A stretch of DNA of 64,000 nt from Gemmobacter lutimaris (lineage in GTDB: Bacteria; Pseudomonadota; Alphaproteobacteria; Rhodobacterales; Rhodobacteraceae), in the NCBI RefSeq assembly GCF_003570715.1, contig NZ_QXXQ01000012.1, forward strand, positions 1-64,000, given 5' to 3'. Numbering within the stretch: position 1 is the first letter of the stretch; each line of letters begins with the position of its first letter. The translations under genes were made by a program, and so were the position numbers. The notes under the pieces are model-generated. The model had not been told where the DNA came from, did not search any database, and saw nothing but the letters and a program-made list of their open reading frames with translations. Shown piece after piece: positions 1 through 64,000 of this stretch.

Positions 1-105
1 GGCAGGCTCAAGGACTGGCGCCGCGTCGCCACCCGCTATGACAGATGCCCCAAGGTCTTCCTGTCAGCAGTCGCCCTCGCTGCAACCGTCATCTTCTGGC
101 TTTGA
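1..105 (+). CDS. IS5-family transposase, C-terminal end (partial)
   Basis: The first 34 codons read through in frame from the window edge and end with TGA. The peptide starts GRLKDWRRVATRYDRC and ends with a hydrophobic AATVIFWL tail, the usual C-terminus of DDE transposases of the IS5 family. In that family the enzyme cuts and joins the ends of its own element. Only the tail is present, so the catalytic residues and intactness cannot be assessed. The repeat-like sequence just downstream supports the identification. Confidence 0.75.
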   Translation, partial: GRLKDWRRVATRYDRCPKVFLSAVALAATVIFWL

Positions 106-125
106 CGATCAATGGGTCCTGACCC
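1..125 (+). mobile_element. Right end of an IS5-family insertion sequence
   Basis: The window opens inside an insertion sequence. The transposase stop codon is at 103-105, and about 5 bases later the sequence AATGGGTCCTGACCCT resembles the terminal inverted repeat of IS5-family (IS427-like) elements. The left end lies outside the window, so completeness cannot be judged. The right boundary near 125 is inferred from the repeat-like motif. Confidence 0.6.
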
Positions 126-176
126 TACATTCTTGCGCCAATTTTCGCCAAGAGCGATCTGTCGGATGGAAAATTC

Positions 177-434
177 ATGCCTGAGTTTGGCCTAGGAAAA
201 CGCCACCTGAGTGTTAGGAGCGCCTGGGAGATCGGCGAGCACGATCCTGACTGTATCGTCCTAAAACCTGATCACGATCCCATAATCCCTTCCGATGTCC
301 AGAATCCACCCGTCGTCGAAGCATTGAGGCGCGTACGGGCAAGGAAGCCCTCGTCTAACAAGAGCACGGGCTTCAATCGTGCCGAGCGGCGACGTGAGAA
401 AGCAAAAGGCAGGCGCAAGAAGAAGCGCAGTTAG
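177..434 (+). CDS. Hypothetical protein with a basic C-terminus
   Basis: An 85-residue reading frame starting MPEFGLGKRH. The first half is mixed and acidic, with several Asp-Pro pairs. The last 25 residues are strongly basic (Arg/Lys-rich) and may bind nucleic acid. I do not recognise a family. It lies next to a decayed insertion sequence and has no clear ribosome binding site, so it could be a remnant or a chance frame. Confidence 0.3.
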   Translation: MPEFGLGKRHLSVRSAWEIGEHDPDCIVLKPDHDPIIPSDVQNPPVVEALRRVRARKPSSNKSTGFNRAERRREKAKGRRKKKRS

Positions 435-1074
435 TATGGGTTGTTTGCCCTACTAACCCCGAGAATCGAACGACGCTAATTTGACCCTTGCTGCGAATGG
501 CAGCAATGAGGGCTGCGACCGCAGCATCGAAAATCGGGTTGGATGGCAGCTTTGGGCCGTTCCTGCCGTGCAAGATGCGCAGACTCTGCACCTTGAGCGG
601 CGCCGAACGGGCAGTGCCTATCAAGATCTCGAACCGGAAAAGGGCTGTAAAATCCGTTGCAGGTTCTCGACCGTTCAAAACGGTGGCATGCCCAAAAGTT
701 TTATATATTTTTCAGCATCTTAATCGAACATGCAACTGCTGGAGCGAACTTGCGGCCTGATTTGCAGGTTCGGAACCGGCGCTCATCGGCGGTCTGCTTT
801 CCAAGTCCCTTGATTCCGCCTTGTTTTCTTGGGTGTTCGGCCTTCCAGCACATTGCGTCCGCAATCCCGTCTATCGGCTTTCAACACCTATTGAAGGGGC
901 TTTTCACGGCTTACTGCATGACAGCCCGCCTCGGCGCTGAAATCTGCCTGTAATCAGTGCAAACCAATGTTTTTCTTGACCTATCCGAGGTCTTCCGGGG
1001 TCAGTTGGGATCTTCCGGGTTGACTGCAAGATTATCTGTCAAACCTCACTCAGTGTCAAACCTCAGTGATTCCG
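435..1074. other. Intergenic stretch without a supported gene
   Basis: About 640 bases between the basic hypothetical frame and tRNA-Pro. Short reading frames exist on both strands, but none has a recognisable product, a good ribosome binding site or consistent codon bias. The local composition is more AT-rich than the rest of the window, for example the TTTTATATATTTTT run near 700. This fits old transferred or decaying DNA. Confidence 0.5.
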
Positions 1075-1150
1075 TGGTCTGGGCGGCGGGGATCGAACCC
1101 GCGACCTGCGGCACCCAAAGCCGCCGCGCTGCCTCCTGCGCCACACCCAG
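1075..1150 (-). tRNA. tRNA-Pro (anticodon TGG)
   Basis: Folds into a full 76-nt cloverleaf with CCA encoded. The acceptor is CTGGGTG/CGCCCAG with one wobble pair and discriminator A. The anticodon stem is GCGGC/GCCGC with loop TTTGGGT (anticodon TGG). The T arm is GCGGG-TTCGATC-CCCGC. The C1-G72 pair and A73 are the normal proline identity elements. Confidence 0.95.
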
Positions 1151-1230
1151 AACGATGCACATTTTGAACCACAATTCGAGACACGACAATATGGCCAATG
1201 GCCATAAAAACAAGGGAAATTTTGAGGTGG

Positions 1231-1320
1231 TGGCGGAGACGAAGGGATTCGAACCCTCGAGACCCTTCCGGGCCTGCACCCTTAGCAGGGGTGTGCCTTC
1301 GACCACTCGGCCACGTCTCC
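1231..1320 (-). tRNA. tRNA-Ser (anticodon GCT)
   Basis: A 90-nt class II tRNA with a long variable arm (GCAGGCCCGGAAGGGTCTC region) and CCA encoded. The acceptor is GGAGACG/CGTCTCC with discriminator G. The anticodon loop is CTGCTAA, giving GCT, which reads AGC and AGU codons. It lies 80 bases from tRNA-Pro on the same strand. Confidence 0.96.
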
Positions 1321-1498
1321 GTCGCCCCGTATATTTTCTGGGTATCCGAGAGACAAGCAGTTTCGATGGTAAGGTGAACGAATTTTCTTTCTGGGGTGAT
1401 GACCTGAGCCCCTGAACCTCATCCATACTTTGTAAAGTCCGTCCAAGCTGATCCGCCCGCCAATGTCGAGCCGTCAAGAAGCAGGGTTCCGGCTTCGC

Positions 1499-1880
1499 TC
1501 AGGGTGACGGGCTGGTGGCGCCCCCGATTGCGTCAGCATGATCGGAACCTTGTTCTCGGTCGCACCGCGTGGCCGTTCCTCGATGTGGCATCTGCGCCAA
1601 GCCTCCCGCCTTTCGGTGCCATCCGCAAGGGCCATGAATCCGTGCCGGTTCAACCATTCCGTCCGGAACCGACCATTGCACGCTTCGATGAAGGCGTTAC
1701 AGGTGGGCTTTCCGGGGTGCGAGTAATCCAGAACCACGCCGCGCCGATAAGCCCGGAAGTCCATGTCGCGCGGGACGAGCTTGCGACCTGATCGGCCGAC
1801 ACGGTCTGCGGATAGCCGACCTTTCGGTACAGCCGGCCGAGTGTGGACACACCGATAGCCAAAGCGCACTCGCGTCCCTC
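1499..1880 (-). pseudogene. IS3-family transposase remnant, at least two frameshifts
   Basis: The minus strand encodes the end of an IS3-family OrfB integrase split over three frames. One frame carries the GYPQTV-SADQ block, the next RRGVVLDYSHPGKPTCNAF through the WRRCHIEERP block, and the last a GGATSPSP terminus. The first shift is at about 1787, where a missing G changes the Asp-Gln-Gly context. The second is in the C run at 1521-1525. These blocks correspond to the last third of the rve domain. The 5' half is missing, and conserved residues are altered (TCNAF for TDNAF). A TGACCTGAGCCCC sequence at 1400 may be the old element end. The gene is not functional. Confidence 0.85.
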
Positions 1881-2143
1881 ATATCTGCCGGATGCGCGCC
1901 ACGCTCGGCCTCGTTCGACATCATATCCCAACGACACCACGGCCTGCCGGGTGCTGAAGGTGGGCGGTTTTCGGGGCCTCAAGGCAGGCGAGACCTTCGT
2001 AATGCATTGCATGGCATGGCATCGCCGAAAGACTGCCCGCCTTTTGTCCGAGAAAACCGCCAGAACACGAATGACTGGTGGAACGGTATACTGCACCCAG
2101 CAGCGCAAACCACCCAACCGCATGTTATCATTTCTTGATTGAG

Positions 2144-2220
2144 TGGTGGCGAGGGGGGGATTTGAACCCCCGACCCCACGATTATGAGTCGTGTGCTCTA
2201 ACCAACTGAGCTACCTAGCC
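2144..2220 (-). tRNA. tRNA-Met, elongator (anticodon CAT)
   Basis: A 77-nt cloverleaf with CCA encoded. The anticodon stem is CACGA/TCGTG with loop CTCATAA, and the T arm is GGGGG-TTCAAAT-CCCCC. The GGGTC variable loop and the 5' half (GGCTAGGTAGCTCAG) resemble the E. coli elongator tRNA-Met. The acceptor stem GGCTAGG/CCTCGCC has one mismatch, U4 opposite C69, which is unusual for a needed elongator tRNA. Confidence 0.9.
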
Positions 2221-2290
2221 ACTGGCGCGGTTCCTAGTGAAGCGCGGCGGGGAGGTCAAGCGGGAATCGCAACTTTTCTCACCTGCCGCT

Positions 2291-4294
2291 TCAGCCATGC
2301 GCCACGCGCGGCCGCCCCGAGGCGGTGACACTGAGCGTGGCTTCCAGAAACATGCGGTTGCCCTCCACCTCGGCCTCGCGGATATCGCGGTGGGTGGCGA
2401 TATGCACGTCCTCGGCACCGGCACGGGCGGCGCGGCTGCGCGCCTCGTCGGCAAGTGCGGTCTCCAGCGCGGCCATGGCGGAATCAGCACTGGAAAACAG
2501 CACGTTGCCGGCGGGCAGATGGGCAATGAAGCGCCCTTCTCCGGGGCTGGTGACAAGGCCGGTGGCGCGCTGGCTGACCTGGCCGACCACGGCGCCAATG
2601 GCATTGGCAACCCCGGCATGTTCCGGCAGGATCATCCGGCTGCCCAGCCGATCCCCGACCGCGCCGTAATAAAAGGGCGCCGAGGCGCCGAGGCCGATCA
2701 CCGGCACCGCCAGCCGCAGCCCCAGATCGACCACGCCGCGATGCCGCACCAGCCCTTGCCGGGTCAGCAGGTGACGGGCAAGCACCTCGGGCGCCTCACC
2801 TGCGAAAGCCGGGTCTTCGGCGAAGGCGGCCTCCAGCAGGCAATCAATGGTCTGCGCGGTCAATTGATCGACGATCATCCGCGCCAGAACCGCAGGATCG
2901 GTGGCGAAACGCTCGCCCCGGCCTGTCCGCCGCCGTCCCAGCAGGCGCAGCGCCTTTTCGGCGGCTGCGGCATCCCAGTCGGCCAGACCGCCCAGAACGT
3001 GACTGGCATCCGAAGGGGTGACGCCGGAAATCATCACCAGCCCGCGCGCGACAAGCCGGTCCATCGCCGCCACCTCCAGCCGCGAGGTTATGGGGCGGGC
3101 CATCGGCATCGGCACGTCAATCCGCGCAAGCAGCGCGGCCTCCCGCGCGGTCAGCCCGCCGGTCTGGCCCTGCATCGGGATGACGAAACGCCCGTCGAAA
3201 TCGCCCGACACCTCAGCCGACAGCGCGCGGTCCAGTGCCGCATGCACCATCTCCGCATGATCGACAGCCAGAAGCGAGACGGGCACCAGCCGCCGGGGGC
3301 CAAGCCGCAACCCGCCCTCAAGCCCTGCTTGCAGCAGATGCACCTCTGAATCGCCACCAAGGCCGGTGGTGCGCATCGCCACGGCCTCGACCATGGTGCG
3401 AAAGCCGCCGACGCGGGCGCCTTCGGGGTCGATCTCGGGCAACCCGTCTTTCAGCAGAGCTACATCAGTGGTGGTGCCACCGATATCGGAGACCAGCGCA
3501 TCAGGCTCGCCCGTCAGCCAGCGCGCGCCGACGATGCTGGCGGCGGGGCCGGAGAGGATGGTTTCAATAGGACGCTCCCGCACCATCGCGGCGGAAATCA
3601 GCGCCCCGTCGCCGCGCACCACCATCAGCGGCGCGTCGATGCCCACGGCGGCCAGATGCCGCTCGCAGGCCGCGACCAGCCGGTCGATCATCCCGATCAG
3701 CCGCGCATTCAGAACGGCGGTCAGCGCGCGTTTCGGGCCGTTCAGCCCGGCCGAAAGCTCGTGCGAGCAGGTCACCGGCCGCCCGGTCGCCGCCCGGATC
3801 GCGGCACGCGCCGCGACCTCATGTGCCGGGTTGCGGGTGGCAAAACGCGCGGCCACGGCAAAGCCCATGACATCGGGGGCGAGCCGCGCGGCTTCAGCCT
3901 CCAGCGTGGCAAGATCCAGCGGTGCGGATTCGGCACCGGAATGTTCATGCCCGCCCGCCAGACGGATCACCGGATCGCCGCCCAAAGCCTCGGTCAGCCC
4001 GCCGCGTTCAAGATCGGCGGTATCGAAACCGATGAACACCAGCGCGACGCGGCCGCCCTGCCCTTCAACCAGCGCATTGGTGGCGAGCGTCGTGGACAGC
4101 GACACCATCGCCACATCGGCGGGTGCGACCTGCGCCACCGCCAGTGCCGCATCGACGGCGCGTCCAATCCCGAGGCTGAGGTCGCCGCGCGTGGTCAGCG
4201 ATTTCGCCTTGCCCACCACCTGCGTCGCTGCCTCGTCCATGATCGCCGCATCGGTGTAGGTGCCGCCCGTATCCACGCCCAGAAGATATTTCAT
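2291..4294 (-). CDS. Hydantoinase/oxoprolinase family protein, HyuA-like
   Basis: A 667-residue protein of the HyuA family (ATP-dependent N-methylhydantoinase A / 5-oxoprolinase, actin-like fold). The start MKYLLGVDTGGTYTDAA matches the N-terminal phosphate-binding motif GVDTGGT. A second ATPase motif, SDIGGTTTDVAL, lies near residue 270. The ATG at 4294 has an AGGAAC-type ribosome binding site; an upstream in-frame ATG would add 33 unrelated residues. Family members hydrolyse five-membered cyclic amides with ATP, usually together with a HyuB subunit. No hyuB is adjacent, so the substrate is unknown. The gene is transcribed divergently from the selD fusion, 144 bases away. Confidence 0.85.
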   Translation of the reverse strand: MKYLLGVDTGGTYTDAAIMDEAATQVVGKAKSLTTRGDLSLGIGRAVDAALAVAQVAPADVAMVSLSTTLATNALVEGQGGRVALVFIGFDTADLERGGLTEALGGDPVIRLAGGHEHSGAESAPLDLATLEAEAARLAPDVMGFAVAARFATRNPAHEVAARAAIRAATGRPVTCSHELSAGLNGPKRALTAVLNARLIGMIDRLVAACERHLAAVGIDAPLMVVRGDGALISAAMVRERPIETILSGPAASIVGARWLTGEPDALVSDIGGTTTDVALLKDGLPEIDPEGARVGGFRTMVEAVAMRTTGLGGDSEVHLLQAGLEGGLRLGPRRLVPVSLLAVDHAEMVHAALDRALSAEVSGDFDGRFVIPMQGQTGGLTAREAALLARIDVPMPMARPITSRLEVAAMDRLVARGLVMISGVTPSDASHVLGGLADWDAAAAEKALRLLGRRRTGRGERFATDPAVLARMIVDQLTAQTIDCLLEAAFAEDPAFAGEAPEVLARHLLTRQGLVRHRGVVDLGLRLAVPVIGLGASAPFYYGAVGDRLGSRMILPEHAGVANAIGAVVGQVSQRATGLVTSPGEGRFIAHLPAGNVLFSSADSAMAALETALADEARSRAARAGAEDVHIATHRDIREAEVEGNRMFLEATLSVTASGRPRVAHG

Positions 4295-4438
4295 GTCTCG
4301 CCGTTCCTGTTCCGTCTCTTTCCGATAGCCGCCGCACGGGGACTGGTCATCCCCGCCTGCGACCCAAGATGTCGCAGCCGCGCCTCTCGCCATGGCCCTT
4401 GGAGGCAGATAGGCTGCGGCAGGCGCGACGGGGGCAGG

Positions 4439-6628
4439 ATGCAGGGTTTACCGCAAACAAAGGATCTGGTGTTGGTGGGCGGCGGCCATGCGCATGCGCT
4501 GGTGCTGCGGATGTGGGGGATGCGGCCGCTTCCCGGCGCACGGCTGACCGTGATCAACCCCGGCCCGGTGGCGCCCTATACCGGCATGCTGCCCGGCCTG
4601 ATCGCCGGGCATTACCGGCGCGACGAAATCATGATCGACCTTGTGCCTCTGGCACGTTTTGCCGGGGCAAGGGTGATCCTTGACCGGGCTGTGGGGATCG
4701 ACCGCACCAGCCGCCATGTGCTGCTGGAGGGGCGCGGGCCGATCGCCTATGACATCGCCTCGGTCGACATCGGCATTGGCTCGGGCCTGCCCGAGCTTCC
4801 GGGCTATGCCGCGCATGGCGTTTCTGCCAAGCCTTTGGGTGCCTATGCCGAGGCGTGGGAGTCCTTCGTCGCCCGCGCCCTGCCCGCCCCGCGCGTGGTG
4901 ATCGTGGGCGCCGGGGTCGGCGGGGTCGAACTGGCGCTGGCCTCGGCGCATCGGCTGCGCGGTGCTGGCACAACCCCACAGGTCACGCTGCTGGAGCGCG
5001 AGGCAACCGCCCTTCCCCATATCGGCGCAGGTGCGCGTGCCGCCCTGCTGGCAGAACTGACGCGCGAGGGTGTGACGCTGCTGACCGGCGCTACGCCTGC
5101 GCGGATCGGGGTGGACAGCGTGACGCTGACCGACGGGCGCCAGCTACCCTCGGATTTCACGCTTTCCGTCGCCGGGTCGCGGCCGCAGGGCTGGCTTGCG
5201 GAAACCGGGCTGGATCTGCACGAGGGCTTCATCACCGTCGGCCCGACGCTGCAAAGTTCGGACCCTGCGATCTTTGCCGCAGGGGATTGCGCGCATCTGT
5301 CCCATGCGCCCCGCCCCAAAGCCGGGGTCTTCGCGGTGCGCGAAGCGCCGGTGCTGCTGCATAACCTGCGCGTGGCTCTGGCAGAAACCGGCACAATGCG
5401 CCCCTATCAGCCGCAACGCGATTACCTGAAGCTGGTCTCGACCGGGCGGCGGAACGCGGTGGCCGACAAATTCGGGCTGCGGCTGTCGCATCCGCTGCTT
5501 TGGCGCTGGAAAGACCGGATCGACCGCGCCTTCATGGCGAAATTCGCGGCCTACCCTGCGATGCCGCAGCCAGCCCTGCCGCAACCCGCCGCCGCCGGTC
5601 TGGCCGAGGCGCTGGGACCGAAACCCCTGTGTGGGGGCTGTGGGGCGAAGGTGGGGGCGGGCACGCTGGCGAGGGCACTGGCGCGGCTGCCCGGCGCGAC
5701 CGACCCCGACATCCTCACCGGCCCCGGCGACGATGCGGCGGTGATCCGGCGCGGCACGGGGTTCGAGGTGCTGACTACCGATCATCTGCGCGCCTTCAGC
5801 CTCGATCCCGGCATCATGGCCCGCATCACCGCGCTGCATGCGATGGGCGATGTCTGGGCCATGGGCGCCACCCCGCGCGCGGCACTGGCGCAGATCACCC
5901 TGCCTCGCCTGTCAGACCGGCTTCAGGCGGAAATGCTGGCCGAGATCATGGCCATGGCCGGCGCCGCCTTCGCCGAGGCGGGGGCGACCATCATCGGCGG
6001 GCATACCAGCATCGGCGCGGAACTGACGCTGGGCTTCACCGTCACCGGCGAAGCCACGCAAATACGTCGCAAGGGCGGCGCGCAACCGGGTGACGCGATC
6101 CTGCTGACCAAACCCTTAGGCACCGGCACCATTCTGGCGGCCGAGATGGCGGGCACCCGCCTGTCAGGCGGTCTGCTGGGCGAGGCTTATGCGGCGGCTC
6201 TGGTCTCGATGACCACCGCGCCTTTGGCAGCGGCAAAGCTGCTGGCAACCGAGGCGCGGGCGCTGACAGATGTGACAGGATTCGGCCTTGCCGGGCATCT
6301 GCTGGAGATCTGCGAGGCCTCGGGCACTGGTGCCGAACTGGTGCTGGATGCCCTGCCTCTGCTGCCCGGCGCGAAGGCTCTGGCGGCCGTAGGCGTGGCC
6401 TCGACGCTGGCACCATCGAACCGCGCGCTGCTGGTCGGGCGGCTGAACGCGCCTGCAAACCGGCCGGAAACAGCGCTTCTGTTCGATCCGCAGACTTCAG
6501 GCGGGTTTCTGGCAACCGTGCCTGAGGATCGGGCAGAGGCGGTGGTTCAGGCGATGCACGCGGCCGGAAGCCCGGCGCAGCGCATCGGCACCATCACCGA
6601 CGGCCCGCCGCGCATCGTGGCGCGCTAA
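4439..6628 (+). CDS. selD: Selenide, water dikinase fused to an N-terminal FAD/NAD(P) oxidoreductase
   Basis: A 729-residue fusion. Residues 1 to about 380 form a pyridine-nucleotide-disulfide/NDH-2-like flavoprotein: the dinucleotide fold LVLVGGGHAHALVL at the N-terminus, a second VVIVGAGVGGVELAL fold, and the FAD-binding FAAGDCAHL. From about residue 390 the protein is SelD, which makes selenophosphate from selenide and ATP. The catalytic pair appears as Cys401 and Lys404 in GGCGAKV, matching E. coli Cys17/Lys20. The later GGHTS and DPQTSGG motifs are also typical. The enzyme is Cys-type, not selenocysteine-type. The flavin domain may supply reduced selenium; that is inference. The ATG at 4439 was chosen because the flavin fold starts at once. 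Confidence 0.93.
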   Translation: MQGLPQTKDLVLVGGGHAHALVLRMWGMRPLPGARLTVINPGPVAPYTGMLPGLIAGHYRRDEIMIDLVPLARFAGARVILDRAVGIDRTSRHVLLEGRGPIAYDIASVDIGIGSGLPELPGYAAHGVSAKPLGAYAEAWESFVARALPAPRVVIVGAGVGGVELALASAHRLRGAGTTPQVTLLEREATALPHIGAGARAALLAELTREGVTLLTGATPARIGVDSVTLTDGRQLPSDFTLSVAGSRPQGWLAETGLDLHEGFITVGPTLQSSDPAIFAAGDCAHLSHAPRPKAGVFAVREAPVLLHNLRVALAETGTMRPYQPQRDYLKLVSTGRRNAVADKFGLRLSHPLLWRWKDRIDRAFMAKFAAYPAMPQPALPQPAAAGLAEALGPKPLCGGCGAKVGAGTLARALARLPGATDPDILTGPGDDAAVIRRGTGFEVLTTDHLRAFSLDPGIMARITALHAMGDVWAMGATPRAALAQITLPRLSDRLQAEMLAEIMAMAGAAFAEAGATIIGGHTSIGAELTLGFTVTGEATQIRRKGGAQPGDAILLTKPLGTGTILAAEMAGTRLSGGLLGEAYAAALVSMTTAPLAAAKLLATEARALTDVTGFGLAGHLLEICEASGTGAELVLDALPLLPGAKALAAVGVASTLAPSNRALLVGRLNAPANRPETALLFDPQTSGGFLATVPEDRAEAVVQAMHAAGSPAQRIGTITDGPPRIVAR

Positions 6629-6631
6629 GGA

Positions 6632-7222
6632 TCAGGGCAGGAAGATCGGCGTCCGGTCACCGCTGGAATAGCGGCGCAGCACTGCCGGATAAAGCCGGTG
6701 TTCCTGCACCAGCACCCGCGCCGCAAGGTCATCGGCGCTGTCGCCCGCCAACACCGGCACCCGCGCCTGACCAAGGATCGGGCCGTCATCCAGCACCGCC
6801 GTCACCTCATGCACCGTGCAGCCCGCCTCCGCATCGCCCGCGTCAATCGCGCGCTGATGGGTGTGCAGGCCGGGATATTTCGGCAGGAGCGAGGGGTGGA
6901 TGTTCAGCATCCGCCCTTCGAACCGGCTAACAAAAGCCGGGGTCAGCACCCGCATGAAGCCCGCGAGGCACAAGATATCCGGCTCCGCCGCCTCGATATG
7001 TTTCAGAAGTTCGGCCTCGAAGCCCGCGCGGTCCCTGCCGAAGGGGCGGTGATCCACCGCCGCCATCGTAATCCCGGACGCTGCCGCTTTCGCCAGCCCA
7101 CCCGCGCCCGGATCGTTCGACGCGACCAGAACCGCGCGCGCCGGGTGATCGCCGGTCATCGAATTGACCAGCGCCACCATGTTGGAGCCACCCCCGGAAA
7201 TCAGGATGGCGACGCGCTTCAC
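6632..7222 (-). CDS. purN: Phosphoribosylglycinamide formyltransferase (GART)
   Basis: A 196-residue protein that transfers a formyl group from 10-formyl-THF to GAR, the third step of purine synthesis. It starts [15 protein letters not shown] on a GTG codon. The catalytic region is visible as the Asn/His of [18 protein letters not shown] and the Asp of [11 protein letters not shown]. The GTG at 7222 overlaps the purM stop by four bases (GTGA), so the two genes are translationally coupled. Length matches the family, about 190-215 residues. The stop is three bases from the converging selD stop. Confidence 0.96.
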
Positions 7223-8265
7223 AGCAGGCGGCCCTTGTAGATCACGCCCTCGCCCGCCACCACGCGGCCCATGCGGCAGACCGTCTCGCCCTCGGTGCGC
7301 AGCAGTGCCTCGATTTCGTCCGCGCGGTCGGCGGCGACCGCCAGCATCATGCCGATGCCGCAGTTGAAGGTCTTGAGCAGCTCCGGCTCGCTCATCCCCG
7401 CGGTTTCCGCCAGCCAGCGGAACACCGGCGGCAGGGTCCATGCACCAAGGTCGATCTCGCAGGCCAGCCCCTCGGGCAGCACGCGGGGCGGGTTCTCGGT
7501 CAGGCCGCCGCCAGTGATATGGGCCAGCGCATGCACGCCGCCCGCCCGCACCGCCTTCAGCGACTGTTTCACATAAAGCCGCGTCGGCGCCAGCAGGGCC
7601 GCGCCCAGAGTGCCCTCGCTGAAGGGCGAGGCGGCATCCCAACCAAGACCCGACAGTTCCACCACCTTGCGCACGAAGCTGTAGCCGTTGGAATGAACCC
7701 CGTTGGAACCCAGCCCCAGCAGCACGTCGCCCTCGGCCACAGCCTTCGGCAGATCCTCGCCGCGTTCCATCGCGCCGACCGCGAAACCGGCAAGGTCGAA
7801 ATCGCCCTTGTGATACATGCCCGGCATTTCGGCCGTCTCGCCGCCGATCAGCGCGCAGCCCGACTGAACGCAGCCCTCTGCAATGCCCTCGACGATGCGG
7901 GCGGCCTGATCCACGTCCAGCTTGCCGGTGGCAAAGTAATCAAGGAAGAACAGCGGCTCGGCGCCTTGGCAGACCAGATCGTTGACACACATCGCCACGA
8001 GGTCGATCCCGATCGTATCGACATTGCCGGTGTCGATGGCAATGCGCAGCTTGGTGCCCACGCCATCGGTGGCGCCAACAAGGATCGGGTCGTTGTAGCC
8101 CGCCGCCTTCAGATCGAACAACGCACCAAAGCCGCCCAGCCCCGAAACGGTGCCCGAACGGTTGGTGCGCTTCGCCGCCGGTTTGATGCGTTCCACCAGC
8201 GCATTGCCCGCGTCGATGTCCACACCGGCGTCGGCATAGGTCAGTCCGTTCTTCTGCGTGGTCAT
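7219..8265 (-). CDS. purM: Phosphoribosylformylglycinamidine cyclo-ligase (AIR synthetase)
   Basis: A 348-residue enzyme closing the imidazole ring of AIR in purine synthesis. The start [20 protein letters not shown] is typical for alphaproteobacteria. [10 protein letters not shown] and [11 protein letters not shown] are family signatures, and [13 protein letters not shown] lies in the C-terminal half. The ATG at 8265 has a GAGGGG ribosome binding site; an earlier in-frame ATG lacks one. It forms a two-gene operon with purN through a 4-base overlap. Confidence 0.97.
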
Positions 8266-8394
8266 GGCGGGCCCCTCGTCACGGCGATTCATCCGGCCCT
8301 GCGCTTACCGCAAGGCGGCCAGCGGGACCAGAGGAAACAGCCCCCGCCCGCAGACTTGACCCCCTGCCCCCTTGTGCTAAACGCAAGATCGGCC

Positions 8395-8470
8395 GGGCCT
8401 GTAGCTCAATGGTCAGAGCAGGGCGCTCATAACGCCTTGGTTGGGGGTTCGAGTCCCTCCGGGCCTACCA
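8395..8470 (+). tRNA. tRNA-Ile (anticodon CAT, lysidine-modified type)
   Basis: A 76-nt cloverleaf with CCA encoded. The acceptor is GGGCCTG/CGGGCCT, the anticodon stem GGGCG/CGCCT with loop CTCATAA, and the T arm GGGGG-TTCGAGT-CCCTC. With an elongator tRNA-Met-like gene at 2144, the TGGTT variable loop and GGGC acceptor suggest the AUA-reading isoleucine tRNA whose C34 is converted to lysidine by TilS. Automated annotation often calls it Met. Integrase remnants lie just downstream, so its 3' end is a likely old attachment site. Confidence 0.88.
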
Positions 8471-8477
8471 TTCGCCT

Positions 8478-8526
8478 TTTTCATGCGTCCAGAGCCGCCC
8501 GACACATCGGCTTAGACGCATGAAAA
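8478..8526. repeat. 12-bp perfect inverted repeat next to tRNA-Ile
   Basis: TTTTCATGCGTC at 8478-8489 is matched by GACGCATGAAAA at 8515-8526 around a 25-base spacer. It starts eight bases after the tRNA CCA end. It could be the tRNA terminator or an integrase/excisionase arm site of the lost element. It has no coding potential. Confidence 0.6.
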
Positions 8527-8611
8527 CAAGGCATTTTTGATAGATGATCTTTTTCATTTGCCCCTATACGTCCATACGATTGCTGGTATCGGGCGGCGAG
8601 ACGATACCAAC

Positions 8612-8709
8612 ATGACTTTGACCGACAATGCCTGCAAGAATGCCAAGTCTTCAAAAACAGCGCGGAAGATGTCGGACGGGGGGACCGTTACCTCTTTGTG
8701 ACCCCAACC
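8612..8709 (+). pseudogene. Remnant of a P4-type tyrosine integrase N-terminus
   Basis: From the ATG at 8612 the frame reads MTLTDNACKNAKSSKTARKM followed by SDGG, then stops. A shift by one base in the G run at about 8679-8684 gives RYLFVTP. Together these match the start of DUF4102-type integrases (LTDTACKNAKxxxKxxKLxDGGGLYLxVTP). Everything after about 33 residues, including the catalytic domain, is missing. It lies 142 bases after the tRNA-Ile 3' end, the normal place for such an integrase. Confidence 0.65.
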
Positions 8710-8711
8710 GT

Positions 8712-8878
8712 CTCGGCATCAATGCCGCGCTGCTGCGTGGGCCTGAAAACGAGCACAAAACCCTGGCGGAGCATGAAGAAATCCGCCCCTGATCGGCCAG
8801 AAAGGCCCGGAGGGCGCAGTGAATGCCATGCGCCGCCATCTGGACAGGTCGAGCGAAATGTATCGCTACGAAAGGTGA
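8712..8878 (+). pseudogene. 3' remnant of a GntR/FadR-family regulator (FCD domain)
   Basis: Two frames together give the C-terminal helix region of an FCD ligand-binding domain. 8712-8783 reads LGINAALLRGPENEHKTLAE then HEEI. After a frameshift, 8789-8878 reads LIGQKGPEGAVNAMRRHLDR then SSEMYRYER and a stop. The EH...EEI...A..AMRRHL pattern is typical of GntR regulators. The DNA-binding domain is absent. It abuts the integrase remnant, so the junction is probably a deletion scar. Confidence 0.6.
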
Positions 8879-8925
8879 CCGGGCGCCACAGGGGCGCCCG
8901 GATCGGGTATCGGCGGGATTTCGGG

Positions 8926-11900
8926 TCAGGCGCCGGAGACCTCGGCCAGCAGTTGCGCATTGCCGCCCGAGGCGGTGGTGTCGATGCAGACGTGGCGTTC
9001 CAGCGCCACATGGGCGGTGTCGGGCAGGCCGCCAATCAGCGGCAGGATCGGGCCCTTGCGGGTGGCCAGCGCCTCGGCGCAGGCGCGCGCGCCCTCGCCC
9101 CAGCACAGCACGCCCGAGAACCCGTCGAGCCGGCTCAGCGCCTGCGGGTCAAGCCCCGCCGCCTCCACCGCCGTGCCGCCCAGACGGCGCACCGCCTCGG
9201 CCTGCGCCAGCGCGGCGGCGGTGCCGGGGCCCATGCACAGCAGCGGCGCGCGGCGATGCGCCGAAAGGCGGTTGCTTTCGCCGGTCGGCCCCGGCAGGTC
9301 ATGCACCTGCATCACCTCGCCCACGCCCGCCGCGGCCTTCAGCGCGCGGCTCACCTCGGCCTCGGTCGCGGTGCCAGCAGCGCCCGGTTCCACCACCGGC
9401 GCGGGTTGCGCGGTGAAACGGGCCAGATAGTCCGGCCCGCCCGCCTTCGGCCCGGTGCCCGACAGCCCTTCGCCCCCGAAAGGCTGGCTGCCGACCACGG
9501 CACCGATCTGGTTGCGGTTGACGTAGATGTTGCCGACATGCAGCCGGTCCACCACGCGCTGCACCCGGTCGTCGATACGGGTGTGCAGGCCGAAGGTCAG
9601 GCCATAGCCGGTGGCATTCACCGCGCCGATCACCTTGTCCAGATCGGCGGCGCGGAAGGTGGCGACGTGCAGGATCGGGCCAAAGATCTCACGTTCCATC
9701 TGTTCGATGCCAGAAACGCGGATCACCGCCGGGGCGATGAAGGTGCCCGCGTTCGGCACGGTCATTTCCTTCAGCACCCGCCCCTCGGCCCGCGCCGCAT
9801 CGACATAGGCGGCAATGGCATCGCGCGCCTCGGCGTCAATCACCGGGCCAACATCGGTTGCCAGATGCCAGGGGTTGCCGGGCCGCAACTCATCCATCGC
9901 GCCGGACAGCATCTCCAGCAGATTTTCAGCCACATCCTCCTGCACATAAAGGCAGCGCAAGGCCGAACAGCGTTGCCCGGCCGACTGGAAGGAGGACGCG
10001 AGGATGTCGCGCACCGCCTGTTCCGGCAGGGCGGTGGAATCGACGATCATCGCGTTCAGCCCGCCGGTTTCCGCGATCAGCGGCGCTGCGGGGTCCAGAT
10101 TGGCGGCCATGGCGCGGCGGATGATCAGCGCGGTTTCGGTCGAGCCGGTGAAGGCCACGCCGTTGACACGCGGGTCCGAGGTCAGCATGGCGCCCACCCG
10201 CCCGTCGCCCGGCAACAGTTGCAGCGCGGTTTGCGGCACACCGGCCTTGTGCAGCAGATCCACCGCCAGCGTGGCGATCAGCGGCGTCTGTTCCGCCGGT
10301 TTCGCCAGCACGGCATTCCCGGCCACCAGCGCGGCGGCGATCTGGCCGGTGAAGATGGCCAGCGGGAAGTTCCAAGGGCTGATACAGGTGAAGACCCCGC
10401 GCGGCGCGGCTGTCAGTGCCTGCCCCTGATCGGCGTAATAGCGCAGGAAATCCACCGCCTCACGCAGTTCGGCCACGGCGTCGGGCAGGCTCTTGCCTGC
10501 CTCGCGCGCCAGAAGGGCGAAGATGGCGCCAAACTCGGCCTCATACAGGTCAGCAGCGCGGCGCAGCACCTCGGCCCGTTCGGGCGCGGCGGCGTCCCAG
10601 ATGCGCGCACCGGCCAGCGCCATTTCGGCATCCGGCTGCGCGGCGGGGATCAGATTGCCGACATGCTCCCCCGTCGCCGGGTTCACCACATCCAGCCGCT
10701 GCCCACCCGCCACCGGCCCGGCAATGCGCGGCCGGGCATCGAAGATCGCCGTCAGATGCGGTGCACGTGCCGCTTCGATCGCCGCCAGATGCGCGGTATC
10801 GGTCAGATCCCAACCTTTGGAGTTCTGCCGCGCGCCAAACAGCCGCGGCCCGGTGGTGATCGCCGGATTGGCAACCGGATCGACTGTTTCCATGAAACTG
10901 AGCGGGCAGGCCGCCACGGTTTCAGGGCTGACATCCTCGTTCACGATCTGGTTCACGAAGGACGAATTGGCGCCGTTTTCCAGCAGGCGCCGCACCAGAT
11001 AGGCCAGAAGATCACGATGCGCGCCCACCGGAGCATAAATGCGGCAGCGGGTGCCCCGGTCGGTCAGCACCAGATCATGCAGCCGCTCGCCCATGCCATG
11101 CAGGCGCTGGAACTCGAAGGCGCGCGGATCGGTCGCCATGTCGAGGATCGCCGCCACAGTATGCGCGTTATGGGTGGCGAATTGCGGATAAATGCGATCG
11201 GTCATGCCCAGAAGCTTGCGCGCGTTGGAGATGTAACTGACGTCGGTCGCCTGCTTGCGGGTAAAGACGGGGAAGCTGTCCAGACCCATGACCTGCGCGC
11301 GCTTCACCTCGGCATCCCAATAGGCGCCCTTCACCAGCCGCACCATGATGCGGCGATCAAGCTTCGTGGCCAGCGCATAAAGCCAGTCGATCACCGCACC
11401 GGCGCGACGCCCGTAGGCCTGCACCACCACGCCGAACCCGTCCCAGCCGCGCAGCGCCGGGTCTTTCAGCACTTCCTCGATCACTTGCAGAGAAAGGGCA
11501 AGCCGGTCAGCCTCTTCCGCGTCGATGTTGAAGCCAAGGCCCGCCGATTTCGCCAGCCCCGCCAGCGCACGGACGCGCGGCACCAGCTCTTCCATCACCC
11601 GCTCGCGCTTCGCCACCTCGTAACGCGGATGCAGCGCCGACAGCTTGACCGAGATGCCGGGGTTGCTGCGGATATCGCCGGTCGTCGCGGCGGCGGCGAT
11701 GGCGGTGATCGCCTTGGAGTAGGACAGGTGGTAACGGCGGGCATCGGCCTCGGTGCGCGCGGCCTCGCCCAGCATGTCATAGCTGTAGGTATAGCCCTTG
11801 GCCTCCAGTTCACGCGCGCGCTTCATCGCGGCTTCGATGGTTTCGCCCAGCACGAATTGCCGGCCCATCTCTTTCATCGCGCGCCCCACCGCGGTGCGGA

Positions 11901-12366
11901 TCACCGGCTCGCCCAGTCGCTTCATCGCGGCGCGCAGATGGCCCACCACGCCCGGCTCGCGGTCGTCCAGAACTTTGCCGGTCAGCATCAGCGCCCAGGT
12001 CGAGGCATTGACGAGGCTCGATGCGGAATGGCCCAGATGGCGGCCCCAGTCCGACGGCGCGATCTTGTCCTCGATCAGCGCATCCATCGTTTCGGCATCC
12101 GGCACGCGCAGCAGCGCCTCGGCCAAACACATCAGCGCGATGCCCTCGTCGGTGGACAGGCCATATTCAGCCAGAAACACCTCCATCAGCCCCGGTTTCA
12201 CGCTGGCGCGGATGCGGCGCACCAGATCAGCCCCGGCGGCAGTGATGCGCGCGCGATCTTCGGGGGACAGTCCCGCCTCGGCGATCAGGCTGCGCAAGAG
12301 CGCCGCCTCGTCGCGCAGGCTTTGTGTGTCGATGATGCTCCAGCTATCGGCCATGTCGCGCGGCAT
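8926..12366 (-). CDS. putA: Bifunctional proline dehydrogenase / glutamate-semialdehyde dehydrogenase
   Basis: A 1146-residue PutA that oxidises proline to glutamate in two steps. An N-terminal arm is followed by an FAD-binding proline dehydrogenase barrel (about residues 150-480, with GAYWDAEVKRAQ and the YAPVGAHRDLLAYLVRRLLE block). An NAD-dependent aldehyde dehydrogenase follows (about 560-1000), with the active-site cysteine in SAGQRCSALRC and the ISPWNFPLAIF nucleotide region. The start at 12366 has a GAGG site nine bases upstream. No ribbon-helix-helix DNA-binding domain is seen at the N-terminus, which fits control by the separate Lrp-type regulator divergent to it. The gene faces the decayed tRNA-Ile island. 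Confidence 0.97.
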   Translation of the reverse strand: MPRDMADSWSIIDTQSLRDEAALLRSLIAEAGLSPEDRARITAAGADLVRRIRASVKPGLMEVFLAEYGLSTDEGIALMCLAEALLRVPDAETMDALIEDKIAPSDWGRHLGHSASSLVNASTWALMLTGKVLDDREPGVVGHLRAAMKRLGEPVIRTAVGRAMKEMGRQFVLGETIEAAMKRARELEAKGYTYSYDMLGEAARTEADARRYHLSYSKAITAIAAAATTGDIRSNPGISVKLSALHPRYEVAKRERVMEELVPRVRALAGLAKSAGLGFNIDAEEADRLALSLQVIEEVLKDPALRGWDGFGVVVQAYGRRAGAVIDWLYALATKLDRRIMVRLVKGAYWDAEVKRAQVMGLDSFPVFTRKQATDVSYISNARKLLGMTDRIYPQFATHNAHTVAAILDMATDPRAFEFQRLHGMGERLHDLVLTDRGTRCRIYAPVGAHRDLLAYLVRRLLENGANSSFVNQIVNEDVSPETVAACPLSFMETVDPVANPAITTGPRLFGARQNSKGWDLTDTAHLAAIEAARAPHLTAIFDARPRIAGPVAGGQRLDVVNPATGEHVGNLIPAAQPDAEMALAGARIWDAAAPERAEVLRRAADLYEAEFGAIFALLAREAGKSLPDAVAELREAVDFLRYYADQGQALTAAPRGVFTCISPWNFPLAIFTGQIAAALVAGNAVLAKPAEQTPLIATLAVDLLHKAGVPQTALQLLPGDGRVGAMLTSDPRVNGVAFTGSTETALIIRRAMAANLDPAAPLIAETGGLNAMIVDSTALPEQAVRDILASSFQSAGQRCSALRCLYVQEDVAENLLEMLSGAMDELRPGNPWHLATDVGPVIDAEARDAIAAYVDAARAEGRVLKEMTVPNAGTFIAPAVIRVSGIEQMEREIFGPILHVATFRAADLDKVIGAVNATGYGLTFGLHTRIDDRVQRVVDRLHVGNIYVNRNQIGAVVGSQPFGGEGLSGTGPKAGGPDYLARFTAQPAPVVEPGAAGTATEAEVSRALKAAAGVGEVMQVHDLPGPTGESNRLSAHRRAPLLCMGPGTAAALAQAEAVRRLGGTAVEAAGLDPQALSRLDGFSGVLCWGEGARACAEALATRKGPILPLIGGLPDTAHVALERHVCIDTTASGGNAQLLAEVSGA

Positions 12367-12487
12367 ATGGGGAAACCTCGTGGAAATCCGCTGTCAGTTC
12401 CCGGAAGAATACAGTGGATTGCGCAGGCGATTTTCCCGATGATATGGCGACATGCAGGCGGATCGCCCGAAGATGAAAGGTCTTTCG

Positions 12488-12949
12488 ATGTCAAACGCGC
12501 GGATGGAGCTGGATTCCTACGACAAGGCGATTCTGCGGGTTCTGGCGGCGGAAGGCCGGATCACCGCGACCGAGCTTGCCCGCCGTATCGGCCTGTCGAA
12601 AAGCCCGACGCAAACGCGGCTGAAACGGCTGGAGGAAGGCGGGGTGATCGCGGGCTACCGCGCCATGCTGGACCCGATCGCCATGGGCCTTGCCCATGTC
12701 GCCTTCGTCGAAGTGCGGCTGTCGGATACGCGCGAACTGGCGCTGCAAGCCTTCAACAAGGCGGTGCGGCTGATCCCCGAGGTGGAACAATGCCACATGA
12801 TCGCCTCGCGCTTCGACTATCTGCTAAAGGTGCGGACGGCGGATATTCAGGATTACCGCCGCGTTCTGGCCGAACGCATCAGCGCCCTGCCCCATGTCGC
12901 GGCGACCTCGACCTATGTGGCGATGGAGGCGGTGAAGGAACTCGTTTAG
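12488..12949 (+). CDS. putR: Lrp/AsnC-family transcriptional regulator of putA
   Basis: A 153-residue Lrp-type regulator. The N-terminal winged helix-turn-helix (DSYDKAILRVLAAEGRITAT through RIGLSKSPTQTRLKRLEE) is followed by an RAM ligand-binding domain. It is divergent from putA with 121 bases between starts, the arrangement of PutR of Rhodobacter, which activates putA with proline. The ATG at 12488 has AAAGG upstream, whereas an earlier in-frame ATG at 12452 lacks one. The 3' end overlaps the converging DUF2484 gene by four bases. Confidence 0.92.
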   Translation: MSNARMELDSYDKAILRVLAAEGRITATELARRIGLSKSPTQTRLKRLEEGGVIAGYRAMLDPIAMGLAHVAFVEVRLSDTRELALQAFNKAVRLIPEVEQCHMIASRFDYLLKVRTADIQDYRRVLAERISALPHVAATSTYVAMEAVKELV

Positions 12950-13191
12950 GGCGTCGCACGACCGGCAAGGCGGCGCGCCACATGGATCAGCGGCCAGCGC
13001 AGGATCGAGGCGCCACCGATCAGGCAGCCAAGGCCCCAATAGGCGCCGTTCTCCCAGGTGACCCAGCCCAGAAGCGGAATGCCACTGGCCGCAAGTATCA
13101 ATGCGGCAGGCCAGTGAAACCGGCGCGGCCCCATGGCCACGGCCGAGGCCAGCAGCACCCAGACACAGGCAAGGGCCAGCGAAACGCTCAT
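12946..13191 (-). CDS. DUF2484 family membrane protein
   Basis: An 81-residue protein with about three hydrophobic segments, starting [20 protein letters not shown]. It matches DUF2484, small proteins found in Rhodobacterales next to murC. The ATG at 13191 overlaps the murC stop by four bases (ATGA), so it belongs to the cell-wall operon. Its role is unknown; position suggests envelope growth. In related genomes, as I recall, murB follows, but here a convergent putR follows. Confidence 0.85.
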
Positions 13192-14600
13192 GCCGCGTGC
13201 TCCGCCAGACGTGTCGGCAGAGCATTGGCCCAGGTCGAAATGGTGCCCGCACCAAGACAGACCACCATGTCGCCCGGCCGTGCCTGTTCCCGCACCAGCC
13301 GCGCCAGATCGGCCTCGTCGATCAGCGCGCGGGCATGGCGGTGACCATGAGCTATGAGACCGGAAACCAGATCATCACGACTGGCGCCCGGAATCGGGTC
13401 TTCCCCCGCCGCGTAGACCTCGGCAATCGCCACCACATCGGCCTCGTTGAAACAGGTACAGAAATCGTCGAACAGCGACGACAGACGGGTATAGCGATGC
13501 GGCTGATGCACCGCGATCACGCGGCCCTTGGTGGCCTGACGCGCGGCGCGCAGCACCGCGGCGATCTCGACGGGATGGTGGCCGTAGTCGTCGATGATGG
13601 TCACCCCGTTCACCTCGCCCACGCGGGTAAAACGGCGGTTCACACCGGCGAAATTGGCCAGCGCGTCGCGGATTTCTTCCTTCTTCATGCCCAGATGGCG
13701 GGCCACGGCGACCGCCGAAAGCGCATTCGAGACGTTGTGATCGCCCGGCATCGGCAGGGTGCAGCCTTCGATTTTCGAACCTTCGCCTTCATTCTGTAGC
13801 AGGATGTCGAAGTGGGCTATGCCATTTTCGAACGTCAGGTTCACCGCGCGCACATCCGCCTGCGCGTTGAAGCCAAAGGTCACCACCCGGCGGTCGGTGA
13901 CACGGCCAACCAGCGCCTGCACCTCGGGGTGATCGGTGCAGCAGACAGCCAGACCATAGAAGGGGATGTTCGACACGAAGTCGAGGAAGCCCTTGCGCAG
14001 CGCATCGAAGCTGCCCCAGTGCTCCATATGTTCGGGGTCGATATTGGTGACGATGGCAATGGTCGCGGGCAGGCGGTTGAAGCTGCCGTCGCTTTCATCG
14101 GCCTCGACCACCATCCATTCCCCGGCGCCGGCGCGGGCGTTGGAGCCATAGGCGTGAATCACGCCGCCATTGATGACGGTCGGATCAAACCCGCCCTTGT
14201 CCAGAAGCGTCGCCACCATGGTCGTGGTCGTGGTCTTGCCATGCGTGCCCGCAACGGCGATGTTTGACCGCATCCGCATCAGCTCGGCCAGCATCTCGGC
14301 ACGGCGCACCACCGGCAGTTTGCGGCGACGGGCTTCCTCCAGTTCCGGGTTGCCCTTCTTGATGGCGGAAGAGATCACCACGACGCCGACCTCATCGCCG
14401 ATGTTCTCGGCCCGCTGGCCTTCGAAGAAACGCGCGCCAAGGCTGACCAGCCGGTCGGTGATCTTCGAGGCCTTTGCATCCGACCCCTGCACGCGATAGC
14501 CCAGCGTCATCAGAACCTCGGCAATACCCGACATGCCGATGCCGCCGATGCCGACAAAGTGGATGGGCCCCAGTTCAAGGGGCAGTTTGGTCGCGTTCAT
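13188..14600 (-). CDS. murC: UDP-N-acetylmuramate--L-alanine ligase
   Basis: A 470-residue Mur ligase adding L-Ala to UDP-MurNAc with ATP. The N-terminal fold [17 protein letters not shown], the ATP-binding [12 protein letters not shown] (about residue 115) and the central [11 protein letters not shown] and DYGHHPVEI motifs are all present. Length is normal. The start at 14600 follows murG by three bases on the same strand, and the stop overlaps DUF2484. The product acts in the cytoplasm as the first step of stem-peptide assembly. Confidence 0.98.
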
Positions 14601-14603
14601 GGG

Positions 14604-15701
14604 TCACTCTTTCCGGGCAAGGCGCAGAACCAGGTCGACCAGCCGTTCGGTGGCATCGGGTCGGCCCTGCGCAAGGGCATTGGCGGCCATACGCCCGGCC
14701 GCCTGCGGCTGCGTCAGCACGGCGGCCATTTGCGCGGTCAGGGTGGCGGGGTCAAGGGCGGATTCGGGGATCAGGATGGCGGCCTCGGCCGAAACCAGCC
14801 CCCGCGCATTGGCGGTCTGGTGGTCTGCGGTGGCCGCCGCGAAGGGGATCAGGATCGCCGGGCGCCCGATCACCGAAATATCGGCGATGGACGAAGCCCC
14901 CGAGCGCGACACCACAAGCTGCGCCTCGGACAGGCGGCGCGGGATGTCGGCGAAGAAGGGTTCGACCTCGGCCATGATCCCGGCTTCTGCATAGGCTGCC
15001 GCCACCCGATCCATATCCTCCGCGCGCGCCTGATGGGCGACACGCAGGTTGCGGCGCACTTCTTCGGGCAGTGCCGCGATGGCGGCGGGCACCACATCCG
15101 ACAGGATACGCGCGCCCTGACTGCCACCGATGGCCACAAGGCTCATCGGATAGTCACCGGGCGGAATGTAGGGGGCGCCGGCGCGATCCAGCACCGCCTG
15201 CCGCACCGGATTGCCGGTATGGATGCCCTCGACCCCGTCGGGCAGGGCCGTGGGCCAAGTGCCGCAGGCGACAAGGTTCACACGGCGGGCAAAGACCTGA
15301 TTGACCCGCCCCAGCACGCCATTCTGTTCGTGGATCATCCGCGGCAGCCGCAGCAGGGTCGCAGCGGCCAGCGCCGGGATCGACGGATAGCCACCGAAGC
15401 CCACCACGACCTCGGGCCGGTCGCGCAGCAGCGCCAGCACCGCCGAGCCCACGCCCGCCGCGATGCGGAAGGGCACCAGCGCTTTCGCCGCGACCCCGCC
15501 ACGGGCGAAGGTGGCCGAGGCCACCTGTTCCACCACCACCTTGGTCGGGAAGCCCCCGGCATAGCGGGCACCGCGCGCATCGGTTGACAGTTTCACCCGC
15601 CAGCCCCGCGCGATCATCGCCTCGGCCAGGGCCTGCGCCGGGAACATATGACCCCCGGTCCCCCCGGCCGCGATCAGCAGAAGTGGTGCCTGCGCTGTCA
15701 T
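14604..15701 (-). CDS. murG: UDP-GlcNAc:undecaprenyl-PP-MurNAc-pentapeptide GlcNAc transferase
   Basis: A 365-residue glycosyltransferase family 28 enzyme that converts lipid I to lipid II at the inner membrane face. It starts [20 protein letters not shown] with the GGTGGH donor-loop motif. [11 protein letters not shown] and GGSQGARIL are the other G loops, and [11 protein letters not shown] lies in the UDP-GlcNAc site. One base separates it from ftsW upstream, and three bases from murC. Confidence 0.98.
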
Positions 15702-15702
15702 C

Positions 15703-16869
15703 TCAGCGCCCCCGACGGAACAGCAGGTCGTGCAGCTCGTTCTGCGGCCGGGTCCGGGTCAGCGCCAGCAACATGCCGACAGTGATGCCCGCCGCGATAA
15801 CCGACGATCCCCCGTAGCTGACGAAAGGCAGCGTCATTCCCTTGGCGGGTAGCAGACGCACCGCCACACCCATGTTGATCATCGCTTGCACACCGAAGAT
15901 GCAAGCCAGCCCGGCACCGGCCAGCCGCACGAAGGGGTCGCGCTCTTTCATCAGGCGGAACATCGACCGCACGACAACCGTGCCATAAAGCGCAAGGATG
16001 CACAGCACCAGCAGCAGGCCATATTCCTCGGCCGCCACCGCAATGATGAAATCGGTATGCGCGTCGGGCAGCGTCCATTTCACTTGACCGCCACCGACGC
16101 CCACGCCGAAGAAGCCGCCTTCCTGAATGGCATTGGTCGCATAGCCAAGCTGCGAGCGCGGGTCGATGTCGGCGGCGAGGAACCCGTCAATCCGACGCGC
16201 GAAGTGTTCCGAGGCACCATAGGCCACAACCCCGCCGCCCGCGATCAGCGCCAGAACGACAGAAATCAGCAGGAAGGGAGCACCTGCAACGAAATAGACC
16301 ACGCCCCAGCCGAACAGCACCAGCATGGATTGCCCGAAATCGGGCTGCGTCGCCAGAAAGCCTACCACGGCAAGGGTGATGACGAAGGAAATGCTCTTGC
16401 CCGGCGGGCCATTCAGTTCCTGACTGGCCGCCATCAGCCAAGCGGTCACGATGATGAAACCGGGTTTCAGAAATTCGGAAGGCTGGAACGAGGCGAAGCC
16501 CAGCGAGAACCAGCGCACCGCGCCCTTGCCGAAATCGGTCCCGAAGACCGGCAGCAACGCAAGCGCCACGAAGGACAATGCAAAACCAACGATTCCCAGA
16601 CGCCGCACCATCTCGGGCGGCAGCATCGAAGTGCCCAGCATGGCCACCAGCGCCAGCGCACCAAAGAACGCCTGCCGCTGCACATAATGGAACGGATCCA
16701 GCCCGTTGCGCGTCGCCAGCGGAACCGAGGCCGCCAGTCCCAGCAGGATGCCGATGCCGAACAGGATCAACACCGCCGCCAATGTCCATTTGTCGAGCGT
16801 CCGCCACCAACGGGGGAGAACCGGCTCGGTGACCCGTACGGGCATCGAACCATAGACCATCTCAGTCAT
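15703..16869 (-). CDS. ftsW: Peptidoglycan polymerase / division protein FtsW
   Basis: A 388-residue SEDS-family membrane protein with about ten transmembrane segments, which polymerises septal glycan together with FtsI. Signature residues include [12 protein letters not shown] and, near the C-terminus, [16 protein letters not shown]. The catalytic Asp region is [17 protein letters not shown]-like. The ATG at 16869 has an AGGCGG site; further upstream in-frame codons are not homologous. It begins a run ftsW-murG-murC, with murD divergent upstream. Confidence 0.96.
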
Positions 16870-17105
16870 GGGAACCGCCTGATTTGCCTGCTTGCCTAAA
16901 GCTGCCGGTTTGCCCGGCTTGAGGATCAGCCTAACGGGATTCCGCCCGCAAGGCCAGTGGAATTGCATGGCAGGTTCGGCGCCCGAGGCATCACGCTACC
17001 GTGCGCGGGTGCCGGAAAAAACACGGGCCCGCCCGGAAATTCCACCGCTTGCAGGCGCCGCCCCCGTCGCCCATTCTGCGCGCCGAAATGACGGCGGGGG
17101 GCGGG

Positions 17106-18506
17106 ATGATTCCGGTTCAGGGATATGCAGGGCGCAAGGTGGCAGTTCTGGGGCTGGGACGTTCGGGCCTCGCCACGGCGCGTGCGCTGAAGGCAGGCGG
17201 GGCCGAACCCCTGCTGTGGGACGACAGCCCGGAAGCGCGGGCCAAGGCCGAGGCCGAGGGCTTTGCCTGCACCGATCTGATGAAACAGGGCGCCTTTGAC
17301 GGCGTGGCCTGTCTGATCACCTCGCCCGGCATCCCGCATCTGTATCCGCAGCCCAACAAGGTGATCGCCCGCGCGCTCGACCTTGGTGTGCCGGTCGATA
17401 ATGACATCGGCCTGTTCTTCCAAAGCCTCGGTGCCGCCGACTGGGCGAAGTTCGACACCGCCCCCCGGGTGATCTGCGTCACCGGATCGAACGGCAAATC
17501 CACCACCACGGCACTGATCCACCATATCCTGCAAGTCGCCGGGCGGCCAACACAGATGGCGGGCAATATCGGCCGCGGTGTGCTGGATATCGACCCGCCG
17601 CAGGATGGCGAGGTCATCGTGCTGGAACTGTCCAGCTACCAGACCGACCTCGCTCGCGCCCTGACGCCCGATGTGGCGGTGTTCACCAACCTCTCGCCCG
17701 ATCATCTGGACCGCCACAACGGCATGGGCGGCTATTTCGCGGCCAAGCGCCGGCTGTTCGCCGAGGGCGGCCCGGATCGCTGCATCGTCGGCGTGGATGA
17801 GACCGAGGGGCGCTTCCTCGCCAACCAGATGGCGCAGGGACCAGAAGACGACCGGGTGATCCGCGTCTCCTCCGGCACGAAGCTCGAAGGCTTTGGCTGG
17901 TCGGTCTTTGCCCGCAAGGGTTTCCTTGCCGAATGGCGGCGCGGCAAGCAGATGGCCTCCATCGACCTGCGTGAGATTTCGGGGCTGCCCGGTGCCCACA
18001 ACCACCAGAATGCCTGCGCCGCCTATGCCGCCTGCCGCGCGCTGGGGCTGGCACCCAAGCTGATTGAACAGGCGCTGCAATCCTTCGGCGGCCTGCCGCA
18101 TCGCAGCCAGCTGGTCGGCGAAAGGAATGGCGTCCGCTTCGTGAATGACAGCAAGGCCACCAATGTCGACAGTGCCGCCAAGGCGCTGCAAGCCTTTCCA
18201 AAGATCCGCTGGATCGCCGGTGGCATGGGCAAGGATGGTGGCATCACCGCGCTGGAGCCCTTCCTCGGCTCGGTGGTGAAAGCCTATCTCATCGGCCATT
18301 CCGCCCGCGACTTCGCGCTTCAGATCGGCAGCACCCCGCACGAAATCTGCGAGACGATGGCGCGCGCCGTAGCCCGCGCAGCAGAGGAAGCCGAGCCGGG
18401 CGATGTGGTGCTGCTTGCCCCCGCTGCCGCCAGCTTTGACCAGTATCCGAACTTCGAAAAACGCGGCGAGGATTTCACCGCTCAGGTCCAAGCGCTGCTG
18501 TCGTAA
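17106..18506 (+). CDS. murD: UDP-N-acetylmuramoyl-L-alanine--D-glutamate ligase
   Basis: A 466-residue ligase adding D-Glu to UDP-MurNAc-L-Ala. It begins [20 protein letters not shown]. The ATP site is [15 protein letters not shown] (about residue 120), with [10 protein letters not shown] and FVNDSKATN as further Mur-ligase motifs. The ATG at 17106 has a G-rich site just upstream; another ATG at 17088 is possible. It is the only dcw gene here on the plus strand, 236 bases from ftsW and convergent with DUF2161, so it must have its own promoter. Confidence 0.97.
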
Positions 18507-18563
18507 GGGGGCTCTGCCCCCGCGCCTTTGGCGCCCCCCCCGGGATATTTGGACCAAGATGAA
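18507..18563 (+). repeat. Palindromic intergenic repeat, CCAAGATGAA-tail type
   Basis: It starts directly after the murD stop with GGGGGCTCTGCCCCC, then GCGCCTTTGGCGC, then CCCGGGATATTT and the tail GGACCAAGATGAA. Its mirror copy from the converging gene lies ten bases away, so the two tails can pair across the gap. Confidence 0.75.
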
Positions 18564-18572
18564 TGGCAAGGG

Positions 18573-18641
18573 CGTTCATCTTGGCAATAAATATCCCGGG
18601 GTGAACGGGCCGCAGGCCCGGAGGGGCAGCGCCCCTGACCT
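18573..18641 (-). repeat. Palindromic intergenic repeat, CCAAGATGAA-tail type, opposite orientation
   Basis: Read on the minus strand after the DUF2161 stop: GGGGCGCTGCCCC, then GGGCCTGCGGCCC, then CCCGGGATATTT and a tail ending CCAAGATGAACG. It is the same element as at 18507 in the opposite direction, one copy for each of two convergent genes. Confidence 0.75.
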
Positions 18642-18643
18642 TG

Positions 18644-19324
18644 CTACAGCTCCGCCAGCGCCCCTGCGTGATCTTCCAGCGCGGCGCAGCCCTTCGGGGT
18701 CAGCGCATAGATCCCGCGCGCGGCGCGTTCGAACCAGCCGTAGTGATCGGCCCGCAGCATCTCGCCCGCGCAGGCAACACCGGTAGCGGAGGCCAGTGTT
18801 TTCGGCGCGGCGGGGCCGGTCGCCAGCGCGCGGGCAAGGCGCAGCGCATCCTGCCGATAGGCGGTCATGCGCGCGCCACCGGGCGTGCCGCCGGTATTGG
18901 GGTCACCCACCCGCCGGTCGAACTCGCGCAGGAGCCTTCCGGCCCGTTGCTTCTGCGGCCGCGGGCGGTAAGGGCCGGGGTCGAGATGGGCCTGCACCTT
19001 GCCGCTTTCCTCTACCGCCAGCAGGCCAAGACCGAGACGGCGGCAGAGGGCAAGGATGTCGCGGTAGCGCGCGGGCCAGCCACGCGGGCCGGGCGCAGGC
19101 ACAGCGAGGTAGACGGTGTCAAAAAGGCTGAGCCGCCGCACGCCTTGCAGCACCAGAGGCAAAGTGAAGCTGGTCTTCATCTCCACCACCACCGGCGCCT
19201 CCTCGCCCCGACGGGCGAGGATGTCGCAGTGGCCGACCTCGGCCTTCACCGCATAGCCCTGCCCTTCCAGCCAGGCTTTCAGCGCGGGGTAAAGCTCGGC
19301 CTCGCGCCGCCGCGCACCCGCCAC
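18644..19324 (-). CDS. DUF2161 family putative PD-(D/E)XK phosphodiesterase
   Basis: A 226-residue protein with a nuclease-like core: Asp34 in GHCDILAR and Glu48-x-Lys50 in VVVEMK form the PD-(D/E)XK signature. A winged-helix-like C-terminal half follows (YRQDALRLARAL to IYALTPKGCAAL). The family is common in Rhodobacterales; its biological target is unknown. The start is GTG at 19324, four bases after the mraY stop, so it probably depends on mraY translation. It converges with murD. Confidence 0.8.
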   Translation of the reverse strand: MAGARRREAELYPALKAWLEGQGYAVKAEVGHCDILARRGEEAPVVVEMKTSFTLPLVLQGVRRLSLFDTVYLAVPAPGPRGWPARYRDILALCRRLGLGLLAVEESGKVQAHLDPGPYRPRPQKQRAGRLLREFDRRVGDPNTGGTPGGARMTAYRQDALRLARALATGPAAPKTLASATGVACAGEMLRADHYGWFERAARGIYALTPKGCAALEDHAGALAEL

Positions 19325-19328
19325 CGGA

Positions 19329-20411
19329 TCAGCGCACCTTCAGCGTGGCCAGGCCAATCAGCGCAAGGATCAGCGAGATGATCCAGAAGCGGATCACGAT
19401 CTGCGGCTCGGCCCAGCCCTTCTTTTCGAAATGGTGGTGGATCGGCGCCATGAGGAACACCCGCCGCCCGGTGCGCTTGAAGTAAAGCACCTGGATGATG
19501 ACGCTCAGCGCCTCGACCACAAAAAGCCCACCGACGATGGCCAGCACGATCTCGTGCTTGGTGCAGACCGCGATCGCGCCCAGCGCGCCACCCAGCGCAA
19601 GGCTGCCGGTATCGCCCATGAACACCGCCGCCGGGGGCGCGTTATACCACAGGAAGCCCAGCCCGCCGCCAATCAGTGCAGCCGAGAAGATCAAGAGTTC
19701 CCCGGTGCCCGGCACGAAATGCACGCCCAGATATTCGGTGAAGTTGAAGTTGCCGACGACATAGGCGATCACCCCAAGCGTGCCGCCCGCGATCATCACC
19801 GGCATGATGGCAAGGCCGTCCAGCCCGTCAGTCAGGTTCACCGCATTGGCGGCGCCGACGATGACGATCATGCCAAAGGGCACGAAGAACCAGCCGAGGT
19901 TCAGAAGCGCGTCCTTGAACAGCGGCAAGGCAAGCTGATTGGTCAGTGCTTCGGGATGGAAGCGCGCGGCGGCATAGGCGGCGAGCGCGGCAATCAGCAG
20001 GCCCAGCGCCATGCGCACCCGGCCCGAGACGCCCTTGGTGTTCTGTTTGGTGACCTTGGCATAATCGTCGGCAAAGCCGATCAGCCCGAAGCCCAGCGTC
20101 ACCAGCAGCACGATCCAGACATAGGGGTTGTCGAGCCGCGCCCAAAGCAGGGTCGAAACCATCAGCGCCGACAGGATCAGCAAGCCCCCCATGGTCGGCG
20201 TGCCCGCCTTGGAGAAATGCGAGGCCGGGCCGTCGTCGCGGATCGGCTGGCCCTTGCCCTGCTTGCGGCGCAAAAGGTTGATGAGCGGTCTGCCGAACAG
20301 GAATCCGAAGATCAGCGCGGTGGCAAAGGCTGCCCCCGCGCGGAAAGTGATGTAGCGGAACAGGTTGAACACGTCGCCCCCGTCCGAAAACTCGGTGAGA
20401 AGATACAGCAT
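19329..20411 (-). CDS. mraY: Phospho-N-acetylmuramoyl-pentapeptide transferase
   Basis: A 360-residue polytopic membrane enzyme making lipid I from UDP-MurNAc-pentapeptide and undecaprenyl phosphate. About ten transmembrane segments are seen. The catalytic signatures [22 protein letters not shown] and the loop [12 protein letters not shown] are present. The ATG at 20411 shares one base with the murF stop (TAATG), so the genes are coupled. Length is the family norm. Confidence 0.98.
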
Positions 20412-21853
20412 TACTCTGTTCCCTTGTCGTCTTGGGGGCGGGCCTGCCCCAGTTTGCGCAGCGCCTCGACCAGCAGGCTGACCTTGATGCCCTTTGATCC
20501 CTTCACCAGCACGATGTCACCGGCATCGACCAGCGCGCGCAGGCGCGGCAGCAGCTCGGCCGCCGTTTCCACCCATTCGCCGCGTCGGCCTTGCGGCAGA
20601 GCCTCATGCAGCGCCTTCATGCGCGGGCCGACGCAATGCACAATGGCAAGGCTGGCAAACGCTGGGTGGTGGGCGATTTCGGCGTGAAGCGCCAGTTCGG
20701 TCGGGCCAAGCTCCAGCATGTCGCCCAGAATGGCGATGCGACGGCCCTGACGGATGCGGCCCACGTTATCCTCGGGGCGCAGGATCGACAGCACGTCAAG
20801 GCTGGCGGCCATCGAGGCCGGGTTGGCGTTGAAGGCGTCGTCGATCAGCTCGAACCCTTCATCGGCGACCGGATCGGTGGTGATCCGCTCGCGCTGACCC
20901 CGGCCTGCCGGGGGCGACCAGCGGCCAAGCCCCTGCGCCGAAAGCGCGGGATCGGCGCCCAGCGCCTCGGCCGAAGCCAGAACGGCGAGCGCGTTGACGG
21001 CAAAATGGCGGCCTGGCGACTGCACGCGGAACAGGCGCGGTCCGGCGGGGGTGATGGCCTGCACGGCGCTGGCCTCCGCGCCCCAGTCGGCGCGGTCAAT
21101 CTGCCAGTCGGCGCCGGTTGCCGCGAAGGTGACGGCACGGGCGCCGGTTTCGGTGGCTTTCGCCAGCAGGATGTCCGATACGTCCAGCCCCGCAGGCAGG
21201 ATCGCGATACCGCCGGGGCGCAGCCCGTCAAGGATCGCGGCCTTTTCCTGCGCGATTCCTTCAAGCCCGTCGAAGGCGAACAGGTGGGCGGGCGCGACTG
21301 TGGTGATGACGGCCACGTCCAGATCGGCCATGCGCGCCAGCGGTGCGATTTCGCCGGGGTGGTTCATGCCGATTTCGATGATGGCGAAATCGGTATCGGC
21401 AGGCATCCGCGCCAGCGTCAGCGGCACGCCCCAATGGTTGTTGTAGCTGGCCTCGGCGGCATGCACATGCCCCTGCCCGGTCAGCGTGGCGCGCAGCATC
21501 TCTTTCGTCGAGGTCTTGCCGACCGAGCCGGTGACACCCACGACCTTCGCCGCCGTCCGCGCACGGGCGGCACGGCCCAGCGCCTCCAGCCCCTTCAGAA
21601 CATCGGGAACCAGCAGCAGCGGCGCCTCCGGCGAAACCCCCTCGGGAATACGGCTGACCAGCGCGGCGGCGGCGCCCTGCGCCAAAGCCTGCGCCACGAA
21701 ATCATGGCCGTCGCGCACATCCTTCAGCGCCACGAACAGATCGCCCGGTCGCAGGCTGCGGGTGTCGATGGAAACGCCATTCGCCGCCCAGTCGCAGGGC
21801 GAGGTGCCGCCGGTGGCGGCGATGGCATCGGCAGAGGTCCAGAGCGCGGCCAT
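20411..21853 (-). CDS. murF: UDP-MurNAc-tripeptide--D-Ala-D-Ala ligase
   Basis: A 480-residue Mur ligase that adds D-Ala-D-Ala to the UDP-MurNAc tripeptide. The ATP site is [17 protein letters not shown] (about residue 110), with [10 protein letters not shown] and [11 protein letters not shown] as later motifs. It starts one base inside the murE stop (TGATG) and ends one base inside the mraY start. The C-terminus is a little extended ([11 protein letters not shown]). Confidence 0.97.
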
Positions 21854-23328
21854 CAGATCATCCCGTCCAGCGCGGCGACGGCAATCGACGCCTGTTCCAC
21901 ATCGTCGAAGGGATAGACGTCGCCCTTGATGACCTGCCCCGTTTCATGCCCCTTGCCGGCGATCAGCAGCGCGTCCCCCGGTTGCAGGGCATCGACGCCC
22001 CGCAAGATGGCCTCGGCCCGGTCGCCGACTTCGTTGGCCTCGGGGCAGGCTTGCAGAATTGCTGCACGAATAGCCGCCGGCTCCTCGCTTCTGGGGTTGT
22101 CGTCTGTCACAAACAGAACATCCGCCGCCTCGCGCGCCGCAGCGCCCATCAGCGGGCGCTTGCCCCGGTCACGGTCACCACCGGCGCCGAAAACCACGAT
22201 CAGCCGACCCATGACATGCGGGCGCAGCGCCTTCAGCGCAGTCGCCAGCGCATCGGGCGTATGGGCGTAATCGACAAAGACCGAGGCACCATTGGCCCGC
22301 GTCGCCGCAAGCTGCATCCGCCCGCGCACGCCGGTCAGTTGCGGCAGCACGCGGAACACATCGCCCGGCGCCTCGCCCGCGCCGATGGCAAGACCGGCGG
22401 CCAACGCCACATTCTCGGCCTGGAAACCGCCGATGAGATCAAGCCGGATCTGATGCGGCTGCCCCTGCCAGAGGTAGCGCACATCCTGCCCGGTCGCATC
22501 GAACCGCTGGCCTGCGATGCAAAGATCGCAGCCCGCGTCATGCCCCACGGTCAGCAGCCGCTGGCCCTTGGCCTCGGCGATCGCCGCCATATCGGCGCCG
22601 CGCGGATCGTCCATGTTGATGACCGCCGTTGCGTCGGGCGGCAGCACCCGGTCGAAAAGCCCCGCCTTTGCGGCGAAATAGGCCTCGAAGGTACCGTGGT
22701 AATCCAGATGGTCCTGCGTGAAATTGGTGAAGCCCCCGGCCTTCAGCCGCACACCATCCATGCGATGCTGGTCGAGCCCGTGGCTCGACGCCTCCATCGC
22801 GGCATGGGTCACGCCCGCCCCGGCCGCCGCCGCCAGCATGGCATGCAGGGTGATCGGGTCCGGCGTGGTATGGGCAGAGGGCGCGGCCCAGGCACCTTCG
22901 ACCCCGGTGGTGCCGATATTGATGGCGGCATGGCCCAGCGCCATCCAGATCTGCCGGGTGAAGGTCGCGACCGAGGTCTTGCCGTTGGTCCCGGTGACGG
23001 CCACCATGGTTTCGGGCTGCGCCCCGAACCAGAGCGCTGCCGCCAGCGCCAGTGCCTGACGTGGATCGGCCACCACCACCAGCGCCATGCCCTCCAGCAC
23101 GGGTGCGGCGATGCGCGCGCCCTCGGCATCGGTCAGCACCGCGACGGCGCCCATGCGGCGGGCATATTCCACGAATTCCGCCCCATGCATCCGGCTGCCC
23201 GGCATGGCTGCGAACAGAAAGCCGGGCTTCACCGCCCGGCTGTCCACCGCAAGCCCGGTCACCCGGACCTCTGCCCCGCCCTTGGCGGTCAGCCCCAGTT
23301 CAGCCAGTGTCGCGCTGCGTTCTGTCAT
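21853..23328 (-). CDS. murE: UDP-MurNAc-L-Ala-D-Glu--meso-diaminopimelate ligase
   Basis: A 491-residue Mur ligase adding the third stem residue. The ATP site is VTGTNGKTSVATF, followed by NFTQDHLDYHGTFEAY. The substrate motif DNPRSEEP is the one used by enzymes specific for meso-diaminopimelate, so the cell wall is of the usual Gram-negative DAP type. Fifteen bases separate it from ftsI. Confidence 0.97.
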   Translation of the reverse strand: MTERSATLAELGLTAKGGAEVRVTGLAVDSRAVKPGFLFAAMPGSRMHGAEFVEYARRMGAVAVLTDAEGARIAAPVLEGMALVVVADPRQALALAAALWFGAQPETMVAVTGTNGKTSVATFTRQIWMALGHAAINIGTTGVEGAWAAPSAHTTPDPITLHAMLAAAAGAGVTHAAMEASSHGLDQHRMDGVRLKAGGFTNFTQDHLDYHGTFEAYFAAKAGLFDRVLPPDATAVINMDDPRGADMAAIAEAKGQRLLTVGHDAGCDLCIAGQRFDATGQDVRYLWQGQPHQIRLDLIGGFQAENVALAAGLAIGAGEAPGDVFRVLPQLTGVRGRMQLAATRANGASVFVDYAHTPDALATALKALRPHVMGRLIVVFGAGGDRDRGKRPLMGAAAREAADVLFVTDDNPRSEEPAAIRAAILQACPEANEVGDRAEAILRGVDALQPGDALLIAGKGHETGQVIKGDVYPFDDVEQASIAVAALDGMI

Positions 23329-23343
23329 GGGACAGCCCCCGTC

Positions 23344-25134
23344 TCAGTTATGGACGACGGCTGTTAGCGCATTCGCGGGGGGGAGTTCAATCTGCGGCCT
23401 GATCCCCAGAAGCGGCGCGACACGACGCACCACCTCGGCCGCGACCGGCACGGCAGTGTAACCGGCGGTCCGGCGCGGCTCGGGGCCTGAGGTATCAACC
23501 GGCTCGTCCAGCGTCACGATCAGCACATACCGCGGATTTTCCGCCGGGAACATGCTGGCGAAGGTGTTGATCACCTTGTCCTTGTAATATCCGCCGGTGG
23601 GTTTGGGCTTGTCAGCGGTGCCGGTCTTGCCCGCGATGGCATAGCCTTCCAGCTTTGCATAAGACGCCGTGCCATGTTCGACCACGCCAGCGAGCATATC
23701 CACCGCCTGCCGCGCCACCCGTTCCGACATGACGCGCGTGCCTTCGGGCGCGGTCTTGCGCCGCAGCAGCGTCGGCGGCACCGCGATTCCCCCGTTGGCG
23801 ATGGCGGAATAGGCAGCGGCCAGGTGCATCGGGCTGGCCGACAGGCCATGGCCATAAGACACCGTGATCGTCACGATGTCGGACCAGTTCTTCTGCACCA
23901 GCGGACGCGAGCTTTTCGCCTCGACCATCTCGATCGGGGTCGGCTCGAAGAAGCCCAGAGACTTCAGGAACGCCTGCTGTTTCAGCCCCCCCACCATCAG
24001 CGCCACATGCGCCGTGCCGACGTTCGACGACTTCGCGATGACATCCGCAACCGAGAGATAAGGCCCGTAATTGTGGTTACGGAATTCCTTGATGCGGAAC
24101 TTGCCCCACACCATTGGCGCATTGGCATCGACCAGCGTGTCGGGCTTCACCAGACCCAGTTCAAGCGCCTGCGCCACCGCAAAAATCTTGAAGGTGGAGC
24201 CAAGCTCATACACCCCCTGCACCGCGCGGTTGAACAGCGGGCTGTCACCCGGATCGCCCTTCACCAGCGGATTCGGACGATCGTTCGGGTCGAAATCGGG
24301 CAGCGACACGAGGCTGAGGATTTCGCCCGTGCGCACATCCATCAGCACGGCGGCAGCACCCTTGGCGTTCATCATCTTCATGCCGGTGTCCAGAACTTCG
24401 GTCACCGCCGATTGCAGCGTGAGGTCCAGCGACAGTTGCAAAGGTTCCGCCGTCTGCGCCGGATCGCGCAGCCGGTCGTCGAGGAACTTCTCAAGCCCCG
24501 CCGTGCCGATCACCTCAGCGCTGTTCACGCCCTCGGTGCCGAAGGACGCCCCGCCCAGCACATGCGCGGCCAACCGCCCGTTGGGGTAAAGCCGCATCTC
24601 GCGCGGGCCGAACAGCAGACCCGGATCGCCGATCTCGTGCACCTTCTGCATCTGTTCGGGGCTGAGCTTCTTCTTGATCCACAGGAAGCTGCGGCCATCG
24701 GTCAGGCGGCGGTGCAGGTCTTCTTCCTTCAGATCCGGGAAAATGACCGCCAGTTCGCGCGCCACGCGGGACGGGTCCACCATATCCTTGGGCTGGGCAT
24801 AAAGTGCGTGTGTCACCAGATTGGTGGCCATCACCCGGCCATTGCGGTCGGTGATGTCGGCACGCTGCGCGAGGATCGCCGCACCCGGCGCGGCGGAACG
24901 CGGCTCCATCGGTTCGGAAGCCGCCAGCAGCCCCATGCGCGCCCCGACCACGGTGAAGGCCATGAAGAACGACAGGCCCAGCAGCAGAAGCCGCCCTTCG
25001 GCCCGCTTGCGCGATTTTTCCCGCATCACTTCGTGCCGGGCACGCAGGTTCTCGCGTTCGATACTGTCGGGGTTTTCCCCGGCTGCACGGGCCGAAAGGA
25101 TACGGGCCAGCGGACGAAGCGGCGTGCGGGTCAT
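23344..25134 (-). CDS. ftsI: Peptidoglycan D,D-transpeptidase FtsI (PBP3)
   Basis: A 596-residue class B penicillin-binding protein for septal cross-linking. A cytoplasmic tail of about 45 residues precedes one transmembrane helix (LLLLGLSFFMAFTVVGA). A pedestal domain and then the transpeptidase domain follow, with the active motifs Ser313-Thr-Phe-Lys316, Ser369-Ser-Asn371 and Lys503-Thr-Gly505. The ATG at 25134 overlaps the ftsL stop (ATGA). A longer frame exists upstream but lies within ftsL. Confidence 0.97.
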   Translation of the reverse strand: MTRTPLRPLARILSARAAGENPDSIERENLRARHEVMREKSRKRAEGRLLLLGLSFFMAFTVVGARMGLLAASEPMEPRSAAPGAAILAQRADITDRNGRVMATNLVTHALYAQPKDMVDPSRVARELAVIFPDLKEEDLHRRLTDGRSFLWIKKKLSPEQMQKVHEIGDPGLLFGPREMRLYPNGRLAAHVLGGASFGTEGVNSAEVIGTAGLEKFLDDRLRDPAQTAEPLQLSLDLTLQSAVTEVLDTGMKMMNAKGAAAVLMDVRTGEILSLVSLPDFDPNDRPNPLVKGDPGDSPLFNRAVQGVYELGSTFKIFAVAQALELGLVKPDTLVDANAPMVWGKFRIKEFRNHNYGPYLSVADVIAKSSNVGTAHVALMVGGLKQQAFLKSLGFFEPTPIEMVEAKSSRPLVQKNWSDIVTITVSYGHGLSASPMHLAAAYSAIANGGIAVPPTLLRRKTAPEGTRVMSERVARQAVDMLAGVVEHGTASYAKLEGYAIAGKTGTADKPKPTGGYYKDKVINTFASMFPAENPRYVLIVTLDEPVDTSGPEPRRTAGYTAVPVAAEVVRRVAPLLGIRPQIELPPANALTAVVHN

Positions 25135-25484
25135 GGATTCCCCTCCTGTTCGCCGGAAACATCGACAGGTGCATTCACATCCGGCAGCGGCACGACCGGC
25201 ACCGGATAGGCCACTTCGCTGGCCAGACCGAACTGTTCCGGCTCCATCGGCAACAGGCGCAGCCTGTCGAAGTTGATGGTCGAAAGCTCGCGCAGCCGGT
25301 CGGGGCGGTTCAGATAGGCCCATTCGGCACGCTGGATCGACAATGCCTCGCGCAGATCCGCAATTTCCGAGTTCAGCCGCGACACATCTTTCAGCGCCTG
25401 TTGCGTCGCGTAGTTTTCCTTGTAGGCCCAGAAGCCCAGCCCGATGACAGCCGCGAAGGTCAGCAGATAGACAAGGGCACGCAT
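25131..25484 (-). CDS. ftsL: Cell division protein FtsL
   Basis: A 117-residue bitopic protein: a short N-terminus, one transmembrane helix (LVYLLTFAAVIGLGFWAY) and a periplasmic coiled coil (about residues 27-65, with regular Leu/Ile spacing in QQALKDVSRLNSEIADLREA). A proline-rich tail follows. FtsL forms the FtsQLB divisome complex. The assignment rests on topology and position between rsmH and ftsI; sequence conservation is low in this family. Its start overlaps the rsmH stop by one base. Confidence 0.9.
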   Translation of the reverse strand: MRALVYLLTFAAVIGLGFWAYKENYATQQALKDVSRLNSEIADLREALSIQRAEWAYLNRPDRLRELSTINFDRLRLLPMEPEQFGLASEVAYPVPVVPLPDVNAPVDVSGEQEGNP

Positions 25485-26464
25485 CAGCGGCGTCCTCCTT
25501 TGCGGGGCAGCAGCGGCACATCCATCGCCGCAGGGTCAAGCCGGTGCGCGGGCGCTTCGGTCCGGCGACCGACACGCAGCCGGGCAGAGCGCGCCCGCGG
25601 ATTTTCCGCCAGCTCCACATCATCCGGCCCCACCGCCTTGCGGGTGACCATGGCGAAGCTGGGTGTCTGCGTCTGCGCGGCGGGGGCATAGCGGTTGCCC
25701 TGCGATTCGGTGCTGCGGCTCTGGAAGAACCGTTTGACGATGCGATCTTCAAGGCTGTGGAAGGTGACCACCGCCAGCAGCCCGCCGGGGCGCAGCGCGC
25801 GTTCCGCTGCCGCCAGCCCCTCGGCCAGCGAGTCGAATTCGGCGTTCACCGCGATGCGGATGGCCTGAAAGCTGCGCGTTGCCGGGTGGCTTTGCCCCGG
25901 TTTCGGGCGTGGCAGGCAGCGCGCAACGATTTCGGCCAGTTGCAGGGTGCGGGTGATCGGTTCGACCTTACGCGCCTCGGTAATGGCGCGCGCGATGCGA
26001 CGCGAGGCGCGCTCCTCACCATAGTGATAAAGGATATCGGCCAGCACGGCCTCATCCGCCTCGTTCACCAGATCGGCGGCAGAGGTGCCATCCTGGCTCA
26101 TCCGCATGTCCAGCGGGCCATCCTTCTGGAAGGAAAAGCCGCGATCCGCCTGATCAAGTTGCATGGACGAGACACCCAGATCCAGAACGATACCGTCCAG
26201 ATCCTGTGCATATTCATCCAGTTGCGAGAAGTTTCCGGCCACGAGGCTCAGCCGGTCACCATAGTCGCCGGCCCATGCGGCGGCCATCTGCAACGCCAGC
26301 GGGTCACGGTCCACGCCCGTCACATGATCGGCCCCGGCCGCCAGCAGACCGCGCGTGTAGCCCCCTGCCCCGAATGTGCCATCCAGCCAGCGGCCCGAAA
26401 CCGGGGCGCAGGCATCCAGCAGCGGCCGCAGAAGCACCGGGATATGCGGTGCGCGCTCCTCCAC
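25484..26464 (-). CDS. rsmH: 16S rRNA m4C1402 methyltransferase
   Basis: A 326-residue SAM-dependent methyltransferase modifying N4 of C1402 in the ribosomal P site. It starts [20 protein letters not shown]. The SAM motif [13 protein letters not shown], the block [18 protein letters not shown] and AVNAEFDSL are present. It lies three bases after mraZ and overlaps ftsL by one base, the standard second gene of the dcw cluster. Confidence 0.97.
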
Positions 26465-26467
26465 CGG

Positions 26468-26995
26468 CTATTCCTCCGGCTCGTCGGACAGCAGCGCCAG
26501 CAGGTCGGCGCCCTCGGGGATCAGATCGTCCAGATCGTCCTCTTCCTCGGCCGCGGCATTCAGCGCGTCATAGGAATCGCGGCGCCAGATCTGGAAGGTA
26601 TCCAGCGTGCCCGCAAAGGTCGCCTCGGCACCGTCCTTCAGCATCTCGGCATCCAGACCGATCTTGTCGCGCGCCTTGGGCGGCAGAACGATCCGGCCGT
26701 CGTCGTCGATTTCAACCTGTTGCGAGAGGGTGATGAAATTGCGCTCCAGCGCGCGGCGGGGCTTGGAGCCGATCTGCATGCGCCGGATGCGGGCTTCGAG
26801 CCGCGCCATCTGCGCCATGGTATAACCTTCGATGAATTCCGCGCCGGGGCGGCCGTAGACCAGAACGAATTTCGGGCGGCTGCCGTCGAAGGAAGGATCA
26901 CCTGCTTCGAGGACACGCCGGAACGATGCAGGAATCGAGACCCGCGCCTTTCCGTCAACCTTTTGGTTGAACTCGCCTCTGAAGCTTTCCGACAC
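26468..26995 (-). CDS. mraZ: Transcriptional regulator MraZ
   Basis: A 175-residue protein, first gene of the dcw cluster. Two AbrB-like SpoVT domains are visible, the first around FNQKVDGKARVSIPASFRR and the second around VEIDDDGRIVLPPKARD. MraZ forms a ring-shaped oligomer and represses its own operon by binding phased TGGGN repeats. The GTG at 26995 gives the expected start (SESFRGEF); in-frame ATG codons upstream add unrelated residues. The acidic C-terminal tail is longer than in E. coli. Matching operator repeats lie at 27293-27327. Confidence 0.94.
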   Translation of the reverse strand: MSESFRGEFNQKVDGKARVSIPASFRRVLEAGDPSFDGSRPKFVLVYGRPGAEFIEGYTMAQMARLEARIRRMQIGSKPRRALERNFITLSQQVEIDDDGRIVLPPKARDKIGLDAEMLKDGAEATFAGTLDTFQIWRRDSYDALNAAAEEEDDLDDLIPEGADLLALLSDEPEE

Positions 26996-27075
26996 GGTCT
27001 GCTGTCCCTGCCCGGTCCTGTTATTTTCGTTGCGCCGGAGTCCCCTCTCAGGCATGATTCGTGGTCGAGACCCAG

Positions 27076-27119
27076 AAACGAAAGCGGCGGATCGGGCGGC
27101 TGCCACTGCCCGATCCGCC
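27076..27119 (-). terminator. Intrinsic terminator inside the mraZ leader
   Basis: GGCGGATCGGGC (27086-27097) pairs with GCCCGATCCGCC (27108-27119), a perfect 12-bp stem with a 10-nt loop. On the minus strand it is followed by GCTTTCGTTTCT. It would end transcription before mraZ unless read through, producing the leader sRNA. Confidence 0.75.
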
Positions 27120-27285
27120 GTCTGTCCCATCGCTGGGTCGGCCCGGCTGCACGCGCCACCTGGGGGAGATGTCTGCTCGCCCGCGCGCCGGTCGTATCGT
27201 CGAGTAACGGAGGTGCCTGTATGAAGCCTGACTTTTCGCCTGTGGGGTCTTGCTGCCCCGTGCTTTTCATTTCCGCCGCCACTCG
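27076..27285 (-). ncRNA. upsM: UpsM-like sRNA from the mraZ leader
   Basis: From memory of the literature, in Rhodobacter sphaeroides the abundant sRNA UpsM, about 200 nt, is made from the unusually long 5' leader of the dcw cluster and ends at a terminator inside that leader. Here the leader has the same layout. Operator repeats end at 27293, no gene fits on the minus strand between there and the mraZ GTG, and a strong hairpin with a U-rich tail lies about 80 bases upstream of mraZ. The 5' end is estimated, not seen. Confidence 0.6.
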
Positions 27286-27292
27286 ATGACCA

Positions 27293-27327
27293 AGGGATGC
27301 CATGGGACTTCATGGTAATCAATGGGA
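27293..27327 (+). promoter_or_regulatory. MraZ operator: four 10-bp-phased boxes
   Basis: AGGGA (27293), TGGGA (27303), TGGTA (27313) and TGGGA (27323) are spaced exactly 10 bases apart with 5-base gaps, the described TGGGN-N5 MraZ binding pattern. They sit about 300 bases upstream of mraZ, near the expected promoter of the leader transcript. As written they read on the plus strand, opposite to the operon. A two-box pair (TGGGA at 27492, TGGCA at 27502) lies further up. Confidence 0.8.
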
Positions 27328-27329
27328 TT

Positions 27330-27744
27330 TTTCGGCCCAGACCTGGAAGATGTTGAGAAGCACCCCAAAGAGTTACAGCATCTGGTAGGTGCAAGGTCGC
27401 AAATCCGGCTAATTGTGGCGAAAACATCAGCAGGCGCCCACTAGATATTGGGGCGTGTTTTTTTCGCCACGGAGCAGCCACTTCTGCCCCATGGGATCGT
27501 ATGGCACCGCGACAACTGACCTGAAAAGCACATTTCACCCCCGAAATCGCGGATCTCACACCCGACTCGGGGCTAAATCACGCCTCAGTGATTCGTGAGA
27601 CAGCGCGATTCCGCGTGAAGCCCGGCCCGATCCCATGGGATTCCCTGATTTCTGGAAGGCCGTTCCCATGAATTCCCGGTCTTCCCCTGATTTCTCGGCA
27701 GCCCCATGCCGTCCCGATCCGGAAAATCCCGTTTCGGGCTGCAC
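27330..27744. other. Non-coding region upstream of the dcw cluster
   Basis: About 415 bases with no supported gene. It should contain upstream promoter sequence for the minus-strand leader. A 12-base direct repeat TCCCTGATTTCT occurs near 27642 and 27685. No tRNA-like fold was seen, and I could not match the RNase P RNA core, although rnpB lies near mraZ in some alphaproteobacteria. Confidence 0.4.
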
Positions 27745-27774
27745 AAACGAAAACGCCCGCCAGAAGGCGGGCGT
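27745..27774 (-). terminator. Intrinsic terminator after apbC
   Basis: ACGCCCGCC (27753-27761) pairs with GGCGGGCGT (27766-27774) around AGAA. On the minus strand the hairpin is followed by TTTCGTTTG. It lies 25 bases after the apbC stop. Confidence 0.85.
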
Positions 27775-27798
27775 CCGGGATCGCATGGGAAAGGCGGC

Positions 27799-28875
27799 TC
27801 AGGCCATGCCACCGTCAATCAGGCGACGGGCAAGCCGGGCATAGGCCTCGGCCATCGCCCCCTGCCCCGCCGCGATCGGCGTGCCGGCGTCGCCCGCCAG
27901 CCGCGTGTCCAGATCCAGCGGCAATTCGCCAAGGAAGGGCACGCCGAGTTTTGCCGCCTCGGCCGCCACGCCGCCATGGCCGAACAGATGCGCCTCATGC
28001 CCGCAGTTGGGGCAGACATAGGTAGACATGTTCTCGATCAGACCCAGCACCGGAACCTTGAGCTTGCCGAACATATCCAGCGCCTTGCGCGCATCCAGCA
28101 TCGCCACATCCTGCGGGGTGGAAACCACAACAGCCCCGGTCAGCGCAAACCGCTGGCTGAGCGTCAGTTGAATATCGCCGGTGCCGGGTGGCAGGTCGAT
28201 CAGCAGAATATCCAGATCGCCCCAGGCCACCTGCTCGATCAGTTGTTGCAGCGCCCCCATCAGCATCGGGCCGCGCCAGATCACCGCCTCGTCCTCTTTC
28301 AGCATGAAGCCGATGGACATGACGGTGACACCATGCGCCTGAAGCGGGATGATGGTTTTGCCGTCCGGGCTGGCGGGGCGCTTGTTCACCCCCATCATGC
28401 GCGGCTGGCTGGGGCCATATATATCGGCGTCCAGCAGCCCAACCCGTCGGCCCTGCCGGGCCAGCGCCACCGCGAGGTTCGACGAGACGGTGGATTTCCC
28501 GACGCCCCCTTTGCCCGAGCCGATGGCCACGATGCGGTCGATCCCGCTGACCCGCTTGGGTCCGCCCTGATGCGGCGCGGCATGGCCACCGATCTTGAGC
28601 CCCTGCGGCGGGGCTGCCTTGGGCGCGGGACCATGGGCTGTCATCACGACCTGAACATTGCGCAGACCCGGCAGCGCCCGCAGCGCCGCTTCGGCCGCGG
28701 CCTGCACCGGCGCCAACACCTGCGCCTCGGCCGGGGTGGGCGCCTCGATCACGAAGGCCACGGTATCGCCTTCGACCCGCAGCGCGCGAATCAAGTCGCG
28801 GTCGACCAGATTGCCGCCCCCCGGCAGCGCGACCCGCGCCAGAACCGCCAGAACCTCTTCGCGTGAAACCGTCAT
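27799..28875 (-). CDS. apbC: Mrp/NBP35 family iron-sulfur cluster carrier ATPase
   Basis: A 358-residue P-loop ATPase that carries [4Fe-4S] clusters to target proteins. An N-terminal MIP18/DUF59-like domain (about residues 1-85) is followed by the deviant Walker [12 protein letters not shown] at 119-129. The cluster-binding CxxC is in YVCPNCGHE near residue 280. The ATG at 28875 has a perfect AGGAGG site seven bases upstream. It is a single-gene unit with its own terminator. Confidence 0.95.
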
Positions 28876-29036
28876 GCGGACCTCCTGTCTTGCGGGCAGA
28901 GCCTTGTTCACGTTACGTCAAAGTGCAAGGCCCGTTTACCATTTGCTCAAAAAACTGGCGATGCGCTTGGAAATGATCAAGATTTTCCTCGCGTCAGCCA
29001 TGCGGAAGCCGCATAGCTGCAATGCGGCGAAACAGG

Positions 29037-29066
29037 ATTGTGCACATGCAGCATTTGCCCCATTTT
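29037..29066 (+). promoter_or_regulatory. Predicted RpoH-type (heat/oxidative stress) promoter
   Basis: CCCCATTTT at 29058-29066 matches the -10 element of RpoH promoters (CCCCATnT). A TTG-containing element, ATTGTGC, lies at 29037-29043 with 14 bases between. It is 77 bases upstream of the DUF1127 start. In R. sphaeroides the matching DUF1127-CcsR unit is driven by RpoHI/RpoHII, to my knowledge. Confidence 0.6.
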
Positions 29067-29142
29067 GATCTCAACAGCGCAGGACAGGGATCGACAGACC
29101 CGAAGATGTGAGCGCTAAACCGAAGACTTGAGGCTGACTGAA

Positions 29143-29358
29143 ATGGCTTATGTAAACACCACCCGCGTCGCGCATATCAGCGTTGCCGACCGTATCATGG
29201 GTCTGGTGGACGGCATCCGCAAGATGCAGGCCCGCCGGGCGATCTACCGGCAGACCCTGCGTGAACTGAATGCGCTGAGCACCCGCGAACTGGCGGATCT
29301 GGGCATCCATCGCTCGATGATCACCCGTCTGGCGCAAGAAGCGGCCTACGGCAAATAA
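29143..29358 (+). CDS. DUF1127 small protein, CcaF1-like
   Basis: A 71-residue basic protein. The C-terminal half, LRELNALSTRELADLGIHRS then MITRLAQEAAYGK, is the DUF1127 (YjiS-like) domain, an arginine-rich helical RNA-binding module. The ATG at 29143 has GAGG about ten bases upstream; an earlier in-frame ATG at 29128 lacks a site. Twenty bases after its stop the CcsR-like hairpins start. From memory, in R. sphaeroides RSP_6037/CcaF1 heads the CcsR1-4 transcript and affects their maturation. Stress-dependent expression is inferred from the promoter. Confidence 0.9.
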   Translation: MAYVNTTRVAHISVADRIMGLVDGIRKMQARRAIYRQTLRELNALSTRELADLGIHRSMITRLAQEAAYGK

Positions 29359-29364
29359 GTATCT

Positions 29365-29440
29365 TTGCCGGGTTCCACCTCCTCCCGGAACCCGATGCAA
29401 AAGCGGCGACATCGCTCCTCCTCCCTAGATGTCGCCGCCC
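29365..29440 (+). ncRNA. CcsR-like sRNA, unit 1
   Basis: Two hairpins. Stem CGGGTTCC/GGAACCCG (29369-29394) is perfect. Stem GCGGCGACATC/GATGTCGCCGC (29403-29438) is a perfect 11-bp stem. Both loops carry CCTCCTCCC. It follows the DUF1127 stop directly, so release needs processing from the mRNA. Exact ends are estimated. Confidence 0.8.
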
Positions 29441-29465
29441 TTCTATAACGGAAACCCCGGTTTCC

Positions 29466-29545
29466 AGAGTTTGCGCGGCCCCTCCTCCTCCCTGGGCCTG
29501 TCGCAAAAGCGGCGATCCCCTCCTCCTCCCTGGGATTGCCGCAAG
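29466..29545 (+). ncRNA. CcsR-like sRNA, unit 2
   Basis: Hairpin TTTGCG-c-GGCCC with GGGCC-tgt-CGCAAA (29470-29507) has a small internal loop. Hairpin GCGGCGATCCC/GGGATTGCCGC (29509-29542) has one G-U pair. Both loops carry CCTCCTCCC, and the first has an extra CCT. A spacer hairpin GGAAACC/GGTTTCC separates it from unit 1. Confidence 0.78.
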
Positions 29546-29567
29546 CCATACGGGCCTTACCTGCCCG

Positions 29568-29650
29568 GAACGGTTCCCTGGCCCCTCCTCCTCCCTAGGC
29601 CGTGGGATCGGCGACAGCCCCCTCCTCCTCCCTGGGGTTGTCGCAATCCA
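29568..29650 (+). ncRNA. CcsR-like sRNA, unit 3
   Basis: The first hairpin is the weakest of the ten, with GGCC/GGCC closing the CCTCCTCCC loop and an imperfect outer stem (about 29572-29610). The second is GCGACAGCCCC/GGGGTTGTCGC (29611-29644) with one G-U pair. The spacer hairpin CGGGC/GCCCG precedes it. Confidence 0.72.
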
Positions 29651-29671
29651 TTCGGGTCGTATGACCCAACA

Positions 29672-29745
29672 GGTTCATGGCCCCTCCTCCTCCCTGGGCC
29701 ATGGAAAACGCGGCGCCCCCTCCTCCTCCCTGGGGTGTCGCACCG
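29672..29745 (+). ncRNA. CcsR-like sRNA, unit 4
   Basis: Hairpin CATGGCCC/GGGCCATG (29676-29703) extends by two more pairs. Hairpin GCGGCGCCCC/GGGGTGTCGC (29710-29741) has two G-U pairs. Both loops carry CCTCCTCCC. The spacer hairpin GGGTC/GACCC lies upstream, but no spacer hairpin separates it from unit 5. Confidence 0.75.
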
Positions 29746-29835
29746 AAACAGCCGCCCCTCCTCCTCCCTGGGCGGATGTTGAAAATGGACGGCGGCACCC
29801 CTCCTCCTCCCTGGGTGTCGCCGTTTCCATTTTGG
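29746..29835 (+). ncRNA. CcsR-like sRNA, unit 5
   Basis: Hairpin AACAGCCGCCC/GGGCGGATGTT (29748-29780) has one mismatch. The last hairpin is the longest: ACGGCGGCACCC/GGGTGTCGCCGT, extended by AAAATGG/CCATTTT (29782-29833). That strong stem probably protects or ends the transcript. Both loops carry CCTCCTCCC. Confidence 0.75.
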
Positions 29836-29909
29836 TGGGCCATCCCCCCCCTTGCATCACGCCACGCCCGCGCCCATGGTCCGGCAGATTGCCACCAGAG
29901 GATGCGCCC

Positions 29910-31055
29910 GTGCCGATTTCCGTCATTTCCGCTGCCCTTGTTGCCGCCCTGGTTGGCTATGGCTCCACCATCGCGCTGGTTCTGGCGGCGGCGGCGGCGC
30001 TGGGGGCTTCGCCCGCGCAGACCGCAAGCTGGGTGCTGGCAATCTGCATCGGAAAGGCCGTCGGCTCCGCATGGCTGAGCTGGTCAAACCGCATCCCGGT
30101 CGTGCTGGCCTGGTCCACCCCCGGCGCCGCGCTGATTGCCGCGACCGAGGGCATCGGTATGGCGCAGGCGGTGGGCGCCTTCGTGCTGGCGGGGTTGTTG
30201 GTGCTGGCGACAGGGCTGATTCAGCCCTTGGGCCGTCTGGCGCAACGTATACCCGATGGCATTGCCGGGGGGATGCTGGCCGGCGTTCTGCTGCCCTTTT
30301 GCATGAAGCTGCCTGCCGCGGCGCAGGCGGTGCCGGTTTTGGTGCTGCCGGTCATCGCCGCCTTCGCGCTGGTGCGGCTGCGCAATCCGGCCCTTGCGGT
30401 TCTGGTGGCGCTGGTGCTGGGCATCGGTGCGGCCTTCGCCAGCGGCATGGCCACCCTGCCCGCGCTGAGCCTGCCGCTGCCAAACCTGACCTTCATTGCG
30501 CCCGAATTCGACCCCGGCACGCTGATCGGCCTTGGCCTGCCGCTTTATCTGGTGACCATGGCCTCGCAGAATCTGCCGGGATTCGCCACGCTGCGGGCCG
30601 CCGGATACGAGCCGCCGGTGCGCGCCGGGCTGGTGACGACGGGCGGGATTTCCGCCGTGATCGGGCTGTTTGGCGCGCATACGATTTCCATGGCCGCGAT
30701 CACCGCCGCGATCTGTCTGGGCGACGACGTGCATCCCGACCGCAGCCGCCGCTGGATCGTCGGGCTGGTCTATGCCGGTTTCTGGGTGCTGCTGGGCTTG
30801 CTTACGCAACCGATTCTGGCGCTGCTGTCGGCGCTGCCGGTCGAGTTGATCACCGCTATCGTGGCGCTGGCGCTGCTGGGACCGTTCATGGGGGCGGCGA
30901 CCCATGCCTTCACGCCGCCGGAAACCCGCTTTGCGGCCGCGATCACGCTGGCGGTTACCGCCTCGGGTGCGGCGGTGCTGGGGATAGGCGCAGCCTTCTG
31001 GGGGCTGATGGCGGGGCTTGCCTTTCACGCGCTGGAACGGCTGAAACGGCGCTAG
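29910..31055 (+). CDS. Benzoate/H+ symporter family transporter (BenE-like)
   Basis: A 381-residue integral membrane protein with about eleven to twelve hydrophobic segments. The PxxAWSTPGAALIA and GAHTISMAAITAAICLG-type motifs are those of BenE proton symporters for aromatic acids. The actual substrate cannot be told from sequence. GTG at 29910 with AGAGGA upstream is chosen; longer upstream frames run into the sRNA hairpins and are not protein. It lies 76 bases after the last hairpin and may receive stress-driven readthrough. Confidence 0.85.
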   Translation: MPISVISAALVAALVGYGSTIALVLAAAAALGASPAQTASWVLAICIGKAVGSAWLSWSNRIPVVLAWSTPGAALIAATEGIGMAQAVGAFVLAGLLVLATGLIQPLGRLAQRIPDGIAGGMLAGVLLPFCMKLPAAAQAVPVLVLPVIAAFALVRLRNPALAVLVALVLGIGAAFASGMATLPALSLPLPNLTFIAPEFDPGTLIGLGLPLYLVTMASQNLPGFATLRAAGYEPPVRAGLVTTGGISAVIGLFGAHTISMAAITAAICLGDDVHPDRSRRWIVGLVYAGFWVLLGLLTQPILALLSALPVELITAIVALALLGPFMGAATHAFTPPETRFAAAITLAVTASGAAVLGIGAAFWGLMAGLAFHALERLKRR

Positions 31056-31117
31056 GGGGCGCTCGCGCCCCCTCGGCCTGCGGCCTCACCCCCTGAGGAT
31101 ATTTAGACCAAGATGAA
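31056..31117 (+). repeat. Palindromic intergenic repeat, CCAAGATGAA-tail type
   Basis: It begins at the benE stop: GGGGGCGCTCGCGCCCCC, then CGGCCTGCGGCC, then CCCTGAGGATATTT and the tail AGACCAAGATGAA. Same family and orientation rule as the copy after murD. It also lies between two convergent genes, benE and the helicase. Confidence 0.75.
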
Positions 31118-31122
31118 AAGCG

Positions 31123-33591
31123 TCAGAACGGCAGGTCGCCCGCCTCATGCGCGGGCGAGATGAAGCCCGCGACCACCTTCTTGGTGCCGGCCTTGTCAAA
31201 GGCAACCTCCAGCTTGTCGCCCTCGATGCCGATGACGCTGCCATAGCCGAATTTCTGATGGAACACGCGGTCTTGCAAGGCGTAGGCCGAGACCGCATGA
31301 AGGTCGATGGTCATGTTCCGGCTTTCGCGCGGCTGTGCGACGGGGCGCTGGCCGGCGCGATCTTGCAGACGTTTCCAGCCCGGCGAGTTGTAGACATCGG
31401 CCCGCGTCGCGCGCTCTTCGATCCGCGAGCCGCCGAAGGCGGGCGCCGCCGCGCCAAAGCCACCGCCGTAAAGGCCCGGCGGGGTCAGCACCTCGACATG
31501 GGCGCCGGGCAGTTCGTCGATGAAGCGCGAAGGCAACTGGCTTTGCCACTGACCATAGACCCTGCGATTGGCGGCAAAGCTGACGGTGCAGAGCCGTTCC
31601 GCGCGGGTAATCCCGACATAAGCCAGACGGCGCTCCTCCTCCAACCCCTTCTGGCCGCTTTCATCCATGCTGCGCTGACTGGGGAAAAGTCCGTCCTCCC
31701 ATCCCGGCAGATAGACCACCGGGAATTCCAGCCCCTTGGCGGCGTGCAGCGTCATGATGGTGACCTTTTCCGCCGCCTCTTCGGTTTCATTGTCCATGAT
31801 CAGCGCGACATGTTCCAGAAAGCCTTGCAGGCTGTCGAACTGTTCCAGCGCCTTCACCAGTTCCTTGAGGTTTTCCAGACGACCCGGCGCTTCGGGTGTC
31901 TTGTCGTTCTGCCACATCGAGACATAGCCGGATTCTTCAAGAATCACCTCGGCCAGCCGCACATGCACATGATCGCGCGCGGGCGCGGTTTCGGGCAGCA
32001 GGGGTTCGATCACCGCGTCGGCGATTTCGGGGCGGCTGTTCACCACGGTATCGTGCCAGCGGTCCACCCCATCGACGAAGGCACGCAACTGCCCGGCACC
32101 CTTGCCGCCGATCCCGCCGCGCGCCAGCAATTCGCGCGCGCCTTCCAGCAGGCTGACACCGTTTTCGCGGGCCGCGCGTTGGATTTCCTGTTGCGCCTTG
32201 TCACCGAGGCCGCGTTTGGGGGTGTTCACCACACGCTCGAACGCCAGATCGTCGTCGGGGCTGACGGCGAGGCGGAAGTAGGCCATGGCATCACGAATTT
32301 CGAGCCGTTCATAGAATCGCGGGCCGCCGATGACGCGATAGGGCAGCCCGATGGTGAGGAAACGGTCTTCGAAGGCGCGCATCTGGTGGCTGGCGCGCAC
32401 CAGGATCGCCTGATCGTTCAACCCGAAAGGCCCGAGCCCGCGCGAGCCGCGTTGCAGCGCCTCGATCTCGTCGCCGATCCAGCGTGCCTCTTCCTCGCCG
32501 TCCCAATGGCCGATCAGGCGCAGCTTCTCGCCCCCCTCGGCTTCGGTCCAGAGCGTCTTGCCAAGACGCCCGGCATTGGCGGCAATCACACCCGAGGCTG
32601 CGGCAAGGATATGTTCGGTAGAGCGGTAGTTCTGTTCCAGCCGGATCACCTGCGCGCCCGGAAAATCCTTTTCAAACCGCAGGATATTGCCCACCTCGGC
32701 ACCGCGCCAGCCGTAGATCGACTGGTCGTCGTCACCCACGCAACAGATGTTGCGATGGCCCTGCGCCAGCAAACGCAGCCACAAATACTGCGCGACGTTG
32801 GTATCCTGATATTCGTCGACAAGGATATAGCGGAACCAGCGCTGGTATTGTGTCAGGATGTCGGCATGGGCCTGAAAGATGGTGACGCAATGCAACAACA
32901 GATCGCCGAAATCGCAGGCGTTCAGACTGCGCAGGCGCGCCTGATACTGGTCATAAAGCTCGGTCCCGCGATTGTTGAACCCGGCGGCTTCGGACGAAGG
33001 CACCTTTTCCGGCGTCCAGGCGCGGTTTTTCCAGTGGTCGATCAGCCCGGCCAACTGCCGCGCGGGCCAGCGCTTTTCGTCCATATTGGCGGCAACGATC
33101 AGCTGTTTGAGCAGGCGAAGCTGGTCGTCGGTATCCAGAATGGTGAAGTTGGATTTCAGCCCCACAAGCTCGGCATGGCGGCGCAGGATCTTCACGCTGA
33201 CGGAATGGAAGGTGCCCATCCAGGGCATACCCTCGACCTGCCCCAGCATCCGGCCCACGCGCTCCTTCATCTCGCGCGCGGCCTTGTTGGTGAAGGTCAC
33301 CGCCAGAATCTCATTTGGCCGCGCCTTGCCGGTGGCCAGCAGATGCACGATGCGCGAGGTCAGCGCCTTGGTCTTGCCAGTGCCCGCCCCTGCCAGCATC
33401 AGGACCGGCCCGTCCAGCGCCAGCACGGCTGCCCGCTGTGCGGGATTCAGATCGTCCAGATAGGGCGCTGGCCGCGCCGCCATGGCACGCTGCGACAGGG
33501 GAATGGCGGCTTCGAAAGCCTCTGAATCATCATATCCGCTCATATCCGCAAGATAGACGCGCGGGTCGGCCTTGGGAAGCCTGTGTTCCAT
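31123..33591 (-). CDS. ATP-dependent DNA helicase of the UvrD/PcrA family
   Basis: An 822-residue superfamily 1A 3'-5' helicase for nucleotide excision and mismatch repair. Motif I is LMLAGAGTGKTKAL, motif Ia TFTNKAAREM, motif II ILVDEYQDTN, motif III DDDQSIYGWRGA, motif IV LEQNYRST and motif V/VI MTLHAAKGLEFP with YVGITRAE. The C-terminal Tudor-like tail that binds RNA polymerase is visible in HQKFGYGSVIGIEGDKLEVA. ATG 33591 is chosen over a TTG just upstream; an internal ATG (MSGYDD) is also possible. Either uvrD or pcrA would be a fair name. Confidence 0.95.
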   Translation of the reverse strand: MEHRLPKADPRVYLADMSGYDDSEAFEAAIPLSQRAMAARPAPYLDDLNPAQRAAVLALDGPVLMLAGAGTGKTKALTSRIVHLLATGKARPNEILAVTFTNKAAREMKERVGRMLGQVEGMPWMGTFHSVSVKILRRHAELVGLKSNFTILDTDDQLRLLKQLIVAANMDEKRWPARQLAGLIDHWKNRAWTPEKVPSSEAAGFNNRGTELYDQYQARLRSLNACDFGDLLLHCVTIFQAHADILTQYQRWFRYILVDEYQDTNVAQYLWLRLLAQGHRNICCVGDDDQSIYGWRGAEVGNILRFEKDFPGAQVIRLEQNYRSTEHILAAASGVIAANAGRLGKTLWTEAEGGEKLRLIGHWDGEEEARWIGDEIEALQRGSRGLGPFGLNDQAILVRASHQMRAFEDRFLTIGLPYRVIGGPRFYERLEIRDAMAYFRLAVSPDDDLAFERVVNTPKRGLGDKAQQEIQRAARENGVSLLEGARELLARGGIGGKGAGQLRAFVDGVDRWHDTVVNSRPEIADAVIEPLLPETAPARDHVHVRLAEVILEESGYVSMWQNDKTPEAPGRLENLKELVKALEQFDSLQGFLEHVALIMDNETEEAAEKVTIMTLHAAKGLEFPVVYLPGWEDGLFPSQRSMDESGQKGLEEERRLAYVGITRAERLCTVSFAANRRVYGQWQSQLPSRFIDELPGAHVEVLTPPGLYGGGFGAAAPAFGGSRIEERATRADVYNSPGWKRLQDRAGQRPVAQPRESRNMTIDLHAVSAYALQDRVFHQKFGYGSVIGIEGDKLEVAFDKAGTKKVVAGFISPAHEAGDLPF

Positions 33592-33638
33592 CAATGTTCC
33601 GCCAATTCTGCATATTCAAGAATCTTTGCGCCCGAAAG

Positions 33639-33682
33639 TTTGCAATTGCAAAGTGTCCCTGAATATTTCGCAAAACTTTGCA
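33639..33682. promoter_or_regulatory. Putative operator for a short-chain acyl-CoA-type regulator, upstream of pyc
   Basis: TTTGCAATTGCAAA (33639-33652) is a perfect 14-bp palindrome. TTTCGCAAAACTTTGCA follows at 33666-33682, directly before a -35-like TTGACG at 33683. TTTGCAAA half-sites are those of RamB/ScfR/PccR regulators, which control carbon-overflow genes. The regulator itself is not in the window. Confidence 0.5.
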
Positions 33683-33762
33683 TTGACGTCGGTTCCTGCC
33701 CTTGCGCTGCACCGCAGCACCCCTAAAGTGACCCAGCCGTGCAGAGCTTCGGGGAGGAACAG

Positions 33763-36700
33763 ATGACCGAATTTCGCAAGATCCTGATCGCCAACCGAGG
33801 CGAAATCGCGATTCGCGTGATGCGCGCCGCGAATGAAATGGGCAAGAAGACGGTCGCCGTCTATGCCGAAGAGGACAAGCTGTCTCTGCACCGCTTCAAG
33901 GCCGACGAGGCCTATCTGATCGGTCAGGGCATGTCGCCGGTGAGCGCTTACCTGAGCATCCCCGAGATCATCCGCGTAGCCAAGCTTGCGGGTGCCGATG
34001 CCATTCACCCCGGCTACGGGCTTCTGTCGGAAAACCCCGATTTCGTCGAGGCCTGCGAGGCGAACGGCATAACCTTCATCGGTCCGCGCGCCGAAACCAT
34101 GCGCGCCCTTGGCGACAAGGCCAGCGCCCGTCGCGTGGCCGTCGCCGCCGGTGTGCCGGTCATCCCCGCGACCGAGGTTCTGGGCAATGACTTCGACGCG
34201 ATCCGCAAGGAAGCGGCAGAGATCGGCTTTCCGCTGATGCTGAAAGCCTCCTGGGGTGGTGGCGGACGCGGCATGCGGCCGATCCTGAACGCCGAGGAAC
34301 TGGAAACCAAGGTGCTGGAAGGCCGCCGCGAGGCAGAAGCCGCCTTTGGCAATGGCGAGGGCTATCTGGAAAAGATGATCCAGCGCGCCCGTCATGTCGA
34401 GGTGCAGATCCTCGGCGACAAGCATGGCGAGATCTACCACCTTTATGAACGCGACTGCACCGTGCAGCGCCGCAACCAGAAGGTCGTCGAACGCGCCCCC
34501 GCCCCCTATCTGACGGATGAACAGCGCGCCGAGATCTGTGAGCTGGGCCGCAAGATCTGTGCCCATGTGAATTACGAATGCGCCGGCACCGTCGAATTCC
34601 TGATGGATATGGATGAGAGCAAGTTCTACTTCATCGAAGTGAACCCCCGCGTGCAGGTGGAACATACCGTCACCGAAGAGGTGACCGGCATTGACATCGT
34701 GCAGGCGCAGATCCTGATCGCCGAAGGCAAGACGCTGGCCGAAGCCACCGGGGTTGCCAGTCAGGATGGCGTGCGGCTGAACGGCCACGCCCTGCAATGC
34801 CGGGTGACCACCGAAGACCCGCAGAACAACTTCATCCCCGATTACGGCCGCATCACCGCGTACCGCAGCGCCACCGGCAACGGCATCCGTCTGGACGGCG
34901 GCACCGCCTATGCGGGTTCGGTCGTGACACGCTATTACGATTCGCTGCTGGTGAAGGTGACCGCCCATGCCCAGACGCCCGACAAGGCGATTCACCGGAT
35001 GGACCGCGCCCTGCGCGAATTCCGTATCCGGGGTGTCAGCACGAATATCGAATTCGTCATCAACCTGCTGAAACACCCGGTCTTCCTGAACGACACCTAT
35101 ACCACCAAGTTCATCGACACCACGCCCGAGCTGTTCCAGTTCCGCAAGCGCCGCGACCGCGCGACCAAGATCCTGACCTATATCGCCGACATCACGGTGA
35201 ACGGACATCCCGAAACGGCAGGCCGCCCGAAACCGCCGGCCGAGGTGAAAACGCCCAAGGCCCCCGCCCCGTGCGCCGAGCCTGCGATGGGCACCCGCAA
35301 CCTGCTGGAACAGAAGGGCCCGCAGGCCGTGGCGGACTGGATGCGCGCCCAGACCAAGGTGCTGATCACCGACACCACCATGCGCGACGGGCACCAGAGC
35401 CTTCTGGCCACCCGCATGCGCTCCATCGACATGATCCGCGTGGCACCCAGCTATGCCGCCAACCTGCCGCAGCTTTTCAGCGTGGAATGCTGGGGCGGGG
35501 CCACCTTCGACGTGGCTTACCGCTTCTTGCAGGAATGCCCGTGGCAGCGGTTGCGCGACCTGCGCGCCGCCATGCCGAACCTGATGACGCAAATGCTGCT
35601 GCGCGCCTCCAACGGCGTGGGCTACACCAACTATCCCGACAATGTCGTGCAGGCTTTCGTCAAACAGTCGGCCGAGACCGGGGTGGATGTGTTCCGCGTG
35701 TTCGACAGCCTGAACTGGGTCGAGAACATGCGCGTCGCCATGGATGCGGTGATCGAGGCGAACAAGGTCTGTGAAGGCACGATCTGCTATACCGGCGATC
35801 TGCTGGACCCGGCGCGCGCCAAATATGACCTGAAATACTATGTCGGCATGGCGAAGGAACTGAAGGCCGCAGGCGCGCATGTGCTGGGCCTGAAGGATAT
35901 GGCGGGTCTTTTGAAGCCCGCCGCCGCCCGCGTTCTGGTCAAGACGCTGAAGCAGGAGGTCGGCCTGCCGGTCCACTTCCACACCCACGACACCAGCGGC
36001 GCCGCGGCCGCGACCATCCTCGCCGCCTGCGATGCGGGTGTGGATGCGGTGGATGCGGCGATGGATGCCTTCTCGGGCGGCACCTCGCAGCCCTGCCTTG
36101 GCTCCATCGTCGAGGCGCTGCGCCATACCGAACGCGACACCGGGCTGGACATCGGCGCGATCCGCGACATCTCGAACTACTGGGAGCATGTGCGCGCCCA
36201 ATATGCCGCCTTTGAAAGCGGCCTCGCCGCGCCCGCATCCGAGGTCTATCTGCACGAAATGCCCGGCGGCCAGTTCACCAACCTCAAGGCGCAGGCCCGC
36301 AGTCTGGGGCTGGAGGAACGCTGGCCCGAGGTGGCGCAGGCCTATGCCGATGCCAACCAGATGTTCGGCGACATCGTGAAGGTCACGCCCTCGTCCAAGG
36401 TGGTGGGCGACATGGCGCTGATGATGGTGGCACAGGGCCTGTCGCGCAGTCAGGTCGAAGACCCTGCCGTTGATGTGGCTTTCCCCGATTCGGTCGTGGA
36501 CATGATGAAGGGCAATCTGGGTCAACCGCATGGCGGCTGGCCCGCGGGCATCCAGAAGAAGGTTCTGAAGGGCGAAAAGCCGCAGACCGCGCGCCCCGGC
36601 CTTGGCATGGCGCCCGTGGATCTGGAAGAGACGCGGGCCACACTTTCGGCCGAGCTGAACGGATTCACCGTCGATGACGAGGATCTGAACGGCTATCTGA

Positions 36701-37203
36701 TGTATCCGAAGGTCTTTCTGGATTACATGGGCCGCCACCGGCTTTACGGCCCGGTCCGCACCCTGCCGACCCAGACCTTCTTCTACGGCATGCAACCCGG
36801 AGACGAGATCACCGCCGAGATCGACCCCGGCAAGACGCTGGAAATCCGTCTGCAAGCCGTGGGCGAAACCGGCGAGGATGGCGAGGCGAAGGTGTTCTTC
36901 GAACTGAACGGCCAGCCCCGCGTGATCCGGGTGCCGAACCGCGCGGTGAAGGCCAAAACCGCCGCCAAACCCAAGGCCGACAGCGCCAACGCCAATCACA
37001 TCGGTGCGCCGATGCCCGGCTCCATCGCTTCGGTTGCAGTGACGGCGGGCCAGAAGGTGCGGGCGGGCGATCTGCTGCTGACCATCGAGGCGATGAAGAT
37101 GGAAACCGGCCTGCATGCCGACCGCGAGGCCACGGTGAAGGCGATCCACGTCACGCCCGGCAGCCAGATCGACGCCAAGGATCTGCTGATCGAACTAGAA
37201 TGA
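33763..37203 (+). CDS. pyc: Pyruvate carboxylase
   Basis: A 1146-residue single-chain biotin enzyme making oxaloacetate from pyruvate and bicarbonate to refill the TCA cycle. In order: biotin carboxylase (residues 1 to about 450, with KASWGGGGRGMR and FIEVNPRVQVEHTVTE), carboxyltransferase (about 530-830, with TTMRDGHQSLLATR and HFHTHDTSG), an allosteric/tetramer domain, and a biotin carrier domain with Lys1112 in EAMKMETGL. ATG 33763 has an AGGA site; an upstream in-frame ATG at 33739 has none. A terminator follows directly. Confidence 0.98.
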   Translation: MTEFRKILIANRGEIAIRVMRAANEMGKKTVAVYAEEDKLSLHRFKADEAYLIGQGMSPVSAYLSIPEIIRVAKLAGADAIHPGYGLLSENPDFVEACEANGITFIGPRAETMRALGDKASARRVAVAAGVPVIPATEVLGNDFDAIRKEAAEIGFPLMLKASWGGGGRGMRPILNAEELETKVLEGRREAEAAFGNGEGYLEKMIQRARHVEVQILGDKHGEIYHLYERDCTVQRRNQKVVERAPAPYLTDEQRAEICELGRKICAHVNYECAGTVEFLMDMDESKFYFIEVNPRVQVEHTVTEEVTGIDIVQAQILIAEGKTLAEATGVASQDGVRLNGHALQCRVTTEDPQNNFIPDYGRITAYRSATGNGIRLDGGTAYAGSVVTRYYDSLLVKVTAHAQTPDKAIHRMDRALREFRIRGVSTNIEFVINLLKHPVFLNDTYTTKFIDTTPELFQFRKRRDRATKILTYIADITVNGHPETAGRPKPPAEVKTPKAPAPCAEPAMGTRNLLEQKGPQAVADWMRAQTKVLITDTTMRDGHQSLLATRMRSIDMIRVAPSYAANLPQLFSVECWGGATFDVAYRFLQECPWQRLRDLRAAMPNLMTQMLLRASNGVGYTNYPDNVVQAFVKQSAETGVDVFRVFDSLNWVENMRVAMDAVIEANKVCEGTICYTGDLLDPARAKYDLKYYVGMAKELKAAGAHVLGLKDMAGLLKPAAARVLVKTLKQEVGLPVHFHTHDTSGAAAATILAACDAGVDAVDAAMDAFSGGTSQPCLGSIVEALRHTERDTGLDIGAIRDISNYWEHVRAQYAAFESGLAAPASEVYLHEMPGGQFTNLKAQARSLGLEERWPEVAQAYADANQMFGDIVKVTPSSKVVGDMALMMVAQGLSRSQVEDPAVDVAFPDSVVDMMKGNLGQPHGGWPAGIQKKVLKGEKPQTARPGLGMAPVDLEETRATLSAELNGFTVDDEDLNGYLMYPKVFLDYMGRHRLYGPVRTLPTQTFFYGMQPGDEITAEIDPGKTLEIRLQAVGETGEDGEAKVFFELNGQPRVIRVPNRAVKAKTAAKPKADSANANHIGAPMPGSIASVAVTAGQKVRAGDLLLTIEAMKMETGLHADREATVKAIHVTPGSQIDAKDLLIELE

Positions 37204-37204
37204 C

Positions 37205-37229
37205 AAAGGGGGCCGAAAGGCCCCCTTTT
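37205..37229 (+). terminator. Intrinsic terminator after pyc
   Basis: GGGGGCC-GAAA-GGCCCCC at 37208-37225 followed by TTTT, starting five bases after the pyc stop codon. The A run on the other side also lets it serve the converging csbD gene. Confidence 0.93.
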
Positions 37230-37266
37230 CCGTTCCGGCCGTGATGCAGCCAGATCAGGCCCGGTC

Positions 37267-37467
37267 TCAGGCCCTGTCATCGAAGAAGCGGTTCACTTCC
37301 TTCTCGGCCTCTTCCTTCGACCGGCCATAGCGTTCCTGCACAAGCCCGGCCAGCTTGTCCTTGTGGCCTTCGATCCGGTCCAGCTCGTCATCGGTGAGCT
37401 TGCCCCACATGATCTTGGCCTCGCCCTTCAGCTGCTTCCACTTGCCGGCAATCTGGTCGCTGTTCAT
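37267..37467 (-). CDS. CsbD family stress protein
   Basis: A 66-residue hydrophilic protein, MNSDQIAGKWKQLKGEAKIM through NRFFDDRA. It matches the CsbD domain (N...GKWKQLKGEAK..WGKLTDDELD...G). In other bacteria these are general-stress proteins of unknown biochemical role. ATG 37467 has AAGGAA upstream. It is a single gene, convergent with pyc. Confidence 0.93.
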   Translation of the reverse strand: MNSDQIAGKWKQLKGEAKIMWGKLTDDELDRIEGHKDKLAGLVQERYGRSKEEAEKEVNRFFDDRA

Positions 37468-37608
37468 GGTGCATTCCTTTCGGGTTTCGCGCGGCGGCAT
37501 CCATCGTCGCCGCTGTGCCAGAACAACCCCCGCCCCCCGCGTCCGGTTCCCGCGAACCGCCACCTTGCTGCCCGCGCAGAAAATTTTCTGCCCCCCGCGT
37601 TTTTCCCC

Positions 37609-37636
37609 TTGCGCCCCCCGCGCCCCCGGACTAAAT
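37609..37636 (+). promoter_or_regulatory. Sigma-70-type promoter of the tRNA-Gly pair
   Basis: -35 element TTGCGC at 37609-37614 and -10 element CTAAAT at 37631-37636 with 16 bases between. The tRNA starts 22 bases after the -10 element, leaving a short leader of about 15 nt. Confidence 0.6.
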
Positions 37637-37658
37637 CCGCCTCCACCGAACCGGCAGC

Positions 37659-37733
37659 GCGGGCGTAGCTCAGGGGTAGAGCATAACCTTGCCAAGGTTA
37701 GGGTCGTGAGTTCGAATCTCATCGCCCGCTCCA
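37659..37733 (+). tRNA. tRNA-Gly (anticodon GCC), copy 1
   Basis: A 75-nt cloverleaf, CCA encoded: acceptor GCGGGCG/CGCCCGC with discriminator T, anticodon loop TTGCCAA giving GCC. Identical to the copy 19 bases downstream. Confidence 0.97.
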
Positions 37734-37752
37734 GTTCGGAACCGATTGTTGC

Positions 37753-37827
37753 GCGGGCGTAGCTCAGGGGTAGAGCATAACCTTGCCAAGGTTAGGGTCG
37801 TGAGTTCGAATCTCATCGCCCGCTCCA
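37753..37827 (+). tRNA. tRNA-Gly (anticodon GCC), copy 2
   Basis: Base-for-base identical to copy 1 over all 75 nt, and the pair shares one promoter and one terminator. The CGC before the tRNA is repeated too, which suggests a recent tandem duplication or gene conversion. Confidence 0.97.
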
Positions 37828-37838
37828 ATCGAAAAACA

Positions 37839-37866
37839 GGCCGCCTTCGGGCGGCCTTTTTCGTTT
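37839..37866 (+). terminator. Intrinsic terminator of the tRNA-Gly transcript
   Basis: GGCCGCC-TTCG-GGCGGCC at 37839-37856 followed by TTTTTCGTTTT. It starts 11 bases after the second tRNA. Confidence 0.95.
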
Positions 37867-37958
37867 TCCTTGCCCTGCCGTCTTGGGCCACCCGGAATCC
37901 CTTCCCCCATGCCCGCCCCCGTCCTATAAGGCCCCCGAAGCAAACGCCGGAGAGCCCC

Positions 37959-38546
37959 ATGCGCAAGGCCGAAGTCACCCGCAGCACCTCGGAAACCGAG
38001 ATCGCCCTGTCCATCAACCTCGACGGGACGGGCCGCTACGACATGCAGTCGGGTGTCGGGTTCTTCGATCACATGATGGATCAGCTTTCGCGCCATTCGC
38101 TGATCGACATGACCCTGCGCGCCAAGGGCGACCTGCATATCGACGACCATCACACGGTTGAAGATACCGGCATCGCGCTGGGTCAGGCGCTGGTGAAGGC
38201 GCTGGGCGACAAGAAGGGCATCCGCCGATACGGCGAATGCAGCCTGCCGATGGATGACGCGCATGTGCATTGCGCGCTGGATCTCTCGGGCCGCCCCTTC
38301 CTCGTCTGGAACGTCACCTTCCCCAGCCAGAAGATCGGCACCTTCGACACTGAACTGGTGCGCGAGTTCTTTCAGGCGCTGGCCACGCATGGCGGCATCA
38401 CCCTGCACATCGACATGCGCCATGGCGTGAACAGCCATCACATCGCCGAAGCCGCCTTCAAGGCCGTGGCCCGTGCCCTGCGCATGGCAGTGGAGACTGA
38501 TCCGCGCAAGGCCGACGAGATACCCTCGACCAAGGGCAAGCTCTGA
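37959..38546 (+). CDS. hisB: Imidazoleglycerol-phosphate dehydratase
   Basis: A 195-residue enzyme of histidine synthesis (step 6). It starts [20 protein letters not shown]. The paired metal-binding motifs [14 protein letters not shown] and [16 protein letters not shown] are present. It is the dehydratase only; the phosphatase domain of the E. coli fusion is absent, as usual in alphaproteobacteria. It leads a cluster with hisH 84 bases downstream. Confidence 0.98.
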
Positions 38547-38549
38547 CCG

Positions 38550-38603
38550 CCTGGTCATTTTCTGTCTTCAAATATCCCCGCCGGAGGCTCCCGCCGCCTC
38601 CGC
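38550..38603 (-). repeat. Palindromic intergenic repeat, GACAGAAAATG-tail type
   Basis: On the minus strand: CGGAGGCGGCGGGAGCCTCCG, then GCGGGGATATTTGAAGACAGAAAATGACC. It starts near the hisB stop but points toward it, unlike the copies after murD and benE. Confidence 0.65.
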
Positions 38604-38630
38604 CCGCGCCACAGCCGGAAAGGAAGCGCC

Positions 38631-39269
38631 ATGCTCACCGTCCTCGTCGATTACGACAGCGGCAACCTGCATTCCGCCGAAAAGGCGTTTCAGCGCATGG
38701 CGGCGGAAACCGGCGCGGGCGAGGTCATCGTGACCTCGCGCCCCGAGGATGTGGCCCGCGCCGACCGGATCGTCCTGCCGGGCGACGGCGCCTTCCCGGC
38801 CTGCCGCCGCGCCCTCGGCGATCATGGCGGCCTCTTTGAGGCGATTGCCGAGGCAGTGCGCGTAAAGGGCCGCCCCTTCATGGGCATCTGCGTCGGCATG
38901 CAGATGATGGCGACCTGGGGTCGCGAATACGAGGACACCCCCGGTTTCGACTGGATCGGCGGCGAGGTCACCCGCATCACCCCGGCCGACCCGCATCTGA
39001 AAGTGCCGCATATGGGCTGGAACGATCTGGTGATCGACCATCCGCATCCGGTGCTCGACGGTATCGCCACCGGCGATCACGCCTATTTCGTGCACAGCTA
39101 CGCCTTCCGCGTGGCGAACCCGGCGGAGCGTCTGGCCCATGTCGATTACGCGGGCGACATCACCGCCATCATCGGCGCGGGCACCATGGTCGGCACCCAG
39201 TTCCACCCCGAGAAATCGCAGGCCGTGGGTCTGCGCATCATCGGCAACTTCCTGCGTTGGGCGCCATGA
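38631..39269 (+). CDS. hisH: Imidazole glycerol phosphate synthase, glutamine amidotransferase subunit
   Basis: A 212-residue class I glutaminase subunit that feeds ammonia to HisF. The nucleophile cysteine is in [12 protein letters not shown], and His and Glu of the triad are in [10 protein letters not shown]. It starts at ATG 38631 with GGAAAGGAAG upstream. The stop overlaps the glutaminase start (ATGA). Confidence 0.98.
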
Positions 39270-40180
39270 GCGATCTGGGCGCCATCCTCGACCGGATCGG
39301 CGCCGAAATGGCGGCGGCCCCCGACCGGGGCCGCGTCGCCGATTACATCCCCGAGCTTGCCCGCATCTCGGATCGTCACTTCGCCATGGCGGTCTGCACT
39401 GCCGACGGGCAGACCTTCATCACCGGCGAAGCTGACACGCCCTTCTCCATCCAGTCGGTCAGCAAGGTCTTTACCCTTGCCATCGCGCTTGGCCGTCTGG
39501 GCGACCAACTCTGGACCCGCGTCGGGCGCGAGCCTTCGGGACTGGCGTTCAATTCCATGGTCCAGTTGGAATATGAACGCGGCATCCCGCGCAATCCCTT
39601 CATCAACGCGGGCGCCCTTGTCGTGACCGATGCGATCCTTGCCGGTCACAAGCCGCGGGAATTGCTGGGGGAAATCCTGCGCTTCCTGCGCGAGGCAGCG
39701 GGCGAGGATGACATCCACATCAACAAGGCCGTAGCGGCTTCGGAACAGGCGACCGGGCACCGCAATCTGGCGCTGGCGCATTTCATGGCGGCACATGGCA
39801 ATCTGCTGCACGCGCCAGACCTGACCTGCGGCACCTATTTCCACCAATGCGCCATCGAGATGTCGGCCCGGCAGCTTGCCCTTGCCGGGCGCTTCCTGAT
39901 CGGCGCGCCGGACCTGCCGCGTATGCTGGCGCCCGGTCGCACCCGGCGCATCAACGCGCTGATGATGACCTGCGGCCATTACGACGGCTCGGGCGAATTC
40001 GCCTATCGCGTGGGCCTGCCCGGCAAATCCGGCGTGGGCGGCGGGATTCTGGTGATCGCGCCCGGTCGCGCCTCGATCGCGGTCTGGTCGCCGGGGCTGA
40101 ACGCACAGGGCAATTCGCAGCTTGGCACACTGGCGGTGGAGCGGCTGGCGCGGGCGACCGGCTGGTCGGTGTTCGGCTAG
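39266..40180 (+). CDS. glsA: Glutaminase (serine-dependent, GlsA type)
   Basis: A 304-residue enzyme hydrolysing glutamine to glutamate and ammonia. The catalytic Ser-Lys dyad lies in [47 protein letters not shown] and [12 protein letters not shown] are the other conserved blocks. Its start overlaps the hisH stop by four bases, so it is translated with a glutamine-using histidine enzyme. Its 3' end overlaps the converging EamA gene by four bases (CTAG). Confidence 0.95.
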
Positions 40181-41025
40181 CCCCGCTTCGCCACCGCCCA
40201 AAGCCCCAGCGCGATCAACGCGAACCCGGCGAAATGCTGCGGACCCAACCGCGTGCCCAGCACCAGCGCCCCCAAAGCCGCCGCGCTGACCGGGATCAGG
40301 AAGGTCACCAGCATCAGGTTCACCGCCCCGGCCGTCACCAGCAGCCGGAAATAGAGCGCATAGGCCAGCGCAGTGGACAGAACCCCGATCCCCACCACCG
40401 CCGCCCAGACCTGCGCGGGCGGCATCGCCAGCCGCCAGGGCGCATCCACCGCCAGCCAGACCGGCAACAGGATCACCGTCGCCGCCGTCACCTGCCCGAA
40501 GGCCGCCTGCAAGGGGGGCACACCCATCTCGCGGAACCGCCGCCCCCACAGCCCGGCGAAAGCGTAGCTCAGCGCCGCCGCCAGACAGGCGATCATCGCA
40601 GGCAGCGCCCCCGCCCCGCCCCCGGCCATCACTGCCACCCCCGCGATCCCCGCCGCCACACCGCCCAGTCGCCGCGCCGTCAGCGGCTCGGCCCCGGCCA
40701 GATGGGCGACAACGACACCCCACAGCGGGGTCGTGGCATTCAGAATGGCGGCCAAGGCTCCGCTGATCTCGCCCTGCGCGAAGGCGAACAGGCAGAAGGG
40801 CACCACATTGTTCAGAAAGCCCATGACGGCCAGCGCCCGCCACACCGCCCAGCCCTGCGGCAACCGCCCGCGCAGCATCACCGCCAGCGCCAGCGCGCCC
40901 AGCGCCACCCGACCCCAGACTACCGAAAACGGCGGCAGCCCGGTCAGCGCGATTTCGACAAAGAAGAAAGACCCGCCCCACAGCACCGAAAGCGCAATCA
41001 GGCGAGCCCAGTCATCGGATTTCAT
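40177..41025 (-). CDS. EamA/DMT-family transporter
   Basis: A 282-residue membrane protein with ten predicted helices in two EamA repeats, starting [20 protein letters not shown]. The family exports or imports small metabolites such as amino acids; the substrate is not known. ATG 41025 has GGAG eight bases upstream. It faces glsA and sits inside the his cluster on the opposite strand, so it is probably regulated separately. Confidence 0.88.
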
Positions 41026-41089
41026 GCCAAACTCCATGGTCTGGCCCGATGTCGCAGCACCGGGCCGCACAGGGCGACCCGGTTCCTGC

Positions 41090-41473
41090 TCATTTCACGC
41101 GCTTCCAGTCCTGCGACTTGCACAGAAGCCCGCCCGCCACGCACCCGGCCAGCTTCATCGCATTGCCCGAGACGTTCATCTTGCCCGAATAGACCTTGTT
41201 GTTCGACGGCCGCCAGACCTGGCCCTCGTATTTGCCGCCACCGACCGGCACCATGTCGATGACGATCTTCTTGCCGATATTCTCGGATTTGTATTCGGCG
41301 CCATCCTTGAAGGTCCGGCTGATCTTGCCGCAGAAGGCGCTGCCGCAAGGCGCGATGGTAACATGGGCATAGGCCCCGTCATCCACCTGCGTCTGCCACA
41401 CCCCTTCCACCGGATCGGCAGATGCCGCACCGGCCAGCCCGACAAGGGCCGCCGCCAAAAGATAAGTCCGCAT
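41090..41473 (-). CDS. DUF2147 family periplasmic protein
   Basis: A 127-residue protein with a signal peptide ([20 protein letters not shown]). The mature part [19 protein letters not shown]... with two cysteine pairs ([19 protein letters not shown]) matches DUF2147, small secreted beta-barrel proteins. ATG 41473 has GGAGGA upstream. In Rhodobacterales it is often found next to hisA. Function unknown. Confidence 0.88.
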
Positions 41474-41621
41474 GGGTTCCTCCTCCCCTTCGATCCCGCG
41501 ATCATCGGCCCGGCACCACGATTCCCGCAAGCGTGACGCTACGGCCCCCGCTTCGCCCTTGCCGTCACGTCGCCCGCATGCCAAACCGCGCGCGACCCGC
41601 ATCCCGCATACGGAGCCCGCC

Positions 41622-42341
41622 ATGATCCTCTATCCCGCGATCGACCTGAAAGACGGCCAATGCGTGCGCCTCCTGCGCGGCGAGATGTCGGCGGCAACCG
41701 TGTTCGGCGACGATCCGGCGGCGCAGGCCGCGAAGTTCGAGGCCGCGGGCTGTGAATGGCTGCACCTCGTCGATCTGAACGGCGCCTTCGCCGGTCAGCC
41801 GGTCAATGCGGCGGCGGTGGAGGCGATCCTCGCCCGCTGCACCGTGCCCGCGCAGCTTGGCGGCGGCATCCGCGATATGGCAACCATCGGCATGTGGCTG
41901 GAAAAGGGCCTGTCGCGCGTCATCCTCGGCACCGTGGCGGTGGAAAACCCCGCGCTGGTGCGCGAGGCCGCCCGCGCCTTCCCCGGTCAGGTCGCGGTTG
42001 GCATCGACGCCCGCAAGGGCTTTGTCGCCACCAAGGGCTGGGCTGAAGAAACTGACGTGCAGGCGACCGACCTCGCCCGCAGCTTTGAAGACGCCGGTGT
42101 CGCCGCCATCATCTACACCGACATCGACCGCGACGGTGCCATGCAGGGCCCGAATATCGAAGCAACCGAGGCCCTCGCGCGGGCCGTCACCATCCCCGTC
42201 ATCGCCTCGGGCGGCGTCTCGCGCATGGAAGACCTGATCGCGCTGCGCGACACCGGCGTCATCGCCGGCGCCATCTCGGGCCGCGCGCTTTATGATGGCG
42301 CCATCGACCTCGCCACCGCCCTCCTTGCCCTGAAAGCCTGA
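41622..42341 (+). CDS. hisA: ProFAR isomerase
   Basis: A 239-residue TIM-barrel isomerase of histidine synthesis (ProFAR to PRFAR). It starts [20 protein letters not shown] with the first catalytic Asp in AIDLKDG. The second is in [16 protein letters not shown], and phosphate loops GGGIRD and ASGGVS are present. It starts 148 bases from the divergent DUF2147 gene, so a promoter is likely there. Confidence 0.98.
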
Positions 42342-42415
42342 TGATTTTCTGTCCGAAAATATCCTCGGGGGGTGAGGCCGCAGGCCGAGGGGGGCAGACA
42401 GCCCCCCTTCCCACA
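42342..42415 (-). repeat. Palindromic intergenic repeat, GACAGAAAATCA-tail type
   Basis: On the minus strand: GGGGGGCTGTCTGCCCCCC, then CGGCCTGCGGCC, then CCCCCCGAGGATATTTTCGG and ACAGAAAATCATCA. It fills most of the 101 bases between hisA and hisF and points toward the hisA stop. Confidence 0.75.
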
Positions 42416-42442
42416 TCCCCCGCCCCGCGCTAAGGTCCGGCC

Positions 42443-43204
42443 ATGCTGAAAACCCGCATCATCCCCTGCCTCGACGTGGCCGATGGCCGCGTGGTGAAAG
42501 GCGTGAATTTCGTCAACCTGATCGACGCAGGCGACCCGGTCGAGGCCGCGCGTGCCTATGACGCGGCGGGCGCGGACGAGCTTTGCTTCCTTGACATCCA
42601 TGCCACGCATGAAAACCGCGGCACGATGTTCGATCTGGTCACCCGCACGGCCGAACAATGCTTCATCCCGCTGACCGTGGGCGGCGGCGTGCGCAGCCAT
42701 GCGGATGTGCGGGCACTTCTGCTGGCGGGCGCCGACAAGGTGTCATTCAACTCCGCCGCCGTGGCCAACCCGGATGTGGTCGCCGAGGCGGCCGATCGGT
42801 TCGGCAGCCAGTGCATCGTCGTCGCCATCGACGCCAAGACCGTCGAGCTAGGGCGGTGGGAGATTTTCACCCATGGCGGGCGCAAATCCACCGGCATCGA
42901 CGCGGTGGAATTTGCCCGCACGGTCGAGGCAAAAGGCGCGGGCGAGATCCTGCTGACCTCGATGGACCGCGACGGTACCAAGGGCGGCTACAACCTGCCG
43001 CTGACCCGCGCCATCGCCGATGCGGTGAAGGTGCCGGTCATCGCCTCGGGCGGCGTCGGCAACTTGGACCATCTGGTCGAGGGCGTCACCAAAGGCGGCG
43101 CCAGCGCGGTGCTGGCTGCCTCGATCTTCCACTTCGGCGAATATACCATCGGCGAGGCCAAGGCCCATATGGCCGCCGCCGGTATCCCGGTGAGACTGAC
43201 ATGA
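42443..43204 (+). CDS. hisF: Imidazole glycerol phosphate synthase, cyclase subunit
   Basis: A 253-residue TIM barrel that partners HisH. It starts [20 protein letters not shown] with Asp11, the catalytic residue, in PCLDV. The second Asp is in [13 protein letters not shown]. It ends in ATGA overlap with hisE. Confidence 0.98.
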
Positions 43205-43512
43205 GCACGCTGCACGATCTTGCCGCCACCATCCTCTCCCGCAAGGGGGCTGACCCCGAAAGCTCGTGGACGGCGAATCTGTTCGCCAAAGGCCCCGAGA
43301 AATGCGCCGAGAAATTCGGCGAAGAGGCGGTGGAGGCCATCATCGAAGCGGTGAAGGGTGACCGCGCCAAGCTGACCGCCGAGGCGGCGGATGTGCTTTA
43401 TCACCTGCTGGTCATGCTTGCCGCCCGCGACGTCACACTCGCGGATGTGGAGGCTGAACTGGCCCGGCGCGAGGGCACCTCGGGCATCGCCGAGAAGGCC
43501 GCGCGCGGGTAA
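43201..43512 (+). CDS. hisE: Phosphoribosyl-ATP pyrophosphohydrolase
   Basis: A 103-residue all-helical pyrophosphohydrolase for step 2 of histidine synthesis. The metal-binding [14 protein letters not shown] and the block [13 protein letters not shown] are typical of HisE. It starts four bases inside hisF (ATGA). The stop is three bases from the converging rluD stop. Confidence 0.97.
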
Positions 43513-43515
43513 GGG

Positions 43516-44583
43516 TTACGTCCCCGCCCCGCGCAGCGCCGCGACCAGCACGCCCATATCCTCGGGCAGCGGCGCCTCGAACTGCAATTCCTCGCCCGTC
43601 ACCGGATGGATGAACCCCAGCGTCGCCGCGTGCAGCGCCTGACGCGGGAAGGCATTGGCCAGATCGGCAGCCGCCTCGCCCACCGCCTTGGCCGCCACCC
43701 GGCGCTTGCCGCCATAGGTCTGGTCGCCGATGAGGCCATGCCCGGCATGGGCCATATGCACACGGATCTGATGGGTCCGCCCGGTTTCCAGCCAGCATTC
43801 CACCAGGCTCGCCGCCTCGGGCGTGCCGTAGGATTCCAGCACCCGGACGCGGGTCACCGCATGGCGGCCCTCGTTCCAGACCACCGCCTGCCGCTGCCGG
43901 TCGGTGCGGTGACGGGCCAGATGGGTAGCGATGCGCAGGATACCGCCGGATTCGAAGCTGACGCCCCGCACCCCGCGCAAGCGAGGATCGGCGGCGGAAG
44001 GCGCGCCGTTCACCACGGCAAGGTAATGGCGGTTCACCGTATGCTTTTCAAACTGCGCAGCCAGCCCGTGATGCGCCCGGTCGCTTTTGGCGACAACCAG
44101 CAGACCCGAGGTATCCTTGTCGATCCGGTGCACGATGCCGGGGCGGCGCGCGCCCCCCACACCCGACAGTGTATCGCCGCAATGATGCAGCAGCGCATTG
44201 ACCAGCGTGCCGCTGTAAGACCCCGGCGCGGGGTGGACCACCATCCCGACCGGCTTGTTGATCACGATCAGGTCAGCATCTTCCCATATCACCTCCAGCG
44301 GGATGTCCTCGGGCAGTGTATCCGCCTCGGCCACACGCCCCACGGCAAGGTCATAGGCCTCGCCCTCGGCCACCTTCGTCTTGGGATCGGTCACCGCCAC
44401 GCCGTCGCGCGTGACATCGCCCGCCGCGATCATCTTCATCAGCCGCGAGCGCGACAGGGCGGCTTCCTCTGGCACCTCGCGCGCCAGTGCCTTATCCAGA
44501 CGGTCAGGCGGGTTTTCCCCGATCACCACACGCAGCAGCCCGCCTTCGGGCGCGTCATCGTCATCTTCAAGGGGCCGGGACAT
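43516..44583 (-). CDS. rluD: RluA/RluD-family 23S rRNA pseudouridine synthase
   Basis: A 355-residue enzyme: an S4-like RNA-binding domain (about residues 25-90, DRLDKALAREV...SRLMKMIAAGDV) followed by the catalytic domain. The catalytic Asp is in GIVHRIDKDTSGLLVVAK, and the C-terminal HQIRVHMAHAGHGLIGD block is present. It most resembles RluD (23S positions 1911/1915/1917). ATG 44583 has GAGG nine bases upstream. Its start codon overlaps that of the divergent DUF6476 gene in CATG. Confidence 0.92.
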   Translation of the reverse strand: MSRPLEDDDDAPEGGLLRVVIGENPPDRLDKALAREVPEEAALSRSRLMKMIAAGDVTRDGVAVTDPKTKVAEGEAYDLAVGRVAEADTLPEDIPLEVIWEDADLIVINKPVGMVVHPAPGSYSGTLVNALLHHCGDTLSGVGGARRPGIVHRIDKDTSGLLVVAKSDRAHHGLAAQFEKHTVNRHYLAVVNGAPSAADPRLRGVRGVSFESGGILRIATHLARHRTDRQRQAVVWNEGRHAVTRVRVLESYGTPEAASLVECWLETGRTHQIRVHMAHAGHGLIGDQTYGGKRRVAAKAVGEAAADLANAFPRQALHAATLGFIHPVTGEELQFEAPLPEDMGVLVAALRGAGT

Positions 44584-44887
44584 GGATGATACCTCGGATA
44601 AGCTGGAACTGCCGCCCAGCCTGCGCTGGCTGAAATGGCTGGTGACGGCGCTGACCGTTACCCTGATCCTCGGCGTCATAACCATCGTCGGCCTGCTTGT
44701 CACCCGCCTGCCGCTGGGCGTGACCCCGGTGGCCGACTTTCCGGCGAGCCTCGTCCTGCCCGAAGGCGCCACGCCCGAGGCGATCACGCGCGGCCCCGGC
44801 TGGATCGGCGTTGTCACGACCGACGGGCGGATGTTCGTCTTTGCGCCCGACGGGGCGCTGAGACAGGAAATCACGATCCCCCGCTAA
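44582..44887 (+). CDS. DUF6476 family membrane protein
   Basis: A 101-residue protein with one transmembrane helix (LVTALTVTLILGVITIVGLLV) and a short periplasmic domain ending MFVFAPDGALRQEITIPR. It matches small Rhodobacterales proteins next to rluD (DUF6476). AAGGGG lies eight bases upstream of the ATG, inside rluD. The function is unknown. Confidence 0.8.
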   Translation: MDDTSDKLELPPSLRWLKWLVTALTVTLILGVITIVGLLVTRLPLGVTPVADFPASLVLPEGATPEAITRGPGWIGVVTTDGRMFVFAPDGALRQEITIPR

Positions 44888-44974
44888 GGCAAAACCGACG
44901 CAAGCCCGTCGCCACGGGCATTGCCCCCCCGCCTGTCGCTGGTCCAGCATGATTGAAAACGACGGGGAGTAGAC

Positions 44975-46426
44975 ATGCTGGAAACCTTTGGCGCACAGGA
45001 TGCCACCGATCTGGCCGCGCTGGTGGCGCGGCGCGAGGTCAGCCCGCAGGAATTGCTGGATGCCTCGGTCGCCGCTTCGGCGGCGCTGAACCCGAAGCTG
45101 AACGCCGTGGTGCTGCCGCAGATCGAGGTGGCCGAACACCACATCGCCGGGGGCCTGCCACGCGGCCCTTTCACCGGCGTTCCGTTCCTTCTGAAGGATC
45201 TTGGTTGCGAGGCGGTGGAGTTTCCCTCGCACAACGGCTCGCGCCTGCTGGCCGATACACGCTATGATCGCGACAGCGCGATCTATGCCCGCATCCGCGC
45301 GACAGGCGTGGTGACCTGGGGCCGCACCACCAGCCCCGAGGGCGGCGTGGGCGCCGCGACCGAATCCGCCGTTTACGGCGGGCCGACGCGCAACCCGTGG
45401 AACCTTGACCATACCTCGGGCGGCTCGTCCGGCGGGGCCGGGGCGGCAGTGGCGGCGGGGATCGTGCCCTTTGCGCATGGGTCGGACGGCGGTGGATCGG
45501 TGCGCATCCCGGCCTCCTCCTGCGGGCTGTTCGGGTTCAAGCCGACGCGGGCGCGGCTGCCCGACGGCCCCTATGCGGGCGAGGGCTGGGCCGGCATGGC
45601 GATCGACGGCTTCCTGACCCATTCGGTGCGCGACACCGCGCGGATGCTGGACGCCTGCGCCGGGCCGGACCTTGGCGCGCCCTATCACGCGCCGCCGCTG
45701 GCGCGCAGCCATGCCGATGCGATCAGCCGCCCACCGCGCCGGTTGCGGGTGATGCTGGTGAACACCACCTTTACCGGCACAGCGATTCACCCCGAGGTGC
45801 GCGAGGCGGTGCTTGCCGCCGCGCGCCTGCTGGAAAGCCTTGGCCATGAGGTGACGCCGGGCCTGCCCGCCGCCGATGTGCCGATGATGATGCGGGCATG
45901 GACCGACATCGTGGGTGTCGGCACCGCTTTGGGCATCGTCAAGGCGCTGAAAGGGCGCCCCCTGACCCCCGATCTGGTCGAGGGCGTCGGCCGCGGCGCG
46001 GTGGCCCATGCCGAAACACTGCACCCCACCCGCTATCTGGAGGCGGTAGGCCAGATTCACGCCTTCGGGCGGCAGATGGCTGCGGTCTTCGACCCCGAAA
46101 CCGGACCTGGGTTTGACATCATCCTGTCCGCCACGCTGGCCGAGCCGCCTGCGAAGGTGGGCCGCTTCGCCCATGGCACCGAGGATTACGTCGGCTACCG
46201 CACCGGCCCCGGTGGCATCTTCGATTACTCGCCCTTCTGCGCAGTGTTCAACGCCTCGGGCCAGCCCGCGGCCTCGGTCCCGCTGGGCATGACGAAGGGC
46301 GGATTGCCCGTCGGCATCCATCTGGCGGCCCGTTTCGGCGCCGACGAGGAACTGATCGCTTTGTGTGCAGAAGTCGAAAAAGCAGCCCCTTGGTCAGGAA
46401 GAAAGCCCAAACTGCGGGCAAAATAG
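44975..46426 (+). CDS. Amidase (amidase-signature family)
   Basis: A 483-residue amidase-signature hydrolase. The catalytic Lys74 (PFLLKDLG), cis-Ser152 in [11 protein letters not shown] and nucleophile Ser175 in [11 protein letters not shown] are all present. Such enzymes cleave a C-N bond of amides, carbamates or aryl-acyl amides; the substrate is not predictable. ATG 44975 has GGGGAG upstream. It is 72 bases before potA on the same strand, and a second amidase follows the transporter genes. Confidence 0.92.
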
Positions 46427-46498
46427 CTTGCGCCACGGGGATAACCCGGAAAATATGATCAAAATCCATAACGGAATCGGCAACAGGGGGCCAATCCA

Positions 46499-47563
46499 GT
46501 GACGGAATATGCGATCGAGGCCCGCAACGCGGTCAAGGCGTTCGGGCAAGGCGATGTGGCGGTCAGGGCGCTGGACGACGTTTCCATCCAGATCAGAAAG
46601 GGAGAATTCTTCACCCTGCTTGGCCCCTCGGGCTGCGGCAAGACCACGCTTCTGCGGCTGATCGCCGGGTTTGAAACGCCGACCTCGGGGCAAATCCTGC
46701 TCGACGGGCAGGACATCACCGCCCTGCCCCCGAACCGACGCCCGGTGAACACGGTATTTCAAAGCTATGCGCTGTTTCCGCATCTGACGGTAGCGCAGAA
46801 CGTGGCCTTCGGGCTTCAGATGCTGGGCCGCCCCAAAGCGGAAGTCGATCAGACGGTCGAGCGCATGCTGGCGCTGGTGAAGCTGGAGCCGATGGCCGGG
46901 CGCAAGACCTCGCAGCTTTCGGGCGGGCAGCAACAGCGCGTGGCACTGGCCCGCGCACTGGCCCCCACACCGAAGGTTCTGCTGCTGGACGAACCGCTTT
47001 CAGCGCTGGACTTGAAGCTGCGCAAGGAAATGCAGGTCGAACTCAAGCGCCTGCAAACCGAGACCGGCATCACCTTCGTCTTCGTCACCCACGATCAGGA
47101 AGAAGCCCTGACCATGAGTGACCGTATCGGGGTGATGAGCGCGGGCAAGCTGCAACAGGTGGGCGCCCCGCGCGAGATCTATACGACCCCGGTCAACCGC
47201 TTCGTCGCGAGCTTCATCGGCGAGACGAATTTCCTGCCCGCCGTGCTGGGCGCAACCGAGGCGGTGCTGGGCAGCGGCGACGCGCTGGCGCTGAACGCGG
47301 GCGGCAAGACCGGCCCGGCGACGCTTGCCGTGCGCCCCGAACAGGTGCGCATCGTGTCGGCGGGCGAGCCGGGCAGCCTGCCCGCCACCATCACCGGCTG
47401 GGTCTATTTCGGCACGGATACCCATGTGCACCTTGCACTGCGCGACGGAACCGAGGTGGTGGCCCGCCTGCAAAGCGAGGCGACCGGCGACAGCGCCCTG
47501 ACAAAGGGCGCGGCGGTAGGCCTGCGCTTCACCGATGGCGCGCTACAGATCCTGGGGGACTGA
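46499..47563 (+). CDS. potA: Polyamine-type ABC transporter, ATP-binding protein
   Basis: A 354-residue ABC ATPase. Walker A is [12 protein letters not shown], the signature [15 protein letters not shown], Walker [14 protein letters not shown]-loop [10 protein letters not shown]-terminal TOBE domain (about 270-354) is of the PotA type. It starts at GTG 46499 with AGGGGG upstream. Three bases separate it from potB. Substrate assignment to polyamines is by family only. Confidence 0.92.
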
Positions 47564-47566
47564 GCC

Positions 47567-48475
47567 ATGAGCATGGAAAGCGAGGCCCGTTCCCGTCAGA
47601 CCCGCCGCGCATGGGCACTTTCCGCCCCGGCGCTGTTCCTGCTGTTCCTTGCGGCCGCCGGGCCGCTGATGATCGTGCTGGTCTATTCCTTTCTGCTGCC
47701 GGGCAAATACGGCAATGTGGAATGGGGCTTCAGCCTCGATGGCTGGCGCGGCATCCTTTACACGCGCGATATTTTCGACGGCACGCTGAAACTCGCCGAT
47801 GCGCATCTGACGATCTTCTGGCGGTCGGTGAAACTGTCGCTGCTGACCACGATCATCACCTTCGCCGTGGGCTTCCCGACGGCGTGGTTCATCGCCACCC
47901 GCGCCCCAAAAGCACGGGCGCTGTGGCTGTTCCTGATCACCATTCCTTTCTGGACCAACCTGCTGATCCGCACCTTCGCCATCAACGAGGTGCTGCGTAA
48001 CGAGGGCATCATCAACACCGTGCTGACAAGAGCGGGGCTGATCGACGCACCGATCCGCATGATCAACACCGATTTCGCGGTGCTGGTGGGCATGGCCTAT
48101 GTCTATCTGCCGCTGATGGTGCTGCCGCTCTTCGCCGCGATCGACCGTTTCGACATGCGGCTGCTGGAAGCGGGATACGACCTTTACGCCAGCCGTCTGG
48201 CCGTGCTGCGCCGGGTGATCCTGCCCATCGTGAAACCGGGGATCGTGGCGGGCTCGATCCTCGTCTTTGTGCCCTCGCTGGGGGCCTATGTGACGCCTCG
48301 GGTGCTGGGTGGCGGCAAGAACATGATGATCGGCAATTTCATCGAACTGCAATTCGGTCAGGGTCGCAACTGGCCGCTGGGCGCCGCGCTATCGATGGCG
48401 CTTCTGATGATCGTCATGGTGGCGCTGCTGGTCTATGTGCGCGCTGCGACGAAGGGGAGCAACCCGCATGGCTGA
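47567..48475 (+). CDS. potB: Polyamine-type ABC transporter permease 1
   Basis: A 302-residue permease with six transmembrane helices and the EAA loop EAGYDLYASRLAVLRRVILP near residue 210. It has a cytoplasmic basic N-terminus and a long first periplasmic loop, as in PotB. It overlaps potC by eight bases, so the two permeases are made together. Confidence 0.92.
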   Translation: MSMESEARSRQTRRAWALSAPALFLLFLAAAGPLMIVLVYSFLLPGKYGNVEWGFSLDGWRGILYTRDIFDGTLKLADAHLTIFWRSVKLSLLTTIITFAVGFPTAWFIATRAPKARALWLFLITIPFWTNLLIRTFAINEVLRNEGIINTVLTRAGLIDAPIRMINTDFAVLVGMAYVYLPLMVLPLFAAIDRFDMRLLEAGYDLYASRLAVLRRVILPIVKPGIVAGSILVFVPSLGAYVTPRVLGGGKNMMIGNFIELQFGQGRNWPLGAALSMALLMIVMVALLVYVRAATKGSNPHG

Positions 48476-49271
48476 CCGCAACTTTTCGGCCACCCGCATT
48501 CCGGGCTTCGCCGCCATCGCCATCGCCGCCTTCGTGATCCTGTATCTGCCGATCTTCACGCTGGTCATCTATGCCTTCAACGCGGGCCAAAGCATCGCGG
48601 TATGGGAAGGCGTGTCGCTGCACTGGTTCGCCCGCGCCTGGGACAACGAGGCGGTGAAATCCGCCACGCTGCGGTCGCTGGTCATCGCGGTTTCCGCCTC
48701 GGCCATCGCCACCAGCGTCGCCACCATGGCCGCCCTTGGCACGACCCGCCGCCCGAATTTCCGGGGGCAGACCTTCATCTATGTGATGATCAACCAGCCG
48801 CTGATGGTGCCGGAAATCGTGACGGCCGTGGCACTGCTGATTTTCTTCGGCGTGGTCAAGCAGGCGACCGGCTATCAGGGTCTGGGCTATCTGATCCTTG
48901 CCCATACCGCCTTCTGCATCCCCTTCGCCTATCTGCCGATCCGCGCCCGTCTGGAGGGGATGGACCTCAGCCTTGAAACCGCTGCGGCCGATCTTTACGC
49001 CTCCGACTGGCAGACCTTCCGTTATGTCACCCTGCCGTTGCTGTTTCCCGGCATCATCGCAGGGGCAATGCTGGCCTTCGTCATCAGCCTTGACGATGTG
49101 GTCATCACCGAATTCGTCAAGGCAGGCGGGCAGGACACGCTGCCGACCTATATGCTCGGCCAAATGCGCCGCGCCATTACCCCCGAGGTGAACGCGATTT
49201 CCACCGGGCTGCTTGCGCTGACCGTGGTTCTTCTGACAGCGTTCTTCCTGCTGACCCGCAAGAAGGGCTGA
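48468..49271 (+). CDS. potC: Polyamine-type ABC transporter permease 2
   Basis: A 267-residue permease with six transmembrane helices. Its EAA loop is ETAAADLYASDWQTFRYVTL. ATG 48468 (MADRNFSATRIPG) has AAGGGGAG upstream, inside the potB end. PotC-type spacing and length fit. Thirty-nine bases before potD. Confidence 0.92.
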   Translation: MADRNFSATRIPGFAAIAIAAFVILYLPIFTLVIYAFNAGQSIAVWEGVSLHWFARAWDNEAVKSATLRSLVIAVSASAIATSVATMAALGTTRRPNFRGQTFIYVMINQPLMVPEIVTAVALLIFFGVVKQATGYQGLGYLILAHTAFCIPFAYLPIRARLEGMDLSLETAAADLYASDWQTFRYVTLPLLFPGIIAGAMLAFVISLDDVVITEFVKAGGQDTLPTYMLGQMRRAITPEVNAISTGLLALTVVLLTAFFLLTRKKG

Positions 49272-49310
49272 AGCCCCGTCCATAACCAGAAACCGACAAG
49301 GAGAGACGAC

Positions 49311-50336
49311 ATGAAGAAACTGCTATCCGCCACCGCGATGCTGCTGGCAAGCGCGAGCCTTGCGCAGGCCGCGGGCGAACTGCAACTGTTCAACTGGGGC
49401 AATTACACCAGCCCCGAGCTGCTGGAGAAATTCGAGAAAGAGACCGGCATCAAGGTCACCGTCACCGATTACGACAGCAATGACACCGCGCTGGCCAAGG
49501 TCGAGGCCGGCGGTCACGGCTTCGATCTGGTGGTGCCCTCGGCCAACTATGTGCAGATCTGGGTCGAAAAGGGCCTGATCACCGAACTGGACCGTTCGAA
49601 ACTGGCCAATATCGGCAATATCGCGCCCGAATGGGTGAATGTGCCGTGGGACGAGGGCCGCAAGTTCACCGTGCCGTGGCAATGGGGTTCGACCGGCGTG
49701 GCCGTCAATACCTCTGTCTATGATGGCGATGTGAATACCTCGGCCATCTTCCTCGACGTGCCGGATGCGCTGAAGGGCAAGATCAACGTCGTGCCCGAGA
49801 TGAACGACGTGGTGAACCTTGCCATCATGTATTACGGCGGCGAGGCCTGCACCGAGGATACCGAGGTGCTGAAAAAGGTGCGCGACGGCCTGCTGGCCGC
49901 CAAGCCTGACTGGATTTCCATGGATTACGGCGCGACCGAGAAGCTGTCGAACAACGACTGGGCGGCCAGCGTGAACTGGAACGGCTCCACCATGCGGGCG
50001 CGTCTGGCCAATCCGGCGGTGAAATACGGCTATCCGAAGGAAGGCTATCCGTTGTGGATGGATTCGGTCGGCCTGCTGAAGGACGCCAAGAACGTCGAAG
50101 AAGCCTACAAGTTTCTGGATTTCATCCTGATGCCGGAGAATGCGGCGCTGATCTCGGCCTTCGCGCGCTATGCCAATGGCGTCGCCGGGTCGGAAGCCTT
50201 CATGCCGGATGACATGAAGGACGCGCCCGAGGTGGTGATCCCCGAGGAATTCAAGGCATCGGGCCACTTCCTGCCCACCTGCTCGCCCAAGGCGCAGGAA
50301 TACATGACCGCAATCTGGACCGAGCTTCAGAAGTAA
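49311..50336 (+). CDS. potD: Polyamine-type ABC transporter, periplasmic binding protein
   Basis: A 341-residue protein with a signal peptide (MKKLLSATAMLLASASLAQA). The mature start ELQLFNWGNYTSPELLEKFE and YDSNDTALAKVEAGG are typical of PotD/PotF. Acidic and aromatic residues expected for polyamine binding (VPWQWGSTG; WMDSVG) are seen, but ligand specificity needs testing. AGGAGAG precedes the ATG. Confidence 0.9.
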   Translation: MKKLLSATAMLLASASLAQAAGELQLFNWGNYTSPELLEKFEKETGIKVTVTDYDSNDTALAKVEAGGHGFDLVVPSANYVQIWVEKGLITELDRSKLANIGNIAPEWVNVPWDEGRKFTVPWQWGSTGVAVNTSVYDGDVNTSAIFLDVPDALKGKINVVPEMNDVVNLAIMYYGGEACTEDTEVLKKVRDGLLAAKPDWISMDYGATEKLSNNDWAASVNWNGSTMRARLANPAVKYGYPKEGYPLWMDSVGLLKDAKNVEEAYKFLDFILMPENAALISAFARYANGVAGSEAFMPDDMKDAPEVVIPEEFKASGHFLPTCSPKAQEYMTAIWTELQK

Positions 50337-50362
50337 GCGCAGGCTTCGATGTCAGGGCGGGG

Positions 50363-50412
50363 GGCTGTCTGCCCCCCGCACCCCCCGAGGATATTTTCAG
50401 ACAGAAAATGGG
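50363..50412 (+). repeat. Palindromic intergenic repeat, GACAGAAAATG-tail type
   Basis: GGGGGGCTGTCTGCCCCCC, then CACCCCCCGAGGATATTTTC and AGACAGAAAATGGG. It occupies the potD-amidase gap, and its tail ends nine bases before the TTG start, so it is part of that gene's leader. Confidence 0.75.
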
Positions 50413-50420
50413 AGACGGCC

Positions 50421-51830
50421 TTGGCGCTGAGCGATCTTTCGGCCTCGGATCTGTCGCGGTTGATCGCGGCGCGCGAGGTGAAGCCGTCCGAGGTGATGGC
50501 GGCGCATCTCGACCGCATGGCGGCGGTGAACGGGACGTTGAATGCCGTGGTGTCAGTGCGCGATCCCGAGGTGCTGATGGCCGAGGCGCGGGCAGCGGAC
50601 GAGATGGCACCGCGCGGCTGGCTGCACGGGCTGCCGGTGGCGGTGAAGGATCTGGTGGCGGTGAAGGGGCTGCGCAGCACCTATGGCTCGCCGCTGTTTG
50701 CGGATTTCGTGCCGGCGGCAGACGATCTGGTGGCGGCGCGGATGCGGTCGGCCGGGGCGATCTTCACCGGCAAGACCAATACGCCGGAATGGGGACATGG
50801 CAGCCACTCCTTCAACCCGGTGTTCGGCGTCACGCGCAATCCCTATGACCTATCGCGCACCGCGGGCGGGTCGTCGGGCGGGGCGGCGGCGGCGCTGGCG
50901 GCGCGGCTGGTGCCGGTTGCGGATGGCAGCGACATGATGGGCTCGCTGCGCAACCCGGCCGCCTTCTGCAATGTCTATGGCTTCCGCCCGACCTGGGGTC
51001 TAGTCCCCGCCGATGCGGTGGGCGACAGTTTCATCGCCACTATGGCGACCGAGGGGCCGATGGGCCGCACGATCGAGGATGTGGCGCGTCTGCTGGGCGT
51101 GCTGGCGGGTGAGAACCCGGAGGTGCCCTTTGGCCGCGCGGCCGAGCCTTACGCCGAGCGGCTGGAGATCGACCTCAGCGGCATGCGCATCGGCTGGCTG
51201 GGCGACTGGGGCGGCGCCTATGGTTGCGAGCCGGGAATTCTGGACCTGTGTCAGGCCGGGTTGCGGGTGCTGGCTGATCTGGGCGCGGTGATCGAGCCGA
51301 TCGCCCCGCCCTTCCCGGCCGAAAAGCTGTGGCAGGCTTGGCTCACGCTGCGGGCCTTCATGAATGCGGGCGCCAAGGGGGTGATGCGCGACGATCCGGC
51401 AAAATGGGATCTGCTGAAGCCCGAGACGCAATGGGAGATCGAGCAAGGCCTGCGCGTCACCGCCGCCGAGGTGCATGAGGCGAGCGTGATCCGCTCGCGC
51501 TGGTATGCCCGGGCGGCAAAGCTGTTCCGGCAGTATGATGCGCTGGTGATGCCGACGGCGCAGGTCTGGCCCTTCCCGGCCGAATGGCGCTGGCCGCAGG
51601 AAATCGCGGGGCGGAAGATGGACACCTATCACCGCTGGATGGAGGTGGTGGTGCCGGTCAGCCTGATCGGCCTTCCTTCGCTGGCCGTTCCTTGCGGCTT
51701 CGGGCCGCAGGGCCTGCCGATGGGGATGCAGATTTTCGGCCCGACCGGGGCGGATGCGAAGGTGCTGGCCATCGGGCAGCAATATCACCGCGCGACTGAT
51801 TGGCCGGGGCGTCAGCCGCCCATGCTGTGA
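50421..51830 (+). CDS. Amidase (amidase-signature family), second copy
   Basis: A 469-residue amidase-signature enzyme. Lys76 in PVAVKDLV, cis-Ser152 in TAGGSSGGA and nucleophile Ser175 in DMMGSLRNPA are present; MMGS replaces the more usual GGS. The start TTG 50421 (MALSDLSASDL) has GGGAG upstream; the only upstream ATG lies inside the repeat. It is not a close duplicate of the first amidase. Its position after potD suggests that it processes the imported compound. The 3' end overlaps the frameshifted gene on the other strand. Confidence 0.88.
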   Translation: MALSDLSASDLSRLIAAREVKPSEVMAAHLDRMAAVNGTLNAVVSVRDPEVLMAEARAADEMAPRGWLHGLPVAVKDLVAVKGLRSTYGSPLFADFVPAADDLVAARMRSAGAIFTGKTNTPEWGHGSHSFNPVFGVTRNPYDLSRTAGGSSGGAAAALAARLVPVADGSDMMGSLRNPAAFCNVYGFRPTWGLVPADAVGDSFIATMATEGPMGRTIEDVARLLGVLAGENPEVPFGRAAEPYAERLEIDLSGMRIGWLGDWGGAYGCEPGILDLCQAGLRVLADLGAVIEPIAPPFPAEKLWQAWLTLRAFMNAGAKGVMRDDPAKWDLLKPETQWEIEQGLRVTAAEVHEASVIRSRWYARAAKLFRQYDALVMPTAQVWPFPAEWRWPQEIAGRKMDTYHRWMEVVVPVSLIGLPSLAVPCGFGPQGLPMGMQIFGPTGADAKVLAIGQQYHRATDWPGRQPPML

Positions 51831-52097
51831 ACGCCCGTGCTTTGAGCCTCGGGCAGAGCCTCGGGCGGGCTGTCGCCTGCGGGGGTCGGGATCAGCAGCG
51901 CCGGGTGACGCAGGTCTTGCTCGCCGCTGTCGAAGCGCAGGCGACAAAGCCCCGCCTCCTCGCCCGCTATGACGGCCAAGGCTTGCCGGTCAAGGACGGT
52001 GACCGCCCCAGCCAGGCTCGCACCCGGCCAGCGGGCCGGAGGGTTCGGCCTGAACGGCAGCGGCCGGGCAAAGCAGACGGGCGGTCAACAGGCGCAT
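51812..52097 (-). pseudogene. Small gene with a one-base frameshift, function unknown
   Basis: ATG 52097 (MRLLTARL) has GGAG five bases upstream on the minus strand. After about eight codons the frame must shift by one base near 52072 to continue as FARPLPFRPNPPARWPGASL, then AGAVTVLDRQALAVI, to VHSMGG and a stop at 51812. Both parts have strong GC-rich third positions, so they look coding. The whole would be about 94 residues. I do not recognise the family. It is either a recent pseudogene or a sequencing error. Confidence 0.5.
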
Positions 52098-52159
52098 GGC
52101 ACTCCGCAGTCAATCAGGTCGCCGCATCCTGCCAAAAGCCGGCGCCTGGGAACAGGGAC

Positions 52160-52183
52160 AAAAGCCCCCGCCCGTTTGGGGGC
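52160..52183 (-). terminator. Intrinsic terminator after the cytochrome c peroxidase gene
   Basis: GCCCCC (52164-52169) pairs with GGGGGC (52178-52183). On the minus strand the hairpin is followed by TTTTGTCCC. It lies about 50 bases after the peroxidase stop. The stem is short, so it is only moderately convincing. Confidence 0.6.
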
Positions 52184-52229
52184 GAGGGCAGTCGGGTGTC
52201 GTGGGCAACACCCGGAACGCAATCAGGGA

Positions 52230-53267
52230 TCAGCGGATTTCCTGCGTCGGACGCGGGGTTGCCCCGGTTTCCGGCGGCAATACGGGCACGGTGATCTGCG
52301 GCAGCGTGCCGGTCAGGCTGTCAAGGAAGGCAACAAGCTGCGCGGTTTCTTCAGGCTTCAGCGCCTCGCCAAGCTGGCTTTCGGCCATGATTTCCACCGC
52401 GACATCCAGATCCCAGACCTTGCCGGAATGGAAATAGGGGGCGGTCAGCGCAATGTTGCGCAGGGGCGCTGCGCGGAAAACATATTCGTCATCCGCCGTC
52501 TCGGTCACTGCAAAGCGACCCTTGTCGCCAACGGGCAGCACATCAGCGCCGGGCTTTTCGACCAGACCGAAGGGGTAATAGCCATGGCCACCCACGTTCA
52601 CGCCCGAATGGCAGGAAGAACAGCCCTTGTCGATGAACAGCTGCAATCCGGCCAGCGCATCGGCGGACATGGCATTGTCATCGCCGTTCAGCCACGCGTC
52701 GAAGGGCGCAGGGGTGATCAGCGTGGCCTCGAACGCCTCGATCGCCTTGGCCATGTTGTCAAATGTCACCGGATCGGCCTCGCCCGGGAAGGCGGCGCCG
52801 AAAGCAGTCACATAAGCGGGCATGGATTTCAGCGTGACCACGACATTCTCGGGCGTGTTCGCCATTTCGACCCCGGCCTGCACCGGCCCCTTGGCCTGTG
52901 CCTTCAGGTCGTCGGCGCGGCCATCCCAGAACTGTGCCTCGTTCAGCACGGCATTAAGCGCGGTCGGCGCATTGCGCGGCCCCTTCTGCCAGCCATGGCC
53001 GACCGAGGTCTCCATATTGTCGTCACCACCCGTCGCGAGATTGTGGCACGAATAGCAGGAGAATACCCCCGAGGCGGAAAGCCGCGGGTCGAAGAACAGC
53101 GATTTGCCGAGGTCAATCTTGTCCGGTGTCACCGGGTTGTCCTTCACCGCCGGAACGGTGGAAGGCAGCGGCTTGAACACTTCCAGCGCGGCATCGCGCA
53201 GGGCGTCGGCCTGCGCAGCCCCCGTCGTGAGGGCCGTGGCCAGAAGCAGGATGGTCAGCTTGCGCAT
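52230..53267 (-). CDS. ccpA: Di-haem cytochrome c peroxidase
   Basis: A 345-residue periplasmic enzyme reducing H2O2 with electrons from cytochrome c. It has a signal peptide ending AAQA (residue 20) and two haem c sites, Cys71-x-x-Cys74-His75 and Cys215-x-x-Cys218-His219. The spacing and length match the bacterial CcpA/MauG group; the methionine and tryptophan ligands of typical CcpA are consistent with peroxidase rather than MauG. An FNR box lies 68 bases upstream of the start, so expression probably rises at low oxygen. Confidence 0.92.
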   Translation of the reverse strand: MRKLTILLLATALTTGAAQADALRDAALEVFKPLPSTVPAVKDNPVTPDKIDLGKSLFFDPRLSASGVFSCYSCHNLATGGDDNMETSVGHGWQKGPRNAPTALNAVLNEAQFWDGRADDLKAQAKGPVQAGVEMANTPENVVVTLKSMPAYVTAFGAAFPGEADPVTFDNMAKAIEAFEATLITPAPFDAWLNGDDNAMSADALAGLQLFIDKGCSSCHSGVNVGGHGYYPFGLVEKPGADVLPVGDKGRFAVTETADDEYVFRAAPLRNIALTAPYFHSGKVWDLDVAVEIMAESQLGEALKPEETAQLVAFLDSLTGTLPQITVPVLPPETGATPRPTQEIR

Positions 53268-53334
53268 CCCTGTCTCTCCTCGAGTCTTTGCAGCGCGTCC
53301 GGGGACAGACTGCCCCGACTCGTTCCCTGAAACC

Positions 53335-53348
53335 TTGAGTTAGATCAA
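53335..53348. promoter_or_regulatory. FNR/FnrL box upstream of the peroxidase gene
   Basis: TTGAGTTAGATCAA fits the FNR consensus TTGA-N6-TCAA exactly. It is 68 bases upstream of the peroxidase start and about 100 bases from the divergent waaA start. The distance suits activation of the peroxidase at a -41.5 position. Confidence 0.8.
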
Positions 53349-53447
53349 TTCTAAATCTAATATCTGAGATAGAGCCTTCCTCCGCCATGCTTGCCAGCCG
53401 CGCGAGTCCCGCCTAAGCACGGGTCCAGAGTTTCAAAGGATGCCCGA

Positions 53448-54698
53448 ATGCGGCTTTATCGCCTGATCCTGCGGCTTGCATTTCCGGTTCTGCTGGGCGT
53501 GGCACTCTGGCAGCGGCTGACAGGGCGCAGCGGTGCCGGGGCACTGGCCGAGCGGCTGGGGCATGGCGGGCAGCCGGTCGATCTGTGGCTGCATGGCGCC
53601 TCGAACGGCGAATTGGCCTCGGTGCGCTGGCTGGTGGAACGGATCGTCGCGGCACGGCCCGGAATGCGGCTGGTGGTAACCTGCAACACCGGAACAGCTC
53701 GGACCATGGTGGCAGGCTGGGCCCTGCCGGGGCTGGAGGCGCGGCTGGCGCCTTTCGACACGCCGGGCGCAGTCGCCCGTTTCATCGCGGGTTGGCAGCC
53801 CCGCGCGCTGATCCTGCTTGAAAATGAACTCTGGCCCGAGCGGATCGGACGCATATCAGAACGCGGCCCGGTGATATTGCTGGGTGCGCGGATGTCCGAA
53901 CGCTCGGCCACGCGTTGGGCACGGCTGGCGCCGGATCTGGTGCGCGCGATTCTGGGCAGGGTCACGCTGGCCTCGGCGCAGGATGCCGCGTCCGAGGCGC
54001 GGCTGGTCGCGCTGGGCCTGCCCGAAGGCAGCCTTGGCCCACAACTGATGCTGAAGGCGCGCGCCGCCGGGATCATGCCGGTCACCCTGCCCTTCGCGCC
54101 GCCGCATCCGCGTCCGCAGATATTGCTGGCCGCCTCGACCCATGAGGGGGAGGATGCGGTGGTTCTGGATGCCTTCGCCGCCGCCCGCGGGAATTTCGAT
54201 CTGCTGATCCTTGCCCCCCGCCACCCGCGCCGCGCCGCGGCCATTGCGGCGCTGATCGCTGCGCGCGGGTTACCTTTTGCCACGCGGTCGGCGGGCGAGG
54301 TTCCGGGGCCGGAAACCGCTGTCTATCTTGCGGATACGCTGGGCGAGATGCCGTTCTGGTATGCCATGGCCGGGGCTACGGTGATCGGCGGCAGCTTCGT
54401 GCCCAAAGGCGGGCATACACCGTTTGAACCCGCCGCCCATGGCTCGGCAATCCTGCACGGCCCGTCGGTTCATAACTTCACAGAGGTCTTTGCCGCGCTG
54501 GACACAGGCAGAGGGGCGCAGGCGGCGCAGGCCGAAACCCTCGGCCCGGCACTGGCCGGATGCGATGCGGCGCAACAGGAACGTCTGGCCACCTGCGCAA
54601 CCGAACTTCTGGGCGGCGCCGATGCCGCCGAAGCACTGCTGGCCGCCCTGCTGGCACAGCTTCAACCGGCCAGCGGATATTCTGCCAGCACATCATAA
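53448..54698 (+). CDS. waaA: 3-deoxy-D-manno-octulosonic acid (Kdo) transferase
   Basis: A 416-residue membrane-anchored glycosyltransferase (GT30) adding Kdo to lipid A. N-terminal anchor MRLYRLILRLAFPVLLGVAL, acceptor motif LHGASNGELAS, ENELWPE, and the donor domain with GGSFVPKGGHTPFEPAAHG. ATG 53448 has AAAGGA upstream; an earlier in-frame ATG at 53391 lacks one. The C-terminus overlaps the converging thpR gene by 37 bases. Confidence 0.92.
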   Translation: MRLYRLILRLAFPVLLGVALWQRLTGRSGAGALAERLGHGGQPVDLWLHGASNGELASVRWLVERIVAARPGMRLVVTCNTGTARTMVAGWALPGLEARLAPFDTPGAVARFIAGWQPRALILLENELWPERIGRISERGPVILLGARMSERSATRWARLAPDLVRAILGRVTLASAQDAASEARLVALGLPEGSLGPQLMLKARAAGIMPVTLPFAPPHPRPQILLAASTHEGEDAVVLDAFAAARGNFDLLILAPRHPRRAAAIAALIAARGLPFATRSAGEVPGPETAVYLADTLGEMPFWYAMAGATVIGGSFVPKGGHTPFEPAAHGSAILHGPSVHNFTEVFAALDTGRGAQAAQAETLGPALAGCDAAQQERLATCATELLGGADAAEALLAALLAQLQPASGYSASTS

Positions 54699-55210
54699 CG
54701 CGCGCCCTTGCGCCCAAGGTATGAGGCGTAAAGCCCGATTGCCTCCACCTGCCAAGGTCCGGCGCGAAAACCATCGGCGGCCACCGCCGCCGCCTCAAGC
54801 CGGGCGCGTTGGTCAGGTTCCAGCGACCCGGCGCGACCCAGCGTGACATGCGGGGCAAAGCCCTGCGCCGCCACCGGGATGCCCGCCTGCACTGCCACCC
54901 GCGCAACACGGGATTGCAAATGCCGTAGCGCGGGATTTTCCGCGACACCGGCCCAGATCACCCGCGGCCTGGCCCCGCCGAACAGCCCTGCCCCTTGCAG
55001 CAGCAACGGAAACGGCGACGCGCGCAGCGCCGTCAGCCCGTCATGCAGCGCCTCCAGCAGCGGCTCGGGCTGCTCCCCCAGAAAGGCCAGCGTCAGATGC
55101 AGGTCTTCGGGCTCTTGCCGCCGGGGCAAGGGTAACAGGGCCTGAAGCAGCATCAGGTCACGACGGATACCTTCGGGAAGACCGATGGCGATGAAAGCGC
55201 GGATCGACAT
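54662..55210 (-). CDS. thpR: RNA 2',3'-cyclic phosphodiesterase
   Basis: A 182-residue 2H phosphoesterase. The two catalytic HxTx motifs are His38-Leu-Thr40 (HLTLAFLG) and His121-Val-Thr123 (HVTLGRA). It starts MSIRAFIAIGLPEGIRRDL, as in LigT/ThpR proteins, which open cyclic phosphates on RNA ends. It converges with waaA and overlaps its last 37 bases. It is 39 bases from the deacetylase stop on the same strand. Confidence 0.93.
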   Translation of the reverse strand: MSIRAFIAIGLPEGIRRDLMLLQALLPLPRRQEPEDLHLTLAFLGEQPEPLLEALHDGLTALRASPFPLLLQGAGLFGGARPRVIWAGVAENPALRHLQSRVARVAVQAGIPVAAQGFAPHVTLGRAGSLEPDQRARLEAAAVAADGFRAGPWQVEAIGLYASYLGRKGARYDVLAEYPLAG

Positions 55211-55249
55211 GGTGCCATGCTGCCCGCGCGGACGCCTGGTCGCAAGCCT

Positions 55250-56383
55250 TCAGCGCCGCGCCAGAACTGCCAGCCGGTCGCGGATTTCGGGCCGCACCGC
55301 CCCCCCGCGCGGCGGGTCCAGCAGAGTGGTAAGGATCGGCTCAGGTGGCAGCGGACGCGAACCGCCGTTCCATCCCAACCCGCGCAGCACCGCCTCGGCC
55401 TCGGGCGGCAGGCGGTCCGGCATCTCCTGCCCCGACAGCAGCCCCCAGATCGCGGCCCAGGCCCGCCCCACCGTCCAGGGATTGTAGCCACCGCCACCCG
55501 TGACAATCAGCCGGGGCGCCAGAGGGCGCAGCGCCGCCACCGCCGCCAGATAGGCGCGATTCGACAGTGCGAGCCGCGCCAGCGGGTCTTCGGTCAGCCC
55601 GTCCACCCCGCATTGCAGCACGATGGCATCGGGCCGGTGCGCCGCTACACGCGGCAGAACCAGACGGTCCATTACCAGCGCCAGTTCGTCATCGTGAAAG
55701 CCGCGCGGCACCGGAAGGTTGAAGGCATTGCCGCCCGCATCCTCCTCCAGCCGCCCGGTGAAGGGCCAGCGGTTTTCCTCATGCACCGAGATCAGCAAGA
55801 CCTCGGGCTGCCCGGCAAAGGCCGCCTCAACCCCATCGCCATGATGGGCATCAAGATCGACATAGGCCACACGCTCCAGCCCTGCCCGACGCAGCGCCGC
55901 CACCCCCAAAGCCACATCGTTCAGATAGCAGAAGCCCGCCGCCCGCCCCGCCAGCCCGTGATGTGTGCCCGCGCCTGGCGCGTGGATGACACCCGAAGGC
56001 GCCGCGGCCAGCACCTCCGCCGCCCAAAGCATCGCCCCCGCCCCGGTGGCGGGGCGGCGAAACATTTCCGGGAAGCAGGGGTTCGTCAGGGTGCCCAGCC
56101 CGAAGCGCGCGCGCCAGTCATCCGGGATCGCCTGTCCCGCACGGGTCAGGGCCTCCGCTCTGGCCAGTGCCTCAAGGTAATCAGCGTCATGCAACAGCCG
56201 CAGCGCTGCCGGTTTGGCGCGTGGGCTTGTGCGATACTGCCCGGCCGGAAGCCAGCCAAGCGCACGGCACAGATCCATGACCACAGGCACACGCGGCACA
56301 CGCAGCGGATGCAGCCCGCCATAAGACGACCCACGATAGATTTCGGACCCAAGGAACAGCGGCCCGACTGGCGCCCCTGTCAC
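55250..56383 (-). CDS. Histone deacetylase-family (AcuC-like) amidohydrolase
   Basis: A 377-residue zinc enzyme of the HDAC superfamily. The active-site pair is in GTHHGLAGRAAGFCYLND, zinc ligands in YVDLDAHHGDGVEAAF, and the later Asp in LQCGVDGLTEDPLA. Bacterial members act on acetylated proteins (AcuC) or acetylpolyamines; the two cannot be separated here. Start GTG 56383 overlaps the glutathione peroxidase stop (GTGA), with GGAGG upstream. Confidence 0.9.
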   Translation of the reverse strand: MTGAPVGPLFLGSEIYRGSSYGGLHPLRVPRVPVVMDLCRALGWLPAGQYRTSPRAKPAALRLLHDADYLEALARAEALTRAGQAIPDDWRARFGLGTLTNPCFPEMFRRPATGAGAMLWAAEVLAAAPSGVIHAPGAGTHHGLAGRAAGFCYLNDVALGVAALRRAGLERVAYVDLDAHHGDGVEAAFAGQPEVLLISVHEENRWPFTGRLEEDAGGNAFNLPVPRGFHDDELALVMDRLVLPRVAAHRPDAIVLQCGVDGLTEDPLARLALSNRAYLAAVAALRPLAPRLIVTGGGGYNPWTVGRAWAAIWGLLSGQEMPDRLPPEAEAVLRGLGWNGGSRPLPPEPILTTLLDPPRGGAVRPEIRDRLAVLARR

Positions 56384-56919
56384 GGCAGCACAGCCTCCAC
56401 CGCCCCTGTGATGGCCGAGGACATCGGCGTGACCGGCGCGCCCCAGGTGCCGCGCGGCAGCCCGTCGGGGCCAAGCAGCACCTTGTTGAAATTCCAGCCG
56501 GGGGTGAAACCGTGCTCATCAGCCATCCAGCGATAGAACGGATGCGCGCCCTTGCCCTTGACATGGGTAATGCGGGTCATCGGCAGCGTCAGATCGAAGG
56601 TGAGGGTGCAGAATTCCTTCACTGCGGCATCGTCCTTCAACTCCTGCGCAAAGTCGTCTGACGGCACGGCCAGCACCACCAGCCCGCGCGGGCCATAACG
56701 ATCCTGCAACTCTTGCAGCGCATCATATTGCGGGGTGAACCCACAGAGGGAGGCCGTGTTGACCACCAGAACCGGGCGCCCGCGCCAATCAGCAGTATCC
56801 AGCGTTCCGCCCTCAATGGCATCAAAGCGGAAACCGGGCGCACCGGCCGCCCGAAGGGGCACGGCAAGACTGGCGAAAACCATCGCACTGATGAATGAAC
56901 GACGATAGATCGGCCCCAT
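56380..56919 (-). CDS. Glutathione peroxidase, periplasmic
   Basis: A 179-residue thioredoxin-fold peroxidase. The N-terminal MGPIYRRSFISAMVFASLAV then PLRAAGA looks like a signal peptide. The catalytic cysteine is Cys59 in NTASLCGFTPQYDAL, with the Trp-Asn pair in FTPGWNFNKVLL (GWNFxK). It is a Cys, not selenocysteine, enzyme. ATG 56919 has AGGAAG upstream. Translationally coupled to the deacetylase. Confidence 0.92.
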   Translation of the reverse strand: MGPIYRRSFISAMVFASLAVPLRAAGAPGFRFDAIEGGTLDTADWRGRPVLVVNTASLCGFTPQYDALQELQDRYGPRGLVVLAVPSDDFAQELKDDAAVKEFCTLTFDLTLPMTRITHVKGKGAHPFYRWMADEHGFTPGWNFNKVLLGPDGLPRGTWGAPVTPMSSAITGAVEAVLP

Positions 56920-57130
56920 CTTCCTGTCCTCCCGCGATCCGCCGCTTGCGGCTCTTTCAACGTGCTTGCGCCTCACCTGTTCCTGCCAAATCAACATTTT
57001 TCGACAGAGGTTGCGCATTTGCTCTGGAAAACCTAGATTTCCTGATCACACTGACAACCCAAGATACAGAGAATCCCGCAACAAATCATACCCGAACTTG
57101 TGTAGCGGGCCGCGACAGGCAGGCAAAGAC

Positions 57131-57637
57131 GTGACGATTGACCCCAAGTCCTCGCTTCAGATTTCCGACCCATCCGCAACCAGGACGCAATATGCCGCGC
57201 TGTGCTGGCGTGCCGGGCGCGAAGGGATCGAGGTCTTGCTGATCACCAGCCGCGATACCGGGCGCTGGGTCATCCCGAAGGGCTGGCCGATCGACGGGCT
57301 CAGCCCCGAAGCCTCTGCCGCACGCGAGGCTTGGGAGGAGGCAGGTGTTCAGGGACAGCCTGATGCACATTGTCTCGGCCTCTATTCCTACGACAAGGGG
57401 CTGGGACGTGGCGAGGGGCCAAAACGCGAGACGGTGCCCTGTGTCGTGGCGGTCTATCCGTTGCAGGTTTCGGCACTGGCCAGCAGCTTCCCCGAGGAAA
57501 AGCAGCGCCGCCGCAAGTGGTTTCCCCCGCGCAAAGCCGCCCGCAAGGTGGCAGAGCCGGAGTTGCAGGCCCTGTTGGCCGATCTTGACCGCCAGTCGCT
57601 TGCGCAGGGCAAAAGCAAACCCGCCCGCCGGGCCTGA
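57131..57637 (+). CDS. Nudix hydrolase
   Basis: A 168-residue Nudix protein. The Nudix box runs from Gly51 to Val73 (GWPIDGLSPEASAAREAWEE then AGV): Arg65-Glu66 and Glu69-Glu70 are present, but the first Glu of the canonical Gx5E is Leu57. WVIPKGWP is typical of diphosphoinositol-polyphosphate-type members. The start is GTG 57131; the site upstream is weak. The true substrate is unknown. Confidence 0.85.
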   Translation: MTIDPKSSLQISDPSATRTQYAALCWRAGREGIEVLLITSRDTGRWVIPKGWPIDGLSPEASAAREAWEEAGVQGQPDAHCLGLYSYDKGLGRGEGPKRETVPCVVAVYPLQVSALASSFPEEKQRRRKWFPPRKAARKVAEPELQALLADLDRQSLAQGKSKPARRA

Positions 57638-57717
57638 AGCCGGAGCCTCCGGTCCGGCACGCTTGATTTCACTGCCCGGTCGCGCCATGTGTGATTCAGA
57701 CCCGACAGGAAAAGGCC

Positions 57718-58143
57718 ATGATCCGCTACTCGCTGCACTGTGCCGAAGAACATGATTTCGAAAGCTGGTTCGCCTCGGCCGCCGCTTTCGATGATCTGAA
57801 AGCGCGCGGGCTGGTGACTTGCGCGATCTGCGGCGGCGGCAAAGTGGAAAAGGCGCTGATGACGCCCGCCGTCGCCACTCCGGCTGCGTCCCCTGCACGT
57901 CCCGATCTGAAGGCGCCCGGCTCGGAGGTCGAAACCGCACTGGCCGCATTGCGGCGCGAGGTGGAGGCCAATTCCGAATATGTCGGCGTGAATTTCGTCT
58001 CGGAAGCGCGGCGCATGCATGCGGGTGAAAGCCCCGAACGCGCCATCCATGGCGAGGCCCGCCCCGATGAGGCACGCAAGCTGATTGAAGAAGGCGTGCC
58101 CGTCGCGCCCCTGCCCTTCCTGCCCGCACGGAAAACCAACTGA
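57718..58143 (+). CDS. DUF1178 family protein
   Basis: A 141-residue protein starting MIRYSLHCAEEHDFESWFAS with a second Cys pair (CAICGGGKVEKALM), a zinc-ribbon-like pattern. It matches DUF1178, conserved in alphaproteobacteria without known function. ATG 57718 has AGGAAAAGG upstream. It overlaps the next gene by one base (TGATG). Confidence 0.92.
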   Translation: MIRYSLHCAEEHDFESWFASAAAFDDLKARGLVTCAICGGGKVEKALMTPAVATPAASPARPDLKAPGSEVETALAALRREVEANSEYVGVNFVSEARRMHAGESPERAIHGEARPDEARKLIEEGVPVAPLPFLPARKTN

Positions 58144-58799
58144 TGTCCCATCTTCTGATCACCGGCGCCGGGCGCGGCATTGGCCGGGCGCTGGCCACCA
58201 CGGCGCTGGCGCGCGGCTGGGAGGTCACAGGCACCACCCGCGGTGCCCCACCCGAAAGCCCCGCAATCCGGTGGGAGCGGCTGGAGGTCACCGATCCCGC
58301 GTCGCAGGCTGCACTCGCCGCGCGGCTTGGCCCGCTGGATGCGGTGATCTGCAATGCGGGTGTGCTGCTGGATCGCGGGCAACGGCTGGAAGATGGCTAT
58401 GCGCCGGAGCTTTGGGCCGAAAGCTTTGCCACCAACGTCACAGGCGTTTTTCTGACGGTGCAGGCGCTGCTGCCGCAATTGCGGGCAGCACGAGGGCGCA
58501 TCGTCATCCTGTCATCGCAGATGGGATCGACCACCCGCGCGCCCGGCGGCAGCTATGCCTATCGCGCGTCCAAGGCGGCGGTGCTGAACCTCGGACGCAA
58601 TCTGGCAACCGATCTGGCCCCCGACGGCATCGCCGTCTCGATCCTGCATCCGGGCTGGGTGCAGACCGATATGGGCGGCGCGGCGGCCGAGATCTCGCCC
58701 GATGCGGCTGCCAGAGGCATTCTGGACCGGCTGGACGCGCTGACGGTGCAGACGACCGGCCGGTTTGAAACCTGGGACGGCCGATCCCATCCGTTCTGA
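58143..58799 (+). CDS. Short-chain dehydrogenase/reductase
   Basis: A 218-residue SDR. The cofactor motif TGAGRGIG is at residues 7-14, NAG at 70-72, catalytic Ser in ILSSQMG and Tyr139-x-x-x-Lys143. The R after TGAG hints at NADP use. The substrate is unknown. It is coupled to DUF1178. It ends three bases from the converging repeat protein gene. Confidence 0.93.
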   Translation: MSHLLITGAGRGIGRALATTALARGWEVTGTTRGAPPESPAIRWERLEVTDPASQAALAARLGPLDAVICNAGVLLDRGQRLEDGYAPELWAESFATNVTGVFLTVQALLPQLRAARGRIVILSSQMGSTTRAPGGSYAYRASKAAVLNLGRNLATDLAPDGIAVSILHPGWVQTDMGGAAAEISPDAAARGILDRLDALTVQTTGRFETWDGRSHPF

Positions 58800-58802
58800 A
58801 GC

Positions 58803-59842
<1,040 letters not shown>

Positions 59843-59988
59843 TTATTCACGAGGTTGCGGCAAAGACATAGGCGAATTCGGCGCGGGCTTCCAGCCCGGC
59901 GGCGACAGGTCGCGCCCCCCTTCCGCCGCGCAGGCTTTGCCGCTACTCTGCCCCCGGCCCCGAGGCAGAACGAGCGACCAGAGACCCG

Positions 59989-60540
59989 ATGATCCGATCC
60001 CGCGCCCTCCCGGTCGCCTGCCTTCTTGTGATGATCGCGCTGGCGGGTTGCCAGCCCGGCACGCAGGCGCCATCTACCGCCAATCTGGCCGCCGACGTGA
60101 TCCGCCCACCCTCGCCCTTCGATCCGCTGCCCAAGGGCGGCCCCGGCGAATGCTGGGCCGCCGATGTCACCCCCGCCGTGTTCGAGACCGTGACCGAACA
60201 GGTGCTGGTGACCGAGGCGCAGCGCGATGAGGCGGGCAATGTCATCGTGCCCCCCGTCTACAGCAGCGAAGCGCATCAGCGCGTCGTGAAGGAACGCGAG
60301 GCGGTGCATTTCCGCACCCCCTGCCCCGATCAGATGACCGTGGCTTTCGTGGCAACGCTGCAACGGGCGCTGAAGGCGCGCGGCTATTACATGGCGCCGG
60401 TCAGCGGCACGATGGATGCCGAAACCGCCGAGGCGATCCGCCGCTTTCAGGAGCCGCTGGGCCTCGACAGCCCCACGCTGTCCCTCCGCGCAGCACGGGC
60501 GCTGGGAATTGTGACCACCAATCTGGACGACCTGGAATGA
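59989..60540 (+). CDS. Lipoprotein with a peptidoglycan-binding domain
   Basis: A 183-residue protein. The lipobox LAGC puts the lipid-modified cysteine at residue 21. The C-terminal third, TLQRALKARGYYMAPVSGTM through AIRRFQEPLGL, is a PG_binding_1 domain. It probably anchors at the outer membrane and touches the wall; the partner is unknown. It overlaps the HD gene (ATGA). Confidence 0.88.
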   Translation: MIRSRALPVACLLVMIALAGCQPGTQAPSTANLAADVIRPPSPFDPLPKGGPGECWAADVTPAVFETVTEQVLVTEAQRDEAGNVIVPPVYSSEAHQRVVKEREAVHFRTPCPDQMTVAFVATLQRALKARGYYMAPVSGTMDAETAEAIRRFQEPLGLDSPTLSLRAARALGIVTTNLDDLE

Positions 60541-61178
60541 CCCTGACCGAACGACAGGCGACCTACGAGGCAGAAGTGGCTCGCCGCTGGCAAGACCAAA
60601 GCGACGGCGCGCATGATCTGGGCCATTTGCGCCGCGTCTGGCGCAATTGCCAGACGATCGCACTGGTCGAAGGTGGCGCCGATACCGAAGTGCTGCTGGC
60701 CGCCGCCTTCTTTCACGATCTGGTCAACCTGCCGAAGAACCATCCGGACCGGGCGCAGGCTTCGCGGCTGTCGGGCCGCACAGCCGCGGAATGGCTGGAA
60801 ACGCAGGGCTTTCCGGCCGAGAAACTGCCAGCCGTCGAACATGCCATCGCCGCCCACAGTTTTTCCGCCGGCATTCCGCCCGAAACGACAGAGGCGCGCA
60901 TCCTGCAAGACGCCGACCGGCTGGAGGCGCTGGGGGCACTGGGAGTTGCCCGGATGTTCTATGTCGCCGGGGCGATGGGTGGGGCGCTTTTCGATGCCGA
61001 CGACCCGCTGGCCAGCCGACGCCCGCTGGACGACCGTGCCTTCGCGCTTGACCATATCGAGGTGAAGCTGCTGCCGCTGGTCGAGACCATGCAGACGACC
61101 GAGGGCCGCCGCATGGCCGAAGAAGGCGCCGAATGGCTGATGTCCTTCCGGTCCCGCCTGCTGCGCGAGATCGGTTAA
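60537..61178 (+). CDS. HD-domain phosphohydrolase
   Basis: A 213-residue HD-superfamily protein. Metal ligands are His26-Asp-Leu-Gly-His30, His60-Asp61 in FFHDLVN, and Asp in LQDADRLEALG. The family includes small nucleotide phosphohydrolases such as YedJ; the substrate is unknown. It is coupled to the lipoprotein gene and overlaps the converging thioesterase by four bases. Confidence 0.9.
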   Translation: MTLTERQATYEAEVARRWQDQSDGAHDLGHLRRVWRNCQTIALVEGGADTEVLLAAAFFHDLVNLPKNHPDRAQASRLSGRTAAEWLETQGFPAEKLPAVEHAIAAHSFSAGIPPETTEARILQDADRLEALGALGVARMFYVAGAMGGALFDADDPLASRRPLDDRAFALDHIEVKLLPLVETMQTTEGRRMAEEGAEWLMSFRSRLLREIG

Positions 61179-61567
61179 TCCTGCGGGATTGGCCGGGATC
61201 GGCCGGTTTCGTCGATGGCGACGAAGGTGAAGGTGGCGTCGGTCACCTTGATGTTTTCAGTGTCATAGCGGTGGCGGCGCCAGGCTTCGACATGGATGCG
61301 CATGGAACTGCGGCCGGTGCTTTCCAGATCGGCATAGATCGAGACCACATCCCCCACCTTCACCGGCTTGAGGAAGGTCATCCCGTCCACCGCGATGGTG
61401 ACCGACCGCCCCCGCGCGATGCGGGCGGCAAGGTTGCCCGCCGCAAGGTCCATCTGCGCCATCAGCCAGCCGCCGAAGATGTCACCCGCAGGGTTGGTAT
61501 CGGCGGGCATCGCAATGGTGCGGATCACCGGCTCGTGGTCGGGCGGCGTTGGAAGGGTGTCTGGCAT
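61175..61567 (-). CDS. YciA-type acyl-CoA thioesterase
   Basis: A 130-residue hot-dog-fold thioesterase. PADTNPAGDIFGGWLMAQMD, with the catalytic Asp, and the strand RHRYDTENIKVTDATFTFVA are typical of YciA. It would hydrolyse acyl-CoA esters in the cytoplasm. It stands between a converging HD gene and the terminator of the protease gene. Confidence 0.92.
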   Translation of the reverse strand: MPDTLPTPPDHEPVIRTIAMPADTNPAGDIFGGWLMAQMDLAAGNLAARIARGRSVTIAVDGMTFLKPVKVGDVVSIYADLESTGRSSMRIHVEAWRRHRYDTENIKVTDATFTFVAIDETGRSRPIPQD

Positions 61568-61643
61568 GGCGGTGGCTCCTGTTTGCAGCGCAAGAATGCC
61601 GCGATGCGGCGCAGGGGGGAAGCCCCGTCAGCCCCGGACAGAC

Positions 61644-61672
61644 AAAAAGGGCGGCAGGTTTCCCCGCCGCCC
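61644..61672 (-). terminator. Intrinsic terminator after the degP-type gene
   Basis: GGGCGGC (61649-61655) pairs with GCCGCCC (61666-61672). On the minus strand the hairpin is followed by TTTTTGTC. It starts 23 bases after the protease stop. Confidence 0.88.
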
Positions 61673-61694
61673 TGTTGTCTTGCCAAATGGCAGC

Positions 61695-63164
61695 TTATTC
61701 GACCGACAGCGCCACGAAGCGCGGGTCGCCGTCGCGACGGATCAGCAGCAGGATCGACTTGCGGCCCGCATCCTTGGCTTCCGAAATCCGGTCTTGCAGA
61801 TCCTGAATCCGGCTGACTTTCTGCTGGCCCGCCTCGGTGATCAGATCCCCCTCGCGCAGACCTTTGGTAAAGGCTTCCGAGGTGCCATCGACCTTGGTGA
61901 CCACAAGGCCCTCGGTGCCTTCCGGCAGGTTCATCTCGGCCGACAGCTCTTCGGTCACCGGGGACAGGGTAAGGCCCAGAAGCTCCTGCTTTGCCGGGGC
62001 GGTGCCTTCCTTCTTGGCAGCCGCGCTTTCAACCTTTTCGGCCTCTTCGCGGCGGCCCAGCGTCACGCTGAGCGTTTCGGACTTGCCTTCGCGCAACACC
62101 ATGACCTTGACGGCCTCGCCCACAGGCGCATCGGCCACGCGGCGGGTCAGGTCGCGCACGTCCTTGATTTCATTGCCCGCGAAGCTGAAGATCACGTCGC
62201 CCGCCAGAATGCCGCCGTCCTTGGCAGGGCCATCCGGCACATCGGTCACCAGCGCCCCTTTGGAGCCTTTGGCAAGGCCCATCGCCTCGGCCACATCCGG
62301 CGTCACGTCCTGAATGCGCACGCCCAGCCAGCCGCGGCGGGTTTCCCCGAATTCACGCAGCTGATCGACGACCTTGTTGACCACATTCGAGGCCATGGAA
62401 AAGCCGATGCCGATAGAGCCGCCATTGGGCGACAGGATCGCGGTATTCACCCCGATCACCTGCCCGTCCATGTTGAAAAGCGGCCCGCCCGAGTTGCCCT
62501 TGTTGATGGCCGCATCGGTTTGCAGATAATCGTCATAGGTGCCCGCCAGCGCCCGGTTGCGGGCCGAGACGATCCCGGCCGAAACCGAGAAGCCCTGTCC
62601 CAGCGGGTTGCCCATGGCCACCACCCAGTCGCCCACGCGCATCAGATCGCTGTCACCGAAGTTGACGAAGGGCAGCGGCTTGTCGCTTTCCACCTTCAGC
62701 AGCGCGATGTCGGTCTTGGGGTCGGTGCCCACCAGTTTCGCGGGCAGACGGTCGCCCGAGAAGAACTCGATCTCGATCTGATCCGCGCCCTCGATGACGT
62801 GATTGTTGGTGACGATATAGCCGTCCTCGGAAATCACGAAGCCCGAGCCAAGCGCCTCGGACCGTCGCGGCTCGCCGTTCGGGCTTTGGAACTGGTCGAA
62901 GAAATCCTTGAAGGGCGAACCGTCGGGCAATTGCGGCATGTTTTCGGTCGAGGTTTCGACCACGGCCGAGGTGGTGATATTTACCACCGAGGGGCTGATC
63001 TGCTGCGCCAGATCGGCAAAGCTTTCAGGGGCGCCGCGCGCCTCGGCACGGGCCACCGGGCCCATGGCCACGGCGAGGCCCAGCAGCATCGCACCCGCCA
63101 GCCGGATCACCCCGGCACGCGGCGGGGCCGATGCGGTTTCCATGGAAATGGCTCTGGATTGCAC
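61695..63164 (-). CDS. Do-like periplasmic serine protease (DegP/MucD type)
   Basis: A 489-residue HtrA-family protease. It has a signal peptide (residues 1-42) and a trypsin-like domain with triad His122, Asp152, Ser225 (NKGNSGGPLF). Two PDZ domains follow (about 270-360 and 400-480). It degrades misfolded periplasmic proteins. Start GTG 63164 has AAAGGAGAG upstream. The gene lies 141 bases after DUF2065 on the same strand and may have its own promoter. Confidence 0.95.
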   Translation of the reverse strand: MQSRAISMETASAPPRAGVIRLAGAMLLGLAVAMGPVARAEARGAPESFADLAQQISPSVVNITTSAVVETSTENMPQLPDGSPFKDFFDQFQSPNGEPRRSEALGSGFVISEDGYIVTNNHVIEGADQIEIEFFSGDRLPAKLVGTDPKTDIALLKVESDKPLPFVNFGDSDLMRVGDWVVAMGNPLGQGFSVSAGIVSARNRALAGTYDDYLQTDAAINKGNSGGPLFNMDGQVIGVNTAILSPNGGSIGIGFSMASNVVNKVVDQLREFGETRRGWLGVRIQDVTPDVAEAMGLAKGSKGALVTDVPDGPAKDGGILAGDVIFSFAGNEIKDVRDLTRRVADAPVGEAVKVMVLREGKSETLSVTLGRREEAEKVESAAAKKEGTAPAKQELLGLTLSPVTEELSAEMNLPEGTEGLVVTKVDGTSEAFTKGLREGDLITEAGQQKVSRIQDLQDRISEAKDAGRKSILLLIRRDGDPRFVALSVE

Positions 63165-63305
63165 CGCTCTCTCCTTTCGGTTGCAAGTTCCGTCCCGGAC
63201 GCGGTCCGGCTATGGCGCTATAGACAACAGTAAGCCGGTTCCGGCGCAATGCAAACCAAGTCGCGCCGCGTCAACTGGGTGTGAGATACTGTTTCAACCG
63301 CCTGT

Positions 63306-63515
63306 TCAGCCGCCCACCGGCCCGAAGCCCAGGCTGCGCGCCAGCCACAACAGGCCGACGCCCGCCGCAAGGGCCGCGAGGCCGATCAGACGGCGTTGCG
63401 AAACTTCCATCGCCGCAATCAGCGCCAGAAGCTGCGGAATGCGCGAAGGGGCCAGTGCAAGCACCAGCCCCTCCACCACGCAGGCCGCGCCGATCAGCCA
63501 GAGGATCAGCGCCAT
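63306..63515 (-). CDS. DUF2065 family membrane protein
   Basis: A 69-residue protein with two transmembrane helices and a hydrophilic link (EVSQRRLIG), matching DUF2065. The family is found in alpha- and gammaproteobacteria next to hflC. Five bases separate it from hflC, so it is in the same operon. Function unknown. Confidence 0.9.
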   Translation of the reverse strand: MALILWLIGAACVVEGLVLALAPSRIPQLLALIAAMEVSQRRLIGLAALAAGVGLLWLARSLGFGPVGG

Positions 63516-63520
63516 GCCCG

Positions 63521-64000
63521 TTACTGCTGCTGCGGGCCCTGCGCGTCGCGCAGGTAATCGAAGAACTCGCTGTCCGGCGACATCACGATCGAGGAATTGC
63601 CGGATTTCAGCGCGCGTTCATAGGCGGTCAGCGACCGGGTGAAGGCGAAGAATTCCGGGTCTTTGCCGAAGGCGTCGGCATAGATCGCGTTCCGCTTGGC
63701 ATCGGCCTCGCCGCGGATCACCTCGGCCTGACGTTTGGCGTCCGAGGTCACCTCGACCACACTCCGGTCCGCGGCGGCACGCACACGGCTGGCGGCCTCG
63801 TTACCACGCGCGATCTCGTCTGCCGCCTCGCGCTGCCGTTCGGCCCGCATCCGGGCGAAGGTCGCGGCAAGGTTCTGGTCGGGCAGATCGGTGCGGGTCA
63901 GCCGCAGGTCGATCACCTCGACCCCAAGGCTGGCCGCTTCACGCCCGGCAATGTCGCGGATGCGGTTCATCAGCGCGGTCCGGTCATCCGAAGTCACAGC
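63521..64000 (-). CDS. hflC: Protease modulator HflC, C-terminal part (cut by the window edge)
   Basis: The last 159 residues of HflC, an SPFH/band 7 protein that with HflK forms a membrane complex controlling FtsH. The visible part starts in the SPFH domain and contains the coiled coil RMRAERQREAADEIARGNEA, typical EVIRGEADAKRNAIYADAFG and the C-terminal SEFFDYLRDA. The gene continues past base 64000. Upstream hflK is expected outside the window. Confidence 0.95.
   Translation of the reverse strand, partial: AVTSDDRTALMNRIRDIAGREAASLGVEVIDLRLTRTDLPDQNLAATFARMRAERQREAADEIARGNEAASRVRAAADRSVVEVTSDAKRQAEVIRGEADAKRNAIYADAFGKDPEFFAFTRSLTAYERALKSGNSSIVMSPDSEFFDYLRDAQGPQQQ

Follow-up and report, generated by a model that had tools for sequence, protein, structure and literature searches.

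Analysis of the 64-kb stretch of DNA (the window) revealed a CIN1 or "cuckoo" locus of the ccaF1-CcsR type, which by its sequence is a known kind of stress-type small RNA (sRNA) locus. It consists of a 71-amino-acid DUF1127 gene followed by ten hairpins with the same loop. We consider it likely that the locus works as a ccaF1-CcsR operon, in which a stress transcript would be cut into sRNAs whose loops silence selected mRNAs with G-rich Shine-Dalgarno sequences.

The CcaF1-type gene (29143..29355, + strand) encodes a protein that matches PF06568 with 47.1 bits (cut-off, 23.3) and whose closest named relative is that of Gemmobacter caeni (97% identical). An Mrp-type P-loop ATPase gene (PF10609) on the opposite strand and a downstream benE-type transporter gene are the neighbors. 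An exact-word search identified ten copies of the 9-mer CCTCCTCCC 3' of the DUF1127 gene on the + strand (29378-29811), starting at positions 29378, 29417, 29484, 29522, 29587, 29624, 29686, 29722, 29760, and 29803. The first loop starts 23 nt past the last sense codon of the gene. On both strands of the window, the 9-mer occurs 12 times, compared to a mean of 0.84 and a largest value of 4 in 100 shuffles; the two remaining copies are solitary (41479, + strand; 57333, - strand). Open reading frames also exist over the repeats.

In the minimum-energy fold of the array, every one of the ten 9-mers formed the unpaired loop of a hairpin of its own, as the preliminary description had proposed. The ensemble unpaired probability was 0.999 to 1.0 for each 9-mer versus 0.424 for the whole presumed transcript. 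The loops are spaced by 39, 67, 38, 65, 37, 62, 36, 38, and 43 nt, an arrangement of three spaced pairs followed by a compact four-hairpin run (29674-29833). The previously noted alternation of about 38 and about 65 nt thus applies to the first three pairs, but the last four hairpins (36, 38, and 43) depart from it. All predicted elements lie on the + strand. Hairpin 1 (A type, 29364..29401) and hairpin 2 (B type with a GCGGCG stem, 29403..29438) lie within unit 1 (29359..29443). Unit 2 (hairpins 3 and 4) spans 29469..29547, unit 3 (hairpins 5 and 6) 29573..29649, and unit 5 (hairpins 9 and 10) 29745..29829. Small spacer hairpins were folded between hairpins 2 and 3 (29450..29465), 4 and 5 (29551..29567), and 6 and 7 (29654..29667) and none between hairpins 8 and 9, that is, at three of the four pair borders, as had been described.

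Searching the own genome with the CcsR1 covariance model (RF02791) revealed five matches, all at the array. Unit 1 scored 73.2 bits, above the cut-off of 65.3 bits. The other four of the five units remained below it, with 53.9 bits for unit 2, 39 bits for unit 3, 41.2 bits for unit 4 (29672-29746), and 38 bits for unit 5, though each had an E value of at most 1.8e-7. This search scored 150 of the 3796 first-look candidates, and one of the 14 control genomes gave a match, below the cut-off. Among these 150 candidates, no further match to the model was found elsewhere in the own genome. A search for a second array by the close-spaced pattern was likewise negative in the own genome, all six matches falling in the present locus. 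A dispersed mobile repeat is likewise unsupported, since the pattern and, among the candidates scored, the model match the own genome only here. Hairpins 7 to 9 (29668..29784), which include unit 4, form an ar14-like triplet (RF02344; 69.5 bits; cut-off, 58.8 bits), and the counterpart in G. caeni scored 68.3 bits. Since ar14 passes its cut-off across hairpins 7 to 9, splitting hairpins 7 to 10 into two pairs is, on sequence grounds, not the sole parse; a triplet of hairpins 7 to 9 also fits. A 6C RNA match at the array end (29.9 bits; cut-off, 47) was taken as chance. The assignment to a CcsR/cuckoo locus behind a CcaF1-type gene, made in the preliminary description, is thus borne out by the two Rfam families, the DUF1127 domain, the G. 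caeni relative, and the covariance search that had been suggested there.

The locus shares with ccaF1-CcsR1-4 of Rhodobacter (Cereibacter) sphaeroides the 71-amino-acid DUF1127 gene and, behind it, two-hairpin units in tandem that carry CCUCCUCCC loops, and a terminator has been reported at the end of that array (PMC10253847). It differs in having ten loops rather than eight, the latter number following from four CcsRs with two stem loops each. The hairpin pairs with CCUCCUCCC loops that characterize CcsR/CIN1 loci are represented in the predicted fold by the three spaced pairs and the run of four, and the DUF1127 gene lies directly upstream on the same strand. This association of array and DUF1127 gene has been named CIN1 (PMC10253847). 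The present array departs from the CcsR1 family in its compact last four hairpins, in the fit of hairpins 7 to 9 to ar14, and in the low scores of units 2 to 5. The ar14 RNA NfeR1 of Sinorhizobium (RF02344) also has three hairpins with identical CCUCCUCCC loops on unlike stems, as in hairpins 7 to 9; in contrast to the hairpins behind ccaF1, which are part of a ten-loop array, it is a three-loop sRNA whose own promoter is activated by LsrB and repressed by NtrC. The cuckoo motif of Reinkensmeier and Giegerich (2015; cited in PMC10253847 and PMC4504443) likewise has a fixed loop, free stems, and often a short DUF1127 gene. It was described with 2 to 4 hairpins per motif (cited in PMC4504443), whereas ten are present here and up to 26 elsewhere.

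The fixed loop and the drifting stems that still pair, by which cuckoo RNAs are recognized, were found in the present array and its relatives. An alignment of unit 1 comprised the window and 41 of 80 named loci, namely, those with the usual spacing of the first two loops; it has 42 rows, 40 of them distinct, and rows from close relatives are not independent of one another. At its 16 pairs, 97.8% of the cells were paired, and changes on both sides were observed at 11 of the 16 pairs, with 88 double-change cells. None of 500 shuffles matched the paired share, the double changes, or the covariation score, and 3 of 500 matched the number of pair types. In slid controls of the alignment, the paired share decreased to 35 to 55%. 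In hairpin 2, double changes were present at 8 of 11 stem pairs across relatives. The arms of 798 hairpins from the window and the fetched loci formed a mean of 10.2 pairs with their own partner versus 5.9 when swapped. That the stems differ and yet pair through compensating changes, as described earlier, is confirmed in relatives by the unit-1 covariation and the arm-swapping comparison. The preliminary description had named stems without covariation as evidence against it; the covariation in unit 1 (0 of 500 shuffles) is the opposite.

Comparison with Gemmobacter aquatilis revealed substitutions at 0 of 90 loop bases, 70 of 286 paired bases (24%), and 49 of 119 other bases (41%). The corresponding values for G. 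caeni were 0 of 90 plus one deletion, 17 of 286, and 19 of 119. The deletion affects hairpin 4 of G. caeni (L144), the loop of which is one base short (eight letters); the other nine loops are intact. Loop substitutions amounted to 3 of 90 against Gemmobacter caeruleus and 6 of 90 against Gemmobacter serpentinus. In arrays of at least four loops, 781 hairpin loops are exact and 27 carry one mismatch, 21 of these at position 1 only. Because the loops hardly change and the stems drift yet pair, the sequence data indicate that selection keeps the loop as sequence and the stem as structure. The stem base GCGGCG/CGCCGC is better kept in the second hairpins of pairs (e.g., 29403-29438) than in the first, which suggests, at the sequence level, that this GCGGCG-like base has a role beyond pairing. 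A neutral tandem repeat or terminator pile-up behind the gene, without function in trans, would account for the duplication of units in tandem (period 102 in the window, 140 in the largest array). It is contradicted by the frozen loops, namely, the 0 of 90 loop changes against 24% in stems and 41% at other bases in G. aquatilis, and by the predominance of exact loops and the compensatory stem changes, and we regard it as extremely improbable.

The hairpin count in related genomes, a check proposed in the preliminary description, was determined for 80 named ccaF1-type loci. These are the best tblastn matches to CcaF1 and hence near relatives, some of them cut at contig ends, with two contigs each from Cereibacter johrii and Paracoccus acridae. 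The count relies on the exact 9-mer and misses hairpins with an altered loop. Ten loops per array was the commonest number (19 of 80); more than ten were present in 13 of 80 and nine or fewer in 48 of 80. Eight loops were counted in Cereibacter ovatus (L147), C. johrii (L150), and Luteovulum azotoformans (L149) and twelve in Cereibacter changlensis (L152). Among Gemmobacter loci, exact loops numbered 7 in G. megaterium, 8 in G. caeruleus, 9 in G. caeni, 9 in G. serpentinus, and 10 in G. aquatilis, the last at nearly the spacing of the window. The layout is thus common to G. aquatilis and, bar one lost loop base, to G. caeni, and the array therefore does not represent a recent expansion in this strain; a strain-specific expansion was rejected on the same layout and on ten being the commonest count. 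The five units of the preliminary description do score as CcsR1-like, but the array is not specially expanded, given the modal count of ten and a maximum of 26. The excess of two loops holds against C. ovatus, C. johrii, and L. azotoformans but not against C. changlensis.

The largest array, with 26 exact CCTCCTCCC hairpin loops, was found at L096 (G165:C1:333500-337000) among 100 fetched loci, a biased set picked partly for long arrays; the locus sets overlap in genomes. L096 has a tandem period of 140 bp (6.5 copies, 97% matches) and mostly three-hairpin units, L037 has a period of 114 (5.4 copies, 95% matches), and the window array has a period of 102 (2.7 copies, 80% matches). Judged from these repeats, long arrays grow through tandem copying. 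Compact arrays without pair spacing were also present (L099 and L103). A pattern scan, which is blind to loops one base off, detected close loop pairs in 216 of 295 family genomes, each from a different genus, and in 12 of 285 genomes of the class outside the family, the latter with at most three matches per genome, some of which may be chance. CcaF1-type relatives in HTCC2083 (L190) and Planktotalea (L203) have no exact CCTCCTCCC within 3 kb; either a changed loop or loss of the array may explain this.

Linkage to DUF1127 was determined with a profile built from an alignment of CcaF1 relatives. The loop pattern alone fetched 30 loci. A DUF1127 match lay within 1000 nt upstream of the array in 26 of these and in 21 of the 23 with at least three loops; no match was found within this distance at L013, L022, L024, and L026. 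Eight more loci were fetched by array coordinates, five of them with a DUF1127 match and three (L082, L111, and L114) without. The six-loop array of L114 (G112:C9) and the eight-loop array of L082 (G092:C27) lack DUF1127 upstream, and the DUF1127 match of the genome is on another contig. An earlier count, which gave a DUF1127-like word within 900 nt at 151 of 158 arrays of at least four loops, was set aside because most of those loci had been fetched via a DUF1127 match and because its pattern missed some.

This linkage bears on another explanation, according to which the array acts chiefly by multivalent binding and titration of CcaF1 or some other RNA-binding protein, with length setting the capacity. 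CsrB titrates CsrA, and CsrB and CsrC are multi-hairpin RNAs with a fixed loop motif; the C-rich loops of the multicopy sRNAs LhrC1-5 of Listeria act on Shine-Dalgarno sites. Both groups are functional or architectural analogues only, and no sequence relation is claimed. A fixed loop on free stems has the look of a protein-binding hairpin array, and the 21 of 23 linked arrays, the free hairpin number (up to 26), and the compact arrays fit such a binder, as does the report that CcaF1 is an RNA-binding protein with an effect on CcsR maturation (PMC10253847). Against it, some arrays have no DUF1127 gene nearby, and seed mutation of NfeR1 showed that the function of the loop is mRNA silencing, the available part of that report mentioning no DUF1127 partner (PMC10746234). 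Titration of a protein as the main role appears unlikely.

A generic promoter scan and a generic terminator scan of the locus found neither element. A presumed RpoH-type promoter (TTGTGCA, 13 nt, CCCCAT; 29038..29063, + strand) closes a conserved block upstream of the gene. In ten aligned upstream regions, TTGTGCA was present in all ten and CCCCAT in six, and the motif TTGTGCANNTGCAGCA has one zero-mismatch occurrence in the own genome. We take TTGTGCA-N13-CCCCAT to resemble the RpoH (sigma-32) promoter consensus. For ccaF1 of R. sphaeroides, an RpoHI/RpoHII promoter has been reported (PMC10253847). The TGC/GCA-rich block upstream of ccaF1 (about 28997-29063) is kept from Gemmobacter to Cereibacter in the ten regions, beyond a simple promoter. 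A link of this block to a known regulator such as the polyhydroxybutyrate (PHB) regulator PhaR was considered and dropped; the own genome has one exact site and three sites with a single mismatch.

Hairpin 10, which carries the tenth loop (29782..29834, + strand), folds with a stem extended by A-U pairs and a 3' arm rich in U and is a probable intrinsic terminator. In arrays of at least four loops (158 loci out of overlapping sets), T-rich sequence was present downstream of 57% of 155 last hairpins and 6% of 1242 inner ones, and the stems of last hairpins were longer (12.6 versus 9.8 pairs). Because of these two features, the last loop of arrays probably often sits on the terminator itself, and hairpin 10 of the present array probably also serves as a terminator.

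The loop was then compared with the 16S rRNA tail for pairing with ribosome-binding sites. At four GGGAGGAGG sites, the 12-nt loop duplex had -21.3 to -22.9 kcal/mol versus -16.3 to -17.4 kcal/mol for the 16S tail. At the canonical site AAGGAGGU, for which a single canonical string was computed, the loop had -10.5 kcal/mol versus -17.3 kcal/mol for the tail. These modeled energies point to a loop that selects G-rich ribosome-binding sites instead of serving as a general anti-Shine-Dalgarno sequence. It has also to be considered that the loops, by masking the ribosome-binding sites of most mRNAs or by competing with 16S rRNA, could damp translation under stress. CCUCCU is common to the loop and the 16S tail (GGATCACCTCCTTTC, once in the own genome), and each presumed transcript offers ten loops. 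The CCC end of the loop, however, departs from the ideal anti-Shine-Dalgarno sequence, and the loop wins at the four GGGAGGAGG sites but loses to the tail at the canonical one; this selectivity argues against a general ribosome decoy, which we judge very unlikely. From the preliminary description, pairing of the loop with Shine-Dalgarno sites therefore remains plausible in view of NfeR1 (PMC10746234), while the energies speak against an effect on all mRNAs or on the ribosome.

Searching the own genome for GGGAGGAGG located 3 to 11 nt before ATG gave 11 matches versus 1 for the reversed pattern. Two of the 11 lie inside the array, five precede no convincing gene, and four precede clear genes, which encode a DUF2147 protein, a DsbD/CcdA-like membrane protein, PaaN (TIGR02288, 761 bits), and a periplasmic binding protein beside paaN. 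The last two are adjacent in L142 (own genome C34:6374-9000), both with GGGAGGAGG before the start codon. The Shine-Dalgarno sequence of the DUF2147 gene (41093-41473, - strand), a candidate target outside the locus, is GGGAGGAGG at 41479..41487 (- strand). It is the exact complement of the array loop, and the solitary CCTCCTCCC at 41479 is its other strand. The gene lies about 12 kb from ccaF1, and a gap of about 11 to 15 kb was also observed in G003, G005, and G006.

At the DUF2147 start, the loop had the advantage in all seven scored genomes including the own (1.9 to 7.5 kcal/mol); seven of 19 loci (own plus six others) were scorable, the pattern not placing the start in the other 12. The site is kept or nearly so in the six scored relatives. 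At the paaN start, the loop was favored in all six genomes that have the gene, clearly in four (6 to 7 kcal/mol, with an exact or near-exact site) and weakly in two (about 3 kcal/mol). The DsbD-like comparison gave 14 matches, of which three loci were taken on, one of these without a marker. DUF2147 and paaN are candidate targets by modeled pairing and serve as leads only, as Shine-Dalgarno sequences are conserved anyway and the scoring included no control genes.

In the favored reading, an RpoH-type stress promoter would give a single transcript of the DUF1127 RNA-binding protein and the ten hairpins, which hairpin 10 would end. The 3' part would be cut with CcaF1 and RNase E into two-hairpin, or perhaps three-hairpin, small RNAs. 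Each CCUCCUCCC loop would pair with a G-rich Shine-Dalgarno sequence (GGGAGGAGG) and block translation of selected mRNAs, and the same loop on unlike stems would provide redundant seeds and dosage. Of this reading, the present analysis shows the array, its predicted folds, the unit-1 covariation, the loop constancy, the gene linkage, and the Rfam membership of unit 1 and hairpins 7 to 9. The origin of CcsR1-4 from the ccaF1 3' untranslated region with RNase E (PMC8625941), their destabilization by PNPase (PMC7866481), and their targeting of flhR (PMC8307010) have been reported. The three CCUCCUCCC loops of NfeR1 are redundant seeds; through them, ntrB is silenced at its start region, and the triple mutant no longer silences (PMC10746234). 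By analogy with NfeR1, we infer silencing by the loops of the present array; its promoter, terminator, processing, and targets are predicted.

A bolder view would treat the Rhodobacteraceae cuckoo locus not as a set of fixed separate sRNAs but as a fast-changing array of 1 to 26 frozen loops. Its length would tune the multivalent stoichiometric titration of CcaF1 and/or defined GGGAGGAGG mRNAs (e.g., those of DUF2147 and paaN), and it would lengthen as units of two or three hairpins are copied in tandem. We hold this view to be speculative and rather doubtful.

These results extend a known stress-RNA system to Gemmobacter. In the sampled relatives, the loop is near-constant while stems drift and copy number varies. 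A literature search, with key CcsR/cuckoo papers outside its reach, found no description of the 26-loop span, the frequent terminator-borne last loop, or the selectivity for G-rich sites; no priority is claimed. Whether the number of identical seeds sets the strength of regulation is now a testable question, arrays of 1 to 26 loops being natural dosage variants, and the suggested selectivity for G-rich sites narrows the candidate targets to a short list. Elsewhere in the window, two adjacent tRNA genes (37659-37730 and 37753-37824) have an equal Rfam score of 68.7 bits and are possibly a tandem duplicate.
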